From positions 25,378 through 89,377 of the forward strand of contig CBDBIG010000001.1 of NCBI GenBank assembly GCA_965205845.1: a stretch of 64,000 nucleotides of DNA, written 5' to 3'. The notes beneath the pieces are model-generated. The model had not been told where the DNA came from and made no database searches. It saw nothing but the letters and a program-made list of their open reading frames with translations. Made by a program: the position numbers and the translations under genes. Source of the DNA: CBDBIG01 sp965205845 [NCBI: bacterium] (GTDB lineage Bacteria > SAR324). Positions 1 to 64,000 of the stretch are shown here, piece after piece (the first letter of the stretch is position 1; every line of letters begins with the position of its first letter).

Positions 1-579
1 AATGGCTGCCCAGACCACTTGCTGTTGAAGCATGGCTGCCAAAAAGGCGTGGATCTCGCAAGGTTCGGGGGTGGTGAGTGCGCTGCCTTTGAACACATTG
101 CCCCCTGCAAAACCAAGGGTGCCTAAGGTGGCATTGGCGGTGTGCTGGGCTGTGAGCAGTTGGGAGAGCATGTGCACGCAGCTGGTTTTGCCATTGGTCC
201 CTGTAACCGCCAACACCTTCATTTTTTGAGAGGGTGCGTTATGCAGTTGGTTGGCCAGTTTTCCCAAGGCTTGACGGCTGGTGGTGGTTAAAAAAATACC
301 CTGGAGCTTGACCTGGCCTGGCTTTTTTGCCTGTTGCTTGGCTTTTTCACAAAGGCGCTGAAAGCAGTTGGCATCTTGCACAAAAAGCGCATTTGCACCA
401 CGCTGCCACGCATCCATCACATAAGCGTGGCCATCGGTTTGTTGCCCTTTAAGGGCATAAAACCCCGCACCAGCGGTCACTTTGCGTGTATCGACACACA
501 AGTGTGTGCAGTCACGGTTGGCGTCACCTAACCAGAATTGCTTTATGTTTGGCAGTTGGCAAATGGCGTGTAGTTTCAT
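1..579 (-). CDS. murE: MurE ligase, 5' part (UDP-MurNAc-L-Ala-D-Glu:DAP ligase), runs off the window
   Basis: Cytoplasmic Mur ligase that adds the third stem residue (usually meso-diaminopimelate) to the peptidoglycan precursor using ATP. The first 193 residues are visible. They show the MurE N-terminal pattern VDTRKVTAGAGFYALKGQQTDGHAY (in pieces: VDTRK, then GFYALKG, then TDGH, about residues 29-56), the P-loop TGTNGKT at residues 126-132, and LTTPEP shortly after it, which fits MurE better than MurF. The start is the ATG read from 579, which gives MKLHAICQLP. The C-terminal ligase domain and the residue that selects DAP or lysine lie outside the window. It is transcribed away from the tRNA-Gln gene. 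Partial only because of the window edge. Confidence 0.9.
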   Translation of the reverse strand, partial: MKLHAICQLPNIKQFWLGDANRDCTHLCVDTRKVTAGAGFYALKGQQTDGHAYVMDAWQRGANALFVQDANCFQRLCEKAKQQAKKPGQVKLQGIFLTTTSRQALGKLANQLHNAPSQKMKVLAVTGTNGKTSCVHMLSQLLTAQHTANATLGTLGFAGGNVFKGSALTTPEPCEIHAFLAAMLQQQVVWAAI

Positions 580-810
580 AGAATTTGGCTTATCTTGCAA
601 AAAATAACGCGTTAGGATCCCTGGGTTCTTTGAGCATAACCTAAACGTTGTTTGCATCGCATCAAAGAGATGGTCTCCCCGAGCCCCTCATGCCAGGCTT
701 TGGTGGCTCCCTGTCAATCTACCGCTTGACAAGCGTGGGCAATGGTTTTTATTCTGGCTCTCGGGTGTCGTGTTGGGGATTGTCTTATGAACCCAAATAG
801 ATATCTTGAT

Positions 811-882
811 TGGGGCGTGGCCAAGTGGTAAGGCATCGGGTTTTGATCCCGACATGCGCAGGTTCGATCCCTGCCGCCCCAG
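811..882 (+). tRNA. tRNA-Gln (anticodon TTG)
   Basis: A 72-nt cloverleaf. The acceptor arm TGGGGCG (811-817) pairs with CGCCCCA (875-881), followed by discriminator G. The anticodon stem TCGGG/CCCGA encloses the loop TTTTGAT, which reads TTG. The T arm is GCAGGTTCGATCCCTGC. CCA is not encoded. It stands alone between divergent murE and rdgB. Confidence 0.95.
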
Positions 883-1085
883 CGTTTTACGCTCAGAAAA
901 ATCCCTGCCCCGTTTGCTTTTATGCAAAAGGTCCTCTTTCGTGCAGATGAAGGTGCTTATCCGTCCACCTTTGCCCTTTTATTTTTGGCAATGAATGTGT
1001 GCGTTAAGAACCCGTGTGTGTTGAGGTTCGCCGCGTTTGCCCAGGCGTGTGTCCCGATAGTTTTGCATAGCAATGCCCTTGGCTC

Positions 1086-1664
1086 TTAAAAATGCGTCTC
1101 CAGAAATTTTTTAAACTGTGCTAGGGCAAGGGTGCGCATCGAATGGTGTTGTTTTTGCGAGGCTTGCATTTGGGCAAAGGTCTTTGCTGGTCCCTTTCCA
1201 CTTTGGTTTAAGGGGGCAAAAATGGCATCCCAACCAAAGCCTTGTCGGCCGCGCGGCAAAACGATTTGCCCTTGTACGCATCCTTGAAAGATCTCCAAAG
1301 TTTGGCCATTGTAGTACCCCAGCGTGCAACACGCCTCGGCCTTGGTGTTTTGAAAGGGCCCAAGGGCACGCACCATCCCTACCAAGCCCATGTGTTGCTC
1401 AAAAAACTTGATCAATGGGCCAGGCAATGCGCCCCAGGCCTCAAAACGCAAAGCACTGTCTTCAACCAGCACGGGTCGTTTTAGGACCGCATAAGCGGCC
1501 TTTGCCTTGCCTTTGACAATGCTTGGTATATCCACGCTTTGTATTTCGGGTAAATCAACCTTAACCCCTTCAATGGATATTCCCAAGGGGTTTAAGTAGG
1601 TGTTGGCCTCGCGCAGTTTGTGAGGGTTGGTGGTTACAAAAACCAAAGGCTTGGAACGATGCAT
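1086..1664 (-). CDS. rdgB: XTP/dITP/ITP pyrophosphatase, Ham1/RdgB family
   Basis: House-cleaning enzyme that hydrolyses non-canonical purine triphosphates (ITP, XTP) to the monophosphate and keeps them out of DNA and RNA. Visible motifs: the N-terminal FVTTNPHKLREA, the metal-site segment VLVEDSALRFEAWGALPGP, GWDAIFAP, and TFAQMQ followed by HSMR near the end. About 192 aa, the usual family size. I chose the ATG at 1664 (MHRSKPLVFV), because the reading frame open further upstream adds about 90 residues of low-quality sequence. The LPGPLIKFF and RGRQGFGWD segments look closer to the eukaryotic/archaeal ITPA branch than to typical bacterial RdgB. Function confident; subfamily is my impression. 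Confidence 0.85.
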   Translation of the reverse strand: MHRSKPLVFVTTNPHKLREANTYLNPLGISIEGVKVDLPEIQSVDIPSIVKGKAKAAYAVLKRPVLVEDSALRFEAWGALPGPLIKFFEQHMGLVGMVRALGPFQNTKAEACCTLGYYNGQTLEIFQGCVQGQIVLPRGRQGFGWDAIFAPLNQSGKGPAKTFAQMQASQKQHHSMRTLALAQFKKFLETHF

Positions 1665-2335
1665 AAGAGCCTTGCAAAGAGGGTGCTTAACAACGGGGGA
1701 AATAAAAACCTTTGCAGGTGTGCCGAGACACATGGTTGTACATTGGCAGAAATGATGGGTTTTTTGTGGTTTTTTGCGGTTTCCACTATCCCCGTCCCCA
1801 TGCTTTGCGCCTCGTAATTTAGCGGGTTTTAAGTGGGTAATCGCGGTTTGCGGGTCGCGGATTTGCAAGCAAAGGGGAGATTGCAGCCTACCAAAAGCCC
1901 ATCTGCAAGGCTCACAAGGCCAAGATTGTATCACGCAAAAAGCCTACCGCAGGGTGCATTTTTCAAACTAACCACTCTAAAGGGAGTGTGTTTCGCGGGC
2001 CTCGAAACGGCGCACGCCCAACCCTTGCTGGCATCCATAAATGGCGGCGGTCAAGGGGCAACAACCCCCTCGCCAAGCGGAGAAAATTACATGTAAAAAG
2101 CCATTCCCATAGATAATTTTCGCGCCTTGGAAAACGTTGCCTAGGAAACCGCACCGCATATCGCAAAGACCTTTGGAGCGATTGCATCACGATTGGGCGG
2201 GCCGTTTTGTTGTTGTGCGACTTTGCCCGCCCGTGGCGAGCGCTGTTTTTCATCAAGCCGCTGCCCTCACTTTGTCCCTGTAAGAAGAAAATCGGGCAGG
2301 GGCCTTAAAAGATACGGGGCCCTCTTGCAGGCTTT
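1665..2335. other. Intergenic stretch, no gene recognised
   Basis: No reading frame here looks coding on either strand. It separates rdgB from the truncated end of the Mu-like prophage, so it may contain prophage end or flanking debris, but nothing is recognisable. Confidence 0.5.
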
Positions 2336-2812
2336 TTAGAAGCCTCTGGCGGTGGGATATCCCCAGGTGGCCACCGCTTGGGCCGCGCGCCAAAGTTCAT
2401 CGCCCTGGGCGTGGTGGGCAAACTCGTCAACCACCAACTTGCCGCCACGACCACGCAAGGCACGCGGGTTGCTGCTTAAAGCATGAATGCGTTTGCCGTT
2501 CGCAAATTCAATCGCCAGCACCTTAATGCCTTTATCCTCGTCCAACGCAATCTCACCCAAGTCTTTGGCTACGACCTGAAACACACTCGCCCAGTGGGCG
2601 CAGTAAAGCATGTATTCTTTGGCCGTGGCTTGATCGGCGCTGGTAAACCACACATCGCAGCCCCCCTGCTTGGCGGCATCGCGCACATCCTCAAAGGCCT
2701 GCACGTAGGTTGCGCCAATCCGCCGCGACTTCTCCCAGATTTTCAAGCGGCTTTCATCGTTTAGCCACCTCACCTGATAGGGTAAAAGATGGGTGTTTAA
2801 AGGGCTTTGCAT
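2336..2812 (-). pseudogene. Mu-like large terminase (gp28-like), C-terminally truncated
   Basis: N-terminal 158 residues of a Mu gp28-type terminase, the ATPase that packages phage DNA. Family features: LLPYQVRWLNDESRLKIWEK at the N-terminus, SRRIG as the adenine/Walker-like loop, FANGKRIHALSSNPRALRG, and the Walker B-like KLVVDEFAHH at about residue 125. It stops at TARGF just where the family continues into the threonine-containing ATPase coupling motif, so the nuclease half is gone. It begins 7 nt after the stop of the gp27-like remnant (TAA at 2820-2822), the natural Mu order gp27-gp28. Remnant, surely not functional alone. Confidence 0.8.
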
Positions 2813-2819
2813 CGTGATT

Positions 2820-3327
2820 TTAAATCCCTTTCAAAAGTGTTTCTACCGAGGCAATCACTTGAGGAGATAGCCCACGGCGGGGCCCTTCTTTTTTTATTTT
2901 ATCGCGAGTCTCTGTGATGGCGACCTTGTATGCTTTTTCAAGGGGCATCCGTATCGGATTTGCCGGCACTGGCGAGATCGCGCAAGGTGCGAGCGAACAG
3001 GGCCATCACCCCAGGGTCTTCTGCTTTCTTCTCCCAGTCCCCGGAAATCATCATGCGCAAAAGGGCGGCATGGGTCAGCTCTAAAAGCAGGGGGCCTTGG
3101 CGGTTGTCCTTACCCTCACCATAGCGCTCGACCAACACTTCAGCCAAAGCACGGCTTTCACTATAAACGCGCACCAAAGGGGCCTCATGCACTTTAGGGT
3201 TATAGTTTTGTGCCATCTGCTCAATATCGGCGGCACTGAAGGTTTGTGCTTTGCCACGCATCGGCTGATGCGTCCCTGGGCGAAAAATAGCGAAGGGCGC
3301 ATACGTTTCTTGGATGTTTTGTTTCAT
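2820..3327 (-). pseudogene. Chimeric phage remnant: Mu gp32-like protease N-terminus fused to gp27-like small terminase, frameshifted
   Basis: The first 55 or so residues (MKQNIQETY..., with AIFRPGTHQPMRGKAQTFSAAD split here, then HEAPLV) match the start of the Mu I/gp32 head protease-scaffold. The rest (SESRALAEVLVERY, then VMALFARTLRDLASAGK) matches the C-terminal helices of DUF3486, Mu gp27, the small terminase. The frame closes at 2938 after SDTDAP, but one base shift in the C run restores LEKAYKVAIT and GLSPQVIASVETLLKGI, the proper gp27 C-terminus, ending at 2820. So this is a deletion or rearrangement junction plus a frameshift. In intact Mu-like phages gp32 lies downstream of gp27, not upstream. 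Confidence 0.7.
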
Positions 3328-3354
3328 ACCACCATGATGAGGCACAACGGACAT

Positions 3355-3383
3355 AAAAAAAAGGTTGCGTTAGGGCGCACCTT
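3355..3383 (-). terminator. Possible rho-independent terminator
   Basis: On the minus strand AAGGTGCG-CCCTAA-CGCAACCTT (one bulge) followed by a run of T (the A run at 3355-3362). It lies upstream of the gp32::gp27 chimera. Confidence 0.45.
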
Positions 3384-3435
3384 CGGTGGGGTAAAAATGG
3401 AGGTTGTCGGCACATGATGGGGCGCAACGGGCATC

Positions 3436-3455
3436 AAAAAGGCCCGCGCTCGGGC
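3436..3455 (-). terminator. Rho-independent terminator after the gpG remnant
   Basis: Minus-strand stem GCCCG/CGGGC with loop AGCG, then CTTTTT. It lies about 125 bp after the end of the gpG-like gene. Confidence 0.5.
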
Positions 3456-3480
3456 ACACCCTTTGCCCAGATAAGGCATA

Positions 3481-3531
3481 CTTCGTTCGAGGTCGGTTCG
3501 AATGGGTTCGATTCCGTTCGATAAAACGAAG
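3481..3531. promoter_or_regulatory. TCGA motif array (4 copies, 10-11 bp period) inside a short inverted repeat
   Basis: TCGA occurs at 3487, 3498, 3508 and 3518, each in a TTCGA context, so the copies sit on one face of the helix. The array is bracketed by CTTCGTT (3481-3487) and AACGAAG (3525-3531). A similar array is at 7543-7576. It may be a protein-binding site, such as a phage operator or recombination accessory site; function is inferred only. Confidence 0.4.
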
Positions 3532-3580
3532 GGATAGCCCGTGGTATAGGAAGGGGGATTAAACGGGCTTATTGGGCGTT

Positions 3581-4103
3581 TTAGCGCGTTGTTTTTAAGG
3601 CCGCTTTGAGATAACTTGCCAAAATGCGCCGTAATGCGCCCTCATCCTCACGGCCGATGCCAAGGAAGGGGCGCTTAGGAATGACGGCTTTTTTGGCAAA
3701 AATCACCCCCGATAGGGTGGGAATGGCCAGTGCCTTGGCCCTTTTGGGGCGAATGATTGCCCCGAACTGGTGCGCAGCTGCATATTTTTTATTGCTTCCA
3801 ACGCCAAGGGTGTCCTTGCCAAGCACCTGCCAGGCTAACGTTGCTTTAAGCCCTTTGGGAGGGATTTTCGACCAGCATCCGGGGGTTGCGCTTGCGCTTG
3901 CGCGTTAGGGCACTAAGGGGCGTCCAAGGTGTGCCCTCTGGCGACTGTTGGCGGACAAAACGCTGGCGGGTATGATGCAAAAGGGCTTCGCCAAAATCTT
4001 CCAGCAGGGGCTGGGGGTCTGCGCCAAGCTGCTCCAAACGCGCAAAACCCTGGCGCACTTTGCGTAATTCGCGGTCATCGTAGTTTATCTCAACCCTGGC
4101 CAT
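3581..4103 (-). pseudogene. Mu gpG-like virion morphogenesis protein, frameshifted
   Basis: The N-terminal piece (MARVEINYDDRELRKV, then TRQRFVRQQSPEGTPWTPLS and NPRMLVE) matches phage virion morphogenesis protein (Mu gpG/gp31, tail assembly). That frame ends at 3846 after ENPSQRA. A frame change near 3846-3860 recovers the C-terminal part (VLGKDTLGVGSNKKYAAAHQFG, in two pieces: VLGKDTLG and YAAAHQFG, then KRPFLGIGRED) ending at 3581. The two halves together give a full-length family member of about 170 aa, so a single indel has broken it. It lies directly downstream of the head-protein remnant, the normal order. Confidence 0.75.
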
Positions 4104-4239
4104 CTTTTTTTGCTTGCCTTTGGTTTAAATCGTGCTAGGGTATAGGTAGCTGGCTTGGCTGGTCCGCAGCACCTTTAGCCGAACGAGCTGTCCACGTGGA
4201 GCCGTGTCGCGTGTGATATCCTTTTCTACCTTTTGTAGA

Positions 4240-4802
4240 TCAACCTTCCTGCCCGACGCTTTTGTAATGCTTTGAGGTTGTCCACCCCGTGAGGATGCCC
4301 TTGTGGGCATTGGCCACGAACAAAATGCCCTTGCGCCCAAACATCCCCTCTTTAAAAGCCTTGATGTAGCGCAGGCGTAGGGCGATGCGCCCCGTGGTTT
4401 TGCTCTTTTCGAAAGCCAGCCAAACCTCGTAGGGGTCTTCGAGCACCTCGGGGAGCAGGGGTAAAAAACGCCCCCTTTCGAGGTCGCTTGTGGCCAAATG
4501 TTCACCCAGCGCCTCGGCATTCACCAGCACATCATGCCTAAAATCCCCTTGCTTTAGGGTAAACACCTTTTCTTGCGCTCCTAAAGCCCTTTTTAAGGTG
4601 GCCTTAAGCGAGGCTGCATCGTGGACGCGCGTTGCAAAGGCTTTTTTGCTCTAGTGCCAGCCATACGTGCTATTTTGCGTCCCTCTGCCTCGTTCACAAA
4701 GCGACTAATCTCTGCCCGCTCAACGTCCAAAAAATAGCCACCGCGTCCCATGTCCCAATCTCTTGGCAGCAGTTGCGCATCCAGTGGGTTATCTGGCGCA
4801 TC
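4240..4802 (-). pseudogene. Mu-like minor head protein (gp30/SPP1 gp7 type), C-terminal remnant with nuclease-fold domain
   Basis: Two frames join into one C-terminal fragment. The first piece (from 4802) reads LLPRDWDMGRGGYFLDVERA, then RFVNEAEGRKIARMAGTRAKK. A one-base shift near 4650 continues as FATRVHDAASLKATLKRAL, then KQGDFRHDVLVN, LPEVLEDPYEVWLAFEK, LRLRYIKAF and GILTGWTTSKHY. The latter part is the PBECR-type (Barnase/EndoU/ColicinE5/RelE-like) domain often found at the end of Mu-like head morphogenesis proteins. The main head domain is missing; upstream of 4802 the frame hits stops and then the 11-bp repeat. Confidence 0.65.
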
Positions 4803-4830
4803 TCAAAACGTGGTTCAGGCGTTGGCATCC

Positions 4831-4915
4831 GTTGGCAAAGTGTTGGCAAAGTGTTGGCAAAGTGTTGGCAAAGTGTTGGCAAAGTGTTGGCAAAGTGTTG
4901 GCAAAGTGTTGGCAC
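4831..4915. repeat. 11-bp tandem repeat, about 7.7 copies
   Basis: Unit GTTGGCAAAGT repeated without interruption from 4831, ending in a partial copy GTTGGCA at 4908-4914. It sits at the junction between the GemA and head-protein remnants, so it probably marks a slippage or deletion scar. Confidence 0.9.
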
Positions 4916-5060
4916 GGCGCAAGGTGTGCACTGCAAGCAGGTTCACCGCTTCGAAAAAATAGGAGCGAGACCCCTAAGGGCAAACAAGGTGGCGTTATTT
5001 TTTTGGCCTGAAGTGCGCTCAGGGTAGTCGCGTGCCTTGTCCGCGCGGCGTGTTGCACCG

Positions 5061-5257
5061 CTAATTTTGCGCTGCCAGCCAAGGCGTTGGCGGGACATTT
5101 TTTGGTAGGTTTTTTGCGCTGCGCACCCCGGAGTTGCTTACCCAGCCCGCGGTATTGGGCATCGCCGAAAGCCCATTTTGCTCGATTGGGCGTGCAGGGC
5201 CGCGTATTTTTTATTGCGGTAGGCTTGCTCGTTGGGTGCATAGGATTTGGTTTTCAT
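5061..5257 (-). pseudogene. GemA/Mu gp16-like regulator remnant, frameshifted
   Basis: It starts at ATG 5257 (MKTKSYAPNEQAYRNKKYAA). The segment KKYAALHAQSSKMGF, then after a shift GDAQYR, then after another shift SGVRSAKNL, follows the GemA pattern (helix, hydrophobic, (D)-x-x-YR, then TG(V)xSAxxL). The three pieces lie in three frames; the last ends at 5061 (WLAAQN stop). GemA in Mu modulates host gene expression and is an early or middle gene, which fits its place after the small early ORFs. Its start overlaps the preceding small membrane ORF (ATGA). Confidence 0.5.
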
Positions 5258-5361
5258 GGGCCCTCCTCGCACATTTCCAACATGCCGTAGGCAGCGAACC
5301 CACCCATAAAAAACCCAAATCCGCTCACTACGGCGTCGCAAAGCGTTTGCAAAAAACTCAT
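5254..5361 (-). CDS. Small membrane protein in the prophage early cluster (35 aa)
   Basis: Reads MSFLQTLCDAVVSGFGFF, then MGGFAAYGMLEMCEEGP. One predicted hydrophobic helix with glycines. Its start overlaps the stop of the upstream ORF (ATGA) and its own stop overlaps the GemA-like start in the same way, the coupling seen in compact phage operons, so I think it was a real gene. Function unknown; too short to call a holin. Confidence 0.45.
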   Translation of the reverse strand: MSFLQTLCDAVVSGFGFFMGGFAAYGMLEMCEEGP

Positions 5362-5534
5362 AGCGCCACCTCATGCGCAAGGGTCGCTTTTTTTATCCGG
5401 ATGCTTTGGGGGTGGTTTGGAGCCACAGCAAAGACTTCGCCCGCGCTTTTGATGCAAACCCCCGCAACTTGGATTGCCATTTGTGGGGAGCGGAGCATCG
5501 CCTCCTTGTCGCCCCCTTTGTTAGTGATGCTCAT
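5358..5534 (-). CDS. Small phage protein, unknown (58 aa)
   Basis: Starts MSITNKGGDKEAMLRSPQMA and ends KKATLAHEVAL. The start codon overlaps the end of the gene before it (GATGAGCATCACTAA) and the stop overlaps the next start (ATGA). It is intact, unlike its neighbours. No family recognised. Confidence 0.45.
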   Translation of the reverse strand: MSITNKGGDKEAMLRSPQMAIQVAGVCIKSAGEVFAVAPNHPQSIRIKKATLAHEVAL

Positions 5535-5948
5535 CTAAGAACTTGCCTTGCCCTTTAACCGTTGCGAGACTTTCAAAGTCTTCGCTCAACAAAAAAACCT
5601 TGCCATAGTCTTTTTCGTGCCCGTGGTAGGGCTAAGTCGAGGTAGAAGGGGGGGTTTTTGTTGAATCGTAGCGGTTGAGCACGTCTTGACCAAGGTTTGC
5701 ACTCAAGATGCGCACCCTGGCATCGTACTTGTTGGCCTTGACTTGCTCGGCTGGCGCGTAAAAAACTGCGCTGCTGGCTGGGCGGTGGCCTGGGTGATGG
5801 GGCTGGCTGCGTAACTTTGTGCAAACACCGCATCAAATCGCCCGTCACAAAGTGCAGGGTCAACCCTGTCTGCATGCATCACCGCCTTTTTATCTTCAAC
5901 ATCTCGTGGGTCAAATTGATTTAAAAAAGGTTGCAGGGTGCTTGACAT
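5521..5948 (-). pseudogene. Phage early protein, unknown family, multiply frameshifted
   Basis: It starts MSSTLQPFLNQFDPRD at 5948, overlapping the end of the replication-like gene, and runs to AAQFF. Conceptual repair at a T run (about 5762) gives YAPAEQVKANKYDARVRILS and NLGQDVLNRYDSTKTPP. Repair at the 7-base C run (about 5650) gives FYLDLALP, and a third change gives YHGHEKDYGKVFLLSEDFES and GQGKFLDEHH, ending at 5521. About 140 aa if intact. At least three indels, two in homopolymers. I do not recognise the family. Confidence 0.5.
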
Positions 5949-6792
5949 AATTCAACTCTCTGTCATACAGCCCAGCATCGAATACACCTTGCTCCAATAT
6001 TTCCAACACGTTCTTAAGGGTGTATATTTTGTGTTCGCCTTGCTTTACGCGCTTTTTGTCTTGTGCCTTAAACCAATTCAATTTGGTGTCAAATGCCTTG
6101 CGTGCCATAAGCCTGCCTTCTTTGCGTGGGTAGCCTTGGTATTTTTTTAGCAATGGCAACCCCAACGCCAGGGCATGCGCTTTGGCTTGCCCATCTTCTT
6201 TGCGTGGGGGATCAGCGTTGCCAAAATAAAACAGCACGAAGGCTGATTCTCGGATATCCTCTATCATGTGCTGCTGCGTCTTCTTGGCGGGCTTACTTGG
6301 GGGTATTGCTGGCTGCTGTCCTTTTGCTGACCGCTGTTCGCCTCGGGGTTTCGGGGCTGCTTTTTTTCTTACCACCGGTTCGCGTTCCTCCCACAGCGAA
6401 CAATCTGTAGGGCGCAAGCAATACTCACCACGCTTGCAATGACCACACTCACCACGCTTGCAATGACCACACTCACCACGCTTGCAATGACCACACTCAC
6501 CACGCTTGCAATGACCACGGCTTAGCCAAAGCATGTTGCGTTTGGCCATGCGCTTTACTACCTGCCCAACCCAACCAGGGCTCCGCTTAATCATCGCGCC
6601 CAAAGTCTTGTTGGTAAAAAGGGCATGGGAACGTCCATGCTCTGTGCATCCCATCACAGCAGCCCATACCCGCATTTCAGTGGGTGTCCAATCCCCCCTT
6701 GCTACCCCCTCAAGGGCTTGGTTATAGCCTATGGGCAGCACAGCAACATCCCCATTTTGTGCCCCCTTATTTTGTGCAACCGCTTCACGCAT
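5911..6792 (-). CDS. Phage replication-type winged-helix protein with Cys-rich octapeptide repeats
   Basis: 293 aa, intact. Residues 28-90 (GDWTPTEMRVWAAVMGC, then LFTNKTLGAMIKRSPGWVGQ and RMAKRNMLWLSR) look like the winged helix-turn-helix of phage or plasmid replication-initiation proteins. Residues about 92-123 are four near-identical octapeptides GHCKRGEC, encoded by a 24-bp tandem repeat, giving a Cys/His-rich stretch that could bind metal. A basic linker (KKAAPKPRGEQRSAKG) and a mixed C-terminal domain ending in ATFFKSI follow. Strong ribosome-binding site AAAGGAGG upstream of the ATG at 6792. It is the only sizeable intact gene of the prophage. The replication role is inferred from fold impression and position. 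Confidence 0.55.
   Translation of the reverse strand: MREAVAQNKGAQNGDVAVLPIGYNQALEGVARGDWTPTEMRVWAAVMGCTEHGRSHALFTNKTLGAMIKRSPGWVGQVVKRMAKRNMLWLSRGHCKRGECGHCKRGECGHCKRGECGHCKRGEYCLRPTDCSLWEEREPVVRKKAAPKPRGEQRSAKGQQPAIPPSKPAKKTQQHMIEDIRESAFVLFYFGNADPPRKEDGQAKAHALALGLPLLKKYQGYPRKEGRLMARKAFDTKLNWFKAQDKKRVKQGEHKIYTLKNVLEILEQGVFDAGLYDRELNYVKHPATFFKSI
6426..6521. repeat. 24-bp in-frame tandem repeat, 4 copies (last incomplete)
   Basis: Unit CACCACGCTTGCAATGACCACACT on the plus strand (split: CACCACGCTTGC and AATGACCACACT), starting 6426, 6450, 6474 and 6498. It encodes the octapeptide GHCKRGEC on the minus strand. Confidence 0.9.
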
Positions 6793-6879
6793 CCTTTAAA
6801 AACCTCCTTTAATGCAAAGTGTCATTCCCTTCGTGCTGGCGGCCCATGCCACCCTCGAACAAACTTAACTGCGTCATTG

Positions 6880-6936
6880 CTATCTTAGTGCATTGGCAAT
6901 GTCTGCCAATTCTTGTGCGCTGTACCATTGTTGCAT
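6880..6936 (-). pseudogene. Mu-type HTH N-terminal stub (transposase/repressor start)
   Basis: An 18-residue frame, MQQWYSAQELADIANALR, then TAG. WYSAQELA is the signature start of the Mu transposase/repressor DNA-binding domain. Nothing recognisable follows before the replication-like gene at 6792, so the transposase body has been lost. Short, so low to moderate confidence. Confidence 0.4.
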
Positions 6937-6976
6937 GGGGTTTTCACGGCCCTTTCAACTTGCAAAGTGGGTTGCT

Positions 6977-7180
6977 TTATAAACATGCTTTCTCGCGTGC
7001 CGCAAGCCTGGCTTTGTTGGCCCCGCAGTAGGCTTTATGGGAGGCTGCGATTTCTCCCTTTTCAGCCATGGCGGGGCAACCACCGGGTGGCTGGGTTCCC
7101 TTTGGGAGGGCTGCCTCCTCAAGGCAAAAATCTAGGGGGCAATCAAAGCACACAAGGTCGTTCGCGCTGAGATGTTCCAT
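6977..7180 (-). CDS. Small Cys-containing protein, unknown (67 aa)
   Basis: Starts MEHLSANDLVCFDCPLDFC at the ATG at 7180, with GGAG 6 nt upstream. Four cysteines (CFDC, C, C further on, and PGGCPAM) could form a metal site. It is transcribed toward the Mu-type HTH stub and is probably an accessory phage gene. No family recognised. Confidence 0.45.
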   Translation of the reverse strand: MEHLSANDLVCFDCPLDFCLEEAALPKGTQPPGGCPAMAEKGEIAASHKAYCGANKARLAAREKACL

Positions 7181-8051
7181 CTGCTGCTCCTTAAATACGG
7201 GTTGCTTTAAAAAAAGGCATTGCAAAAGCGGGGCAAGAGAGGAGTGCTGGCACGACACCCATTCGCTAAGGAATGATGACGAAATAGAACAGGTTGTGCC
7301 CGTGATTTACGTGCAACCCAGGGCGGTTTAGAAAAAAAGGAGTTCCAAGCTAGATTATTTTTTATTTTTAGGCCAATCGCGAAAAAGTATTTTCAAAACA
7401 AGGGTTTGATCCATGAAAAGGGCGAAAAATTGAGTTCCATGTTCAGTTCCATGTTAGAGTGCCGAACTCCGACCTTTTGCGGGGCATAAACCCCCCTGGG
7501 CATTTTTTGTGTAAAACCCGCTAAGGCTTGATGTTAGGGGGTTCGAGCGCTTTCGAACGCTTTCGAATTCCCTCGAACAAGGCCTTGTGAGAAGTGGCAT
7601 TCCATGTGAACGAAAACGCGCAAACCCGCATTACACCGTTTTTTGGGCGGGACACGTGCCACCACCCTTTTGGCGCAAACACACTTCCCGTAAACCGTTG
7701 AAAAACCACAAAAAACCATTAAATTTTGACCCGTGGCAAAGCAAGTGTCCGGGCACAAGGGGTCGCACCCCCTTGCCAAGCCTTCCACAAAAGGTTGGCT
7801 GCGTTCAGAAGAAGCCCTCCTTTGCGGCTTGCTTGGTCTCAGTCACTCACAAAATCGATGGATCCGTGAAGGCCGAGAGACGTGCTTAAGCCTTGCTTTC
7901 CCTCAAACTCGTATGCGACCCCTTCCATTTCAAACTCATCGCCCAAGACATGATGAGAATAAAAATCTTTACATTAGCATAAATTTAGGTAAAGAATCAC
8001 CATGTGGCATATTTCACAGGAATTTCATAACTTTTAGCATAAGGTGTTAGC
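7181..8051. other. Non-coding region upstream of aceA and the prophage
   Basis: No convincing gene. It contains AT-rich sequence at 7331-7470 with the phrase AGTTCCATGTT repeated twice (about 7431-7456), a TCGA array at 7542-7577, and the aceA leader, which has two copies of TTAGCATAA (about 7973 and 8034) and a ribosome-binding site AAGGTG before the aceA ATG. Confidence 0.5.
7542..7577. promoter_or_regulatory. TCGA motif array, 4 copies at exactly 10-bp spacing
   Basis: TCGA at 7543, 7553, 7563 and 7573; the first three are in TTCGA context, the second and third TTCGAA. The 10-bp period puts all sites on one helix face. It lies upstream of the prophage early genes, where an operator or transposase/enhancer site would be expected. 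Compare the array at 3487-3521. Confidence 0.45.
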
Positions 8052-9356
8052 ATGGCAAGAGAAGACCAAATCAAGGCTGTTGAACAAGATTGGATAAGCA
8101 ATCCACGATGGGCCAACATTAAACGCGGGTATTCTGCAGAGGATGTCGTTAGGTTGCGTGGTTCGGTGCAAGTCGAACACACTTATGCCCGTCGTGGTGC
8201 CAAGAGACTATGGTCGTTGGTAAACGGTGCAGCGAAGAAGGGGTATGTCAACTCTCTCGGTACACACACAGCCGGTCAGGCAGTGCAACAAGCTAAGGCG
8301 GGCGTTGAGGCAATTTACCTGTCTGGTTGGCAGGTCGCGGCAGATGCCAACTCTTCTGAACAGATGTATCCTGATCAATCATTGTATGCCTATGATTCGG
8401 TTCCGACCGTGGTACGCCGAATCAACAATTCTTTTGCCCGTGCTGATCAAATTCAATGGCAACGCGGCATTGAGCAAGGCGACGACAAATACATTGATTA
8501 CTTCTTGCCTATTGTCGCCGATGCTGAAGCAGGTTTTGGAGGAGTCCTAAATGCGTTTGAGTTGGCTAAGAACATGATTCGCGCAGGGGCTGCTGCGGTA
8601 CATTTTGAGGATCAACTGGCAGCAGTCAAAAAATGCGGGCACATGGGGGGCAAGGTTTTACTCCCAACCCAGCAGGCACTCCAAACCTTGATTTCCGCAC
8701 GACTGGCAGCAGACGTAATGGATGTGCCGACCTTGCTGCTGGCACGAACCGACTCGGAAGCAGCCAGTTTGCTAACCTCCGATTTCGATGACCGCGATCG
8801 AGCATTCCTGACCGGTGAGCGCACTGCGGAAGGTTTTTATCGGGTCAAAGATGGTCTGGAACAGGCTATTTCCCGTGGTGTTTCCTATGCCGCTTATGCT
8901 GATCTTGTCTGGTGCGAGACTGCCACACCCGATCTTGGTTTTGCACGAGAATGGTCACAAGCGGTGCGTTCAGCCCATCCGGGAAAATTGCTGGCTTACA
9001 ACTGTTCACCATCGTTCAATTGGAAGAAGAACCTCGATGATAAAACCATTGCCTCATTTCAGGAGGACCTGGCGGCGATGGGTTATGCTTATCAGTTCAT
9101 TACGCTCGCTGGGATTCACATCGCATGGTACAACATGTACGATTTGGCCCATGAGTATGCGCGCGGTGAGGGTGTGAGACACTATGTTGAAAAAGTACAG
9201 CAACCGGAATTCGCGGCGGCAAACAGGGGCTATACCTTTGTTGCCCACCAACAAGAGGTAGGTGCCGGTTACTTTGATGATGTTACCACCACCATTCAAG
9301 GTGGAACCTCATCGCTTACTGCTATGTCTGGTTCGACTGAAGAAAATCAGTTCTAG
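8052..9356 (+). CDS. aceA: Isocitrate lyase
   Basis: Cleaves isocitrate to glyoxylate and succinate, the first step of the glyoxylate shunt, allowing growth on acetate or fatty acids. 434 aa, the length of the enterobacterial enzyme. Catalytic loop KKCGHMGGK at about residues 194-202, the metal-binding ADAEAGFGG segment at about 157-165, and SPSFNWKK near 319. Start ATG 8052 with AAGGTG 6 nt upstream. It stands alone, with no malate synthase or aceK in the window, and is followed by a perfect hairpin. By eye its wording differs from its neighbours, so transfer is possible but not tested. Confidence 0.95.
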
Positions 9357-9952
9357 TACGTTCGTGCCTTAATGCAGCGCCACAGGGCGCGCTTAAAAAG
9401 CACTGATGATAGTAGGGGATAAAACACCTTATCATCATCAGTGCTTGCAGGTTAGCACAACCGCTTCTTAAACACGTTTCACCAACCCCCCAAGGCTTCA
9501 TGCCAAGCTGATCCAATGCCTCAAACGAGGTAGGTGTGCCTTTGCAGGGAATCCTTGCATATCCGCCCTGGGTCATGGTGCTGCCGCCCATCCAAAACGA
9601 CGCTAAGCAGAAACACGCCTTAGCTGATATTGCACCAAACCTTGGTTTTCTCCGCCCCCGTGTAATCCGAACCTTGTTCAGGCCTGCGGCACTCGAAATT
9701 GAGATGCCTTAAAAACGGTAAACACATCGGAGTCCCACCCTTCACATACATTTTCTATGGCTAACAACTGGGGTAAGGATGCATCCTAATGCGCATAACC
9801 CAGCATCAAAAGGTAAGTCAGGCGGGGCATCATGACCGTTGCGCAGTCTTTCTAAAAAGAATGCGTGCCTCATAATACAAGGCAAAAAGGGTGTGCGTAG
9901 GAAAAACCGTTCTCAGCTTCCGCGGTAGAAGGATAAAAAAATGGCTGTGCGC
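9357..9952. other. Intergenic stretch, no gene recognised
   Basis: Apart from the 9398-9446 hairpin, I see no coding frame or known element between aceA and the convergent unknown gene. Confidence 0.5.
9398..9446. terminator. Perfect 13-bp hairpin downstream of aceA
   Basis: AAGCACTGATGAT (9398-9410) and its exact complement ATCATCAGTGCTT (9434-9446), 23-nt loop. There is no T run on the plus side, so it could be an RNA-stabilising or bidirectional structure rather than a classic terminator. Confidence 0.5.
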
Positions 9953-11149
9953 TCACAAAGAACCCGTGAGCACACCAATCGCATTTTTTTCATGGTTCTC
10001 GGCAGAAGGAAAATCCACGGATGTTTGCGACGGGGCATTTGGGGAAGGCGGCACAGCGTCACCGCCCTTCGCCATCGAAGGGGTGTGCACCAAAGATGTT
10101 TGAGGGGAATTCGTACGCAGTTTTTTATTGCTGCGGGTGACACGCAGCAGGGAATCTCCCGAGATGTTGCGCTCAGCCAAAAAACGCAGCAAGTCTTTGA
10201 GCACTTTGGCAGAATCTTGGGGAAACTGCAGCGCATCAACCTGAAACGTTGCTTGGGTGGGCAAAGCCTTCAGGCACTGATTCATTTGCTTGGTCGCCTT
10301 GCTCAGCACCGCAGGGGAGGGTTTGGTTCCATGAGCGTCGCACCAAGCGGTTTCAAGCAACACCTTTACCAACGGTTCTTGACCGAGCACATCTTTTAAA
10401 AATAAGTGCTGCAAAACGCGCTGGCACAAGGTGTGCCATGGGGGCTGCACCCCAAGCTCTACGGCAATCATGGGGTGGGTTTCCATTTGGCATAGCGTGG
10501 GTGGTGACAAGGTTTTTTGGCCATGAGCTTGGCCAATCCACTGGTGTAAGCACTCAACCAAACGAAGCAAGGCTTGTACATGCTGGGTGGTAGGAGGGCT
10601 CGACTGAGGCAACTGGATGCCAATGTGAATGCATGATCTATTTTCGGGCAGTGAATGTTTTTGGAATAGGGTTGCCATGTGTCTAAAGCCTGTGAAGTAC
10701 AATTGCCACGTGTTCGCCAAAGCATTAACCTCGATCAACAAGCCAACAACCTCACCATGACTCAAAGTTTTGTGGTAGCGGTAATACTCCCAGTATTTTT
10801 GGAATAGGGCTTCTACCTTGTCTCCAATGCTGGCCAGTGCATGCAGATCATTGCCGCTTCTTTTTGCTTGTTCGTGCAGGTCGACATTTTCCAAGCGCAG
10901 CAAAGCACGGCGTATGGCGGTTAAAAACGGTTGAATGCGGGTACAATAAACCTCGTTAAACAAGCGCGGGCGAAGTTCGCCCTCAACCAATGCCTCCAAC
11001 GATGTCGACGCGGGCTGCTGGGCTAACTGCAAAACAAAGGCATCATGCACCTCACGGCCGTAACGCAAAGTGCCATCTAGAAGTTGAACAAACTCTTGGG
11101 TTAGGGGAGAGAAGCGCGAAAAGTCGCGCTGAATGGTATTCCACAGCAT
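9953..11149 (-). CDS. Hypothetical protein, mostly helical, with low-complexity tail
   Basis: About 398 aa from the ATG at 11149 (MLWNTIQRDFSRFSPLTQEF). A longer frame starting at 11269 overlaps the tandem-repeat region and is less likely; GGAAGAGGAG lies about 16 nt before the chosen ATG, so the start is uncertain. Residues 1-180 are rich in amphipathic helices, with DLHALASIGDKVEALFQKYW as an example. The final 60 residues are Ser/Pro/Asn rich and probably disordered. No signal peptide or membrane segment. No family recognised. It lies immediately downstream, on the minus strand, of the 37-bp repeat array. Confidence 0.6.
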   Translation of the reverse strand: MLWNTIQRDFSRFSPLTQEFVQLLDGTLRYGREVHDAFVLQLAQQPASTSLEALVEGELRPRLFNEVYCTRIQPFLTAIRRALLRLENVDLHEQAKRSGNDLHALASIGDKVEALFQKYWEYYRYHKTLSHGEVVGLLIEVNALANTWQLYFTGFRHMATLFQKHSLPENRSCIHIGIQLPQSSPPTTQHVQALLRLVECLHQWIGQAHGQKTLSPPTLCQMETHPMIAVELGVQPPWHTLCQRVLQHLFLKDVLGQEPLVKVLLETAWCDAHGTKPSPAVLSKATKQMNQCLKALPTQATFQVDALQFPQDSAKVLKDLLRFLAERNISGDSLLRVTRSNKKLRTNSPQTSLVHTPSMAKGGDAVPPSPNAPSQTSVDFPSAENHEKNAIGVLTGSL

Positions 11150-11265
11150 AAAATAAGTTTCGATGCTCCTCTTCCATGAGCCACCCGCCTGTTTGAACGA
11201 GGCGAAAAATACACCGGATGTTGGCAGCCAACATCCACCCTCCGCGCACCGGCCCGTAACCCAAT

Positions 11266-11635
11266 GCACAGGCTACTAGAACCATTGATTGACATTGCCT
11301 TTGCACAGGCTACTAGAACCACTTATTGACATTGCCTTTGCACAGGCTACTAGAACCATTGATTGACATTGCCTTTGCACAGGCTACTAGAACCACTTAT
11401 TGACATTGCCTTTGCACAGGCTACTAGAACCATTGATTGACATTGCCTTTGCACAGGCTACTAGAACCATTGATTGACATTGCCTTTGCACAGGCTACTA
11501 GAACCATTGATTGACATTGCCTTTGCACAGGCTACTAGAACCATTGATTGACATTGCCTTTGCACAGGCTACTAGAACCATTGATTGACATTGCCTTTGC
11601 ACAGGCTACTAGAACCATTGATTGACATTGCCTTG
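11266..11635. repeat. 37-bp tandem repeat, 10 copies
   Basis: Unit GCACAGGCTACTAGAACC followed by ATTGATTGACATTGCCTTT, head to tail with no spacers. Copies start at 11266 and every 37 bp to 11599. Copies 2 and 4 carry CTTATT in place of TTGATT. Every copy contains TTGACA on the plus strand. It fills the gap between ndk and the unknown gene. Confidence 0.95.
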
Positions 11636-11645
11636 TCCAAACCCC

Positions 11646-12065
11646 TTAAACTAACTCCAACTGGCTAAAAAAGTAGGCTATTTCCCATTGGGCGGTATCA
11701 GGCGCATCAGAACCGTGCACCGTATTTTCTTCCACGTTTTCTGCCAGATCGGCACGAATGGTGCCTTGATCTGCTTTGGCAGGGTCTGTTGCTCCCATAA
11801 GTTTGCGATTTTTGGCAATGGCATCCTCACCCTCTAGCACAAGCGCCATAATGGGGCCGCTGGCCATGTATTGTGTCAGGCTTTGGTAAAAGGGGCGCTC
11901 CTTGTGTACGGCATAAAACCCTTGGGCTTGGGCCTGGCTTAGATGCAGGCGCTTGGCAGCACAAATGGTCAGATTGGCTTGCTCAAAACGGCGAATGATT
12001 TCACCACTTAAATGGCGTCGAACGCCATCGGGTTTGATTAAAGAAAGGGTACGTTCGCTGGCCAT
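11646..12065 (-). CDS. ndk: Nucleoside diphosphate kinase
   Basis: Transfers the terminal phosphate between NTPs and NDPs through a phospho-histidine. 139 aa. Start [20 protein letters not shown] at 12065 matches the family's usual N-terminus; a frame open to 12140 is only an upstream extension. Active-site segment [12 protein letters not shown] contains the catalytic His, and [14 protein letters not shown] precedes it. The gene begins about 95 bp downstream of aroQ on the same strand, and its 3' end abuts the 37-bp repeat. The ribosome-binding site is weak. Confidence 0.95.
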
Positions 12066-12160
12066 AAAAATTCTAAAAAAAACATAAAAACGGAGGCACA
12101 ATAGCAGGGGGTCGGGCGACACACACTTTATAGAAAGCATCTATTAAACAGCAAAAAAAA

Positions 12161-12634
12161 TTACTGGCCCGCCCCCTTGCTACAATGGTAGATAGCATAC
12201 TCCGCTGCAAAGGCATAGCCCTTTATTCCTAGACCCGCCACGCTACCCAGGGCAATGTCAGAAAAATAGGAACGATGCCTAAAGGGCTCGCGGGTGTAAA
12301 TATTAGAAAGATGGATCTCAATAAAAGGAATGGCAGTCAGCTTGACCGCATCACGCAAGGCAACGCTGGTGTGCGTAAAAGCTGCCGCATTAAGCAATAA
12401 AAACAAGGCATCCCTGCGCTGTTGCAGCCAATCGACCAAGGCCCCCTCATGATTCGACTGAAAACACTCTAAAGCAAAACCCCCCTTAGTTAGGGTGTTG
12501 CGCACCACAGACTCAACATCGGTTAAGGTGTGTTTGCCATAAATATCAGGTTCCCGTGTGCCCAGCAGGTTCAAATTTGGCCCATTGAGCAACAACATGG
12601 TGCTCTTTTGCTGTGTGACACAAGGGGTTTTCAT
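12161..12634 (-). CDS. aroQ: 3-dehydroquinate dehydratase, type II
   Basis: Third step of the shikimate pathway. 157 aa from the ATG at 12634. Type II signatures: LLLNGPNLNLLGTREPDIYG (catalytic Tyr in DIYG), FQSNHEG, LNAAAFTHTSVALRDA and IPFIEIHLSNIYTREPFRH. An internal ATG at about 12598 (MLLLNGPN) would give the more usual length, so the first 12 residues are doubtful. Probably co-transcribed with ndk. Confidence 0.92.
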   Translation of the reverse strand: MKTPCVTQQKSTMLLLNGPNLNLLGTREPDIYGKHTLTDVESVVRNTLTKGGFALECFQSNHEGALVDWLQQRRDALFLLLNAAAFTHTSVALRDAVKLTAIPFIEIHLSNIYTREPFRHRSYFSDIALGSVAGLGIKGYAFAAEYAIYHCSKGAGQ

Positions 12635-12791
12635 GGTAGGTTCATACCCATTATTGGTGTAACGTGGAGTGGATCTGGGTACTCAAAGCCAAGGGGCATT
12701 CCACCCAAATACGCCTTGCCCGTTTGCGTTTGAGGCGGGTGTTAGGCTAGGTATTAACGGCGGCATCCCCGTGTGAAAGATGGGGCTGGCT

Positions 12792-13166
12792 CTATATTTT
12801 GATTTCAAACAAAGGCAAATCGCTGGCTTGCTGTTTGGCTTCGTACACGAAAGAGGTGCCACAACCGCAAGAACCTTTGGCGGAAGGGTTGATAAATTTA
12901 AGCCCACGATCAGACAGGTTGTAACTCCAATCAACCACAGTACCGTTAATGTATAGGTGGCTTTTTTTATCAACCAACACCGTTAGTCCTTGGGATTCAA
13001 ACGCCAAATCAAAGCGTGCTTGCCTGGCACCAACGTCAAAGACATAGGTAAAACCCGAGCACCCACCCCCTTTTACGCCAATACGCACAGGCACATCCTC
13101 GCTTAAGCCCTCTTGGGCGTATACCTTACGAATTTCTTTTGCCGCCGATTTTGTGAGTTCAATCAT
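12792..13166 (-). CDS. A-type iron-sulfur carrier (IscA/ErpA family)
   Basis: Carries Fe-S clusters to apo-proteins. 124 aa from the ATG at 13166 (MIELTKSAAKEIRKVY); the open frame further upstream is not conserved. The three conserved cysteines are in GGGCSGFTYVF and GSCGCGTSF. An 11-residue tail after CGCG is slightly longer than in IscA. I cannot separate ErpA from IscA by sequence here. In context it would serve the many Fe-S proteins nearby (ActB, MiaB). Divergent from lon. Confidence 0.88.
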   Translation of the reverse strand: MIELTKSAAKEIRKVYAQEGLSEDVPVRIGVKGGGCSGFTYVFDVGARQARFDLAFESQGLTVLVDKKSHLYINGTVVDWSYNLSDRGLKFINPSAKGSCGCGTSFVYEAKQQASDLPLFEIKI

Positions 13167-13300
13167 ACCGATCCCATGTGTATAAAAAAATACCCGCGTT
13201 GAGCACGAGCACACGATACCACATGCAGTGCCAACCTTCATGCTCAAAAGCACAAGCATGCAACCTTAAGCCTGTGGGGGGCTATGCTTAAAATGCTACC

Positions 13301-13317
13301 TGTTATATGCTATAACA
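13301..13317. promoter_or_regulatory. Perfect palindrome in the erpA-like/lon divergent region
   Basis: TGTTATA-TGC-TATAACA, a 7-bp perfect inverted repeat, between the divergent Fe-S carrier gene and lon. Operator-like; the protein that would bind is unknown. Confidence 0.35.
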
Positions 13318-13464
13318 TCATTTTGATCCGAGCAATCTTTCATGCATCTTGCTCGTGAACGGGGATTTCACTTTGTTTTTTTGCACCCCTTACATTAGAA
13401 CCCTATTTTAGTTTTACTGATACGCACATATTTTTATTTAAAGAAATGGAAATCATTGGTTTTT

Positions 13465-15897
13465 ATGAGCACTCATACGGAAAGTTCAGAAATTTTACCT
13501 CTATTGCCTATGCGTGAGGACGTTATCTACCCAGGGGATACTGCACCATTTTACATTGGACGCAAGGCTTCCATGGAAGCTGTCGAGCAAGCTTTAAACA
13601 AGGATAGGCGCATTTTTGTGGTTACCCAACGTGAAACCCAAGTAGAAAATCCAGAACAAAGCGATTTGTATCAAATAGGGGTCATTGGCCAGGTGCTCCA
13701 AATTATGCGCCTGCCCAATGGTACGTTGAAAGCTCTATTTGAGGCCAAGCAGCGTGCACGCCTGAATGAAGCACGGATGGATGGCGTGTACTACATGGGC
13801 GTGGTGGCAGCTATTACTGAAACAATCAGCAAAGAGAATACGGCAACCCTTAAAGAATCTGCCAATGCACTGCGCAAAGTCGCCAAGGCTGCAGCGCAAG
13901 AACTCAGAAAGCGCAACGAAGATTTTGATATGGACAGTTTATTGTCTGCGCCCGCCAAAGAACTGGCCGACCGCGTGGCCTCGCTGCTCAACGTTTCAAG
14001 CAGTGTGCAGCAAGCCATTTTGGAGATACTTGACCCTTTAAAGCGCTTAGAGCAGGTAACAAACGAAGTTGAACAGATGGTGCAGGTGCGCGAGATGGAA
14101 AATCGCCTCAAAGAACAAGTACGCCAGTCGATTGGTTCTAATCGCAAAGATGCATTCTTAAACGAGCAATTGCGCAATATTCAGCGTGAGTTGGGCCACG
14201 GCGATGACTCACGTGATGACTTTGCAGTACTCGAAACGCGTATTGAAAAAGCAAAAATGCCAAAACCTGCCCATGACACAGCCATCAAAGAACTCAAAAA
14301 ACTAAAATTGATGTCACCCATGTCTGCAGAGGCGAATGTGGGGCGCAATTATCTTGATTGGCTCCTGAGCTTACCGTGGGTGGATGACGCTTCGAACGAA
14401 GTGGATTTAAACAAGGCCCAAGAAATGCTGGATGCGGATCACTATGCATTGGAAAAAGTAAAAGAACGTATTATTGAATACATTGCCGTATGCAAACTGC
14501 AAAAGGCGATTAAAGGTCCTATTTTGTGCTTTACGGGCCCTCCAGGGGTGGGAAAAACCTCGCTTGCCAAGTCGATTGCCAATGCTCTGGGGCGGAGTTT
14601 TGCGCGCATGAGCCTTGGTGGTATTCGTGACGAGGCAGAAATTCGCGGGCATCGCCGCACCTATATTGGTGCTATGCCCGGTAAAATAATCCAAGCTATG
14701 AAAAAAGCAAAAAGCAAAAATGCCGTTATCTTAATGGATGAAATCGACAAACTTTATCATAGCGTCATGGGCGATCCTTCTGCTGCGTTGCTTGAGGTGC
14801 TAGATCCCGAACAAAATAAAAGTTTTATGGATCACTACATTGAGGTGGAATATGACCTGTCCTCGGTGTTGTTTATTTGTACGGCCAACTCAACCCAACA
14901 TATTACGGCCCCCCTGCTCGATCGGATGGAGGTGGTGACCTTGCCGGGATATACCGAGCTTGAGAAAGGGGCAATTGCTGTCAAACACCTCATTCCCAAG
15001 CAGCTTAAAAGCCATGGATTGGAAAATGAGGATGTTTGTATTAGTAAAAATGTGGTCAGTGAGCTCATTCGCCGCTATACCCGTGAGCCAGGGGTGCGTG
15101 CTTTGGAGCGTGAAATTGGGAAGATATTGCGCAAAATCACCACCCAAATGATGAAAAAAGAGGATAAAAAGCCAAAAGCCATGAATGTTAGCTTGCGTAC
15201 CTTAGAAAAACACCTGGGGGCACCACGCTATAAATTGCAGCAAATTGAAGACCATGACGCCATTGGTTTTACGAACGGCCTTGGCGTAACGGAGGGTGGA
15301 GGTGAGTTGCTCGTAACCGAAGTGGGAATCATGCCAGGCACAGGAAAATTTTCTACCACGGGTCAGCTGGGCGACGTAATGAAAGAATCGGTTGACATTG
15401 CCAACAGCTACGTACGTTCAAGAGCTGATTCTTTGGGTATTTTTACCTCTTCGCTTAAAAAACTCGACATTCACGTTCACTTGCCCGAAAACGCTGTCCC
15501 CAAGGACGGCCCCTCAGCAGGAATTACCCTTATTACGTCTCTTATGAGCGCACTGACGTCCATTCCCGTACACAAGGACATTGCCTTAACGGGTGAGGTG
15601 ACCTTGCGTGGCCATGTGCTAGAGGTGGGGGGAATAAAAGAGAAACTGCTTGCAGCCTTACGCGCAGGGATTTCCACGGTAATCATGCCCAGAGCAAACG
15701 AGAAAGATATGGATGACGTTCCGCTTGAGGTTAAGAAAAACCTCAAAATTCTTATGGTGGAAACCATGGACGAGGTCACTGAGATCGCGCTACTGCACAA
15801 ACCAACTCCGCTAACACCCAAAGAAATTGAGGAAGATCAAGCAAAGCTAGATAAAATGGCAGCACAAAACTCCGACAAAAGCGCCCATGTGGCCTGA
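13465..15897 (+). CDS. lon: ATP-dependent protease Lon
   Basis: Cytoplasmic AAA+ serine protease for misfolded and short-lived regulatory proteins. 810 aa from the ATG at 13465 (MSTHTESSEILPLLPMRED); a TTG 9 nt upstream is less likely. N-terminal substrate-binding domain to about residue 210, Walker A GPPGVGKTS near 358, Walker B-type ILMDEIDKL, and protease domain with Ser684 (PKDGPSAG) and Lys727 (GGIKEKLL), the 43-residue spacing of the family's Ser-Lys dyad. Ends in a charged tail. Monocistronic by layout; the neighbour downstream is convergent. Confidence 0.97.
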   Translation: MSTHTESSEILPLLPMREDVIYPGDTAPFYIGRKASMEAVEQALNKDRRIFVVTQRETQVENPEQSDLYQIGVIGQVLQIMRLPNGTLKALFEAKQRARLNEARMDGVYYMGVVAAITETISKENTATLKESANALRKVAKAAAQELRKRNEDFDMDSLLSAPAKELADRVASLLNVSSSVQQAILEILDPLKRLEQVTNEVEQMVQVREMENRLKEQVRQSIGSNRKDAFLNEQLRNIQRELGHGDDSRDDFAVLETRIEKAKMPKPAHDTAIKELKKLKLMSPMSAEANVGRNYLDWLLSLPWVDDASNEVDLNKAQEMLDADHYALEKVKERIIEYIAVCKLQKAIKGPILCFTGPPGVGKTSLAKSIANALGRSFARMSLGGIRDEAEIRGHRRTYIGAMPGKIIQAMKKAKSKNAVILMDEIDKLYHSVMGDPSAALLEVLDPEQNKSFMDHYIEVEYDLSSVLFICTANSTQHITAPLLDRMEVVTLPGYTELEKGAIAVKHLIPKQLKSHGLENEDVCISKNVVSELIRRYTREPGVRALEREIGKILRKITTQMMKKEDKKPKAMNVSLRTLEKHLGAPRYKLQQIEDHDAIGFTNGLGVTEGGGELLVTEVGIMPGTGKFSTTGQLGDVMKESVDIANSYVRSRADSLGIFTSSLKKLDIHVHLPENAVPKDGPSAGITLITSLMSALTSIPVHKDIALTGEVTLRGHVLEVGGIKEKLLAALRAGISTVIMPRANEKDMDDVPLEVKKNLKILMVETMDEVTEIALLHKPTPLTPKEIEEDQAKLDKMAAQNSDKSAHVA

Positions 15898-16026
15898 TGA
15901 GCGGTACCTTTCACGTAAGCACCGCTTCCTTGCTTCCTCAAAAGTGCCTTATAAGGATGATACCCGCTTAAGGATTGATCTGCGATATCCTTGTACCATC
16001 CAAGCAACTTTTAAGCACTCCCGCTT

Positions 16027-16272
16027 TCAGCGGTCGACAGCCTTGCGCGAAAGGCGCAAACGCCCCTGGCGATCGGGTTCAAGTACTTTCACTTGCACCT
16101 CATCGCCTACTTTAACGAGATTATCTAATTTTTCAACCCAGCCTTCTTGCCATTCTGATATGTGCACAAGCCCTTCTTGGTTGCCCACACGTACAAATGC
16201 GCCAAAATTACGCACCGAGGTGACTGTACCATTTAGTACTTCGCCGACATTGAGTCCGCCCGATTTTTCCAT
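16027..16272 (-). CDS. Stand-alone S1 RNA-binding domain protein, copy of the PNPase C-terminus
   Basis: 81 aa and nothing but one S1 domain: GEVLNGTVTSVRNFGAFVRV, QEGLVHISEWQEGWVEKLDN, then VKVLEPDRQGRLRLSRK. It matches the last 75 or so residues of the pnp gene just upstream almost residue for residue (GLVHVSEWQEGFVEKLDKLV in PNPase), and the DNA is clearly related. It starts at ATG 16272, with AAGGAG about 13 nt upstream. Likely a local partial duplication of pnp that has kept an open frame and its own start. It could act as an RNA-binding accessory; that is inference. Confidence 0.8.
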   Translation of the reverse strand: MEKSGGLNVGEVLNGTVTSVRNFGAFVRVGNQEGLVHISEWQEGWVEKLDNLVKVGDEVQVKVLEPDRQGRLRLSRKAVDR

Positions 16273-16303
16273 TGCGTTCCGCTTTGCTCCTTTTTTTTAA
16301 ATG

Positions 16304-16321
16304 CGGGCGAAAAACCGCCCG
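16304..16321 (-). terminator. Hairpin between pnp and the S1 gene
   Basis: CGGGCG (16304-16309) pairs with CGCCCG (16316-16321), loop 6 nt. No T run on the minus strand, so it may be an attenuator or RNA-stability element rather than a terminator. Confidence 0.35.
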
Positions 16322-16416
16322 AGGTCAAAGGCAGTAAACCTCTAACCGTTAGGGCCTTTTCTAAACAAAGGCACCAGTGAACGGTACACCTAAAAATGCT
16401 TGATGGCAAGCTTGTT

Positions 16417-18507
16417 TTAAGGATTCTCACTTTTAGTGTCGACAGCAGCCCTGCGCGAAAGGCGCAAACGCCCCTGGCGATCGGGCTCAAGTACTTTCAC
16501 TTTCATCTTGTCGCCCACTTTGACGAGCTTGTCCAATTTTTCAACAAAGCCCTCCTGCCATTCTGAAACATGTACCAGGCCCTCTTGACCACGTATACGC
16601 ACAAACACACCAAAATCGCGTACTGACGTAACGACGCCCCCAAGAACATCGCCTATGTTGAGTTCCCCTGTAATATCCAAAATGGCTTGTTCTGCACCTT
16701 CTAAGGCACTTCGATTAGAGGCAAACACACGCACACGCCCGTCATCATTCACCTCAATACGGCAGCCATTCTTGCGTTGAATTTCCTGAATTACTTTGCC
16801 CCCAGGGCCAATCAAATCCCTCACACGGCGAGAAGGGATTTTGAGTATCAAAAACGCAGGGGCATGGGCCTTAACTTGCCTGGGTGGGTCGCTGATGACT
16901 TTGCCCATTTCCGTTAAAATGTGCTGCAAACCTGCCTTGGCTTGAGAGAGCGCTTTGGCAAGGGTTTCATCCGTGAGACTGCCCAGTTTGTTGTCCATTT
17001 GAATGGCAGTAATACCTCGGTCACTCCCCGCCAATTTAAAATCCATATCACCCAAATGGTCTTCCTCTCCCTGGATGTCGCTCAAAATCACCAACGCATC
17101 CCCCTCGCTTATCAGGCCCATTGCAATCCCTGCCACGGCATTCGAGAGAGGAACACCACCGTCGAGCAAGGCTAGTGTAGCACCGCAAACCGTGGCCATT
17201 GAGGAAGACCCATTCGACTCACTAATTTCGGAGAGCAAGCGTACGGTATAAGGAAAATTGGCTTCGCTGGGTAGCACAGGAGCTAAGGCACGGCGCGCCA
17301 AAGCACCGTGGCCCACTTCGCGCCGTCCAACTCCGCGCAATGGGCGGACCTCACCTACCGAATAAGGAGGGAAATTGTAGTGTAACATAAATCGTTGATA
17401 GGTCACCCCATCAAGACTTTCAATCAGTGCTCGGTCTTGCTCGGCACCCAAGGTCAAGCTCACCATCGCCTGGGTGTCACCGCGGGTAAATAAAGCAGAC
17501 CCATGGGTGCTGGGCAGCCAGTCGATCTCACACGCAATCGGACGAACGTCAGTGGGGCTTCGCCCATCGGCACGTTTTTTTTGTGAAAGCACCTGCTTTC
17601 GCATGAGTTTGCCTGCCAAGGCATGCAATACAGCATCTGCCTCGTTGGATCCTTCGCTCTGAGTAACGCCCGTCTCCATCTGAGCAAGGGAGGCTTGCAT
17701 GGCTTGTTCAAGTTTGTTTTTTCGCGCTCGTTTTTCGTATGTGTTCAATGCTTCAAGCAAAAGCGGCGTGGCAACCTCTTCTAACTTCACCGCAAATGCT
17801 GGCTTGGGCAGGGGAGGGAGGACGCGTTTTTCTCGACCCGCTTTTTTACGCAAGGCTTCAATTCCACCTAACAACGCTTTGGCTTGCTCGCTAGCAAAGC
17901 GCAATCCTACAAGGACCTCCCCCTCTGGCAGCTGCTGCGCACCCCCTTCAATCATCACAATACCCTCGTTGCGAGCACTCAAGGTGATATCTGCTTTGCT
18001 TTGCTTAAGCTCTTTTTGGGTGGGCAACGCTTGCCATTTTCCGTCTATGTGAGCCACACGCATTCCCGCAACAGGGCCTTGCCATGGAATAGCAGAGAGA
18101 TGCAAGGCCGCACTGGCACCCAAGATAGCCAGGATTGCCAAGTCGGCCTCTAAATCGGTACTAAGTACGGTAATAATAATCTGGGTTTCGTGGTTCCAGT
18201 GCTTGGGAAACAAAGGGCGCAAGGAACGGTCACATAAGCGGCTGATGAGAATTTCAGATTCTCTGGCACGCGTTTCGCGCCTAAAAATCCCCCCAGGGAT
18301 TCGCCCTCCAGCACTCATCTGTTCTCTATATTCCACGGACAAGGGCACAAAAGAGGCATTCGCAAGGGGCTGAGGATTGGCCGTAATGGCACACAACACC
18401 CTCGCATCACCCTCGCTTACCAACACCGCACTACTTGCCTGGCGCGCAATGCGCCCCGTTTCGAGGCCGATGGTACGACCCCCTACCTTTATTTCTACAG
18501 TATCCAT
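16417..18507 (-). CDS. pnp: Polyribonucleotide nucleotidyltransferase (PNPase)
   Basis: 3'-5' phosphorolytic exoribonuclease of the RNA degradosome. 696 aa from the ATG at 18507 (MDTVEIKVGGRTIGLETG); another ATG lies 12 nt upstream. Two RNase PH domains (first with GGRIPGGIFRRE, second with LGDMDFKLAGSDRGITAIQMD holding the phosphate/metal residues), then KH (LIGPGGKVIQEI) and S1 (FGVFVRIRGQEGLVHVSEW) domains. The usual upstream partner rpsO is absent; hrcA lies upstream on the same strand and an S1-only copy follows. Confidence 0.97.
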   Translation of the reverse strand: MDTVEIKVGGRTIGLETGRIARQASSAVLVSEGDARVLCAITANPQPLANASFVPLSVEYREQMSAGGRIPGGIFRRETRARESEILISRLCDRSLRPLFPKHWNHETQIIITVLSTDLEADLAILAILGASAALHLSAIPWQGPVAGMRVAHIDGKWQALPTQKELKQSKADITLSARNEGIVMIEGGAQQLPEGEVLVGLRFASEQAKALLGGIEALRKKAGREKRVLPPLPKPAFAVKLEEVATPLLLEALNTYEKRARKNKLEQAMQASLAQMETGVTQSEGSNEADAVLHALAGKLMRKQVLSQKKRADGRSPTDVRPIACEIDWLPSTHGSALFTRGDTQAMVSLTLGAEQDRALIESLDGVTYQRFMLHYNFPPYSVGEVRPLRGVGRREVGHGALARRALAPVLPSEANFPYTVRLLSEISESNGSSSMATVCGATLALLDGGVPLSNAVAGIAMGLISEGDALVILSDIQGEEDHLGDMDFKLAGSDRGITAIQMDNKLGSLTDETLAKALSQAKAGLQHILTEMGKVISDPPRQVKAHAPAFLILKIPSRRVRDLIGPGGKVIQEIQRKNGCRIEVNDDGRVRVFASNRSALEGAEQAILDITGELNIGDVLGGVVTSVRDFGVFVRIRGQEGLVHVSEWQEGFVEKLDKLVKVGDKMKVKVLEPDRQGRLRLSRRAAVDTKSENP

Positions 18508-18757
18508 GGACCTTTTCATTTTGTTAATCGCACACCATTTTCTATTCTTTGGTCCTTTGTGCCTGCAAGGCTTTTTCAAAGCGCCGCACCGCCGCCGCTT
18601 CCCCTTGCCTGTAAGCAGTGAGCCAAACACCAACTACGAGTATGCTAATAGCTACGAGGTGAATAGCAAGTAAAAACATGAGGTGGTCTATAAAGAAAGC
18701 GCGATAAGCGGGTGATAGCGCGTAAAAGGATTAAAAGAGGACGTTTGCCTGCATGGA

Positions 18758-19825
18758 TCACACTTTATAAGAGCGGTTGTCTGCCTCTATCTTGGCCAAA
18801 GAGTTGTCCAAAAAACTTGCGGTTTTCCCTGTTAGGCCGAGTATTTGGGTGTAATTCATCCATAAAGGGCCAAACACCAACAACCATCCCTTCCAGCTTA
18901 CGCCGCCAAAAGGGTGTCCGACAACTGCAAAAGGATCAAGTCCGTCAACCCGCAGTTCATTGCCCAAAGAAATACGCCCCGTTGAAAGTTGCCTGCCTCG
19001 CAAAAGGGCTTGAACCAAAGGTTCGGGGTTAGAAAGCAGGTGGAGCACCCGGAGCATGCGTACAGAATCGGCACACTCTTCCCACGTGTGTACATACTCT
19101 TGGCCCCAAAGTTTGTATTCTGATTCATCCCCCCAAGTAAAGGCATTGCGCAGCATCCGAAACACAGCACCTAGCGATTGCGTGCTGCCCAGAACTTCTT
19201 GGGGTTCGCCGCTCATGATATCTTCTCGAATAGTTTCAATTGACAGTCCACGATAGCGCTGGCACAAAAATGCTTGAACCTCATCCAATAAATCAGGCGG
19301 AAACAGCTGCGAAGGTTTGATGAGTTTGCTCCACAAACGGCCAAACAAGGTGTGTATCACCACCAGCACTTGATTTCCAGGGGCTGCAGACAAGCGCACC
19401 CAGTCCAGCAAATGGCCTTCCTTTGACCCAAGCCACGCAATGCATACAAGGTGGCTTTCAGCGGCTAAAAAATGTCCCACATGCCTAAGCAACGATTCCA
19501 ACCGCAAAACTTCTTCGTTGTTTGCCACGGATTGAGCACAGGAGGGAGGGAGGGCAACCTTGGATTCCATTTTTTTTTCACGCATGCGCGTGATATAAAT
19601 GGCATAGGCTTTTTGAGTTGGGACACGACCACGGGACACGCCTTCGGTGGTCAGCAAACCATCGGTACTCAAATCTTCCATTAAATTGCGAATGGTGGTT
19701 GCAGAAAGAGCGAGTTGGGAAATTTTAGACAACGTACGCGCACTTACCGCCCTGTGCCACTGCATGTGGTGCTGGACTATTTCCTCCAACAAGGTCATCT
19801 CTCTATGGGTCTGCTCATCTTCCAT
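18758..19825 (-). CDS. hrcA: Heat-inducible transcription repressor HrcA
   Basis: Repressor that binds the CIRCE operator of chaperone genes. About 355 aa from the ATG at 19825 (MEDEQTHREMTLLEEIVQHH), with AAGGTG upstream. N-terminal winged helix: RTLSKISQLALSATTIRNLM, DLSTDGLLTTEGVSRGRVPT. GAF-like middle (residues about 95-240) and the C-terminal segment NPEPLVQALL, ISLGNELRVDGLDPFAVV, with GPLWMNYTQILGL near the end, all family features. It is not next to grpE/dnaK as usual but upstream of pnp. I see no obvious CIRCE in front of it. Confidence 0.85.
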   Translation of the reverse strand: MEDEQTHREMTLLEEIVQHHMQWHRAVSARTLSKISQLALSATTIRNLMEDLSTDGLLTTEGVSRGRVPTQKAYAIYITRMREKKMESKVALPPSCAQSVANNEEVLRLESLLRHVGHFLAAESHLVCIAWLGSKEGHLLDWVRLSAAPGNQVLVVIHTLFGRLWSKLIKPSQLFPPDLLDEVQAFLCQRYRGLSIETIREDIMSGEPQEVLGSTQSLGAVFRMLRNAFTWGDESEYKLWGQEYVHTWEECADSVRMLRVLHLLSNPEPLVQALLRGRQLSTGRISLGNELRVDGLDPFAVVGHPFGGVSWKGWLLVFGPLWMNYTQILGLTGKTASFLDNSLAKIEADNRSYKV

Positions 19826-20020
19826 CAAACAGCACCTTTGGGCAAAAGGCAACGCGCGTGCCTATCCGCTTTTTAAGAGGGTAAGGGTTGGTTTCTTTCT
19901 TGACTCGACGCATACCACGGCTGTACGCATGGCCGCTGCGTTTGTAAAAGACGGGTTTACGCCACTCTTTAGGTAGTTAAATACCAAACCACGGCACACA
20001 ATGCAATGGAAACGGATACG

Positions 20021-20416
20021 CTATATTTTTTTAAATTTCGGTAAGGTAATTTTATCGCTTACTTTTTCAAACACCACCTCAACGCGCTGGCCTATTCGCA
20101 CACTGTCCACATCCGTGGTTTGAATATTGCTTAGCATCCGGGGGCCCTCTGCTAGGTCTATCAACGCCACCACAAAAGGGACTTGTGCTTGAAAGGCGGG
20201 CCCTGCGCGGTGACACACCGTAAAACTGTACACCTCACCCTTGCCACTCACCTGCTTCCATTCAAGGTTGTCAGAAAAACAATGGGGGCATAACGCACGG
20301 GGGTAAAAAATGTACTTCTCGCAATTGGGGCATTGTTGCACCATCAATTTCTCGTTTTTTGCACCATCCCAGTAGGGCTTTGTTTCTTCGTTTATGACTG
20401 GCAGCGGTCTGTCCAT
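20021..20416 (-). CDS. DUF35 zinc-ribbon/OB-fold protein, partner of the thiolase-like protein
   Basis: 131 aa. Rubredoxin-like zinc ribbon with Cys29, Cys32, Cys43 and Cys46 (CPNC, CPHC), then an OB fold (GKGEVYSFTVCHRAG, then PFVVALIDLAEGPRMLSNI). DUF35 proteins form complexes with thiolase-superfamily enzymes and deliver or gate acyl-CoA substrates. It lies 74 nt downstream of such a gene on the same strand, so the two probably act together. Confidence 0.85.
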   Translation of the reverse strand: MDRPLPVINEETKPYWDGAKNEKLMVQQCPNCEKYIFYPRALCPHCFSDNLEWKQVSGKGEVYSFTVCHRAGPAFQAQVPFVVALIDLAEGPRMLSNIQTTDVDSVRIGQRVEVVFEKVSDKITLPKFKKI

Positions 20417-20489
20417 AAAGCAGTGTTTAACGCCCTTTTATGCAAAATGAAAGAAAATCATGGCCACCCCACAAACAGCAAGGCAGTTT

Positions 20490-21662
20490 TTAGGAGGTAG
20501 TTAAAATGCAGGTGGCCGTGCTTGAAAGGACCCCACCTGTGCCATGCACCAAGGCAATTTTTGGGGCGTTTTTAATCTGGCGCTCCCCTGCTTCTCCACG
20601 CAGTTGGCGGACCGCCTCAATTAGCAAAAAAATACCATACATCCCTGGGTGGCAGAATGAAAGACCACCTCCGTTGGTGTTCATTGGGAAATCGCCACCC
20701 GGCGCAGTGCGCTGCTTGGAAACAAAATCGCCGCCCTCACCTGCTTTGCAAAAGCCTAGCGATTCTAGGGTAAGCAGGACAGTAATCGTAAAACTGTCAT
20801 AAATCTCGGCAACATCAATATCACCATGGGTTATCCCTGCCATTTCCATAGCAAGAGGCCCCGTGCGCGCCGCTCCCGTTATTGTGACGTCATCCATAGC
20901 CTGAATGGTAGCATGGGTGGTGGTTTCCGCATAACCGCGTACATAAATGGGCTTCACGGGCAAATCCTTGGCACGCTCTTCGGTGGTCATAATCACTGCG
21001 CCACCACCATCGGTGATGAGACAGCAATCAAGCAAATGCAACGGACTTGTAATCATTTGGCTATTGAGGACGTCGTCGATACGCAACGGTTCGCGATAGC
21101 ATGCTTCTGGGTTAAGTGAAGCCCATGCACGGGTGGCAACAGCAATTTCTGCCAATTGCTCGCTGGTGGTACCATATTGATGCATATGGCGCATGGCCGC
21201 CATGGCATAGGCACCTACTGGGGTGGGCATGCCATAAGGCGTTTCAAACTGTAAAGTAAATGCGGGGGCGCGCCCCCCCAGGCTTCTTTCGCTAAGCGAA
21301 CGCTGGGTGCTACCATAGGTAATGAGGGCGGTCTCGCAATAGCCCGCTTGAATAGCCAATGCAGCGTGCGCAGTGTGTGCCTCAAAGGAGGAGCCTCCTA
21401 TTTGCGTACCGTCAAGTAGTCTTATTTGGTTCGAAATTCCCAGATATTCCGCAAGGGTTAAGGTCATCATCGAACCCGCCCCTGGAACACCCCACATCCC
21501 TGCAGAAAATAACCCGTTGATTTCTTTAAAACCAAGGCCACTTTCAGCCAGGGCGGCTTTTGCACAACGCGCTTGAATCTCTAATGCATTCCAACCAGGC
21601 ACCCTGCCTTTTATGGTGGGTGCTTGTGCAACACCTATAATAACAGGGTCTCTTGCAGACAC
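20490..21662 (-). CDS. Thiolase-fold acyl-CoA enzyme (SCP-x/Ltp2-like)
   Basis: 390 aa, thiolase superfamily of the lipid-transfer/SCP-x branch. Family features: IIGVAQAP start, GDIDVAEIYDSFTITVLLTLE, MNTNGGGLSFCHPGMYG and HGTGG near the end. At the position of the usual nucleophilic cysteine (NxCASG in biosynthetic or degradative thiolases) it reads GTQIGGSSFEAHT (residues 85-97), so the Cys is missing. That is also true of Ltp2-type proteins, which with a DUF35 partner act as aldolases on acyl-CoA esters; the DUF35 gene follows here. Start is a GTG at 21662, with AGGAG 12 nt upstream. Substrate unknown. Confidence 0.85.
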   Translation of the reverse strand: MSARDPVIIGVAQAPTIKGRVPGWNALEIQARCAKAALAESGLGFKEINGLFSAGMWGVPGAGSMMTLTLAEYLGISNQIRLLDGTQIGGSSFEAHTAHAALAIQAGYCETALITYGSTQRSLSERSLGGRAPAFTLQFETPYGMPTPVGAYAMAAMRHMHQYGTTSEQLAEIAVATRAWASLNPEACYREPLRIDDVLNSQMITSPLHLLDCCLITDGGGAVIMTTEERAKDLPVKPIYVRGYAETTTHATIQAMDDVTITGAARTGPLAMEMAGITHGDIDVAEIYDSFTITVLLTLESLGFCKAGEGGDFVSKQRTAPGGDFPMNTNGGGLSFCHPGMYGIFLLIEAVRQLRGEAGERQIKNAPKIALVHGTGGVLSSTATCILTTS

Positions 21663-21702
21663 TTTTGCATCGGTCTCCTTTTTTTAAACCTATTAGTTCG
21701 CG

Positions 21703-22959
21703 TTAGCGCCCATGCCATGTTTTACAAAGCCGCGAATCACCAATGGGTAAAATCGGAGACTTCCCTAAAAACCAAAACAGCGACAAGAAAAACACCCCTG
21801 CAAAACCACCCGTTAGAAAAATCTCAATCCAGCCAAAAACAAAACTTGGATGATCTGAAATGCGGTCTTGAATGGAGGGAACAATAAGCAGATAATGCGC
21901 CCACCATTGGCCAAGAAACAACACACCCGCGATCCAAGATGCAATCCGTGGGGAGCGGCAAATGGTACGTGGCATGAGGCTAAGAAACGGGAGCACAAAC
22001 AGCAAAATCACTAAAATCCAAAACAACGGGCGCCAAGGGGTGTTTGAGATGGATCTCGTAACCAAAAAGGGGGTTTCTTCAGGCAGGTTTGCATACCAAA
22101 TCACAATGTATTGTGAAAATACCATATAGGTATATAGCATGGCCGTTCCAAAGGTTAGCTTGGCTAAATCGTTAAAGCGATTAAGGGTGATGTACTCAGC
22201 AAAAGCGGGATACTTACGCAACCATGCGGATAAAATAAGCATGAGCGCTAAAGCAGAGTACAAATTACCCACAATAAAAAAGACCCCGAACAGGGTGCTA
22301 AACCATTCTTGATCGAGCGACATGATGTAGTCAAAGGCTACCATGGTAAAAACGAGCGCATGCAACATAATCAGTACGGGGGCCATGCAACGCGCTTTGA
22401 GGGCTAATGCATCCGCTTGGGTGCTGTGATCGTAATCTTTCAGAACACGACTGACAAAAGCCCCGCCCCATTCTGGAACTATTTTGCGGGCCTCGGCCAA
22501 ATCGGGGCGCATGGCATTGCGCACATAAAACCAAGTAAAACCAAACACAATAAGGAGGCCGATGGCATTGCGCCAAGCAAAAAAAGTAAGGTTCAAATAG
22601 CCTTTTTTCGCCTCGATGGGGTGGGAAACCCATTCATAGAGTTCATTTGCGCCAAACAAGACAACCATAAAAGCGAGGAATGCAAAGGGCATGAACCCCA
22701 TGAAACTCTCCGAAATTCGCTTAAAAGGGCGGCCCCAGCGCGAATCGGTAACCTGCCAAATGGCAGAGAGCAAAACACCTGCTTGCGCCATCCCCCCCCA
22801 AAACACAGCATTAATCAAAACTGCTTGCCATGTACGCAGCGATTGCTCAAAGACAAAACCAGCGACAAACGTCGCCATACCAATCATAGTGAGCCCCCAC
22901 AACACGACACGCCAACCCGTGGGTGGGCCAATGTTGGACTGCTCCAGAATATCCTTCAT
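21703..22959 (-). CDS. actF: Alternative complex III subunit F (ActF), NrfD-like membrane protein
   Basis: Membrane subunit of the quinol:electron-acceptor oxidoreductase that replaces the bc1 complex. About 418 aa from the ATG at 22959 (MKDILEQSNIGPPTGWRVVL), about ten hydrophobic segments. It lines up with ActC in topology but is more divergent; conserved-looking pieces are MQSGLLSAIWQ-like GVLLSAIWQVTDSRW, WRNAIGLLIVFGFTWFYVRN and FDYIMSLDQEWFSTLFGVFF. Last gene of the act operon. Confidence 0.85.
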   Translation of the reverse strand: MKDILEQSNIGPPTGWRVVLWGLTMIGMATFVAGFVFEQSLRTWQAVLINAVFWGGMAQAGVLLSAIWQVTDSRWGRPFKRISESFMGFMPFAFLAFMVVLFGANELYEWVSHPIEAKKGYLNLTFFAWRNAIGLLIVFGFTWFYVRNAMRPDLAEARKIVPEWGGAFVSRVLKDYDHSTQADALALKARCMAPVLIMLHALVFTMVAFDYIMSLDQEWFSTLFGVFFIVGNLYSALALMLILSAWLRKYPAFAEYITLNRFNDLAKLTFGTAMLYTYMVFSQYIVIWYANLPEETPFLVTRSISNTPWRPLFWILVILLFVLPFLSLMPRTICRSPRIASWIAGVLFLGQWWAHYLLIVPSIQDRISDHPSFVFGWIEIFLTGGFAGVFFLSLFWFLGKSPILPIGDSRLCKTWHGR

Positions 22960-23073
22960 GGGGTGTTTATTTCTTAGCCTTAAAAGTTTCAAAATGCATG
23001 GGTTTGTTTGTTTTTATAATTTGTCTTGGCCGTTTAGACAAGTTGTCTGGCCACGACCACGTGATTCGATCAG

Positions 23074-23763
23074 CTAATTTTTGAATCCACCTTTTTTAAG
23101 GTAATTGACAATATCCCAACGCTCCTGACGGGTGGTTTGCGGTCCAAATTGTGGCATGTAACCCCCACCATAGCGAATTTTGTTGTATATATGGGCTTCC
23201 GAAAGCAAATCAATCAATCCGCCCAAAGGCGGCGCGGGCATACCCAGTTTGGCAACCTTGCCCAACGATTTGCCATCGGTGTGATGGCACGGTGTGCAAT
23301 ATCTACCAAACAAAGCTTTCCCACGTTTGAGGGAATTGGCATCCGCTTTGGTGGGGTTTGTGGGAACTAGGTCACGTAACAATTTTTCGCCGCGCAATGC
23401 TGTTGCCGGAATAACGGGCTCGTATCCCACACGCGGGACCGAATCTGTGGGAAATGTTTGAATGCTGCCCTCTTCCTGGGGTTTAAGGTGCGGCATATTG
23501 TACATGTCTAAAAACCATGCCCATTCTTTGCCATCAAACCACGGCTGCTTCAGGTCGTAGCCTTGGTATTCTGTGGGTTCACGCGAAGGTGCCACAGCAA
23601 TAACCGCTGCGGTAGTAAACACCCCCAATACCAAAAGTCCAACCAAACAACCCGCCAAATACCACGCGGAAGGATTTTTTGCGGGGGCCTCAGTAACTGT
23701 GCATTGTTGATTGATGGCGTGTTTGCTTGTTTTTAACGGGCGGTCATTTTTTTTAAAACTCAT
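23074..23763 (-). CDS. actE: Alternative complex III subunit E (ActE), monoheme cytochrome c
   Basis: Membrane-anchored c-type cytochrome of ACIII. About 229 aa from the ATG at 23763 (MSFKKNDRPL), overlapping the end of actD by 11 nt. One transmembrane anchor at about residues 34-58 (AWYLAGCLVGLLVLGVFTTA), heme motif CTPCH at 156-160 and a probable axial methionine in GGGYMPQFG. Ends KKGGFKN. Confidence 0.9.
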   Translation of the reverse strand: MSFKKNDRPLKTSKHAINQQCTVTEAPAKNPSAWYLAGCLVGLLVLGVFTTAAVIAVAPSREPTEYQGYDLKQPWFDGKEWAWFLDMYNMPHLKPQEEGSIQTFPTDSVPRVGYEPVIPATALRGEKLLRDLVPTNPTKADANSLKRGKALFGRYCTPCHHTDGKSLGKVAKLGMPAPPLGGLIDLLSEAHIYNKIRYGGGYMPQFGPQTTRQERWDIVNYLKKGGFKN

Positions 23764-24277
23764 GTACAACCTCCTCAGCAAAATGCCGTTTCATAAGTGC
23801 TTCTATTTTGGGCGCATCTTTTTTTTCGCATTCGACGGTAACGCCAAAGCGATCCAATGAAAAGCGCTGATAACTCGTAAACGCTGTCGATTTTGGAAGA
23901 GGTGATTTTTTGATCTCTAAAAAACCCAGTAAGAAAATTCCCACAGCAGTGCTAAGTCCACCAATGAGGACCATCAATTCAAACCCAATCACACTAAAGG
24001 CGGGGATGCTCACAATTGGTTTTTGGCTGACTGGAAGCACCCAATCAAGGGAGGTCCAAGTAGGTAACCCGTAACCAAAAAAAATGCCCAACATCCCCCC
24101 AACCAAAGCGATAAAGGGAATTTTGCTTTGTGGATTGCCCAAAGCCTGATCTAATTCATACCGTGGGCAAGGAGATAGCGCACCACACTTTTTTCCTTCT
24201 TTACGCATTGCTTTAATCACAAATGCAGCTTCGTCCAAATGGGGAAACGTCCCCCAAACACCCTCAAATTGTGCCAT
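23753..24277 (-). CDS. actD: Alternative complex III subunit D (ActD, DUF3341)
   Basis: Membrane subunit D, 174 aa. MAQFEGVWGTFPHLDEAAFV is a typical ActD start. Two transmembrane helices (IPFIALVGGMLGIFFGYGLP and FELMVLIGGLSTAVGIFLLG) follow the motif CPRYELDQALG. Soluble C-terminal domain ends VVHEF. Overlaps actE, so translation is probably coupled. Confidence 0.9.
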   Translation of the reverse strand: MAQFEGVWGTFPHLDEAAFVIKAMRKEGKKCGALSPCPRYELDQALGNPQSKIPFIALVGGMLGIFFGYGLPTWTSLDWVLPVSQKPIVSIPAFSVIGFELMVLIGGLSTAVGIFLLGFLEIKKSPLPKSTAFTSYQRFSLDRFGVTVECEKKDAPKIEALMKRHFAEEVVHEF

Positions 24278-24320
24278 ATGGTTTTACTCTAGCCTTGATA
24301 CTTCGAACATGATGCAAACT

Positions 24321-25700
24321 TTACTTTAAATGGACCGCTTTTTTCCTCAACGGGGGATCCAAACCTTCTTTTACCTCAGAAATGGCCAACGCAGGCATGG
24401 CACGAACAAAAATAGTAAACAAAGTGAAAAAGAAACCAAAGCTTCCTACAGTAATTCCAAATTCAATAATGGTTGGCCAATAAGACCCCCAATTGGCGGG
24501 GTTAAAATCGCGCTGCAGCGAACTGACAACAATGTTAAAGCGCTCAAACCACATCCCAATATTAATTAAAATAGAAATAACAAACAACGCAACCGCATTA
24601 TTCCGGATTTTCCAACGCCACAAGGGTATGGGGGCAATCACATTACAAAACACCATTAAGAAAAAAGCAATTTGAGGAAAACCAATAGCACCCGCATGTT
24701 TTACGGGGTCTAGGCTCCCTGGCTCACCGAAAGGACGAAAATAGAACAATGCCTTTTCAAACGGCACCCCGCTGTAGTAGGCGATAAAAAACTCGGTGCC
24801 GTAGGCATAACCCACAATGCACGAGGTAAACAAAATAACCTTAGCCATACTTTGGAGTACATGGTCGGTGATGTACTTTTTCCAACCAAATACCATTCGC
24901 ATGGGAATGACAATGGTAATCACCATGGCAAGCCCAGAAAAAATGGCCCCCGCCACAAAATAAGGGGCAAAAATGGTGGTGTGCCAACCTGGAATAAGCG
25001 ACATGGCAAAATCCCAAGAGACGATAGAGTGTACCGAAAACACCAAAGGGGTGGCGAAAGCAGCAAGCAGCAAGTAACCGCGTGCGTAGTGCAGCCATTG
25101 CTGATAGGAGTTGTTCCAGCCAATGGATAACATCTTATAAATCAACTTGCGCAATCCCTTGGCTTCATCACGCATAGCAGCCAAGTCGGGAATAAGCCCG
25201 ATGATAAAAAAGGTTACCGAAATGGTAAGGTAGGTGCTAACAGCAAACACGTCCCACACCAAAGGCGATTTAAAGTTAACCCAAAGCAAGCGTTGGTTAG
25301 GGTAAGGAATAAGCCAGTAGGCATACCACACACGCCCCACGTGTAACAACGGAAACAGCCCCGCCGTCATCACTGCAAAGACGGTCATGGCTTCTGCCGC
25401 ACGATACACAGGCGCACGCCAAGGGGCACGGGTAAGAAAAAACACAGCAGAAATCAGGGTGCCTGCATGGCCAATTCCAATCCAAAAAACAAAGTTGGTG
25501 ATGTACACCCCCCAACCCACGGGGTGACTAATCCCACTTAAACCAAGGCCGACATCAATTTGAATGGCCCAACTGACGGCACCCACCGCGAGCATGGTCA
25601 CAAACCCAATTACCAGCAAAAAGTAGGCTGGCTTTGGGCGCTCTAATGTTCTGAGAACGTCTTTGTTCACATCAGCATACGAGATCGGGGCAGTAGTCAC
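24321..25700 (-). CDS. actC: Alternative complex III subunit C (ActC), NrfD/PsrC-like quinol-binding membrane protein
   Basis: 459 aa, about ten transmembrane helices; the NrfD/PsrC-family subunit that binds menaquinol or ubiquinol. Features: ISHPVGWGVYITNFVFWIGI with GHAGTLISA, WRAPVYRAAEAMTVFAVMT, HSIVSWDFAMSLIPGWHTTI and WFERFNIVVSSL. Start is a GTG at 25700, with AAAGGA upstream. In most act operons actC directly follows actB; here 1.1 kb separates them. Confidence 0.93.
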   Translation of the reverse strand: MTTAPISYADVNKDVLRTLERPKPAYFLLVIGFVTMLAVGAVSWAIQIDVGLGLSGISHPVGWGVYITNFVFWIGIGHAGTLISAVFFLTRAPWRAPVYRAAEAMTVFAVMTAGLFPLLHVGRVWYAYWLIPYPNQRLLWVNFKSPLVWDVFAVSTYLTISVTFFIIGLIPDLAAMRDEAKGLRKLIYKMLSIGWNNSYQQWLHYARGYLLLAAFATPLVFSVHSIVSWDFAMSLIPGWHTTIFAPYFVAGAIFSGLAMVITIVIPMRMVFGWKKYITDHVLQSMAKVILFTSCIVGYAYGTEFFIAYYSGVPFEKALFYFRPFGEPGSLDPVKHAGAIGFPQIAFFLMVFCNVIAPIPLWRWKIRNNAVALFVISILINIGMWFERFNIVVSSLQRDFNPANWGSYWPTIIEFGITVGSFGFFFTLFTIFVRAMPALAISEVKEGLDPPLRKKAVHLK

Positions 25701-25830
25701 GATGATCCTTTATTTCCTTTTCTAGTAGGGCAATCTTCAATTTATTTCGAATGCTTCGACGATTATCAAAACCGCAGCAACGGTTACAAGCATCCATTTG
25801 CGATTCGCTTATTGTACAAATCAAACCTAT

Positions 25831-25986
25831 TCACTTCATTATCCACAAAATTGGAGCAGGCCAGTAAGCCGCCGCCAAAATAACCACCCAACTTGAACCT
25901 GAATCCATGAAAAACCAAGGAATAATCGCCTGCGGAGCGGAAAAAATGATGACAGTAACCCAGATGATCTTTAATAAAGGTGTTTT
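25831..25986 (-). pseudogene. Hydrophobic remnant between actB and actC
   Basis: An open frame of 51 codons reads KTPLLKIIWVTVIIFSAPQA, then IIPWFFMDSGSSWVVILAAA and YWPAPILWIMK. The composition is clearly that of two transmembrane helices, but the frame has no ATG, GTG or TTG near its beginning and is preceded by TAG. A neighbouring frame runs into it (LNPLIIFGALHVENT), suggesting one gene broken by an indel. Origin unknown; a lost small respiratory subunit is one guess. Confidence 0.35.
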
Positions 25987-26196
25987 CTACATGCAAAGCA
26001 CCAAAAATGATGAGCGGATTCAAACAGAAAAATATGAAAAAATTCATCTCTGCCAACCCCACGCATACCCAGTTTTGGGTTTAACCGAGACCCTCTCACG
26101 GACCAACAGCCTCAGCCTTTACTACACGCCCCACCGCACCCCCCACCGCACCCTTTTTTTGACCTTCCCATATCTTTAAAAAAAACAGAGAACCCG

Positions 26197-26733
26197 TTAC
26201 ACGGCCGCTTTTTGCGCTCTACGCGCCATGACACGCTCCCCATTGACAAGGCAGTTTAAAACCCACAAAAACGCACCAAATACCACCACCGAAAGCAACC
26301 GCTGCCCAACAGATGCATCGTCGCTAAAAAAATCGGCTATTTTGCCGAGGAGCAACAAGGTGACAAATATGGCACAAACGGTCTTAAATACCCCAATCAG
26401 CAAGCCCAATAACAAGCCATTGTGACGGATAGACGCGTGTAATGTTTTAAACACCCCAAACATGGAAAGCGCTATGCCCACCCATAAAGCCGTTTTGGAG
26501 GCCGTGTGATCCAGCAAATTTACGGTCTCATCAGGCACCCTTGCGGCTTCGGGAACCAAAGCATAAGCCATCACCACACTGATTAGCATCCAAAGCAAAG
26601 GCGAAACGCTCCAAAATAAATCGACCCCGTTGTAAAAAATTACCACCCTATTGGTTAAGCCCAGTACAAAAATGGTTGCAAAACTAAAAATAATGCTCCA
26701 AAACGCCAAGGCAATCAGTTGGTCTTCACTCAT
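26197..26733 (-). CDS. Hypothetical membrane protein inserted in the act operon
   Basis: 178 aa with about five hydrophobic segments: ALAFWSIIFSFATIFVLGL, LLWMLISVVMAYALVP, TALWVGIALSMFGVFKTL, GLLIGVFKTVCAIFVTLLLL and LLSVVVFGAFLWVLNCLV. Start ATG 26733, with AAAGG upstream, 74 nt after actB. It is co-oriented with act, so it is probably expressed with it. I do not recognise it as an ACIII or oxidase subunit; it could be an uncharacterised accessory or an unrelated passenger. Confidence 0.6.
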   Translation of the reverse strand: MSEDQLIALAFWSIIFSFATIFVLGLTNRVVIFYNGVDLFWSVSPLLWMLISVVMAYALVPEAARVPDETVNLLDHTASKTALWVGIALSMFGVFKTLHASIRHNGLLLGLLIGVFKTVCAIFVTLLLLGKIADFFSDDASVGQRLLSVVVFGAFLWVLNCLVNGERVMARRAQKAAV

Positions 26734-26806
26734 TTTTTACCTTTCATTTTAATTCCCAAAACCATGGAACATCCCAACACTTCCCTGAACGCGCTGTCAT
26801 CACAGA

Positions 26807-29800
26807 TTACCCATGCCGTTGGTTTTTCTGGTTTTTTGTTTGGGGCAAGGGGCCGTGGGTTACCTTACGTAAGTAAGTCACCGCCGGCAGCTGCCTTAGT
26901 TCTTCAAGCACCTCGTACTGACGTACCCTCTCCTTTTTTTGCTTGGGCTTGGCAAGGGCTTTTCTCGACACCTCAGAATTGGCATCGGCCAGATTGCCAA
27001 AGGTCAGTGCGCCCGTTGGACAGGTCTGCACGCATGCCGGCGTTGCCTCACCATCGGCCACCTCACGCCCTTGATCATTGGCTAACTGCCGCGCACGGCG
27101 CAAACGCTGCACACAAAATGTGCATTTCTCCATTACGCCTTTGCTACGCACAGAAACATCGGGGTTGAGTTGCAGGTTTAATGGCGCGTCCCATTCATAC
27201 TGAAACCAGTTAAAACGGCGCACCTTATAAGCGCAGTTATTCGAGCAATAGCGCGTACCCACACAGCGGTTATAAATTTGAGCGTTGAGCCCTTCAGGGT
27301 TGTGGTAGGTGGCATACACAGGGCAAACGGCCTCACACCCTGCATTTCCGCACTGTTGACACATCATCGGCTGCATTAAGGTGGTGGTATCATCCCCTTC
27401 ACCCTCAATAAAACGTTGCACTTGTATCCATGACATTTCGCGCCCTAGGCCCACGCGTTCACGACCCACAACGGGGATGTTATTTTCAGCATAGCAAGCA
27501 GCAACGCACGCCGAGCACCCCGTGCAGCGATCAACATCCACCACCATACCCCAACGATAAGGGTCGTGATAGCCCGCTGTCTGCTTGGCACGTTTTGGGT
27601 AAAAATCGCGCTCCCTTTCATGGCCACCATGGTGACCCGCGGGTGCCTCCCCCTTTTTTGCTTGCGCAAGGGTCTGGGTTTGAATAATTCCTCGATCTAA
27701 CTGACGCGGAGATCCACTAACACTGGGATTAAAAGCGCGTTTCCCCGTGGCGGTTACCGCCGCTTTGGTGGTAATCAGCGCCATCTCACCCGATAGGGTA
27801 TTTTGCTCTACGGGCAATAAATGGAATACATTGCCTCCCACAAAATCAGCTACCTTGCCTACATTTTCGCGGCCCAAGCCAATAGGTATCCCAATGGCTT
27901 GGCGGTGGATCCCATAATGCAGGCGTGCAGGCAATTCCAATTGCCCCCATTGGGTGGTAATGCGCGCCAAATCCCCATCGCGCAGGCCCAAAGACGTCGC
28001 GGTTTCAGGATGAATATCGAGCCATGTATTCCATGTAACCTGAGAGATCGGATCAGGGATTTCCTGCAACCAAGGGTTGGTTGCTCCCTCGCCTTGGCCG
28101 TGCCGCAAGGATGCAATAGGCAGCAACATCAAACCTTTGCCTACATAACGCAGAGGCTTTGGCAGTTGTGAAAGGGCCCCGCTTTGCAAGGTGACCTGCG
28201 CAGTGGTTTGTTTTTGGTTAAACACACCGCCCCGCTGCAAGGCTTCACGCCAAAACAGTGTGAAGGGCTGCGAATCACCACTTTGTGTTTGAATGCGCCG
28301 CCAACGGTTTTGTAAAAAGGCTTTGTAGGTGGTCGTTTCCGCCAGTGGACTTACCGCGGATCTCTTGACCAGCCTTGCCACTGAGAGCAACGTGTCTTCC
28401 GCAGCTTTTACACCAAATACAGGTGCCATCACCGGTTGAATCAACGAATACACGCCCGTGCGAGGGGAGGCATCTCCCCAGCGTTCCATAAAAGTGGAAC
28501 TTGGCAGTACAATGTGGGCTCTTGCACTGGTTTCATCCGAAATGCTGGAAAGAGACACGATGGTCTTTACTTTATCCAAAGCACTGGCAAAGCGAGCAGA
28601 CCCAGGCAGTTGGTATAAGGGATTCGCGCCATCTAACACCAGCACTTTCACCTCACCGCGCTCCATGCGCTCAATCAGCTGGAGCAAGGCTGTGGTCGAA
28701 ACGGGGCGATGCTCTGCACGCTCATCTACGCCAAACACGGCCAAAGAACCGACCGCACCCGTCACATAATTTAACACATTCAATGCCACCTGAGTTTCAG
28801 CACTTTGGGCGTGCGCACTGCCCACACCGCCGCCAATCGCCAAAACGCGCTCGGTTGAAGCAACGCGTTCCGTAAGCCACTGCAAGTCCGACTTCTTGGC
28901 ACCGCTTTCCTTAACCGTCACATCAAGGGTGTAGCGCCCCAATTTTTGGCGTAAATCGGCAGCAATATCCGCGGGGAAATTTTGACCTCGACGTTTTAAA
29001 ATAGCGTTCGCCAAATACAATGCCACCACTCCTTCAGTCCCCGGCCGAATGGGTGTCCAGTTGTCAGCATTGGCACCTGTGAGCCCACGGTGTGCACCAA
29101 TATGGACAAAGCGGCCCTTATTTTGGCGCTTTAAATCATCAAAGCTGTGCATTTTGGCAAACCGTTGCGCATTTTCCACGGGATTAAGCCATGTTTCTAA
29201 AAAATCAGCCCCAAAGCCAAGCAGCAACTGGGCTTTTTCAATGCGGTATTCAGGCACCTCAGCGCGCCCAAAACTCAATTCGTTGGCTTTGCGCAGGCTT
29301 TCCAAACCAATGCGTTCGAAAACCAGCTTGGGCATCCCCCCAACGGCACCCAACCAGCGGTCTAAAAATGCCCCCCTGCTACCCGCGGGGTTATTGGTCA
29401 TCAACACCAGTTCAGAACGCGCCTCCACTCCCTCGAGCGCTTTGGCAAAATCTGCCTCGGCCTTTTCCCAAGAAAGGGCATGGTGGCGCCCAAATGCATC
29501 GCGCCTCAAAGCACCGCGAAAACGGGCTGGGTTATAGTGGGTTTGCAAAGAAGCCTGCCCACGAATGCAAAGCCTTCCCTGGTTTAGGGGATGATCTGGG
29601 TTGCCCTCTGCCTTAACGGCCCTCCCTTCACGCGTGCGCACCAGCATTCCGCAATGGGCGGAGCATTCCATGCAAGTGGTGGCGTACTCAATTGGGTTGC
29701 CAGGGCTATACTCCACGCTGTTGGGTGGGGTTAGATAGGGAATTAACTTCTCAGGGCTATCCGAACAGGCTGCAAGGCTGGCTCCCACTGCGCCCCCAGC

Positions 29801-29896
29801 TGCCAAGGCTTTAAAAAAATCCCTTCTGCGTAAATTCCCAGGCTGTTTGTGCACATTTTCTTTCTGGTTCTCATTGAGCGATTTTAGCGATTGCAC
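26807..29896 (-). CDS. actB: Alternative complex III subunit B (ActB), fused molybdopterin-like and Fe-S protein
   Basis: Large peripheral electron-transfer subunit. I chose the GTG at 29896 (VQSLKSLNENQKENV), because AAAAGGAT lies about 7 nt upstream; an ATG at 29965 gives 23 more residues. About 1029 aa. Tat-type signal RRRDFFKALAAGGAVGASLAAC with a lipobox-like end. ActB1 half: molybdopterin-oxidoreductase fold with CMECSAHCGM and RLCIRGQ, though the family lacks molybdenum. ActB2 half (from about residue 775): ferredoxin-like clusters CTGCSACVAACYAEN, CQQCGNAGCEAVCP, CTFCVQRL and CVQTCPTGALTFGN. The fusion of B1 and B2 is usual for ACIII. Confidence 0.95.
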   Translation of the reverse strand: MQSLKSLNENQKENVHKQPGNLRRRDFFKALAAGGAVGASLAACSDSPEKLIPYLTPPNSVEYSPGNPIEYATTCMECSAHCGMLVRTREGRAVKAEGNPDHPLNQGRLCIRGQASLQTHYNPARFRGALRRDAFGRHHALSWEKAEADFAKALEGVEARSELVLMTNNPAGSRGAFLDRWLGAVGGMPKLVFERIGLESLRKANELSFGRAEVPEYRIEKAQLLLGFGADFLETWLNPVENAQRFAKMHSFDDLKRQNKGRFVHIGAHRGLTGANADNWTPIRPGTEGVVALYLANAILKRRGQNFPADIAADLRQKLGRYTLDVTVKESGAKKSDLQWLTERVASTERVLAIGGGVGSAHAQSAETQVALNVLNYVTGAVGSLAVFGVDERAEHRPVSTTALLQLIERMERGEVKVLVLDGANPLYQLPGSARFASALDKVKTIVSLSSISDETSARAHIVLPSSTFMERWGDASPRTGVYSLIQPVMAPVFGVKAAEDTLLSVARLVKRSAVSPLAETTTYKAFLQNRWRRIQTQSGDSQPFTLFWREALQRGGVFNQKQTTAQVTLQSGALSQLPKPLRYVGKGLMLLPIASLRHGQGEGATNPWLQEIPDPISQVTWNTWLDIHPETATSLGLRDGDLARITTQWGQLELPARLHYGIHRQAIGIPIGLGRENVGKVADFVGGNVFHLLPVEQNTLSGEMALITTKAAVTATGKRAFNPSVSGSPRQLDRGIIQTQTLAQAKKGEAPAGHHGGHERERDFYPKRAKQTAGYHDPYRWGMVVDVDRCTGCSACVAACYAENNIPVVGRERVGLGREMSWIQVQRFIEGEGDDTTTLMQPMMCQQCGNAGCEAVCPVYATYHNPEGLNAQIYNRCVGTRYCSNNCAYKVRRFNWFQYEWDAPLNLQLNPDVSVRSKGVMEKCTFCVQRLRRARQLANDQGREVADGEATPACVQTCPTGALTFGNLADANSEVSRKALAKPKQKKERVRQYEVLEELRQLPAVTYLRKVTHGPLPQTKNQKNQRHG

Positions 29897-29995
29897 AAAA
29901 TTATCCTTTTCAAAAACCCTATTGTAAAACAAATTCAACCCGCTGCAACGTTTACGGCAAGGCATTTATGGATGGCCTCATCTTTTGTAAAAGAT

Positions 29996-30736
29996 TTAGT
30001 AGTGACACGTCAAACAATCCGTTAGCAATGGGCGCGCATACCCCTTAGGGTGTTGACCATTTTTAATTTTGTGCGGGGCTTCGATCGCAGCAATCGCACG
30101 TTTGGCATTTTTGACCCCAGGCACACTCAAATGGCATTCCAAACACCAACCCATTGTGCCAAAGCGCTTATCTTGCTTTTTTACCACCGCCATGGTTTGA
30201 ATTTCACCGTGACAGGTTTGGCAAGGGACCCCTTCAGGAAAGGTTTTATTTTGCGCATTCACGTGTTTTTGATGGGGAAACCGAACAAAATCGGGCAGGT
30301 CAAACACTTTAACCCAAGGAATAGGTTCTTGACGCTTCCAATAATCCATCACTTTTTTTACCTCGGGACGGTCGGTTGCCACGGCTTGATGACACCCTGC
30401 ACAGACGTACACGGGCGGCACCCCAGCACTGTTTGAACGCCGTGCATAAAGGTGGCAGTATTGGCAGTCAATCTGGTTTTTTCCCGCATGCAGTTCGTGA
30501 CTAAAGGCAATGGGCTGAAGGTTAGGGTCCAGCTTGGCTTTCTTCGCAAGGGCACTTTGATTTTTGCCCATGGTTTTTGCATCTAAAATACCCCGAGGTG
30601 CTTTAGAATCCACGGTGCCGTTTGGTGCCAAGGTGCTTTGTGCCAAAGTGCTTTGCGTAAACACAAAAGAAAGAAGAACGATGACAACCAGCAAGGTCAA
30701 AGCCCATGGTTTAACAAAGAGAGGGAGCCTTTTCAC
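29996..30736 (-). CDS. actA: Alternative complex III subunit A (ActA), pentaheme cytochrome c
   Basis: First gene of the act operon; periplasmic pentaheme cytochrome anchored by an N-terminal helix (ALTLLVVIVLLSFVFT, residues 12-27). 246 aa. Five CXXCH motifs: CQYCH 91-95, CAGCH 112-116, CQTCH 172-176, CLECH 198-202 and CLTCH 241-245. ATG absent; the start is a GTG at 30736 after AGGA. Receives electrons from ActB and passes them to ActE or an oxidase. The oxidase genes are not in the window. Confidence 0.95.
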   Translation of the reverse strand: MKRLPLFVKPWALTLLVVIVLLSFVFTQSTLAQSTLAPNGTVDSKAPRGILDAKTMGKNQSALAKKAKLDPNLQPIAFSHELHAGKNQIDCQYCHLYARRSNSAGVPPVYVCAGCHQAVATDRPEVKKVMDYWKRQEPIPWVKVFDLPDFVRFPHQKHVNAQNKTFPEGVPCQTCHGEIQTMAVVKKQDKRFGTMGWCLECHLSVPGVKNAKRAIAAIEAPHKIKNGQHPKGYARPLLTDCLTCHY

Positions 30737-31136
30737 CGCACGATTTCCTGCTTGATGGTGGTGTTAAAAAACGGTATAGCGTATTAACGAAAGAACACCC
30801 AACAAAGGGTAGGCGTGTAACCATAAACCGCATGGCCTGCGCTTGCCTTGGATGACATTTGTTTCATATGGGGGTCTTCACCAAAACAAGGAATAACGAG
30901 AATATTCACGCGGATGTCGCCCTCGGTAAGAATACAGGCTATTATGGCCGAACAAAATAGTGTGTGAAGTGCAACCCTCGCATCACGCTTAAGGGCGCCT
31001 CAAAACACAAAACGCCCCCATGGTGCCTGTTTTGTGTGCTGGTGGCAAGTCTTAAAAAACGCAACGTCGTAAAACCTTTTAAGGATCCCCCAAAAATGCA
31101 GTCAAAACAAAAACATTGACTGGCGCATACAATTTT
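30737..31136. other. Intergenic region upstream of act, no gene recognised
   Basis: It contains the candidate act promoter at 30773-30802; otherwise I see no gene or element here. Confidence 0.5.
30773..30802 (-). promoter_or_regulatory. Candidate promoter of the act operon
   Basis: On the minus strand TTGGGT (30797-30802), 18-nt spacer, TATACC (30773-30778), about 35 bp before the actA start. A moderate match to a sigma-70 promoter; by inspection only. Confidence 0.3.
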
Positions 31137-33317
31137 CTAGGGCTGGCTTTTGATGGGTTGAATCACGCTTGCGGGTGTCCTACCGGTGGCCGCTTCAATC
31201 AGAGCATCGAGTGCCAAAGCACCATGCCCTTGCAAAGATGTGCCCTTGGGCAGGACGACAAAGGGGTTGATGTCAATGCTTTCGAGGCTAGATTGGTGAG
31301 TGTGCGCATAGATCGACAGACGGCTTAGTGCTTGAGCAAGGGCTTCAACGTTCATCTTGGGTCTGCCTCTCACACCATGGAGCAAAGGTGCTGCCTGAAT
31401 ACTGTTTACCATCTGCATCGCTTCCTCCTCACCAAAGGGGGCTAGGCGAAACACGATATCGTGAAACACCTCCACAAAAACCCCTCCCAAACCAAACATC
31501 ACTACAGGGCCAAACACGGCATCGCGCGTAACCCCCAAAATGGTTTCGACCCCCCCAAAGACCATGGGACTCATCAACACGCCGTCGAGTTTGGCTTGGG
31601 GCTTGGCCTGCTGGGCACGCTTCATCAAGGTGACAAATCCCGTTTGTGCTTCCTTGGCAGATTGTACATTGAGGAGCACGCCATCCACCTCGGTTTTGTG
31701 CAAAATATCGGGGGAGACAATCTTCATTGCCAAGGGCACCCCCCATTGCTGATACGTGTTCGCTGCTTCCTCAGCAGACTGCACCAAGGTTTCGCTTAAT
31801 GAAGGAATCCCTGCACTGGCCAAAATACGTTTGGCTTGGTATTCATTGATGCCATGGTGAGGGGGGGCAAGTGCCCCGCTGGCCAACGGCAATGGCTTGG
31901 CAGGGGTTTTATCTTGAAAAATACGCGCAAAATGAACCATGGCTGCCAAGCATTCCATGGCACGGGTTGGATCTTGGTAGAGTTGAAAACCTGCTTCCTC
32001 ATAGGGGCGAATTACCTCTTCATCATCCCAAAGGCAAGAAAGGAGCAACGGTTTTTTGGGAAAGCGCTTCCGCAACGCAATCAACGGCTTTTCGAGTTGT
32101 TTCATGAGGGTTTTGCTTATCCCCACCGTGGCCAAAAAAAAGACAATCGAGTCGTAGTTTCCCTCACTAAGCATCAGTTCAAGGTTTTTTTCGACCAAAT
32201 GGATGTCACTTAGGGCTTGGGCAGTAATATCAACGGGGTTGCCCACGGCCGCGTAAGGCAACAGGGCTTTGAATTTTTGCTGTAATGCTTCAGGGGTTTC
32301 TGGAATATTGAGGTTTAAATCCGCTGCATCATCCGCCATAATAACCCCGACACCTCCGGAAATGGTGATCAACCCAACCCGATTTGTTTTGGGAAACACC
32401 CCGCGAGCACAGGCATGGCTAATGTCCATCAATTCATCGAGGGTTTTTGCCCGATGCACCCCATAGGTTGCAAACAGCGCATCGTACATTGCATCTGTCC
32501 CCGCCAAAGAAGCTGTGTGTGAGGCCGCTGCTTTCGCCCCCAATTCACTGCGCCCCACTTTAAGCATCACCACGGGCTTTTTTTGCTGCTTGGCCGCTGC
32601 TAGGGCGCGTTCGAGGGGTTCTTTGGTGGTAACGCCCTCCAAATACGCCATAATGACCTTGGTGTTTTCATCATAGGCCATGTATTCTAAAACCTCTGCA
32701 ACATCTACATCCATGGAGTTCCCCGTGGTGGCCCACAGGCTTACCCCCATTTTCTTCTTATGCGCCAAGGCAAGGCAGTACACGCCAACAGCACCGCTTT
32801 GGCTGATGACCCCCACCGTCCCCGCCTGAGGGCGGTAGTAGTCGATCGAACTGCTAAAGGTACCTAACAGACCGCGGCGCAAATTGACCACGCCCATGCA
32901 ATTAGGACCCATCACACGCACATTACCTTCACGGGCAATGTCGAGCATGCGTGCTTGTAAGGCTTTTCCCGCCGCATCCACCTCAGCAAAACCGCTTGAA
33001 AAAATGACAGCCGCGCGGACCCCTTTACGCACACAGGTTTCCATGGCTTGCGGGGCCAATTTGGCGGGCACAATCACAAAGGCCAAATCTATCTCTTCGG
33101 GAACTTCTACCAGGCTGGCGTAGGTTTTATCCCCTTGCACCACGGGGTGAGTGGGATTGATGGGGTAAAGTGGCCCGCTAAATTGATTGTCACGCAAAAA
33201 CCGATAGGTACGTCCGCCAATTTTTTCGGGGTTTGCGCTGGCCCCTACCACCGCAATGGAACGCGGGTGGAAAAAAAACGCTATGTTCTTGCTGCTCGAG
33301 GGTTTGCGCATATGCAT
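31137..33317 (-). CDS. NDP-forming acyl-CoA synthetase (acetate-CoA ligase, ADP-forming, alpha-beta fusion)
   Basis: Interconverts acyl-CoA plus ADP/GDP and phosphate with the acid plus NTP, through a phospho-histidine. About 726 aa from the ATG at 33317 (MHMRKPSSSKNIAFFFHPRS). Domains: CoA-binding Rossmann (PRSIAVVGASANPEKIGG), two succinyl-CoA-ligase-like domains (GPNCMGVVN, GVISQSGAVG, and the phospho-His segment AAASHTASLAG), then an ATP-grasp domain from about residue 495 (NEYQAKRILASAGIPSL, GVTRDAVFGPVVMFGLGGVF, and INPFVV at the end). A longer upstream frame to 33428 is unlikely. Stand-alone gene; substrate could be acetate or a branched or aryl acid. Confidence 0.85.
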   Translation of the reverse strand: MHMRKPSSSKNIAFFFHPRSIAVVGASANPEKIGGRTYRFLRDNQFSGPLYPINPTHPVVQGDKTYASLVEVPEEIDLAFVIVPAKLAPQAMETCVRKGVRAAVIFSSGFAEVDAAGKALQARMLDIAREGNVRVMGPNCMGVVNLRRGLLGTFSSSIDYYRPQAGTVGVISQSGAVGVYCLALAHKKKMGVSLWATTGNSMDVDVAEVLEYMAYDENTKVIMAYLEGVTTKEPLERALAAAKQQKKPVVMLKVGRSELGAKAAASHTASLAGTDAMYDALFATYGVHRAKTLDELMDISHACARGVFPKTNRVGLITISGGVGVIMADDAADLNLNIPETPEALQQKFKALLPYAAVGNPVDITAQALSDIHLVEKNLELMLSEGNYDSIVFFLATVGISKTLMKQLEKPLIALRKRFPKKPLLLSCLWDDEEVIRPYEEAGFQLYQDPTRAMECLAAMVHFARIFQDKTPAKPLPLASGALAPPHHGINEYQAKRILASAGIPSLSETLVQSAEEAANTYQQWGVPLAMKIVSPDILHKTEVDGVLLNVQSAKEAQTGFVTLMKRAQQAKPQAKLDGVLMSPMVFGGVETILGVTRDAVFGPVVMFGLGGVFVEVFHDIVFRLAPFGEEEAMQMVNSIQAAPLLHGVRGRPKMNVEALAQALSRLSIYAHTHQSSLESIDINPFVVLPKGTSLQGHGALALDALIEAATGRTPASVIQPIKSQP

Positions 33318-34269
33318 TTGTTCTTTATGCCCTTTTACAAAAATAAACAGGTACCCCCATGTGCCAAAGGGAATGGTAAAGGGTATCATGCTATTTCCAC
33401 CGCAAAAAACTATTCCGCATGGTGTCAAGTGTTATATTGCAACGGGCCACCCAACGCAAGTACCACAAAGCGTACATTGTAAACAAAACCCCGCAAAATA
33501 CACGCGTGAAGCAGCAATAAAGAAGGTGCCCTTAAACCAGAAAATCCCATAAGGATTTCCCCCACCCACCCCCATCGCCAACTTAGAAACACGCCCACTG
33601 AGTGTAGAAGAAACGAAACGTTTGTTGCGCTTGTTGCAAAAGCAGCTGCCAGCCTTGCCTATGGATGCGCGGCCATTTAAGCAAACTCGCGTTATCCACG
33701 CGCCGTTAAGGCGTGGCGGTATCTAAAGCGAATTATGTGTGTCTGAGGTAGTCCATTTTTGGAAAAAAGCGAACAAAAAATAGAGCATTGTACACATAAA
33801 ATTTCGTGCTACCCTCAACCCAGCCAACTGAACACCCCTATTTAACGCCATTTTTGCTGCCCCGTGCGACTGGAAAAATGATGGGTTTTTTTGGTTTTTT
33901 TGGGTGGGTTCTCGCTGCCTACCTCGTGGCTGAAAATGTGCGTATTCCAGCCTAACCAGATGCTTTGGCTACTCAAAAAAACAGCCACCGTCCAAGCCCT
34001 AAAAAGCCCTTAAGCAAGCCCACCATGCCCTGACAAAAGGAGGCAAGCGATTGATGGCCGCATCAACGCGCAAAAAATATTCGATTCAAAAATAAACGGC
34101 GAAACGGACGGTGTCAAAGCAGGTGAACGTTTACACGTGTAAAAAATGCCATTAGCCACAAAAATTGCCGGTATCAAAGCATGTGTCTTGGCACAATGTG
34201 GTGGCAAGGCATGGGAACAAAAGTCGCAAAGCATGGGGACATTTACGAGTCCCTTTACTAAAGAAGGCC
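33318..34269. other. Long intergenic region, one possible small ORF remnant
   Basis: Mostly nothing recognisable. A plus-strand frame at about 33579-33725 reads NLETRPLSVEETKRLLRLLQ, then KQLPALPMDARPFKQTR and APLRRGGI before TAA. It looks amphipathic and protein-like but has no clear start codon, so it may be the tail of a lost gene. Confidence 0.35.
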
Positions 34270-37200
34270 TTAAGCCGCAGGAGGCGGCATTCGAGTGCTT
34301 GGTGAATTGAGGCTGTAAAAATCCTGTGGTTGCAAAAATCCCGTGGATGCAGTTTGCAAAATGGCCTCCATGCGCAAACGGTGTGCATAGGTTTGGGCTG
34401 CTTGTTGGGTTTGACCCAACTGGTGGTACAGGTGCCCGAGGGAATCGAGCACCTCTAAGGGTTCCTTTTTTTGCAATAAAGGCAACCACTGGCGCAAGAG
34501 TGCGTAGGCCTGTTGGCTGGCTTTGAATTCGTGCTGGTTTTCGAGCAGTTTTGCCAAAGGGCGCAGCACCCCGAGACAGCGTTGGACGGGCAAATAACGC
34601 AAACCTAGGGTGAGGGTGCTTTGCACGCATTTCCACGCGGTTAAGGCCTTGCCAAGCTGTTGCAAGCAAATGGCTTGATCGAGTTTGCTGTGGGCAAGGC
34701 TTTGGGGGGAGCCGAGCTTTTGTAAGATATGGATTGCGTGCTCAAAAGCACGATGGGCCTCTTCAAGGCGATTTTCTACGAGGTAGGTTTTGGCCAAAAT
34801 GCCCATAATTTCGGCAGAAGTACCCTTAGCACCTTGACGCTCAAGGGCATTCACCCAATGGCTCAGTTGGCTTTGCAAACTTCCCAAAGGCTTTTGTTGT
34901 TGCTGCCATGCCCTGGCGTAAGCGCGGCACAGGGTGTTTATCTGTTGATGTTGGCCGCGTTGCAGCGCAGCTGTCAGGCTCTCCTCTAACAAGGGTTGGG
35001 CTTTTTCTGCCTCATGCAATTGCAACAACAAACGCCCCAACAAGCCGCGTACCTCGTACACCGCTTCCCAATTGCCCTCTTTGCAAGCCAAGCCAAGCAT
35101 GTGCTCAATCACGGGTTTTGCCTGTTGGGTATTTTGGTAAAACAAAAGCGCGTTGGCTAGAGCAAGGCCCGTGTTGAGCACGGCTTTGGGTTTTTGCGCC
35201 GCATCAAAACACGCCCCCAAACTGTGCAAAAGCACCTGATTTACACCGGAACAGGCCCCATCATGTAACCAAGGGCTAAGGGTGTTTACAAGGCTTTGTA
35301 AGGCATTCCAGTGCTGGGTTTCGCCCAATAACGTGCACAGCTCATTTAAATTGATGCATGCTGCATGAAGGGTCCACTGGTGATGTAGGGCCTTTTGTTG
35401 GGCTGGGTTTGGCGGGCGGGCACACCATGCCCCAAAGGTGGTATTGGCAGGCCATATTTGGTGTTGAGGGCCTTGCAAAAGCCCCCTCAAAAACTGACCA
35501 AAGCTGTGATGACCGTTATCGTATAGGTGTTTTAGTGAGGCCTTGCTCACCAGGGTGCTTGCAGCCCAATGTTGAATTTGGGAGGGCAAGGTCAGCTCGC
35601 CTTGCATTCCTCGCGGGGATAGCAAACCGAGTGATTCAAGGTGTTGCAAGGTGGTGTTTAGGGTTTCTACACGCACTTTGCAAAAGCGGGAGAGCACTTC
35701 GGGGCTTAGGGGGGCGGGAAATAAACCCAGCATAAAAAGCACACTTTGTCCCATGGGGCTGGTTTGAGACACCTGCATGGTTAAGACGTGTTCGAGCAGG
35801 CATTTGCCAGCCTTGGCCCAGGTGGGTTGGTGTTCTGCTTGAAAGGGCTTGGCCAATGAAAGGGCTTGCTGGTTGAGGATCAAAAGCACATGCTGACTAC
35901 TTGGCCAGCGTGCCATCCGTGCCAGTAGTTGCCCCAGGAGCAAATTGAGACCACACAAGCGTAACAACGCGGCGGAATCCTTGCGTCGCATGGTTTGGCG
36001 CATCCAGTGATCCCCCAAAAAAACGCCCAACTCGGCGGGGCTTAAGGGTTGCAGGGCAAGGTGCACACTTTGAGGGGTGTTGCCCCCTTGGGTTGCTGGG
36101 GTTGTGGGTGAAGGTAGCACTGTGTTGAGCAAGGCATCCGAAGGGTGGATACATAGGACCACCAACTGGGTCGTGATGGGCAAGGTGCCGAGCAACGCCT
36201 GAACAAACAAAACGAAGCCAGGGCGTTTTTCGAGGCCATTTAGGATAATGAGGCGCCGCTGACCGTCGGCGGAGTGCATGGCAATGCGCGTTGCCCATGC
36301 GTCCAGATCGCCCCCAGGCCAGGCCACCTGATGCAAACACATGGCCAGTGCTTGCAAACAAAGAATAGCATCTTTTGTAGCATGTGCTTGTGCGTCTTCC
36401 ACTTGGGTGGGGGTTGAACCGACATTGGGAGTGGTCGCGGCATGTGGGGGGGGTAAATTGGCAATACTCTGCGGATTGAGCCACACCACCTCGTGAAGCA
36501 CCCGCCCCATGCGCTGGCATACCTGGGCGAGCAGCTGGGTTTTACCCATGCCTTTGGGGGCACTGATACACAAGAACGGCGCAGGGCTTGGGGGTTGTGG
36601 GCTTGGGTTTTTTTGGGTTTGCGCTTGGGCTTTGATGCTCGCAGCATCGCCAGATGAATGTGTTTTTGCAAGGGGTTTTTCCCGAGGGGGTATCAAGGTT
36701 TTAGGTTGCAACCTTTGCAGCAGATGCTCTAACAATTGGGGGCGGGCAGGGTTGCTGGAAGCGGGTTGCCAGCATGGTCTAAACCCAGGGTCGAGATGGG
36801 TGTTCCCAGGCAAAGGTCCTTGGACTACAGACGGGTTTACACCTGGGTTGATTGTGCTCAATCGCGCAGATATGCTTGATTTTTGCGCTGCAACCTCCCC
36901 CGTGGTTAATCCAAAAGTGCGAAGGGGTGGGGGTGTTTTCAGCATTTTTTTCTGTGCCTGCCAAACCTGCAAACTCCATGGCAAATGCAATAAAGGGAGC
37001 AGTAGCATCCAATCTGGGGGATAGCATTTGGCCAATTTGCGCAAGGTGGAACGGTAGGCCACAGCCAAGCCTTCACCTTGGTTTAGGTGCTCAAAAAAAA
37101 CGCTCAAAAAACCATGCAGCAAACCACTTTGCATGGTGTGGGGCATGCGCAAAACTGCAGGTGCCCCTGCTTGAATGAGTGCCGCATCCCTAGCAGTTGC

Positions 37201-38076
37201 CTGCAGGGGTTGCTCGTGGGCATAGCCATCCATAAAAATTAGCAAAGGTGCGCTCCCTGCCAGGGTACGGCGGAGCATTTCCAGCAAAAAACTGCGCGAA
37301 AGCAAAGCCTTCTCACCTTTGATCGATTCCAGATACCAACCCGTCTCGACGCATTCGGCTACCAACAACAAGGCTTCGACGCCTATGTGCCACGCATGCT
37401 CAAGGTCTTTTCGTCGGCTGTGAGGTATGATGGATAGTTCCATTCCCTTGCCTGAGGCGTGTAACTTATGGTGGGTACTTTGTGGAAGGTAGGAAAATGC
37501 GGGCCACACAGGCTTCGACGCCCCAAGGTGAGATCCGGCCTGTTGGGGGATACCGGAGGCTTGCAGCCCCACGTTGTGCTTGCGGCTATACCTGCTGGGA
37601 GCACCTTGCAGCGGCTGGGCACCCAATGCCACCATCCGAAACGCCTTGCCTTGCCCAAGGGATTTCCACGGGGGCTGATGGCAGGATGCGATTCGTACAA
37701 TCCCTTGGCGCAAAGCCAACCAGCCACCCCCATCGCATAGCAATTCCCACGGGAGGGCACTCCATTTTGGATGCTGAATATGCAACAGCAAAGGGGTGTG
37801 GGGATTAAGGTGCTGGAAGAGCGTTTTAGAAAATAAGGCGTGGTGTAGCGCTTTACCCAAGCGTTGCAAAAACGGGAAAGATTCTTGCTTTTGGCGATCT
37901 GATAGAGGAGGATCTTGACTTTGCGCTTGCAAGTTGTAAAAAGCCTCTACCCCTGCTTGTACATGGGGCTGAAGGGGTAAAAAAGGCTGTTGAATACCGT
38001 ACAATGGCAGTTCGATAACATTCTTTTTCAAATACAGCACATTGGGATGTGGTCCGCGGGTGGTAAACTGCTTCAC
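34270..38076 (-). CDS. CHAT-STAND NTPase-TPR protein with degenerate CHAT catalytic residues
   Basis: 1268 aa, cytoplasmic, no signal or membrane helix. Residues about 95-350 resemble the caspase-like CHAT fold: LPWELLCDGGGWLALRQGIV (108-127), then AALIQAGAPAVLRMPHTMQS and FFEHLNQGEGLAVAYRSTL. At the catalytic His strand it reads LLLVAECVETG (236-246) and at the catalytic Cys strand LLIFMDG (278-284), so neither residue is present. A Pro/Gln-rich linker follows, then a STAND-type NTPase: Walker A APKGMGKT (506-513) and Walker B-like LIILNGLE (609-616, with Asn where Asp is usual). The last 350 residues are TPR-like helical hairpins, such as LLGRLLLQLHEAEKAQPLLE. CHAT and STAND modules are common in bacterial defence and stress signalling; the role here is unknown. 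Confidence 0.75.
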   Translation of the reverse strand: MKQFTTRGPHPNVLYLKKNVIELPLYGIQQPFLPLQPHVQAGVEAFYNLQAQSQDPPLSDRQKQESFPFLQRLGKALHHALFSKTLFQHLNPHTPLLLHIQHPKWSALPWELLCDGGGWLALRQGIVRIASCHQPPWKSLGQGKAFRMVALGAQPLQGAPSRYSRKHNVGLQASGIPQQAGSHLGASKPVWPAFSYLPQSTHHKLHASGKGMELSIIPHSRRKDLEHAWHIGVEALLLVAECVETGWYLESIKGEKALLSRSFLLEMLRRTLAGSAPLLIFMDGYAHEQPLQATARDAALIQAGAPAVLRMPHTMQSGLLHGFLSVFFEHLNQGEGLAVAYRSTLRKLAKCYPPDWMLLLPLLHLPWSLQVWQAQKKMLKTPPPLRTFGLTTGEVAAQKSSISARLSTINPGVNPSVVQGPLPGNTHLDPGFRPCWQPASSNPARPQLLEHLLQRLQPKTLIPPREKPLAKTHSSGDAASIKAQAQTQKNPSPQPPSPAPFLCISAPKGMGKTQLLAQVCQRMGRVLHEVVWLNPQSIANLPPPHAATTPNVGSTPTQVEDAQAHATKDAILCLQALAMCLHQVAWPGGDLDAWATRIAMHSADGQRRLIILNGLEKRPGFVLFVQALLGTLPITTQLVVLCIHPSDALLNTVLPSPTTPATQGGNTPQSVHLALQPLSPAELGVFLGDHWMRQTMRRKDSAALLRLCGLNLLLGQLLARMARWPSSQHVLLILNQQALSLAKPFQAEHQPTWAKAGKCLLEHVLTMQVSQTSPMGQSVLFMLGLFPAPLSPEVLSRFCKVRVETLNTTLQHLESLGLLSPRGMQGELTLPSQIQHWAASTLVSKASLKHLYDNGHHSFGQFLRGLLQGPQHQIWPANTTFGAWCARPPNPAQQKALHHQWTLHAACINLNELCTLLGETQHWNALQSLVNTLSPWLHDGACSGVNQVLLHSLGACFDAAQKPKAVLNTGLALANALLFYQNTQQAKPVIEHMLGLACKEGNWEAVYEVRGLLGRLLLQLHEAEKAQPLLEESLTAALQRGQHQQINTLCRAYARAWQQQQKPLGSLQSQLSHWVNALERQGAKGTSAEIMGILAKTYLVENRLEEAHRAFEHAIHILQKLGSPQSLAHSKLDQAICLQQLGKALTAWKCVQSTLTLGLRYLPVQRCLGVLRPLAKLLENQHEFKASQQAYALLRQWLPLLQKKEPLEVLDSLGHLYHQLGQTQQAAQTYAHRLRMEAILQTASTGFLQPQDFYSLNSPSTRMPPPAA

Positions 38077-38197
38077 CCTATTATTCTTCCTCCTTGAAAA
38101 GGGTGTGAGGGTTAATAAAGCCAGCCTTGTGCAATACCTGCTTGCGGTGTTTGCGGGGTCAGTGCATGCTTGTCAAGCATAACGGTTACTAAATTTT

Positions 38198-38839
38198 TTG
38201 CCAAAGGGGGGCAAACGTTTTTTGCCGCCCCCCGATTTGTCCGCAACAAAGCTGCTTATTGAGGAGTATCACTTAAAAATGGACGACAACGTCGACGGGA
38301 GACCCGAAAACGTGGTGTTTTTAAAACAGCATCGCCATGCCAAAATGCGGCCTCATGTGCAAGGTAGTGGGGAAGTGCACCATCTGACGCACACACAAGG
38401 TGGCAAAAAACGCGGCAAAGGGCAGGGCGCGGTCGGCGAACCCATAACGGGGACATTGTACTGGTTGCACTGCCCAGTGTGCAATACCCTGGAATATACT
38501 GAGGCGGGCGAGCCTAACCCACGGGTGCACGGACCATGTTCGACCCAAGTACAGATGGCCCCCGTAGACCTTGATTTGCGTGCCGAGTTTAGCGTGGCCA
38601 GTACAAACCTCGAACGCATTGATGTCCTAACCTCGCTGCTTGATGTAGCACGCCAAAAGCAACTAGAATACTTAAACCGTTTAAGCCTCGCGGCAACTCA
38701 AAAAATTGAACCCTATGCCGATGCAGGGGAAAAATCGCCTGAGGAATTGAACGTGGCGGGGGTAGATTTTTTAGGTTTGTGGCAGTCGCGCTTTTTTTAC
38801 GAGGCTAAGACGCATTTTGCGCGAGATGATAAAAAATGA
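38198..38839 (+). CDS. Hypothetical protein with a zinc-knuckle-like segment
   Basis: Up to 213 aa; the start is uncertain. The frame opens with a TTG at 38198 (MPKGGKRFLPPPDLS); an ATG at 38279 (MDDNVDGRPEN) gives a shorter form. Visible: a His/Lys/Gly-rich stretch (HRHAKMRPHVQGSGEVHH), CPVC and a third Cys in HGPCSTQ, then a helical C-terminus (RIDVLTSLLDVARQKQLEYL). No family recognised. It is divergent from the CHAT-STAND gene with about 120 bp between starts, so the two may share a regulatory region. Confidence 0.6.
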   Translation: MPKGGKRFLPPPDLSATKLLIEEYHLKMDDNVDGRPENVVFLKQHRHAKMRPHVQGSGEVHHLTHTQGGKKRGKGQGAVGEPITGTLYWLHCPVCNTLEYTEAGEPNPRVHGPCSTQVQMAPVDLDLRAEFSVASTNLERIDVLTSLLDVARQKQLEYLNRLSLAATQKIEPYADAGEKSPEELNVAGVDFLGLWQSRFFYEAKTHFARDDKK

Positions 38840-38850
38840 CGCCTGCTTTT

Positions 38851-38870
38851 CATCATTCCCATGAATGATG
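38851..38870. terminator. Perfect 8-bp hairpin after the unknown gene
   Basis: CATCATTC/GAATGATG with a CCAT loop, 12 bp downstream of the stop. No T run, so a weak terminator call. Confidence 0.35.
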
Positions 38871-39038
38871 AGGCTCTCGTTTGGTTAAATGAGCCAAAAT
38901 CAAGGATTCCAAAAACGCACCTCATTCACTCGCCTGCAATCAAAAAAACCTTTAGTTTTTATGGTTTAGCCCTCAAAAACAAATGTATCATCAACCCGAA
39001 GCCCACCCCTACCGTTGTCCGAAAGCCATGCGTTTGCC

Positions 39039-40256
39039 ATGAGTTCATCGCCATTGGCACCAGCAAATGCCCCCCTTCCTTCGACATCGTCATCGGGATT
39101 TGGCTTTACATTGCTCAAAAAGGATGCCCATTGTAATGCCCGTTTGGGGGTTTGGGAAACCCCTCATGGTAAGGTGAAAACCCCAGTATTTATGCCCGTT
39201 GCCACCCAGGCAGCCTTGCGTGGCCTGCCCGGTTGGTTGGCCAAGGATTTAGGCAGCCAAGTCCTGCTGGCCAACAGTTACCACCTGCACTTGTCCCCTG
39301 GGGAAGAGGTGGTGACCGCCCTTGGTGGCTTGCACACTTTTATGCAGTGGGACCAGCCTATTATCACCGACAGTGGAGGCTACCAGGTGTTTTCGCTTCC
39401 AGGGCGTGAGGTGAGCGAAGAGGGTGTGCGTTTTCGCTATGAAAAAAACGGCCAACGCGTCCACTTAAGCCCCGAAAGTGCCATGGCTTTGCAATTTAAT
39501 CTTGGTGCAGACATTGTCATGGCCCTCGATGTCTGCCATCCCCACACCGCGTCTTTTGGCGAGGCCAAGGCCTCCATGGAGCGCACTTTGCGCTGGGCGC
39601 TCCGCTGTCAAGCCGCGCATCAAAAATTATTGCAAAGGCAAAACCCAGCATCGCTTCGCCAGCAAGCCCTGTTTGGGATTGTACAAGGAGGGGTGCACGG
39701 GGATTTGCGCAAGGAATGTGCCCAACAAATTGCCGCTCTCGACCTGCCTGGCATTGCCGTGGGTGGTTTGAGTGTGGGCGAAGGCCTCGAAGAAATGATT
39801 CGCGTGCTTACCCAAACGGTGCCACACTTGCCCGTTGACCGCCCGCGTTATTTAATGGGGGTGGGCTTTCCAGAAGATGTGTTGGCATGGGTTGAAGCAG
39901 GCATGGACATGAGCGATTGCGTGGTCCCCACCCGTCATGCGCGCTCGGGTGTGCTGTTTACCAGGGTGGGGCGCTTGCGCATTACCCAACGGCGCTACCG
40001 AAAAGATCGTCTGGTTCCCGATACCTCATGCCGTTGCCCGGTCTGCGAGCGCTATAGTCGTGCCTACATACACCATTTGTTCCAAGTAGGAGAAACACTG
40101 GGCGCGATGTTGGCCGCGGTGCACAACGTCCATTTTTACTTGCAAATGATGCAAGATGTCCAAAAAGCCATTGCAGAGGACCGGTTTTTGGATTTTAAGC
40201 GCGATTTCTTAACCCTTTACTTACGCCATCAACGAAAGGATCACCATGTCGGATAG
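39039..40256 (+). CDS. tgt: Queuine tRNA-guanine transglycosylase
   Basis: Exchanges guanine-34 for preQ1 in tRNAs with GUN anticodons. About 405 aa from the ATG at 39039 (MSSSPLAPANAPLP); a TTG at 39015 is an alternative, and the first 25 residues are not conserved. Signatures: PVFMPVATQAALRGL, ITDSGGYQVFSL (substrate Asp), MGVGFPEDVL, then MDMSDCVVPTRHARSG with the nucleophile Asp, and the zinc site CRCPVC followed by HH. Overlaps the next gene by 11 nt, so translationally coupled. Confidence 0.95.
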   Translation: MSSSPLAPANAPLPSTSSSGFGFTLLKKDAHCNARLGVWETPHGKVKTPVFMPVATQAALRGLPGWLAKDLGSQVLLANSYHLHLSPGEEVVTALGGLHTFMQWDQPIITDSGGYQVFSLPGREVSEEGVRFRYEKNGQRVHLSPESAMALQFNLGADIVMALDVCHPHTASFGEAKASMERTLRWALRCQAAHQKLLQRQNPASLRQQALFGIVQGGVHGDLRKECAQQIAALDLPGIAVGGLSVGEGLEEMIRVLTQTVPHLPVDRPRYLMGVGFPEDVLAWVEAGMDMSDCVVPTRHARSGVLFTRVGRLRITQRRYRKDRLVPDTSCRCPVCERYSRAYIHHLFQVGETLGAMLAAVHNVHFYLQMMQDVQKAIAEDRFLDFKRDFLTLYLRHQRKDHHVG

Positions 40257-41622
40257 CCACACAATACCTTCACCCACAAGCCCTTGGATTAACACTGCAG
40301 TGTCGCAATGGGCAAAGGTATTAAACCAACCCCGCTTTAGCGGAGGCTATGCAGGTGGGCGGACCTTTGGCAAGCATGTGATGAACTTGGGTGTGGGCGA
40401 AGTGGCCGATATTGCTGGGCAACCCGAGATGCACCACCTGTACGCACAGGCGTTGCAAGAATACATTCCCCAAAGCGCACTCCAGCGCTACAACGGGGCC
40501 TTGGGCTATCAAAAAACCAATCAAGCCATGGCTAAACTATGGAATGGCTACCTTGGAGAACCGCGTTTTGACGAATCCCTGGTTGCCTCCTACGATGGTG
40601 GGCATAACGCCATTGAAGCACTTATGCGCGTGTGCACAGGCCCCCCAGGGATGGCTTCCACCCAAAAATTTCAGGTGATGATGGGTGCACCGTGTTACCC
40701 CTATTTTGCTTCGGCCATTTGCGCTTATGCGGGCTTGCTTACCTTTTCTGCCTATAGTGCCGAGGAATGGATTGCTGAGGTGGAGGCATTTTGCCATGAA
40801 GGCGTGGGTTTAATTTTGTTGAATGTACCCAATAATCCCATGGGTTATACCCTTAACCCAGCCCAAGTGCGGCGTTTAAACCGCGTTGCCCAAAAGCACA
40901 ATTGCGTTATTGTGGTGGATGCGGTGTATGCCACTTACGATGTACAAGGGCAAAATTCCATGGCCACCCTTGCACAATTGGATGCCGAGCGGACCGTGTT
41001 TGTGGATAGTTTCTCAAAAAAATACGGTCTTCCAGGCATCCGCCTTGGTTTTACCCTGTGTGCCAACCCTGTCCTTTCTGATGCATTGCGTTTGATGAAA
41101 ATGGCCGAATCCTTGGCGGTGGGCCATGATAAACTCCATTTTGCCCATTGGTTGCTCACCCATCACCAGGACATGCCGCAGCGCATTGCCAGTGAAATAT
41201 GGAAACGTAAAAGCCAATTTTTAGAGCGCTTTAACGTGGCAGATCTCGAAGGGGTTAGGCTGGTGGGAGGTGAGCGCAATGCGTTTTATCAAATGCTAGA
41301 CATTACCGAACTATGCCAGACCCGACGGACAGACGAAATGAGCGTGGCGACCTTTTGCCAACAACACTATCAAGTTGAGGTAATGGGAGGCGGGAATTAT
41401 CACCCAAGTTCAAGGCTGTCTTGCGAAACCATTGCCCTCAAAAATGGGATCTTGCTGGGCCAAGCCCAACGTTGTCTCCCTGCCTTAACCACGCCTAATG
41501 CGCAAGCCAACAAACGTCAAATGCTGCGCCTCACCTTTGGCTGTGATTCGCGGATTGAGCAAGCTGCCATTGCTCTAAACAGTGCTTTAACTGGGGTGGC
41601 CAATGGCGAACTCAAAAGGTGA
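40246..41622 (+). CDS. PLP-dependent aminotransferase, class I/II
   Basis: 458 aa, fold type I. PLP-site features: NVPNNPMGYTL, VVDAVYATYD and the Schiff-base lysine in VDSFSKKYGLPGIRLGF, with a C-terminal Arg region LRLTFGCDSR. The N-terminus, with YAGGRTFGKHVMNLGVGE and LQRYNGALGYQKTNQAMA, is unusual compared with aspartate aminotransferases, so I do not assign a substrate. Start ATG 40246, with GAAAGGA upstream, inside the end of tgt. Confidence 0.8.
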   Translation: MSDSHTIPSPTSPWINTAVSQWAKVLNQPRFSGGYAGGRTFGKHVMNLGVGEVADIAGQPEMHHLYAQALQEYIPQSALQRYNGALGYQKTNQAMAKLWNGYLGEPRFDESLVASYDGGHNAIEALMRVCTGPPGMASTQKFQVMMGAPCYPYFASAICAYAGLLTFSAYSAEEWIAEVEAFCHEGVGLILLNVPNNPMGYTLNPAQVRRLNRVAQKHNCVIVVDAVYATYDVQGQNSMATLAQLDAERTVFVDSFSKKYGLPGIRLGFTLCANPVLSDALRLMKMAESLAVGHDKLHFAHWLLTHHQDMPQRIASEIWKRKSQFLERFNVADLEGVRLVGGERNAFYQMLDITELCQTRRTDEMSVATFCQQHYQVEVMGGGNYHPSSRLSCETIALKNGILLGQAQRCLPALTTPNAQANKRQMLRLTFGCDSRIEQAAIALNSALTGVANGELKR

Positions 41623-41779
41623 TTTTTTAGAAAAAAAGGGGCCGCGTCATCAACCGTATCGGCCACGCAACCTTCAAGCGCTGCTCGCGCATGCCTTTCG
41701 CCGCAGCTCTTATTTTGAGGTAGCTGAGAATACACCATCCCACACTTGTCCCTTAGGTACAGGTGGCGATTGGCGATAG
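41603..41779 (+). CDS. Possible small basic protein (58 aa) overlapping two gene ends
   Basis: Reads MANSKGDFLEKKGPRHQPYR, then PRNLQALLAHAFRRSSYFEVAE and a less convincing tail. It overlaps the last 20 nt of the aminotransferase gene and about 70 nt of the convergent cyclase gene. The first 45 residues look protein-like; it could be chance. Confidence 0.25.
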   Translation: MANSKGDFLEKKGPRHQPYRPRNLQALLAHAFRRSSYFEVAENTPSHTCPLGTGGDWR

Positions 41780-43995
41780 GTTAGGCAGCGCTGAATATAA
41801 ACCTTTGCAGGTGGATCGTCGGGGAGGTTTTGACAACACGCTTTAAACGCGTTAATGGCATGATCCCAATCTTGCTGACGATAAAGCGCTAAACCCTGTT
41901 TGAAATGCTTAAAACCCGCTTGTTGTTCGGGGTTAAGTTCACCTTTGCGTGCAACGAGTTCGTAAATTTGAACGGGGGCGTTAATTCCCAGCACGCGAAT
42001 CAAGTCGACCTCACGGGTTTCAATGCTATCTTTGGCAGCGGCGTAGGTATACTCAGAGATGCAATTGTACATTTTATAGTTTTTGTTGGCACCTTCCAGG
42101 CGAGCAGCCAGATTGACGGAATTGCCCATCATGGTGTAGTCAAAACGCTTTTGTGAGCCCATGTTGCCCACAATCATTGGCCCCGTGTTGAGACCAATGC
42201 GCATCAAAATTTCAGGGAGACCTTCGGACTTCCATATTTCGCGGAGTTCACCCAGCCGTTTTTGCATTTCCAAGGTTACGTAACACGCTTTAACGGCATG
42301 ATCTTCAAAAGGGATGGGAGCACCGAAAAACGCAATAATTGCATCGCCCTCGTATTTGTCTACCGTCCCACCGTAGTCCGTGATAATGTCGCTCATTTCA
42401 GTAAGGTATTGGTTAAGTAGGTGGACCAAGTCCTCGGGCTCCATCTGCTCTGAAATGGTGGAAAAGCCTTGTATATCGGAGAAAAAAGCGGTGAGTACGC
42501 GTCGTTCCCCACCCAGTTTTAAAAGGTCGGGGTTTTCGGTGAGTTGTTCAATCACCTGAGGGGAAAGGTATTGCTGAAAGGCACCCTTAATGAAGCGCCT
42601 ATCTTTGTCTGTTACAAAAAAGCGATACAAGGTCACCCCCGTCCAAACCATCACCATCACCATTACAACGTAAATGTATGAAGTCCAAGTAAGCCAGTGG
42701 TTAACCATCCATTGGTGTATATAGGTATAAAAACCCACCAGCACCGCCAAAAGCAAAAACGAGTAGATGTTTTTCATTTTAGGCAACACCCAACCCAAAC
42801 CTATGCCTAGTACGATAATGAGGATGATGGTGCTGAGGTCGTTGGCAAAATCGAGCCTGAAGTAACTGTCGGTAATGAGGTTATCCAACAAAGTGGCGTG
42901 CACCTCAACCCCGGGGTAGGCCACCTCCACAGGGGTGGTTCGTAAGTCGTAAATCCCGACCTCGGTTGGCCCAATCAGTACAATTTTGTCTTTTAAGGCA
43001 TCTTTGGGGACCTTGCGCTCAATGATGTCATAAATAGAATAATGCGGAAACGTCCTGCTAGGGCCTTTGTAATTGAGCTGTATCGAGCCATCGTTGCTGG
43101 TATAAATGTATTTTTCTCCCACTTGAATGCCCAATATCCCTGCCTCAGGGTCGGCATCCACGATGAGTTGTTTAGCCCCCAAAAAGTGCTGCAGTATTCG
43201 GAGGTCGAGGGAGGGATAAATACTGTCATTTGCATTATACAGCAGGTGTACACGGCGCACGGTCCCGTCTTCCCTGTCGGGGGTCATGTTAAAAAAACCG
43301 TGGCTCTTGCTGTTATTGCTAATCGAACCAATGTTTGTTTCGGGGGCATGCCCTGGGGGCAAGGCATAACGCGGCAATGCACCGCGTACCAAGTTTATTT
43401 CTTGGCCGGCAAGCCGCTTGAAACCGATGTTTTTCTCCTCATCACCAAGGTGAGAGACCTCGCCCTCAGAGCCAAAGAAAAAATAGCCTAGCACCACATT
43501 GTCTTTTTTTGAGATGGAGGAGGCCAGTTTGCCATCGCCATCCAAATTTTTGCGCAACTTGACAATTTCTTCCCTTAAATTTTGCACGCCACGGCTATCG
43601 GGCACGCCCAGGTCGCGAAACAAGCGCTGCACACGTCCCAAGGCAAGGCTCCCCTCGTTATGCTCGGGTTCAGAAAACACGATGTCAAAACCAACCGTGC
43701 GTACTCCATATTCATTCAAGGCATCCATCATTTGCGCCATACGTTCACGAGGCCAAGGCCAGCGTCCGTAGAGATCGACGCTTTTCGTGTCAATCACCGC
43801 AATGGCAACCTCGGGTGCCACGGGCTGTTCGTCACGCTCGTTTAAGATAAAATCCACCCATTTTTTATCAATCAGGTTTAAAAAACTGTTGTTTGCATCA
43901 AAAATGCTCGTGTTAAAAAAGAAGGTCAGCATCACCCCAAGGGTGATAAACAGGGAAACTTTAATGTCAGATAAAGCAAAAAGGCGTTTAAGCAT
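41710..43995 (-). CDS. CHASE2-domain adenylate/guanylate cyclase
   Basis: 761 aa membrane-bound class III nucleotide cyclase. N-terminal helix (VSLFITLGVMLTFFF), extracytoplasmic CHASE2 sensor (VAIAVIDTKSVDLYGRWPWP, then GFDIVFSEPE, IVLIGPTEVGIYDLRTTPVE and GVEVHATLLDNLI), three transmembrane helices near residues 380-445, then the catalytic domain: LTAFFSDIQGFSTISEQM (metal Asp), KYEGDAIIAFFGAP (second Asp) and YTMMGNSVNLAARLEGA. The GNS where GDT is common still fits many CHASE2 cyclases. Start ATG 43995. Ligand unknown. Confidence 0.9.
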   Translation of the reverse strand: MLKRLFALSDIKVSLFITLGVMLTFFFNTSIFDANNSFLNLIDKKWVDFILNERDEQPVAPEVAIAVIDTKSVDLYGRWPWPRERMAQMMDALNEYGVRTVGFDIVFSEPEHNEGSLALGRVQRLFRDLGVPDSRGVQNLREEIVKLRKNLDGDGKLASSISKKDNVVLGYFFFGSEGEVSHLGDEEKNIGFKRLAGQEINLVRGALPRYALPPGHAPETNIGSISNNSKSHGFFNMTPDREDGTVRRVHLLYNANDSIYPSLDLRILQHFLGAKQLIVDADPEAGILGIQVGEKYIYTSNDGSIQLNYKGPSRTFPHYSIYDIIERKVPKDALKDKIVLIGPTEVGIYDLRTTPVEVAYPGVEVHATLLDNLITDSYFRLDFANDLSTIILIIVLGIGLGWVLPKMKNIYSFLLLAVLVGFYTYIHQWMVNHWLTWTSYIYVVMVMVMVWTGVTLYRFFVTDKDRRFIKGAFQQYLSPQVIEQLTENPDLLKLGGERRVLTAFFSDIQGFSTISEQMEPEDLVHLLNQYLTEMSDIITDYGGTVDKYEGDAIIAFFGAPIPFEDHAVKACYVTLEMQKRLGELREIWKSEGLPEILMRIGLNTGPMIVGNMGSQKRFDYTMMGNSVNLAARLEGANKNYKMYNCISEYTYAAAKDSIETREVDLIRVLGINAPVQIYELVARKGELNPEQQAGFKHFKQGLALYRQQDWDHAINAFKACCQNLPDDPPAKVYIQRCLTYRQSPPVPKGQVWDGVFSATSK

Positions 43996-44069
43996 CACAA
44001 TCTCATCTAAAAATGGATAAGGGTGGTCTTGTTATTCGTCAGAGCCATTGCAAAAAATCCTTCTGCCCC

Positions 44070-44169
44070 GCCAGAGAGCATTTTTGCTCACCATCAAACA
44101 GCAAGGGCACCATCCACGTTGGTTGCGCATCATGGTTTAAAGAGCATCCGGCCAGAGAGCATTTTCGCC
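44070..44169. repeat. Short direct repeat upstream of the cyclase
   Basis: CGCCAGAGAGCATTTTTGC (about 44071) and GGCCAGAGAGCATTTTCGC (about 44151) are 80 bp apart, 16 matching core bases. They lie between ppiD and the cyclase and may be duplicated regulatory sequence or chance. Confidence 0.3.
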
Positions 44170-44213
44170 AAGTGAACGATAGCACGCTTGCCTTAGGTGT
44201 AAAGCGGGTGGAT

Positions 44214-46202
44214 TTAGTTGGATAGAGGCGTGCGCGAATTGCCCAAATACCCTTGGGCTACAATTTCAATATTGCCGTTTTTGCGCATATTAGCAATCAC
44301 AGATTGTATGGTAGCCTCTTTAAGTACATTTTCGAGCCCGCGCAACAGGTCTGCTTGCACTTTGTCGTCCAAGGCTTTGGCGGGAATGCGTTTTTCAAAC
44401 CACAGTATGTAGCTTCGCTGGGATGCACCTTTACCTTCGGTTACAAAGACCACGGGTGCTTGTTTCGACAACCCGAACGCCGCTTTTTGTACCTCGTTTG
44501 CGGGGCCAATCGAGGGGATTTCCTGCTGGGAGGCATTAAATTGAGTATTCCGAATTTGAAGACCTTGTTGGCGTATTTTATTTTGCAGCATGTCGACATC
44601 GTTGGCGTATTTCAATACCCAGTCTTGTACGGTTTGGCGGGCTTTGCTCGCGCGTGCTGCAAACTGTAACTGCTTCACCAGCTTAGGCTGGGCGGTCTTC
44701 AGCCCTTCTTTACGCACAGGTGTATAACCAACCAGTTCGTATACCACATGCCCTTGTACAGGGTTGCGCTGCCAAAGGCCTGTGGCACCTATTTTTTTTG
44801 TTTTTAACAGGGGCATCAGCGCTTGGGTGGGGCCTAACTTAGGCGGAATATCATGGGTGCTAAACAAGGCACTCTCCTCGACAGGGCGATTGTATTGCTT
44901 GGCCAATGCTTGTAGAGAGGAGGCGTTTTTGGCGGTGTTAGCATCTGTTGACTTGCCCTTGGCGGGTGTGGGAGCGGCCTGGAGCACCTTTTGAAGATCA
45001 CGCAAGGCAGAGCGCAATTTTCTTTCTGCACGACGTTCATTCAACGTGTTTTCAATCTGCTTTTTTACCTCGGTAAAAGGCTTCACGCGAGCCACTTGGC
45101 GGTCTTCTAACTTGATTAAATGCAAGCCCTGGCTACTGCGCACCACATCGCTTACGTGTCCTTTTTGAAGGGCGAACGCCGCCTGTGCCACGGGTGGCAA
45201 AATGTCTTCGCGACTCACAAAGCCCGAATCCCCATCGTGGTTTTTGGCCCGCCCCTGGGAGTATTTACGTGCGAGGGCTGCAAAGTCTTGGTTTTTGTTT
45301 TTCTTTAAAACCCCCGCCGCCAGTTCCATTTTTTCCACGGCGCCGATTTGCTCCGCTGCATTGGCACTGGCCAGCAAGGGAACAAACACTTGGCGAAAGC
45401 GTATTTTTTCGGGATCGGTAAATTCTTGTTCAAGATGACGCGTGTAATAGCGCTTTAGCACAGCCTCTTTGAGGCGCTCTTTAGATTGTACGTCCCCTAT
45501 GCCAAGGGTGAAAAAGCGAATTTTGGCCTTTGCAGGGAGCTGCAAGGTATGCCCCCCTTTTTGGTAAGCCTCTTGAATGGCCTTTTTGCTGGGAAAAGGG
45601 GCGGGGGTAAATTTTTGAGGATCGACAAAAGCATATTTAATGCGCACTTCCTCGCGTTGCGTGCGGTGCAAGGCTTGCACCTCAAAAGGGTCAACCACCA
45701 CACCGCCCTGCAGGCGTACGTGCAGTTTTTCTACCTGCATATCTGTGCGTAAACGCGCTTCGTAGTCGGTAGGGCTGAGGTTATTTTGCTTTAGCACCGC
45801 CTGGTATTGCGCAAAATCAAAACCGCCGCCTTGTTGAAAGGCAGATACACTGTGGACGCGCCGCGTCAATTCTTCATCGCTCACCAAGATGCGTTGCTTG
45901 GCCGCGTATTGTTGGAGCAAGCGATTGGTAATCATGCGGTTTAGCAGGTTTTCGCGCAGGTGAAACCGCTCTGCCAGTTGCTCTGCCTTTTCCCCTACCC
46001 TGCTCCTCAAGTTTTCAATCTCTCGCGTGTACAAATTTAAAAAATCGGCAGCTAAAATCTCCTCCCCATTGACACGCGCCACAACCTCTTTGTCTGCACT
46101 AAAGGTGCCTATTCCAAAAGTGGCCACAAACGTTAAGGCAATCACAACCAGCAAGCCTTTCATTACCCAAGAACCCATTAAAGAGCGCATTTCCGTAATC
46201 AT
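44214..46202 (-). CDS. ppiD: PpiD-type periplasmic folding chaperone/peptidyl-prolyl isomerase
   Basis: Inner-membrane anchored chaperone at the exit of the Sec translocon. 662 aa. N-terminal membrane anchor (GLLVVIALTFVATFGIGTF), SurA-N-like chaperone domain (VVARVNGEEILAADFLNLY, LLNRMITNRLLQQYAAKQRI), a parvulin domain (RKYSQGRAKNHDGDSGFVSR, VRSSQGLHLIKLEDRQ) and a second degenerate parvulin-like region to the end. Start ATG 46202, with AGAAGG upstream. Confidence 0.9.
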   Translation of the reverse strand: MITEMRSLMGSWVMKGLLVVIALTFVATFGIGTFSADKEVVARVNGEEILAADFLNLYTREIENLRSRVGEKAEQLAERFHLRENLLNRMITNRLLQQYAAKQRILVSDEELTRRVHSVSAFQQGGGFDFAQYQAVLKQNNLSPTDYEARLRTDMQVEKLHVRLQGGVVVDPFEVQALHRTQREEVRIKYAFVDPQKFTPAPFPSKKAIQEAYQKGGHTLQLPAKAKIRFFTLGIGDVQSKERLKEAVLKRYYTRHLEQEFTDPEKIRFRQVFVPLLASANAAEQIGAVEKMELAAGVLKKNKNQDFAALARKYSQGRAKNHDGDSGFVSREDILPPVAQAAFALQKGHVSDVVRSSQGLHLIKLEDRQVARVKPFTEVKKQIENTLNERRAERKLRSALRDLQKVLQAAPTPAKGKSTDANTAKNASSLQALAKQYNRPVEESALFSTHDIPPKLGPTQALMPLLKTKKIGATGLWQRNPVQGHVVYELVGYTPVRKEGLKTAQPKLVKQLQFAARASKARQTVQDWVLKYANDVDMLQNKIRQQGLQIRNTQFNASQQEIPSIGPANEVQKAAFGLSKQAPVVFVTEGKGASQRSYILWFEKRIPAKALDDKVQADLLRGLENVLKEATIQSVIANMRKNGNIEIVAQGYLGNSRTPLSN

Positions 46203-47356
46203 AAAGAGCCTTCTTGTCCGTTTGAGGTAATTTCAATCGTCAAAGGGTGGTTGTTAGGGGGCGATCACCCATGACATCTATGCAACACGCAGCGTAAAAC
46301 CCTCCACACGGACATTCTACCTAAAAACGGGCGCAACACAAGGATTTGCAAGGATGTAGGCAAAATATATTTTAGTTTGCGTGCATCCAACCGTTACCTA
46401 ATCTCAAAGGAGGCGTGGATCGCTCCAGAGTAAACGCTTTCTTCTAACTTCCTTGCAAAACAACATGGCGAATGCAAAGGGTACACGCAATAAGGTGCGC
46501 CTTTTAACGTAGAACACGCCACAGGCAGCCCATGCTGCCCTTTTTTGAAAAACCTTGATTTTAAAACCTGCTGGGCTGGCACAATCGGCGAAATTGAACC
46601 CGCCAACAGGCTGAAATAACAAGGGCACAAAAAAGGAACCGTTCTACTGTGTGCATTCGCTTTGTTTTGCGCGAAGGACTTTTTATTCGCTACGATAGCC
46701 CTCTTCCATAGGTTTGTAAAACACACGCTTTTGAAGGTGGCATGAAGATTCCTTATGCTTAGAAAATGATCCCTATGCTGATAGAATTAGACCTACCTTC
46801 GACACAATCCCAAGCATTCCCAGGCCTGCCCCCAACAGAACAAAAAAAACGGCAGCCAGCCGATTTTGATGCCCTTGTGAGCCAAGCCGTACAAAGTGCC
46901 GTGTGGCATCTGGATAGAGAGGTTGCAAATGAATCATCGAAAACCCCCAGCCTACCCCAGCATTTTTCCCGTAAATGTACGGTTGAACCCGCCATGCCAA
47001 ACCAAATAGACCTCACCTGGTAGAATGGTTTGGTGTGTATCGCTGGAAGCAGAAGGCTGTTTGAGTGCCAAGAACAAGGCATTTTGCTGGCCGTGCCCCC
47101 CAGGGGTTGCATGCCGTAAGTTTTAGCGATATCGCCGCACCATATCGCAGGGCGTGTTTTAGACGTGAGGCATGTTTCAAAAAAAACCAATCCTGGGTGG
47201 ACTCCCCTTGGGGTACCTGGATCTTTAAGTAAGGAAGTGGGGTTGCTTAGAGCACCATTTAACATTCGGGTTTGTTGTGGCTTGCTATACGCTGGGATAC
47301 AGTGCTTTACGTTTTCCTTGATCTTGCTTCTCATAAGATTATAAAGATCCCTTCTC
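46203..47356. other. Long region without a confident gene
   Basis: No recognised gene on either strand. The most plausible frame is plus-strand 46766-47023 (MIPMLIELDLPSTQSQAFPG, then QKKRQPADFDALVSQAVQSA), 85 aa, with no ribosome-binding site and no family; I leave it uncalled. Confidence 0.45.
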
Positions 47357-47680
47357 ATGAACCCCATCGTATTAGAACGCTTCTTAAATCGGATGGAAGC
47401 ACATTCGATCCGCTTGCTGTTAGAACATCATGGTTTTCGCGTGAGTGTTGAAGAACCCGCTTTATTAGGTGCCTTGGGTGAAGTGCCCTTTGTCGAACTC
47501 CCTTTTAAATTGCTGTTGCACACACCTTCGCAACTTAAGGCTGCACGTACCTTGCTCAAAAAGCATGCGCAAGGAAACTTGCAAGGGGTTCGTGGTGTGG
47601 TATGGACCTGCCCACAATGTCAAGAAAGCCATGACCCAGAATTTGCATCGTGCTGGAATTGCGGTGCCAACAAGCCATAA
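47357..47680 (+). CDS. DUF2007-type putative signal-transducing protein with C-terminal zinc ribbon
   Basis: 107 aa. N-terminal DUF2007-like ferredoxin-fold segment (RMEAHSIRLLLEHHGFRVSV, VPFVELPFKLLLHTPSQLKA), then a short zinc ribbon CPQC...CWNC at the C-terminus. DUF2007 resembles the PII/GlnK-associated small domain; its function is not known. Confidence 0.7.
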   Translation: MNPIVLERFLNRMEAHSIRLLLEHHGFRVSVEEPALLGALGEVPFVELPFKLLLHTPSQLKAARTLLKKHAQGNLQGVRGVVWTCPQCQESHDPEFASCWNCGANKP

Positions 47681-47987
47681 TTGATTTTGGAGCTACCTCC
47701 AGATACCCCCCTTTGCGGGAGGAATAAAGGGAGTGGTGAAGGCATTTGCTCGAAGTTTCAAAAACGACGGTTAGCACCATAGGTAAACCACCTTAGGACA
47801 ACGCAAAAATGCGGCGGTATGCCCCGTGCAGGACGCAACCCAGCACGCTCAGGGTGCCTGTGCCGCGTGTACCTCGAAAAAAATGAACCATGGTAGTGCT
47901 AAAGAGAAGGCGTTTTGCTACAGTGAGGGATGGTTAGCAGAAGGCGTAGGGGTTTGTGAACACATTTAAAAAGGACTTGCGTGGGGT
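47681..47987. other. Intergenic region before miaB
   Basis: Nothing recognised. Confidence 0.5.
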
Positions 47988-49313
47988 ATGCGAAAGGTGT
48001 TTTTCCAGACCTATGGTTGCCAAATGAATCTTTATGATTCGCAGAAAATGCAAGAACAACTGGTAGAGCATCAATATCAACCTGTGGGTAGCCCTGAAGA
48101 AGCGGATTTGATTATTGTGAACACCTGTGCCATTCGTGAAAAATCCGAGCACAAAGTGTTTAGTGTGTTAGGGCGGTTTCAAGGTTTAAAGGCGCAAAAC
48201 TCGGCACTCCGCCTTGGGGTCAGCGGATGCGTAGCCCAGCAACACGGTGCAAATATTTTTCGTAAGGCCCAGCAGGTCGATTTGGTGTTTGGACCAGATG
48301 CGGCCTTTACACTGCCGGATATGCTACAGGAGGTCGACAGTGGCAAACGCGTATTACGCACCCAATGGAAGCCTGCCACCAAAGGTTATATCGACAACTT
48401 TGCCCCGCAAACAAACCCTTTAAACTTTAACAATGCCCTTAGGATGAGTGCCCATTTGGCCATTACCAAAGGCTGTAACAACCATTGCAGTTTTTGTGTG
48501 GTGCCCATGACGCGCGGCAAGGAGTTTAGCCGTACTGCCGACAACATCATGAGTGAGGCCACGTGCTTGGTAGAACAAGGGGTAAAAGAAATTACCGTGT
48601 TGGGGCAAAATGTCAATTCTTATCGCGCAGGCAATGTCAACTTTGTGGGATTGCTCGAGCGTTTAAGCACCCTTAAAGGCTTGGAGCGTATTCGCTATAC
48701 CTCTTCACACCCAAAAGATTTTCAAGAAGCCCTCGCCAAAGCGCATGGGCGCTTGCCCAAATTGTGTGAGCATTTGCATCTACCAGTGCAAAGCGGTGCC
48801 ACGCGTATTTTGAAAGCCATGCGCCGTAACCATACCCGAGAAAATTACCTGCAAAAAATCGCTCTCGCCAAACGGCATTGCCCCAGGATCGCCATTTCGA
48901 CGGACATTATTGTGGGTTTTCCGGGGGAGAGCGAAGAAGAATTTTCCCAAACCCTCTCCTTAATGCAAGAGGTAGGTTTTGATCATGTGTATGCCTTTAA
49001 ATATTCTGTGCGCAACGACACCCAAGCTGCCAGCCTTCCAGACCAAATTTCCGAAGAGGTGAAGGCACGGCGCCTCGATGAACTGCTCGAACTACACCAG
49101 CACATTCTCACCCAGCGCAATACCCAACTGCTAGGTAGCGTGCAACAGGTATTGGTCGAAAGGCCCCATCCTGCCCGAATAAGTGCGGTGGTAGGACGTA
49201 GCCGCGGGCATAAATCGGTGATGGTTGTCGATTGCAACGCACCCGCAGGCAGCCTACTTGCGGTTAAAATTCATGCCTTGCGCAAGTTCTCCCTCGTTGG
49301 CAGCCTGAATTAA
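47988..49313 (+). CDS. miaB: tRNA-2-methylthio-N6-dimethylallyladenosine synthase MiaB
   Basis: Radical-SAM methylthiotransferase modifying A37 of tRNAs. 441 aa. N-terminal UPF0004 domain with the auxiliary-cluster cysteines (QTYGCQMN, VNTCAIREK, GVSGCVAQ), the radical-SAM cluster ITKGCNNHCSFCVVP (CxxxCxxC), then LPVQSGATRILKAMRR, IIVGFPGESEEEF and a C-terminal TRAM domain. Start ATG 47988; the mature N-terminus MRKVFFQTYGCQMN is typical. Confidence 0.95.
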   Translation: MRKVFFQTYGCQMNLYDSQKMQEQLVEHQYQPVGSPEEADLIIVNTCAIREKSEHKVFSVLGRFQGLKAQNSALRLGVSGCVAQQHGANIFRKAQQVDLVFGPDAAFTLPDMLQEVDSGKRVLRTQWKPATKGYIDNFAPQTNPLNFNNALRMSAHLAITKGCNNHCSFCVVPMTRGKEFSRTADNIMSEATCLVEQGVKEITVLGQNVNSYRAGNVNFVGLLERLSTLKGLERIRYTSSHPKDFQEALAKAHGRLPKLCEHLHLPVQSGATRILKAMRRNHTRENYLQKIALAKRHCPRIAISTDIIVGFPGESEEEFSQTLSLMQEVGFDHVYAFKYSVRNDTQAASLPDQISEEVKARRLDELLELHQHILTQRNTQLLGSVQQVLVERPHPARISAVVGRSRGHKSVMVVDCNAPAGSLLAVKIHALRKFSLVGSLN

Positions 49314-49471
49314 TTTTTGGCTCTTAGCTCAGCAAAGCTGAGTTTTTGCGTGGATAGCGTGGCAGCGTTTTGAGCTTGTTGCAACGCAATCCTACTTTCC
49401 TTGAGGTGTAAGCAGGAGGTGTATTTGGGCAGGCCATAGCAAGGCCACAGAAGGTCACGCCTACACAAAAA

Positions 49472-49502
49472 AGGGAATTATATACTTTACACCGGAAATA
49501 TA
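49472..49502 (+). repeat. Left terminal inverted repeat of the IS1595 element
   Basis: Begins AGGGAATTATATACTTTACA and ends CCGGAAATATA; exact complement of 51731-51761. Confidence 0.95.
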
Positions 49503-49880
49503 TTGCCCGTAATCGGCGTAAGTGGCACAGCACGGGAAAATATACGTGGTTTTAATTTGTTAAGAAAATTACCGTAGTTTTCAGTATTGGCAATTAAGCA
49601 CTCGTTCAGACCCGCGATGTCGCCTTCGGCAATCTTTCGGGATACCCCTGCCGCTTCATCAGACAAAGTTATCAGATAGCTTTCAGCTATTGCGGTACAC
49701 TTGTCGCAATGCAATTCCTTCAAGGTCAGCTTGCTTATACCGTTCGCGTAACGATACCTTCATTGACAGCACAACCGGTCGCTTTGGCGTTATAGCAGAC
49801 CACATCAAAGTCGGCGTTAGGTACATGAGCAAATCTTGCTTGATAGTAAAACGGACTAGTCTGTTCCCGCGCTAGTGTTT
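49487..49880 (-). pseudogene. Restriction endonuclease-like remnant, N-terminally truncated and frameshifted
   Basis: Three pieces in three frames: QTSPFYYQARFAHVPNADFD, VVCYNAKATGCAVNEG (about 49735-49870); MKVSLRERYKQADLEGIALR, QVYRNS (49683-49764); and ESYLITLSDEAAGVSRKIAE, IAGLNECLIANTENYGNFLN (49487-49690). Joined they give about 130 residues resembling the C-terminal part of a type II restriction enzyme, as expected beside a cognate methyltransferase; the family call is inference. The stop codon of the last piece (PITGNIFPV, then TAA) lies inside the left terminal repeat. Confidence 0.5.
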
Positions 49881-50766
49881 CACAAACACAAGTTCGCAGT
49901 AGATTTCCCCACTCCTGCCGCCGATGATTTCGTCAATTTCAGTCCGCATTCTTTGTTTATCCGCGCTATCGTTAAACTGCAATAATCTGATTCCTGTTCA
50001 ATGCCCAATGCCATACGCCCAAGACCAACCGCCTCAATCATGGTTGTACCACTGCCAACGAAAGGGTCAAGCACCGTATCTCCAGGGATAAGACAGTGGT
50101 TTAATACATCTTGATGGCAATTCGCGAGGGATAAGGTGCTTCATGCCCTATTCGTTTCGCACTTTCTCCATTAAAAGTCCACACGCCCAAAACCCAGTCC
50201 TTAAACTCTTGTGCACTGATGTCGCTTTTTCCTTGCCGTTCCCGCTTCCAGTCACCTTTGTATAGGATGATAATGGTTTCAACGGGTGCGATGATGTGCG
50301 GTGCGCTGGCAGATTTCCAGCTACCCCAAGCAGTGCGCCGACTTATATTGCCTTCGTTCCATACAACTGTGGCATGGTACTTCCACCCTGCGGCGAGCGC
50401 GGCGGTGGTGATGTCCGCGCTCAATGGTTGTTTGCCGTTCTTGTTTTTGTCCAGCGATACATTAACGCATAACCGGCCGGTCGGTCGTGTCCAATGGAAA
50501 CAGTTTTCAAGCCATTTTCGAGAAAATTTCAAATAATCCGTATAGCTCAATTCATCACCAGCAGTGCTACCGTTATATGCTTTGCTCAAATTATATGGGG
50601 GGCTAGTAACAATCAAATCTGCTACGCCACCTTTCAGTGTGTTACGCATAGTGGTATCGCCTTGAATCAATCGATGTTCACAAGGCGACAATTCGGCGGC
50701 ATTCGGTCGGTACTCCATGATGCGGTCTATCCCAAAATCCAATTGGGCTTGTGTTAAGCCGCTCAT
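49872..50766 (-). pseudogene. Type II DNA methyltransferase (beta class, N4/N6), frameshifted
   Basis: Amino-methyltransferase that would protect host DNA. The first frame (50766-50101, 221 aa) has motif IV TSPPYN followed by target-recognition sequence (WKYHATVVWNEGNISRRTAW) and ends PSRIAIKMY. A frame change near 50100 continues with motif I: GDTVLDPFVGSGTTMIEAVG, then GIEQESDY; another change gives SADKQRMRTEIDEIIGGRSG and ends at 49872. Motif IV before motif I defines the beta class. The AdoMet-binding motif is out of frame, so the gene is probably dead unless a frameshift is programmed. Confidence 0.8.
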
Positions 50767-50823
50767 TGGGTTAATTCAGTATAAGTCAACTCGCTTGTCC
50801 TATCTGCGTTCATCAACAGGCTT

Positions 50824-51702
50824 TCAAGCCGGGCAGGCTGTATCAATTTTGCAATTCCCCTCGTTCAGCCGGAAAGTAAATTCATCTACATAGCGGTGTA
50901 AATGCTTAACGCTCCAGTTATGATATACTCCATTGTAGCCTCGTTTCAACACTTCCCAGACGCTTTGCTCTATACCGTTGGTATGCGCCATACCGTTCAC
51001 ATATTCCTTTGCGCTGTGATTGACTGTGCCATGACTATATGCGGTATGTAGCCGGTTATACGCTGGATGTTCGTCCGTACAAACCGTAGAACCAAACTCA
51101 ACCGTTTTCCCTACTTCGGCGTTTATGGTACCGATATCTGTTCTAGTGATGGGCTTTGCCGTAGTCCTACCCCCGCGCTCCCTCATGCCAATAACTGCCT
51201 GTTTCCCACTACCACCTTGTGAACCCGGTGTTTTCTTGTGGTTATGTTTATTGGCTTCCTTGCCACCAATATAGGTCTCGTCTATCTCTACAATGCCTCG
51301 CAACTGCTCCATGTCCCCGCCACAAGCCAATCTCAACCGATGGAGAATGAACCATGCCGTCTTTTGAGAAACGCCGATTTCCTTTGATAATTGCAAGCTG
51401 GAAACGCCCTTCCTGCTAGTCATCAATAGATAGATAACATAAATCCACTTATTGAGTTTAACGTGTGATTTTTCAAATACCGTCCCAGTGCGAACGCTGA
51501 AATGCGCTCTGCAAGCCCTACAATCGTAAAAGCCATTTCTCGCTTTACGCACATAGATATTTCTGCTTTTGCAGTGTGGACAAACAATGCCATCATGCCA
51601 GCGTATTTTTTCCAGATGATTCCTCGCACTTGTATGGTCGGGAAAAATTTGAAATAATTGGTATGTACTAATAGTATTATTTTTCACGGATAATCTCCAC
51701 AT
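50824..51702 (-). CDS. IS1595-family (ISXO2-like) transposase
   Basis: 292 aa from the ATG at 51702 (MWRLSVKNNTISTYQLFQIF); a TTG at 51711 (then KPM) is also possible. N-terminal zinc ribbon (CPHCKSRNIYV, YDCRACRAHF), HTH (SSLQLSKEIGVSQKTAWFIL), then the DDE-type ISXO2 domain: EIDETYIGGKEANKH, VCTDEHPAY and the ERxNG-like end GIEQSVWEVLKRGYNGVYHN. Intact. Its start region is covered by a perfect hairpin. Confidence 0.93.
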   Translation of the reverse strand: MWRLSVKNNTISTYQLFQIFPDHTSARNHLEKIRWHDGIVCPHCKSRNIYVRKARNGFYDCRACRAHFSVRTGTVFEKSHVKLNKWIYVIYLLMTSRKGVSSLQLSKEIGVSQKTAWFILHRLRLACGGDMEQLRGIVEIDETYIGGKEANKHNHKKTPGSQGGSGKQAVIGMRERGGRTTAKPITRTDIGTINAEVGKTVEFGSTVCTDEHPAYNRLHTAYSHGTVNHSAKEYVNGMAHTNGIEQSVWEVLKRGYNGVYHNWSVKHLHRYVDEFTFRLNEGNCKIDTACPA

Positions 51703-51723
51703 TGGCTTCAATGTGGAGATTAT
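51690..51723. promoter_or_regulatory. Perfect 14-bp hairpin over the transposase start codon
   Basis: ATAATCTCCACATT (51690-51703), loop GGCTTC, AATGTGGAGATTAT (51710-51723). Both candidate start codons (51702 ATG, 51711 TTG) lie in it, so in RNA the start would be buried. Such structures limit transposase translation from read-through transcripts in other IS families. Confidence 0.7.
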
Positions 51724-51730
51724 ACCGGAT

Positions 51731-51761
51731 TATATTTCCGGTGTAAAGTATATAATTCCCT
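51731..51761 (-). repeat. Right terminal inverted repeat of the IS1595 element
   Basis: Exact reverse complement of 49472-49502 over 31 bp; the next inner and outer bases do not match, which sets the repeat length. Confidence 0.95.
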
Positions 51762-51915
51762 AAATTATTTACCCGAACTTGAACGGATAAGGAGCCGACG
51801 CCATCTCAAATAAGGCAATCCTTTCAATGCGTTTTGAGGCGGGTTAACGTTAGGGAGGGTCGAGGTTGCCTGGTTTACGAACAAAATATGCCTTTCGTGT
51901 ATAAATCCCGATTTT

Positions 51916-53055
51916 TTAAGTGGAGTGAATGCTAAGCCGCGCGTTTTGACGCTGGAGGATGCTTCCTGGCCCGTCAAGCGTCCAATGGAGCTTGTTTTGC
52001 TGCAGTAGATTTAAGGTATTTTGCATTTGCTTATGCCCCCAGGTGCGCTGGGTATGGTGTTGAATCCAACGATGAATTACGACAGACTGCAAAAAAGGCG
52101 GCAAGGCGAGTATCGGTTGAACGCAAAGGGTGTTTTGCTGGGTATTTAAGGTGGATCGGTCGGTTTTTGTGAAAGGGGTTTGACGGGTTGCCTTTATCGG
52201 TTGAACGCAAAGGGTGTTTTGCTGGGTATTTAAGGTGGATCGGTCGGTTTTTGTGAAAGGGGTTTGACGGGTTGCCTTTTGGGGATTGGTGGCTGCCTGC
52301 AACGCTTGCTCGACCCATGCATTAAGGGAGTTTGCTTGTTGAGCGGTTTGCAACAAGCGTTTACGCCACACTTTACCAAGCAGGCTATCTAGTTGCGGAA
52401 TGGTACGGTGGCGCAGGCGATTGCGCGCATAACTTAGGGTGGCGTTGCTGGGGTCTTCCAGCCACGGCTGTTGCAGTTGCTGAAGGTAGTTTGTAATATT
52501 GGCGCGGGATATATGCAGCAATGGGCGAAAAAAAATCCCATTTTGCGCTGCAACACCTTGCCACGTACTTAAATGCACACCCCGTTGCCATTGAAAAAGC
52601 AAGGTTTCAATTTGGTCATCTTGGTGGTGGGCAAGGGCAACGCCCGTTGCGCCAAGGGTTTGCGCCATTAGGTGATATTCATGAATGCGCCAGGTGCGTG
52701 CTGCAGCTTGCAAACCAGGGCGAGGCCCTTTGCCAGATGGATTAAGGGGGGTTTTAGCCTTTATCGCCAAATTGCTCGCTTTGCGTACATAAAAAGGCAC
52801 ATCCAAAGCGCGTGTTTGCTGCGCCACCCATGCGGCCTCTTCGGGGCATTCGGGGCGTAGACCATGATTGAAGTGCAATACGCACAACTGCCAAGCCAAT
52901 TTTGAGCGCAAAGCGTTCAAAATCCGCAAAAGTGCTATCGAATCTCTGCCGCCACTCACGGCAACCAACACCTTGCTGGCGGGTGGTGGCCATTTGGTGC
53001 GGCGCAATGTAGAAAGCACATCACGCTCTAAAAAATACAACCCCCGCCTTGGCAT
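51916..53055 (-). CDS. tilS: tRNA(Ile)-lysidine synthetase
   Basis: Modifies C34 of tRNA-Ile(CAU) to lysidine with ATP. 379 aa. PP-loop SGGRDS at about residues 34-39, then HFNHGLR, LAHHQDDQIETLLFQW and RPLLHISRANITNYL, all TilS signatures. The C-terminal half is shorter than usual and contains a perfect in-frame tandem duplication of 28 residues (KATRQTPFTKTDRSTLNTQQ..., encoded by 52112-52279). An essential enzyme in most bacteria, so the duplication must be tolerated. Confidence 0.9.
   Translation of the reverse strand: MPRRGLYFLERDVLSTLRRTKWPPPASKVLVAVSGGRDSIALLRILNALRSKLAWQLCVLHFNHGLRPECPEEAAWVAQQTRALDVPFYVRKASNLAIKAKTPLNPSGKGPRPGLQAAARTWRIHEYHLMAQTLGATGVALAHHQDDQIETLLFQWQRGVHLSTWQGVAAQNGIFFRPLLHISRANITNYLQQLQQPWLEDPSNATLSYARNRLRHRTIPQLDSLLGKVWRKRLLQTAQQANSLNAWVEQALQAATNPQKATRQTPFTKTDRSTLNTQQNTLCVQPIKATRQTPFTKTDRSTLNTQQNTLCVQPILALPPFLQSVVIHRWIQHHTQRTWGHKQMQNTLNLLQQNKLHWTLDGPGSILQRQNARLSIHST
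52112..52279. repeat. 84-bp perfect tandem duplication inside tilS
   Basis: Copies 52112-52195 and 52196-52279 are identical; 84 bp keeps the frame and duplicates 28 residues of TilS. Confidence 0.95.
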
Positions 53056-53439
53056 ACACCATGTGTCCTATGCTAAAAAACGAACCTTTACTTGATATCT
53101 TTCATTATACGCAAGGTCTTTTGCCGATGCCGCCTTACAAGCACTTACCAACTGCCATGCAAAGCCTTTGGGCGCCAAAGTTAGGTGGTGTAGAATTTTA
53201 CAGCACACGTTCCCATCACGTTTTTAAGGGCTTGTGTCCTCTTATTCAAGCACGTTTTTTATGGGCCGAGGTTTTTTTGACGGCAACGGCACTTGCTTTG
53301 TGCTAAAAAACAAACGGTTCAAATGGGTGTAGAATCCCTTCTCTCCCCTTAAAAAGTCTGATGCCATATTTTTATACTGCCCTGTTTACACCCCAAAAAA
53401 AGCCTCGAGGCTACTCTTGCGTTTTTTAAATGGTGGGTT
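53056..53439. other. Intergenic region between tilS and the RND pump
   Basis: A plus-strand frame (53073-53306: MLKNEPLLDIFHYTQGLLPM...) is open but matches nothing I know, and is left uncalled. Nothing else recognised. Confidence 0.4.
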
Positions 53440-56400
53440 TTATGCGATGTTTTGGCGTTTTGGCATAAGCAAGGTAAACATGCAAGGGGTAAAATACACG
53501 CTGGCAATGGTTGAAAAAAACAAACCTCCCAGCACCGCCGAGCCCAACCCACGGTAGAGTTCAGAGCCTGCCCCCGGAAGAAGCACCAATGGAGACAGCC
53601 CTAACACACTGGTGCAGGTGGTCATAAAAATGGGGCGGAGGCGCGTTTGTACGGACTGGCGTACTGCCAACTGGGCTGCCATGCCATTTTCGCGCACCAG
53701 CTTTAACGCTCGGCTCACAATTAAAATGGGGTTGTTCACCACAATTCCCACCATCATCAAAAAGCCTAGCATGGTGAGCATGTCTAACGGCTGTTTGACC
53801 AAAAACCAGTTCACACAGCGCAGCATAAAGACCCCACCCGCTGCTGCAATGGGTAGGCAGGCCAAAATAATCAAGGGGCTACGCAGGTCTTCAAACACAA
53901 CCACCAGCAAAATAATCGTAATCATCAAGGCCAGCAGAAGCCCACTTTGCAGGGATTTTCGCGTCTTGGTAAAGGCATCTGCCGATCCACTTAAACCAAA
54001 CCCAACCCCTTTGCGCAACGTATCTTTGGTGCTGGCAGGGGCAATTACCTTTTGCTCCAAGGTATCAAGGGCTTCTTCTAGGGCTAGATTGGGCGGGGGT
54101 TGTACCCGCAAGGTAAAAGCACGGCGTCCATTGATGTGGCGAATTTGGCTGGGGCCCACGGCTTCTTGCACCTTTGCCACGGCAGCAATGGGCAACCATT
54201 GCCCTTTGGGCGACAAAATGAGTCTCGTTTTTAGGTCTTCCACGCTTTCTAATGCGCCGTAAGAGGGATTAAGCATAATATCCATAGCCGAACCGTCCTC
54301 TTGGTGAAACTCGTCCACTTTACGCCCACCTGAGTATAGATCCAAGATGAGACCCAGATCTTGTGCCGAAAAACCTGCCAAAGCCGCCCGCTCAGGATTG
54401 GGAATCACGCGCACCTCGGGTTGGGCAAAGTCGTAACTTGGCAGCGGGCGTACTTGGGCCCCTGGCATTACCTCTGGAATGAGGGTGTCGAGATCCTTTG
54501 CCACCTGGGCGAGGTCTGCAATCCGGTTTCCGTAAATGTTTAGGTCAATCGAGCGCCCCGCTGCAAGGCCACGCGCAAACAGCGAGGTTTGGGTGGTAAA
54601 ACCGCGCACGCCTGGTAGGTTGTTGGCCACGTTGTTCATCACGGGAATGAGCTGGGATGCCTGGGCAGGGTTGTGCGCCACAACCCCCATTAAGGTGGCC
54701 GAGGTAAAGCTTAAAAAAAACGTGTGCTCAATGCGTGGAGTTTTGGTGTGCTCTGGACCAACGTACGGGGTTAGGCTTTCCATTGCTTGGCGCCCTAATG
54801 TCTCAAGGGATTTTTCATTATACCCCACGGGTGGAAACAGCAAGGAAAGCAGAAAATTGCGATTGCCTTTAGGCAAATATTCCAATTTTGGGGCGAGAAA
54901 CCATGCCAAAAAAATGCTTGCAAGGGAGATGCCAAGGCACATCATCGTCATGCGAGGCACACTGGTGAGCAACCAGTCGACCTGGCGCAATATCCCCACG
55001 CCCAATGCCGCACCCCTGCTGCGTATATTTTGGAATACCTGTATGAAGCGTTGGTGCAACACCCCATAGCACACGTTTGCCCATGTATAGGCACCGCTCC
55101 GTTGTAAATGCCGTAAATGGCCCGTGTGCAGCGCATTTTGCACGCGTACCCATGCCCCCGCCAAACCATGGCGCGGCGGGTCCTGGGCAGCATAGTTGCC
55201 CCGACCGAGGACCATTATGCGATACAATGTGGGAATGACCAGTAGAGAAACCAGCATGCTGAATATGATGGCAAATACGATAGCAAGGGCAATATCGCGA
55301 AAGAGCTGTCCCGCCACATCTTGGACAAACACCACAGGCAAAAACACTGCCACCGTGGTGAGGGTTGAGGCGATAATAGCCCCTTGCACCTGACCAATCG
55401 CTTTGGCTGAATCGACAATGGAAAGTTTCCCCGTTTTGGGATGGCGTGCGGTGTCCAAACTTTCGGCAGCCACAATGGCGGCATCAACCACCATCCCCAC
55501 TGCAAAGGCCAGCCCTGCCAAACTGATCACGTTAATATTACGCCCACTTATCCACATGCCCATCAGTGCACCCAGCACCGAAATGGGAATCGCGCAGGCC
55601 ACCACCAAAGATGTACGCCAGCTGCCTAAAAACAATGCCAAAGCAACAACGGCCAAAAACCCCCCTAGGTAAAGGTTTTGGGTAACCAACGAGATAGCCG
55701 TGTTAATATAGTAACTTGGATCGGATACCACCCGCATGCGCAAACCTTCGTGCTTTAAAATTCCTTGGTTTAGCGTGTTAATTTTGGCGTGTAGTTCCTG
55801 CGATATTTGGAGCACATTCGAACCTGCTTGCTTGTAAATAGGGGTGTTCATGGCCGCCCCATTGGGGGTTAGGGTGGTGCTTCCCTCGCTACCTAGCCCC
55901 ACACTAACCTCTGCTACATCGCCCAAACGCACCACGCTCGATGGGTTGGCACGCAAAATGATCTGTGCTAAATCAACCGCTTTTGTAGGGCGGTTTACCG
56001 TACGCACGGTGTACACCCGCTTGCCTTGTTCGATTTTTCCTGCTGAAACGTCTTTGTTTTCTGTGCGGATGCGCTGGATAATCTCGCTTAAGGACATGCG
56101 ATGCAAAGCCAGTTTTTCAGGTTGAAAGCGCACGTGAATTTGCGGGTCTCGCCCTCCGTACACGCGCATTTCGGCCACCCCTTGAATGTTCTCAATTTTA
56201 GGGATAATGCTTTCTTCAACAAAGTGCTTGTAGCTGCGAATGCTGTTGGCATTGCCTGCCAAGGCGTATACTTGGGCCCAGGCGATGGGGCTGGCACTTT
56301 GCCCCGATAAAATAACCCTTGGAGCCATGGCCGTAAGGGGAAAATTGGTTACTTGATCGAGTTGGTTAATCACGTAAATCAAGTGCTCTGGGAGGGTGCT

Positions 56401-56688
56401 GCCAATCTTAAACTCCAAGGTAACGTCTGCTCGCCCAAAAGCTGCACGGCTTTCCATATTAAGCAGACCGTCAAGTTTTTTTAGGCGCTTTTCTTGCGGG
56501 GTGATAATCTCGCGCTCCACCTCATAGGGGCTTGCCCCAGGCCAATAGGTGCGTACTGTGAGGCGTGGACGCTCCACATCGGGAGTGAGCTGAATGGGAA
56601 TGGCATACAGCGCATACAAGCCACAGGCAATCAAAAAAAACACCGCGGCACCCACCAATGCAGGGCGTTGCAAACAAAAACGTACCAT
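53440..56688 (-). CDS. RND-family efflux transporter, AcrB/hydrophobe-metal exporter type
   Basis: 1082 aa with the classic duplicated RND layout: TM1 (LVGAAVFFLIACGLYALYAI), large periplasmic loop, TM2-6 (VALALFLGSWRTSLVVACAI, AGLAFAVGMVVDAAIVAAES), second loop, TM8-12 (LLLALMITIILLVVVFEDLR, MLGFLMMVGIVVNNPILIVS). In TM4 the usual VDDA/VDNA proton-relay motif reads V401-D-A-A404, so only one acidic residue is present. No membrane-fusion or outer-membrane partner gene is adjacent. Exported substrate unknown. Confidence 0.9.
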   Translation of the reverse strand: MVRFCLQRPALVGAAVFFLIACGLYALYAIPIQLTPDVERPRLTVRTYWPGASPYEVEREIITPQEKRLKKLDGLLNMESRAAFGRADVTLEFKIGSTLPEHLIYVINQLDQVTNFPLTAMAPRVILSGQSASPIAWAQVYALAGNANSIRSYKHFVEESIIPKIENIQGVAEMRVYGGRDPQIHVRFQPEKLALHRMSLSEIIQRIRTENKDVSAGKIEQGKRVYTVRTVNRPTKAVDLAQIILRANPSSVVRLGDVAEVSVGLGSEGSTTLTPNGAAMNTPIYKQAGSNVLQISQELHAKINTLNQGILKHEGLRMRVVSDPSYYINTAISLVTQNLYLGGFLAVVALALFLGSWRTSLVVACAIPISVLGALMGMWISGRNINVISLAGLAFAVGMVVDAAIVAAESLDTARHPKTGKLSIVDSAKAIGQVQGAIIASTLTTVAVFLPVVFVQDVAGQLFRDIALAIVFAIIFSMLVSLLVIPTLYRIMVLGRGNYAAQDPPRHGLAGAWVRVQNALHTGHLRHLQRSGAYTWANVCYGVLHQRFIQVFQNIRSRGAALGVGILRQVDWLLTSVPRMTMMCLGISLASIFLAWFLAPKLEYLPKGNRNFLLSLLFPPVGYNEKSLETLGRQAMESLTPYVGPEHTKTPRIEHTFFLSFTSATLMGVVAHNPAQASQLIPVMNNVANNLPGVRGFTTQTSLFARGLAAGRSIDLNIYGNRIADLAQVAKDLDTLIPEVMPGAQVRPLPSYDFAQPEVRVIPNPERAALAGFSAQDLGLILDLYSGGRKVDEFHQEDGSAMDIMLNPSYGALESVEDLKTRLILSPKGQWLPIAAVAKVQEAVGPSQIRHINGRRAFTLRVQPPPNLALEEALDTLEQKVIAPASTKDTLRKGVGFGLSGSADAFTKTRKSLQSGLLLALMITIILLVVVFEDLRSPLIILACLPIAAAGGVFMLRCVNWFLVKQPLDMLTMLGFLMMVGIVVNNPILIVSRALKLVRENGMAAQLAVRQSVQTRLRPIFMTTCTSVLGLSPLVLLPGAGSELYRGLGSAVLGGLFFSTIASVYFTPCMFTLLMPKRQNIA

Positions 56689-56800
56689 CAGAGCGGTGCT
56701 TTTTTAAGGTAAAATGGAAGCGTACTCGCATACGCTAATGCGAAGATGTGCCTGGCAAATGGCGACAAGAGGGGTTTTTGCGTGTATCAAAAAGTGCTTG

Positions 56801-57424
56801 TTAAATGCGAATTTTGGCCCCTCCCGCGCCTGCAATGGGCTGCTTAATTTGCTGGGAAAATCCATGCAATACACGATGGGTCAGCCCCCAAATTGTCTCC
56901 CCTTGAAAGGCAATGCCCGCATAAATAAACGTGTCTCCACTGCGTGTGCGCGTGATTTTGGTGTGGTTTTCGACATTCCATAAATGCGCCAGGGGAATCC
57001 AGTACGCCCTAGCAACCTCGCTGGGTTGAGGCTTTAATGCAAGCAATTTACGCCCCACATAGTACACAAAGGGCCATAGGGTAAGCCCCACCAACGTGTC
57101 TCCAATACTCACCTCAACCTTAGGCAGTGCAGCCAGCAGCATGCTGGGAGTAAGGATCAAATTTACTTCCTCAGCACTTTCGCGTGCAGCCACGGCTTGA
57201 GGGTTCACATCTTTAGCGTCTGCACGCCCCCCAGGTAAGGCCATGTGTCCCGACCACGGATCTCCCGTACGTTCAACGCGCCGAATAAAGCACAAGTGCA
57301 AATCATCACCCATTCCCGCAAGGGCCAAAGCGACTGAGGCATGCTGGGGTTGGGGTGAGAAAGCGGTCATGTCCTCAGGGGGTTTTGCCCTTAGTACGTT
57401 GGCAATGGCATGTAAATGCAACAT
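56801..57424 (-). CDS. Nudix hydrolase, CoA-pyrophosphatase (NudL)-like
   Basis: 207 aa. Hydrolyses a nucleoside-diphosphate-linked compound. Nudix box: GGRADAKDVNPQAVAARESAEEVNL (in two parts: GGRADAKD, AARESAEEVNL), with PGG just before and the CoA-type pattern D-V-(N/S)-x-x-x-x-A-x-RE-x-x-EE. The surrounding SGHMALPGG and W-P-F-V-Y-Y segment fit the NudL group. Start MLHLHAIANVL at 57424 or MTAFSPQPQ at 57370 are both possible. Substrate not proven. Confidence 0.75.
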   Translation of the reverse strand: MLHLHAIANVLRAKPPEDMTAFSPQPQHASVALALAGMGDDLHLCFIRRVERTGDPWSGHMALPGGRADAKDVNPQAVAARESAEEVNLILTPSMLLAALPKVEVSIGDTLVGLTLWPFVYYVGRKLLALKPQPSEVARAYWIPLAHLWNVENHTKITRTRSGDTFIYAGIAFQGETIWGLTHRVLHGFSQQIKQPIAGAGGAKIRI

Positions 57425-57490
57425 ACGAATAACCCTTCGTCATTCATGGGTATTTTTTCAAAACCATTCTACCATGACTCTCTCCCCAAA

Positions 57491-57693
57491 GAGCCAGTGC
57501 GCCATCCTTTGCAGACGTGCCACGAATCCACACGCTTTGGCTCAAGGATTGTAAACATTCCCCATCACCACCCCACAGTGCCCCATCCTTTGAGATAAGC
57601 CCATGCCCCCCAAGGAGCCAGTGCGCCATCCTTTGCAGACGTGCCACGAATCCACACGCTTTGGCTCAAGGATTGTAAACATTCCCCATCACC
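57491..57693. repeat. 79-bp direct repeat, two copies 124 bp apart
   Basis: GAGCCAGTGCGCCATCCTTT at 57491 and again at 57615, matching through CCCCATCACC (57569 and 57693). The spacer carries a shorter related piece (CCCCATCCTTTGAGATAAGC). Non-coding; upstream of the Nudix gene. Confidence 0.9.
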
Positions 57694-57766
57694 CCTTTCA
57701 GGCGTTTCAACCCACTTTGCATTTTACACGCAAAAAAGAAACCTTGTTTCAAACAAACCAGGGTGT

Positions 57767-58369
57767 TTAAAGGAGGCCGGTCAAGGGCGCGGGGTGCTTG
57801 CGTTGCATTTGGTAGGCATCATCTCCATTTTTATAATAGCCAGCAATCATGTGGTGGATTTTAAAGCCATAGCGCTGGTAAAAACGCATCGCCTTGACGT
57901 TGTGAGTATTCACTTGCAAGCTAAGATAGGCACGTGGTACTTGGCTTTGCTGGCAGGCCGCAAACCAATGGGCCATCAACCACTGCCCCAAGCCTTGACT
58001 ACGAAAACCAGCCCCCACCACCAAACTGTCCAAATTATTTCTGTGTTGTTCGGGGTGGTAAATGCAAAAACCAACAATATCGGCATGCGTTTCACGGTTT
58101 AGTACCATGCAGGCATAGTTCGGACTAATCACCGCCCCTTGAATAAGTTTGCGCCCCCAGGGTGTGGTAAATGCTTCGTTCTCCAAACGCAGCATGGCAG
58201 AAACATGGCCTGCCCTCGCAGGTTGCAACTTTGTACCTTGGGCCAAGGCTTGGGGTACAGGCTTGTATTTTGCTGACACCCCTGCGTAATCCATTTGACC
58301 AGCGTGGTGCCCCTGCCCTTTTTGCATGGTGGGCGTCGGGTCCAACGGCGGGTGCAATGTATTTTTCAC
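57767..58369 (-). CDS. rimI: GNAT N-acetyltransferase, RimI-like
   Basis: N-terminal acetyltransferase of ribosomal protein S18. Up to 200 aa; the first 50 residues are not conserved, so the true start may be nearer MDYAGVSAKY or later. GNAT motif A: NLDSLVVGAGFRSQGLGQWL (acetyl-CoA loop R/QxxGxG), then SLQVNTHNVKAMRFYQRYGF and the RimI-type end YYKNGDDAYQMQ. Adjacent to pgk on the same strand. Confidence 0.8.
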   Translation of the reverse strand: MKNTLHPPLDPTPTMQKGQGHHAGQMDYAGVSAKYKPVPQALAQGTKLQPARAGHVSAMLRLENEAFTTPWGRKLIQGAVISPNYACMVLNRETHADIVGFCIYHPEQHRNNLDSLVVGAGFRSQGLGQWLMAHWFAACQQSQVPRAYLSLQVNTHNVKAMRFYQRYGFKIHHMIAGYYKNGDDAYQMQRKHPAPLTGLL

Positions 58370-58481
58370 AAAATCTCCCCCATGGTATCAAAAAATGTCA
58401 ACCCCCGGAATCCTTAGTCGTGGAGGTTGGTTTTGTTTTACAAACCAGGGCTTTGCCCACGCCAACCCATTTTAAACAGGC

Positions 58482-59681
58482 TCAAGCGGTGTCGGGAAGA
58501 GCATCCAAACCAGGCATAGGCTTGCCTTCTAAAAATTCTAACATAGCCCCACCGCCTGTGGATACATGCGCCATTTGATCGGCTACCCCTGCTATTTGAA
58601 CGGCTTCAATTGAGTTGCCACCACCCACCACGCTCAGACCTTTACCTTTGGCAAGGGCCTTTGCCAAGTTCAAGGTGCCTTTGGCAAAGGCGGGAATCTC
58701 AAACATGCCAAGAGGACCATTCCAGAGCACTATTTTAGCACGCTCGATGATATTAATGTAGACCTGCAAGGTAATAGGCCCTATGTCTAGCCCCATCCAC
58801 CCTTTAGGGATGTCAACCGATTGGCAGGTTTTGACCAAGGCATCTTTAGTGGCGCTTTGGGCAATGATGTGATCGACAGGCAGCACAATCGAGCCTCCCG
58901 CTTTGGGGGCTTCTTCAAGGAGTTCGTTGGCCAGCGTAAGCAGTTCGGGTTGCACAAAAGAAGCCCCTACCATGCGCCCTTGCGCTTGCAAAAAGGTGTA
59001 GGCCATCGCCCCGCCAATCATAATGGTTTCCACTTTTTGCAATAAAGCACGCAGCACGCCAATTTTATCGCTTACCTTAGCGCCCCCAATAATGGCTACG
59101 CGCGGTTTTTTGCGCCTTTCTTGAAGCATGTTACCTAAAAAAGAAACTTCTTTTTTCATGAGTAAACCCCAGGCTGCCTGCTTAAAGAAATGCACACAGG
59201 CACTTACCGAGGCATGGGCGCGATGGGCTGCACCAAAGGCATCGTTTACATACACATCGCCCAATTTGGCCAGCTGGCGCGCAAAATCCGGATTATTTTC
59301 CTCCTCGCCAGTATGGAAGCGCACATTTTCAAGCAGCAATACCCCACCTATTGCCAAAGCCTTCACTGCCGCCAAAGCTTCATCCCCCACGCAATTTGTG
59401 CAAAAGCCTACAGGTCGACCTAACAATTTTTGGAGGTGTACGACAATGGGTTGCAGGGAATACTGGCTTGTAGGCCTGCCTTTGGGGCGCCCTAAATGGC
59501 TGATGAGGACCACCCGTACATTGCTTTTGAGCAGTTTTTGAAGGGTGGGCAACACGGCCAATATGCGGCTATCATCGCCAATTTGCCCATTTTGTATGGG
59601 CACGTTAAGGTCTGCGCGAAGCAGCACCGTTTTGCCCTCTAAATCAAGGTCATCCAATTCTTTTTTACGCATGATGGTCAT
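58482..59681 (-). CDS. pgk: Phosphoglycerate kinase
   Basis: Glycolysis/gluconeogenesis; transfers phosphate between 1,3-bisphosphoglycerate and ADP. 399 aa from the ATG at 59681, or 396 from the ATG at 59672 (MRKKELDDLDLEGK). Signatures: VLLRADLNVPIQNGQIGDDS, ISHLGRPKG, YVNDAFGAAHRAHASV, IIGGAKVSDKIGVLRALLQK, IVLWNGPLGMFEIPAFAKGT and STGGGAMLEFLEG. Confidence 0.97.
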   Translation of the reverse strand: MTIMRKKELDDLDLEGKTVLLRADLNVPIQNGQIGDDSRILAVLPTLQKLLKSNVRVVLISHLGRPKGRPTSQYSLQPIVVHLQKLLGRPVGFCTNCVGDEALAAVKALAIGGVLLLENVRFHTGEEENNPDFARQLAKLGDVYVNDAFGAAHRAHASVSACVHFFKQAAWGLLMKKEVSFLGNMLQERRKKPRVAIIGGAKVSDKIGVLRALLQKVETIMIGGAMAYTFLQAQGRMVGASFVQPELLTLANELLEEAPKAGGSIVLPVDHIIAQSATKDALVKTCQSVDIPKGWMGLDIGPITLQVYINIIERAKIVLWNGPLGMFEIPAFAKGTLNLAKALAKGKGLSVVGGGNSIEAVQIAGVADQMAHVSTGGGAMLEFLEGKPMPGLDALPDTA

Positions 59682-59842
59682 GGTTTTTGCCTAACAAACT
59701 TTAAAAACACCCGTTTAACACGTACGCTGTAGTGACGTCGCCAAACCACCACGGTTTATATTGCCACACTTGCTATGCTACCTATAGAGTCACTGGTTAC
59801 ACGCTTTGCTTCCTAAACGCACGCAAAAAAGAAAGGGTTTTT

Positions 59843-60961
59843 ATGCAAAAGCATCCCGTGACCATGGTTGAGCCACCGCGCCCGTTTTTAAACAAAACAC
59901 CCCCACCTAAACAAGAAGCAGCCTCTGAGAATATGCCCTTGGAAGAGGGTAAAACCGCCGAAACGGATGTGCAAAACGCCCTTACCAGTGCCTTAACCCC
60001 ACCCATGCGGTTTATGATTAATCGCCAGTCCGCTGTGCCATTGCATATTCAAATTAAAGAACAAATTCGCTATGCCATAGTAAGCAATACTTACCGCCCT
60101 GGCCAAATGTTGCCCTCCATTCGCGAGCTCACCGCAGAACTGGGGATTCACCGCAATACAGTGCACCGCGTTTACCTTGAACTACAGGCCAACGGTTTGT
60201 TGGTGTCCTTGCCTGGCAAGGGCGTTTTTGTTAACGAGCGCTTAGCACAGGGACCTTCACACCGTGAGTGGGGAGAGGTGCACCATTTAATCGAATGCTT
60301 TTTTGAAAAAAACAGTGCCTTGGGTGTCAATGCCCTAAGTGCGGCGCATTTGGTAATGCAACGGGCAGGGGACTATGATGCGCGTCATCCATCCATTGCC
60401 TTTATTGAGTGTACCAGCCACCAATCTCATGCTTTAGGCAAGGAAATTGCGCGCCATTTTGGAGTGAAAGTGGAGCACTGCGTGCTTGAAGATCTGCGCC
60501 AAAACCCCAAAATTTTGGGAAAGCACCTCTACCACCTGATTACAAGCATGTTTCATGCGGACGAGGTCCAGAGTTTGGTGAACACCACCGCCAAATCGAA
60601 CAAACGCAAGGTACACACCGTGGCTTTCGATCTACACCCCAGCACTTGGGATATGCTGCAAAATTTGCCTGTAGACACGCAGCTTGCTTTTATTTGTCAC
60701 GATGCCAATACCGAGGAGGTAATTGGCAAGCAGGTGGAAGAATGTGCGCCCCCGGGAATCTTGATGGGCTGTGCCAATTTGGACAGCCCCGAGTACGCCC
60801 TTGAGATGATTGCAAAAGCAAAGGTATTGCTGATTACCGAACCTGCTGCTGCCTTTTGCATTAAGCACGCAACCCCACAGCATCAATTGCTCGAGCTGCA
60901 TTTTGCGCTCAATGCAGCCTCAGTTGAGCAGGTGGCGCGGCGCGTGCTGCACCGCCCTTGA
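59843..60961 (+). CDS. GntR-family transcriptional regulator
   Basis: 372 aa from the ATG at 59843 (MQKHPVTMVEPPRPFL), with AAAGGG upstream; the frame is open for 37 codons before this. An acidic, Pro-rich leader, then the GntR winged helix: PLHIQIKEQIRYAIVSNTYR, PGQMLPSIRELTAELGIHRN, TVHRVYLELQANGLLVSLPG. The C-terminal effector domain (RHPSIAFIECTSHQSHALGK, VKVEHCVLEDL) resembles the UTRA/periplasmic-sensor type but I cannot name the ligand. Divergent from pgk, so pgk may be a target; that is inference. Confidence 0.85.
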   Translation: MQKHPVTMVEPPRPFLNKTPPPKQEAASENMPLEEGKTAETDVQNALTSALTPPMRFMINRQSAVPLHIQIKEQIRYAIVSNTYRPGQMLPSIRELTAELGIHRNTVHRVYLELQANGLLVSLPGKGVFVNERLAQGPSHREWGEVHHLIECFFEKNSALGVNALSAAHLVMQRAGDYDARHPSIAFIECTSHQSHALGKEIARHFGVKVEHCVLEDLRQNPKILGKHLYHLITSMFHADEVQSLVNTTAKSNKRKVHTVAFDLHPSTWDMLQNLPVDTQLAFICHDANTEEVIGKQVEECAPPGILMGCANLDSPEYALEMIAKAKVLLITEPAAAFCIKHATPQHQLLELHFALNAASVEQVARRVLHRP

Positions 60962-61090
60962 CACACTTAACTTGCCATTGGCATGTGGTTCTTAAATTCA
61001 CCAACGGCACCCGTGAGCCACACGGTAAGCTCTTGCGTGTGTGCCCACGATGCACATCCTTTTTTTTAACCCCCCCCCATAAGCATTGCG

Positions 61091-62551
61091 ATGAATACCC
61101 CTTTGTTAGACCTGCCCTTAAAACCACCAAAACACGTACATTTACTGGGCATTTGCGGGGCAGGCATGGCGGCCTTGGCCGCAGGTTTGGTAGCCCAAGG
61201 GGTGGTGGTAACGGGATCTGACAAAGCCGCCTTGCCCCCTATGAGCGATGTGCTGGCGCAGTTGGGTGTCACCCCCAACCCAGGCTATGCCGCAGAACAC
61301 CTGCCCCAACACACCCAATGGGTGGTGGTGGGCAACGTGGTTAGCGCGGGCAATGCAGAAGAACAAGCTGCCAGAGAACGTGGTATCCCATGCATATCGA
61401 TGCCCCAAGCCATTCGCCGTTGGCTGATGGGTGAGCGCGATGTGGTGTGTGTGGCGGGCACCCATGGCAAAACCACCACCACCTCACTCACGGCACATTT
61501 GCTACATCATGCGGGGCTGAACCCGGGGTTTTTGGCGGGTGGCAGTGCCAAAAATTTCTCGGCCAATATGCTGCTTGGCCACCCAAACAGCCCCTTTGTG
61601 GTCGAAGGTGATGAATACGACAGTGCACATTTTGACAAAACGGCCAAGTTTTTTAAGTATGCGCCGCGTTGGGTGGTGCTCACCAGTTTAGAATTTGATC
61701 ATGCCGATATTTATACCAATTTGGATGCGATTCGCCGTGCCTTTACCCAGCTGGTTTGTATGCTGCCCCAAAATGGCTTGCTACTTGCCTGTGTTGATCA
61801 AGTTCACGTGGCCGATTTGCTCGAAGCCTGCAAAGATTACATTGCCAGTCCTGTGATCCGCTATGGGTTTTCTTCCCAAGCCGACTGCCGCATTACCCAC
61901 TGGGAGGACAATGGCCAAGCAAGCATCTTCAAAACCCATTGGCAAGGTCAGTTTCAACTCTGGAAATCTCCCATGGTGGGGCAACACAATGCCCAAAATT
62001 TTGTAGCTGCCATGCTCATGGGTGCCACCCTTGGCATTTCGCCCACCGTACTTGCCCAAGGATTAGGGGCCTTTCAAGGGGTGCAAAGGCGGCAAGATGT
62101 GCTGGGCAAAGCCCATGGGAGCGTGGTGATTGACGATTTTGCCCATCATCCCACCGCCGTCACGCAAACTTTGCAAGCCCTTAAAGCGCGCTACCCAAAC
62201 CAGCGCCTGTGGGCGGTGTTTGAGCCCCGGAGCTTTACCGCACGCAGTATGCATTTTCAGCACGAATGGCCCCTGGCTTTGCATAACGCCGATGCGATTG
62301 CCCTTGCAACCCCCTATTCTAGTACGTATTCTGCCAGTACCCAAGCCTTGGATGTTGCCAAGGTGGTGGCCGATTTACAAAAACAAGGGCGCCATGCATG
62401 GACGGCACCCAATACCAAAGCCATTGCCCAGCGTTTGGTGGCAGAGCAACGGGTAGGTGATGTTTTTGTCCTGATGTCTAATGGTGCTTTTGATGGGTTA
62501 GGGCAACAGCTACTCACAAAGTTAACCCAAAAACAACAAACACCCCCATGA
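61091..62551 (+). CDS. mpl: UDP-N-acetylmuramate:L-alanyl-gamma-D-glutamyl-meso-DAP ligase Mpl
   Basis: Peptidoglycan recycling: reattaches the salvaged tripeptide to UDP-MurNAc. 486 aa Mur ligase. HLLGICGAGMAALAAGL at the start (NADH/UDP-binding-like fold of MurC/Mpl), P-loop CVAGTHGKTTTTSL, EGDEYDSAHFDKTAKFFKYA, LTSLEFDHADIY, and IDDFAHHPTAVTQTL, a combination typical of Mpl rather than MurC. Followed closely by a TraB-type gene. Its presence fits a DAP-type murein, like MurE at the other end of the window. Confidence 0.93.
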   Translation: MNTPLLDLPLKPPKHVHLLGICGAGMAALAAGLVAQGVVVTGSDKAALPPMSDVLAQLGVTPNPGYAAEHLPQHTQWVVVGNVVSAGNAEEQAARERGIPCISMPQAIRRWLMGERDVVCVAGTHGKTTTTSLTAHLLHHAGLNPGFLAGGSAKNFSANMLLGHPNSPFVVEGDEYDSAHFDKTAKFFKYAPRWVVLTSLEFDHADIYTNLDAIRRAFTQLVCMLPQNGLLLACVDQVHVADLLEACKDYIASPVIRYGFSSQADCRITHWEDNGQASIFKTHWQGQFQLWKSPMVGQHNAQNFVAAMLMGATLGISPTVLAQGLGAFQGVQRRQDVLGKAHGSVVIDDFAHHPTAVTQTLQALKARYPNQRLWAVFEPRSFTARSMHFQHEWPLALHNADAIALATPYSSTYSASTQALDVAKVVADLQKQGRHAWTAPNTKAIAQRLVAEQRVGDVFVLMSNGAFDGLGQQLLTKLTQKQQTPP

Positions 62552-62566
62552 ACAGCCACCCCACCC

Positions 62567-63793
62567 ATGGAAACAGCCCAAAACAGCCCCGACATTTTGC
62601 CCAACGCCTGGCATTCAGAACTCTTGCGCACCTTGCATTTTGGTACGCGTAGCGTCCACTTGCTGGGGGTGGCGCACGTTTCCCCCCAAAGCGTGAAAGA
62701 TGTGCAGCAAGCGATTTTGCAACTAAAACCCCATACAGTATGCGTTGAACTGGATGAAGCACGCTTAAACGCCTTAAAAAACCCCAGTGCATGGGGTAAC
62801 ACCAATCTGTTTCACGTACTACGCAAAGGTTGGGCCTTGCCTATTTTGGCAAGATTGGCCTTGGCCAGTTATCAGCGCCGCATTGGCCAACAAATGGGGG
62901 TGATGCCAGGGGAAGAAATGCTACAGGCGGTGGAATATGCCAAGGCGCAAAATAGCCATGTTGTATTGGCCGATCGCGATGTACGCATCACCTTACGCCG
63001 CGCGTGGTCGGCCTTGGGGTTTTGGGAAAAATGTCGCTTGCTGGGCGAACTCATCGGGCAACTGGTGGTTGCAAGCCCCATTGAGGCCAAAGATATTGAA
63101 ACCTTAAAGCAAAAAGACGTGATGCAAGAAGCCTTGGGGAAATTTGCCAAGGCGTTTCCCCGTGCAAAAGCTGCGCTCCTCGATGAACGCGATGCCTATA
63201 TGGCGCATTTTATCTATCATGCCAAGGGACCATGTGTACTGGCCGTGTTGGGCGCAGCCCATTGCCAAGGGGTACAAACATGCCTGCAAGCACTACAACA
63301 CCAGGCACCCACCGCTAAAAATCTTCACCCTTTGCAGCATGTACCCAAAACAAGCGTGCTTGGCTTGGTGTTGCGTTGGGCCTTACCCTTATTGGGTTTG
63401 GCTTTGCTGGGCGGGGGGTTTGTGCAAGGCGGGGGTGCACTTGCAAGCAACATGCTCATGGTATGGGGGCTTGCTAACGGCATTCCCGCCGCCATTGGTG
63501 CCATCATTGCCACCGCGCATCCTGTCACCGTTTTGACAGCGTTTGTGGCAGCACCCTTTACCTCGCTTAACCCCCTCATTGGCGCAGGTTGGGTGGCTGG
63601 CATTGTCGAGTTGCTGTTGCGCAAGCCCAAGGTATGCGATGCTGAAACGTTGCCCGATGATATAGGCTCGATTAGGGGTTTTTGGCGCAACAACATCACG
63701 CGTATTTTGTTGGTAACGGCACTAACCAACCTTGGCTCTGCCGTAGGTACTGCGGTAGGTTTGCCTTGGCTCATTAAGATTGCAACGGGCTGA
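62567..63793 (+). CDS. TraB/PrgY-family membrane protein
   Basis: 408 aa. N-terminal TraB domain with VHLLGVAHVSPQSVKDVQQA and HTVCVELDEARLNALK, then AHCQGVQT; these contain the family's HxxS and E-rich motifs linked to metal-dependent peptidase-like folds. The C-terminal third has four to five transmembrane helices (VLGLVLRWALPLLGLALLGG, NGIPAAIGAIIATAHPVTVL, LLVTALTNLGSAVGTAVGLP). Starts 16 bp after mpl, so probably one operon. PrgY proteins block peptide pheromone activity in Enterococcus; the role here is unknown. Confidence 0.85.
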   Translation: METAQNSPDILPNAWHSELLRTLHFGTRSVHLLGVAHVSPQSVKDVQQAILQLKPHTVCVELDEARLNALKNPSAWGNTNLFHVLRKGWALPILARLALASYQRRIGQQMGVMPGEEMLQAVEYAKAQNSHVVLADRDVRITLRRAWSALGFWEKCRLLGELIGQLVVASPIEAKDIETLKQKDVMQEALGKFAKAFPRAKAALLDERDAYMAHFIYHAKGPCVLAVLGAAHCQGVQTCLQALQHQAPTAKNLHPLQHVPKTSVLGLVLRWALPLLGLALLGGGFVQGGGALASNMLMVWGLANGIPAAIGAIIATAHPVTVLTAFVAAPFTSLNPLIGAGWVAGIVELLLRKPKVCDAETLPDDIGSIRGFWRNNITRILLVTALTNLGSAVGTAVGLPWLIKIATG

Positions 63794-64000
63794 GCACCGA
63801 AGGTTTTTTTTGCACCACTTTCTTACGCTGCGATGACAGGCGCAAACAACACCCCTTTCCAGGCAAGGCTGAGCGCCTCGAGCGTCGCATCGGCTGTGCC
63901 CAACAAAACGTGTTAGAAAATGAGGCACCCCTTTTGGCGCACCTACTTTGCTACATTTCTGACACAACTGCACCCCAAAAAGGGCTGCGCCGATGTAAAG
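63794..64000. other. Window end, no gene recognised
   Basis: Nothing recognised in the last 200 bp. Confidence 0.4.

What the first reader, a model, noticed from the sequence alone, without database searches (positions are those of the whole stretch)
49472..51761. IS1595-family element with a restriction-modification module as cargo between perfect terminal repeats
The 31-bp inverted repeats at 49472-49502 and 51731-51761 match exactly and enclose transposase, methyltransferase and endonuclease remnant, all in one direction. The plain reading is that the R-M genes were mobilised by the element itself rather than by a composite of two IS copies. IS1595-family elements with passenger genes are known; whether this R-M type is among known cargo I cannot say. 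An R-M addiction module inside a minimal transposon would explain its persistence.
Basis: partly seen in the sequence, partly recalled or inferred. Interest (0 to 1): 0.78.

Follow-up and report, generated by a model that had tools for sequence, protein, structure and literature searches.

The report
Jumping gene carrying a restriction-modification system
A small bacterial jumping gene carries, between its own ends, a now broken DNA-protection system that cuts unmarked DNA, and its relatives in several bacterial phyla often carry other, unrelated systems of the same sort, so it looks like a vehicle by which such defences move.

Summary
A 31-bp perfect inverted repeat (49472-49502 / 51731-51761) bounds a 2.29-kb element with an IS1595-family transposase, an N4/N6-type DNA methyltransferase and a remnant of a BsaWI-like restriction endonuclease, all on the minus strand. 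One transposon with an R-M passenger is supported by relatives found through the transposase alone: in 41 delimited elements the same kind of end (GGGAATTATATAC-like, plus a ~10-bp block largely private to each element) encloses transposase plus cargo; 37 of 41 have an exact 8-bp target duplication and 21 of 41 carry a DNA methyltransferase, usually with unrelated nuclease partners (BglII, HindIII, HNH, GIY-YIG, type IIG-like, C5 systems). One genome holds three copies (two identical, one with a single inserted base) of a transposase + methylase-HNH element, each with its own duplication. Methylase carriage concentrates in one well-supported transposase clade that includes the window (20 of 35 versus 3 of 30), though a second sample gave only 2 of 10. 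The window copy is decayed (methylase, nuclease and probably transposase tail frame-broken; no duplication), so addiction does not explain its persistence. IS1595 elements with passengers are known; frequent, exchangeable R-M cargo in one clade I found in no paper I could search.

The parts
49472..51761 (-). whole element, 2290 bp; by comparison with relatives the transposon proper runs GGG (49473) to CCC (51760)
51731..51761 (-). terminal inverted repeat at the transposase end; holds the -35 hexamer of a predicted transposase promoter
49472..49502 (+). terminal inverted repeat at the cargo end
51719..51747 (-). promoter-like TTTACA-17-TATAAT (11 of 12 matches), reading into the transposase; spacer bounded by ACCGGA and TCCGGT
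   Evidence: the best of 5 promoter-like sites in the region, where shuffles give 4.4, so a consensus match and not proof
51690..51723 (-). perfect 15-bp hairpin whose 3' arm holds a likely ribosome-binding site of the transposase (GGAG, by eye)
   Evidence: z = -5.4 for 51660-51761
50824..51711 (-). IS1595-family transposase, DDE core open; probable frame break before the last ~25 residues (tail in another frame, about 50766-50846)
50101..50766 (-). DNA methyltransferase, N-terminal two thirds (TSPPY motif), ends at a frame break
49880..50074 (-). methyltransferase C-terminal part in another frame (DPFVGSGTT motif)
49487..49949 (-). remnant of a type II restriction endonuclease, BsaWI-like, at least three frame breaks

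Best explanation
This is a decayed copy of an IS1595-family transposon that carries a type II restriction-modification module as passenger (a 'transporter IS', tIS). The transposase recognises the ~24-bp functional part of the two ends (outer GGGAATTATATAC block, inner element-specific block), moves the whole unit with its cargo, and makes an 8-bp duplication of an AT-rich target. The methyltransferase and endonuclease ride along and would have given the carrying genome restriction of foreign DNA. It belongs to a clade in which unrelated R-M modules, and sometimes other defence-like genes, occupy the same slot between transposase and far end. Shown here: ends, transposase family, cargo, target duplications and multi-copy spread in relatives, different cargo types on neighbouring branches of the transposase tree, decay of this copy. 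Inferred: that the transposase binds these ends, that the R-M module was active and selected, that this copy lost its target duplication through a later rearrangement.
For: Perfect 31-bp ends and enclosed genes. Relatives chosen by transposase only: 41 delimited elements, 37 with exact 8-bp duplications; positions 1-12 of the ends largely conserved between elements, positions 14-23 matched within an element (83-100%) but mostly variable between elements (24-49%, except 73% and 66% at positions 19 and 23). 21 of the 41 carry a methyltransferase, with BglII (L005), HindIII (L049), HNH (L002, L051, L053, L055, L056, L079, L082, L119), GIY-YIG (L047), N6 methylase + specificity subunit (L004, L010, L105), other annotated type II enzymes (L003, L059). 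L079 and L080 are identical and L081 differs by one inserted base over 2530 bp, with duplications AAATTAAA, TAAATTTT, TTATTTTA; removing L080 plus one duplication joins a 205-aa frame. L004 and L010 share cargo at 93% over 2878 bp in a Cycloclasticus symbiont of a sponge and a Bathymodiolus symbiont. Clade of 35 transposases including the window: bootstrap 100 / SH-aLRT 99; methylase in 20 of 35 inside against 3 of 30 outside, Fisher p = 7.6e-5.
Against: No target duplication in the window; no second copy or empty site could be sought because the genome is not held and a miaB search gave no match at the strict limit set. In the second sample only 2 of 10 in-clade transposases had a methylase, significantly fewer than 18 of 25 in the first (p = 0.008), so R-M is a common, not a defining, cargo. 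Of eight plasmid relatives whose annotation I looked at (36-47% identity) none has an annotated methylase beside the transposase. The BsaWI match is just under the curated cut-off.
Confidence: 0.9

Rival explanations
1. The R-M genes are an independent island beside a cargo-less IS; the matching far repeat arose by a solo end or a second, deleted IS copy.
For: No target duplication in the window.
Against: The far end is identical to the near end over 31 bp. In relatives the far end lies beyond the cargo with an 8-bp duplication round the whole unit in 37 of 41, and near-identical whole units are repeated in one genome.
Confidence: 0.05
2. The R-M pair moved as a composite transposon between two IS copies or by self-mobility of R-M genes with long target duplications, as described by Kobayashi's group.
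For: R-M systems flanked by IS copies, and R-M units with imperfect inverted repeats and short duplications, are reported (passages of PMC3031569, and PMC3874152).
Against: Only one IS1595 transposase and one pair of these ends in the window; no direct repeats flanking the module in the repeat scans.
Confidence: 0.03
3. The frame breaks are sequencing errors and the element is intact and active.
For: The ends are perfect and the DDE core is open; the organism and read type are unknown.
Against: At least six breaks within about 1.2 kb while neighbouring genes of 441, 379 and 1082 codons are open and long frames cover 83% of the window.
Confidence: 0.1

Closest known systems
IS1595 family with passenger genes (tIS), e.g. 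MTnSag1/tISSag10 and tISCpe8
   Same: IS1595 DDE transposase, ~25-bp inverted repeats, target duplication, passenger inside the ends (passages of PMC5704250; 8-bp duplications of the family from PMC8101967; tIS as a concept from PMC3129680)
   Different: tISCpe8 is a lincomycin-resistance element (title in the reference list; the passenger of MTnSag1 is recalled); here it is a type II R-M module, and relatives in one clade carry many unrelated R-M modules
R-M systems moving with IS elements (PaeR7I with IS1/IS5; composite forms)
   Same: An IS and an R-M system travel together (abstract and passages of PMC3031569)
   Different: There the link is cointegration or a pair of IS copies; here the R-M genes lie inside one element's own ends
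R-M units with imperfect inverted repeats and short target duplications (reference 81, Furuta et al. 2010, in PMC3874152)
   Same: R-M genes bounded by transposon-like ends
   Different: Described there as moving unlinked to any mobile element (passage); the original paper is not held. Some might be relatives of this family that lack the transposase; not tested
BsaWI type II R-M system
   Same: Endonuclease remnant matches RE_BsaWI
   Different: Below the curated cut-off, frame-broken; sequence specificity unknown

Membership tests
IS1595 family | C-terminal DDE_Tnp_IS1595 domain | tested here: met
   PF12762 E=4.8e-41; NF033547 3.4e-55; D144, D213 and E248 invariant among 10 sequences (catalytic role by position, recalled)
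IS1595 family | N-terminal zinc-ribbon (all groups but IS1016) | tested here: met
   PF12760 E=2.9e-9; criterion from PMC8101967 passage
IS1595 family | terminal inverted repeats at the ends of the element | tested here: met
   31 of 31; GG start shared by 41 of 41 delimited elements
IS1595 family | 8-bp target duplication (usual, per PMC8101967) | tested here: not met
   none for the window copy at 16 registers tried; met in 37 of 41 delimited elements. The source calls it usual, so membership rests on transposase and ends
tIS (IS with passenger genes) | non-transposition genes between the ends of a single IS | tested here: met
   methylase and endonuclease remnant inside the arms
Type II restriction-modification system | DNA methyltransferase with catalytic motifs | tested here: met
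   N6_N4_Mtase 7.6e-18 and 1.1e-8 on two pieces; 53% identical to residues 45-239 of a Calditerrivibrio plasmid methylase; gene broken
Type II restriction-modification system | cognate restriction endonuclease | tested here: inconclusive
   RE_BsaWI E=1.2e-5, 25.7 bits against 26.2; gene broken
Type II restriction-modification system | restriction and methylation activity | not testable with these tools
   needs the host or expression
Composite transposon | two IS copies flanking the cargo | tested here: not met
   one IS1595 transposase and one pair of these ends in the window

The most novel reading that the evidence does not exclude
The carried methyltransferase gates transposition of its own vehicle. 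The predicted transposase promoter of the window element (-35 inside the terminal repeat) has a 17-bp spacer bounded by ACCGGA and TCCGGT, which fit WCCGGW, the recalled site of BsaWI, the family the endonuclease resembles. On arrival in an unmethylated genome the promoter would be unmethylated and open; once the module is established, methylation would damp it, giving a burst of transposition and then silence.
Probability: 0.07. Interest if true: 0.85.

Novelty: new variant of a known kind. Interest (0 to 1): 0.6.

Why it matters
How compact type II R-M systems spread between distant bacteria is often put down to self-mobility or to chance carriage. A clade of small transposons that repeatedly takes up unrelated R-M modules between its own ends, and multiplies with them, would be a direct vehicle, with exact ends to search for and small intact members to test for transposition of a defence system.

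Tried and rejected
Whole-genome search of the window's own assembly: not held, so copy number and empty site could not be tested. Exact end pattern in viral contigs: 0 hits; whole element by blastn in plasmids: none; methylase in viral contigs: no relative. Two phage records encode a distant transposase (39-40% identity); not followed up. An empty site was sought through miaB in 369 genomes: nothing at E <= 1e-150, a limit too strict to rank relatives. The annotated HNH endonuclease beside the Calditerrivibrio plasmid methylase does not match the window's endonuclease, so the pairing is not conserved there. PDB sequence search of the read-through endonuclease: no credible hit.

WCCGGW sites: 4 in the element against 0.5 expected from the rest of the window, but 1.6 expected from the element's own base steps, P = 0.086; a pair within 25 nt anywhere in such an element has P = 0.021, looked at after the fact. 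In two relatives with better-known enzymes the cognate sites (recalled) do not lie at the ends (HindIII in L049, one site inside the transposase; BglII in L005, none). Hence only a lead.

A hairpin before the transposase was looked for in 10 elements: strong in the window (z -5.4), L001 (-3.2) and L005 (-2.8), weaker in L047 and L074 (-1.35, -1.2), absent by z-score in the other five; not a general feature.

Counting rules and rows left out. First sample: the 15 loci, 20 regions chosen from the 45 places (the lowest-scoring places and those already held with wide flanks left out), 20 regions chosen from the 28 places, and four plasmid hits (L094-L097). One search lists 60 transposase rows from these and the window; 39 could be delimited automatically, 34 of them with 8 of 8 duplicated bases at the best of 20 registers. 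Second sample: 20 regions covering the new places. Trees: 49 of the 60 rows had an open transposase frame; 47 rows, 65, 64. In the trees methylase status also counts genes adjacent but not delimited (L065, L084), and one 'no' row is cut by its contig end (L013). Four more plasmid regions (L098-L101) were looked at by annotation only. Background: 5 methylase HMM hits in 4 loci in 309.8 kb outside delimited elements against 21 of 39 rows in 91.9 kb of cargo, with HMMs built from these same methylases.

Literature: ten searches gave no paper that describes IS1595-family elements with R-M cargo in the listings and passages I saw (passages); Siguier et al. 2009, the defining paper, was seen only as a reference, Furuta et al. 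2010 is not held, and ISfinder was not available, so prior description is possible.

Full report
What is there. The 31-bp arms at 49472-49502 and 51731-51761 match perfectly and are the only perfect pair among three inverted pairs of 22 nt or more in the window. They lie between miaB (ends 49313) and tilS (51916-53055; gene names by sight), neither of which is interrupted. On the minus strand, from the 51761 end, come a promoter-like TTTACA-17-TATAAT whose first hexamer is inside the repeat (11 of 12 matches, but promoter-like sites in the region are no more frequent than in shuffles), a perfect 15-bp hairpin over the likely ribosome-binding site, an IS1595-family transposase, a DNA methyltransferase with TSPPY and DPFVGSGTT motifs in different frames, and pieces of an endonuclease that, read with X at the breaks, match RE_BsaWI at E=1.2e-5, 0.5 bits below the curated cut-off.

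State of this copy. At least two frame breaks lie in the methyltransferase, at least three in the endonuclease, and the C-terminal tail that relatives of the transposase share is in another frame. Since open frames of 100 codons or more cover 83% of the window and both neighbours are open, I take the breaks as real decay. There is no 8-bp duplication. So the R-M addiction idea cannot explain the persistence of this copy, although it may explain that of intact relatives.

Relatives by transposase alone. A scan of species genomes with the transposase gave 15 loci in Gammaproteobacteria (among them a sponge and a mussel symbiont), Chloroflexota (L001), Dadabacteria (L002) and Bacteroidota (L009, L011, L012) by their record titles. 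Searching 12 of their genomes and 369 genomes of one class, of which 12 had a match at 1e-50, gave further places; 20 regions of each were fetched. The ends proved alike: GGGAATTATATAC or close variants, then a block of about ten bases that is nearly identical at the two ends of one element (83-100% per position) and mostly differs between elements; identity between the two ends falls off after position 24. Of 41 delimited elements 37 have an exact 8-bp duplication; those duplications are 86% A+T. The four without are the window, L005 (contig edge, not testable), L052 (7 of 8) and L082.

Cargo. 21 of the 41 carry a DNA methyltransferase. Named partners: Endonuc-BglII (L005, 1.1e-18), RE_HindIII (L049, 1.4e-104), HNH fused or adjacent (L002, L051, L053, L055, L056, L079, L082, L119; for L051 by my own profile only), T5orf172/GIY-YIG (L047, methylase in two frames), N6 methylase with Methylase_S (L004, L105; L010 by 93% identity to L004), PADLOC type II enzymes (L003, 3.5e-12; L059, 2.4e-88), BsaWI-like (window); L074, L083 and L054 are long methylase fusions without a secure nuclease match (Mrr_cat only 0.015 for L083), and L009 has a C5 methylase with no nuclease found. 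Other elements carry phage-antirepressor-like genes (Bro-N L048, L066; KilA-N L052, L113; RhuM L011; P63C with DUF3800 L107, L108), a ThsB-like TIR protein with MazG_C and UDG (L078), an RNase_T-type exonuclease (L008), a protein weakly like 2TM effectors (L006), and unknowns.

Movement as a unit. In one genome, held essentially as one contig of 2.16 Mb, L079 and L080 are identical over 2530 bp and L081 differs by one inserted base, at three places with three different duplications; taking out L080 and one duplication joins a 205-codon frame, the other two sites span no frame of 80 codons. A KilA-N element is likewise present in several copies on the 2.3-Mb contig of another genome, three of them with different duplications. 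L004 and L010 show nearly the same cargo in two different symbionts, 93% over 2878 bp, with more divergent ends (80-85%).

Is R-M cargo a property of the clade? In a tree of 65 transposases a clade of 35 that holds the window is well supported (SH-aLRT 99; bootstrap 100 / SH-aLRT 99 with 64 rows). Methylase carriage is 20 of 35 inside and 3 of 30 outside, Fisher p=7.6e-5, and it is clustered beyond label shuffles (1 or 0 of 500 as low). Against this, the second sample, gathered after the idea, gives 2 of 10 inside the clade compared with 18 of 25 in the first (p=0.008); several rows of the first sample come from the same few genomes, and eight plasmid relatives looked at by annotation have no annotated methylase beside the transposase. 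I therefore claim that R-M modules are a frequent and repeatedly exchanged cargo in this clade, not its rule. Neighbouring branches carry quite different modules (for instance L074 methylase fusion beside L119 methylase-HNH; L006 beside L047; L049 HindIII beside L104 without methylase), which is what exchange between conserved ends would give.

How it most likely works. A DDE transposase of the IS1595 type acts on the 24-bp ends and inserts into AT-rich DNA with an 8-bp duplication; whether by cut-and-paste or by copying is not known from this work. The window's hairpin would hide the ribosome-binding site in transcripts that come from outside while transcripts from the internal promoter would start within it; this is known for other IS (recalled, IS10/IS50) and is an inference here, with a similar fold in only some relatives.

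Known or new. IS1595-family elements with passengers are an established kind: passages seen in PMC3129680, PMC5704250 and, for the family's features, PMC8101967. R-M systems linked with IS are known from PMC3031569 (abstract and passages) and the review PMC3874152 (passages), which also mentions R-M units with imperfect inverted repeats and short duplications. Casposons carrying methylases and one carrying an IS1595 element are in PMC4046053 (passage). I found no text on R-M modules as IS1595 cargo in ten searches of the open library, but the defining paper of the family and ISfinder could not be consulted. I rate it a new variant of a known kind.

Noticed in passing
window 52111-52278: Exact 84-bp tandem duplication in frame inside tilS (28 codons doubled).
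   Followed up: no
window 11191-11708: About ten copies of a 37-bp tandem unit next to the frames 9953-11269 and 11646-12140.
   Followed up: no
window 4809-4936, 6399-6518, 57484-57693: Other short tandem repeats (11-bp and 24-bp units) and a near-exact 86-bp duplication with a 124-bp spacing.
   Followed up: no
window 51719-51747: Spacer of the predicted transposase promoter is bounded by ACCGGA and TCCGGT, fitting the recalled site of the enzyme family that the cargo endonuclease resembles.
   Followed up: partly
L008 about 4150-6772: The end of one element and a second whole element of this family stand in tandem and share the duplication TTAATTTA; the second carries an RNase_T-type exonuclease gene.
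   Followed up: partly
L048, L052, L066, L011, L107, L108, L113: Sister elements carry Bro-N, KilA-N, RhuM or P63C genes, as if a second kind of cargo (antirepressor-like or candidate defence genes) is favoured in neighbouring transposase branches.
   Followed up: partly
L078 1814-6996: Element with a ThsB-like TIR protein, a MazG_C protein and a uracil-DNA-glycosylase-like protein between the ends.
   Followed up: no
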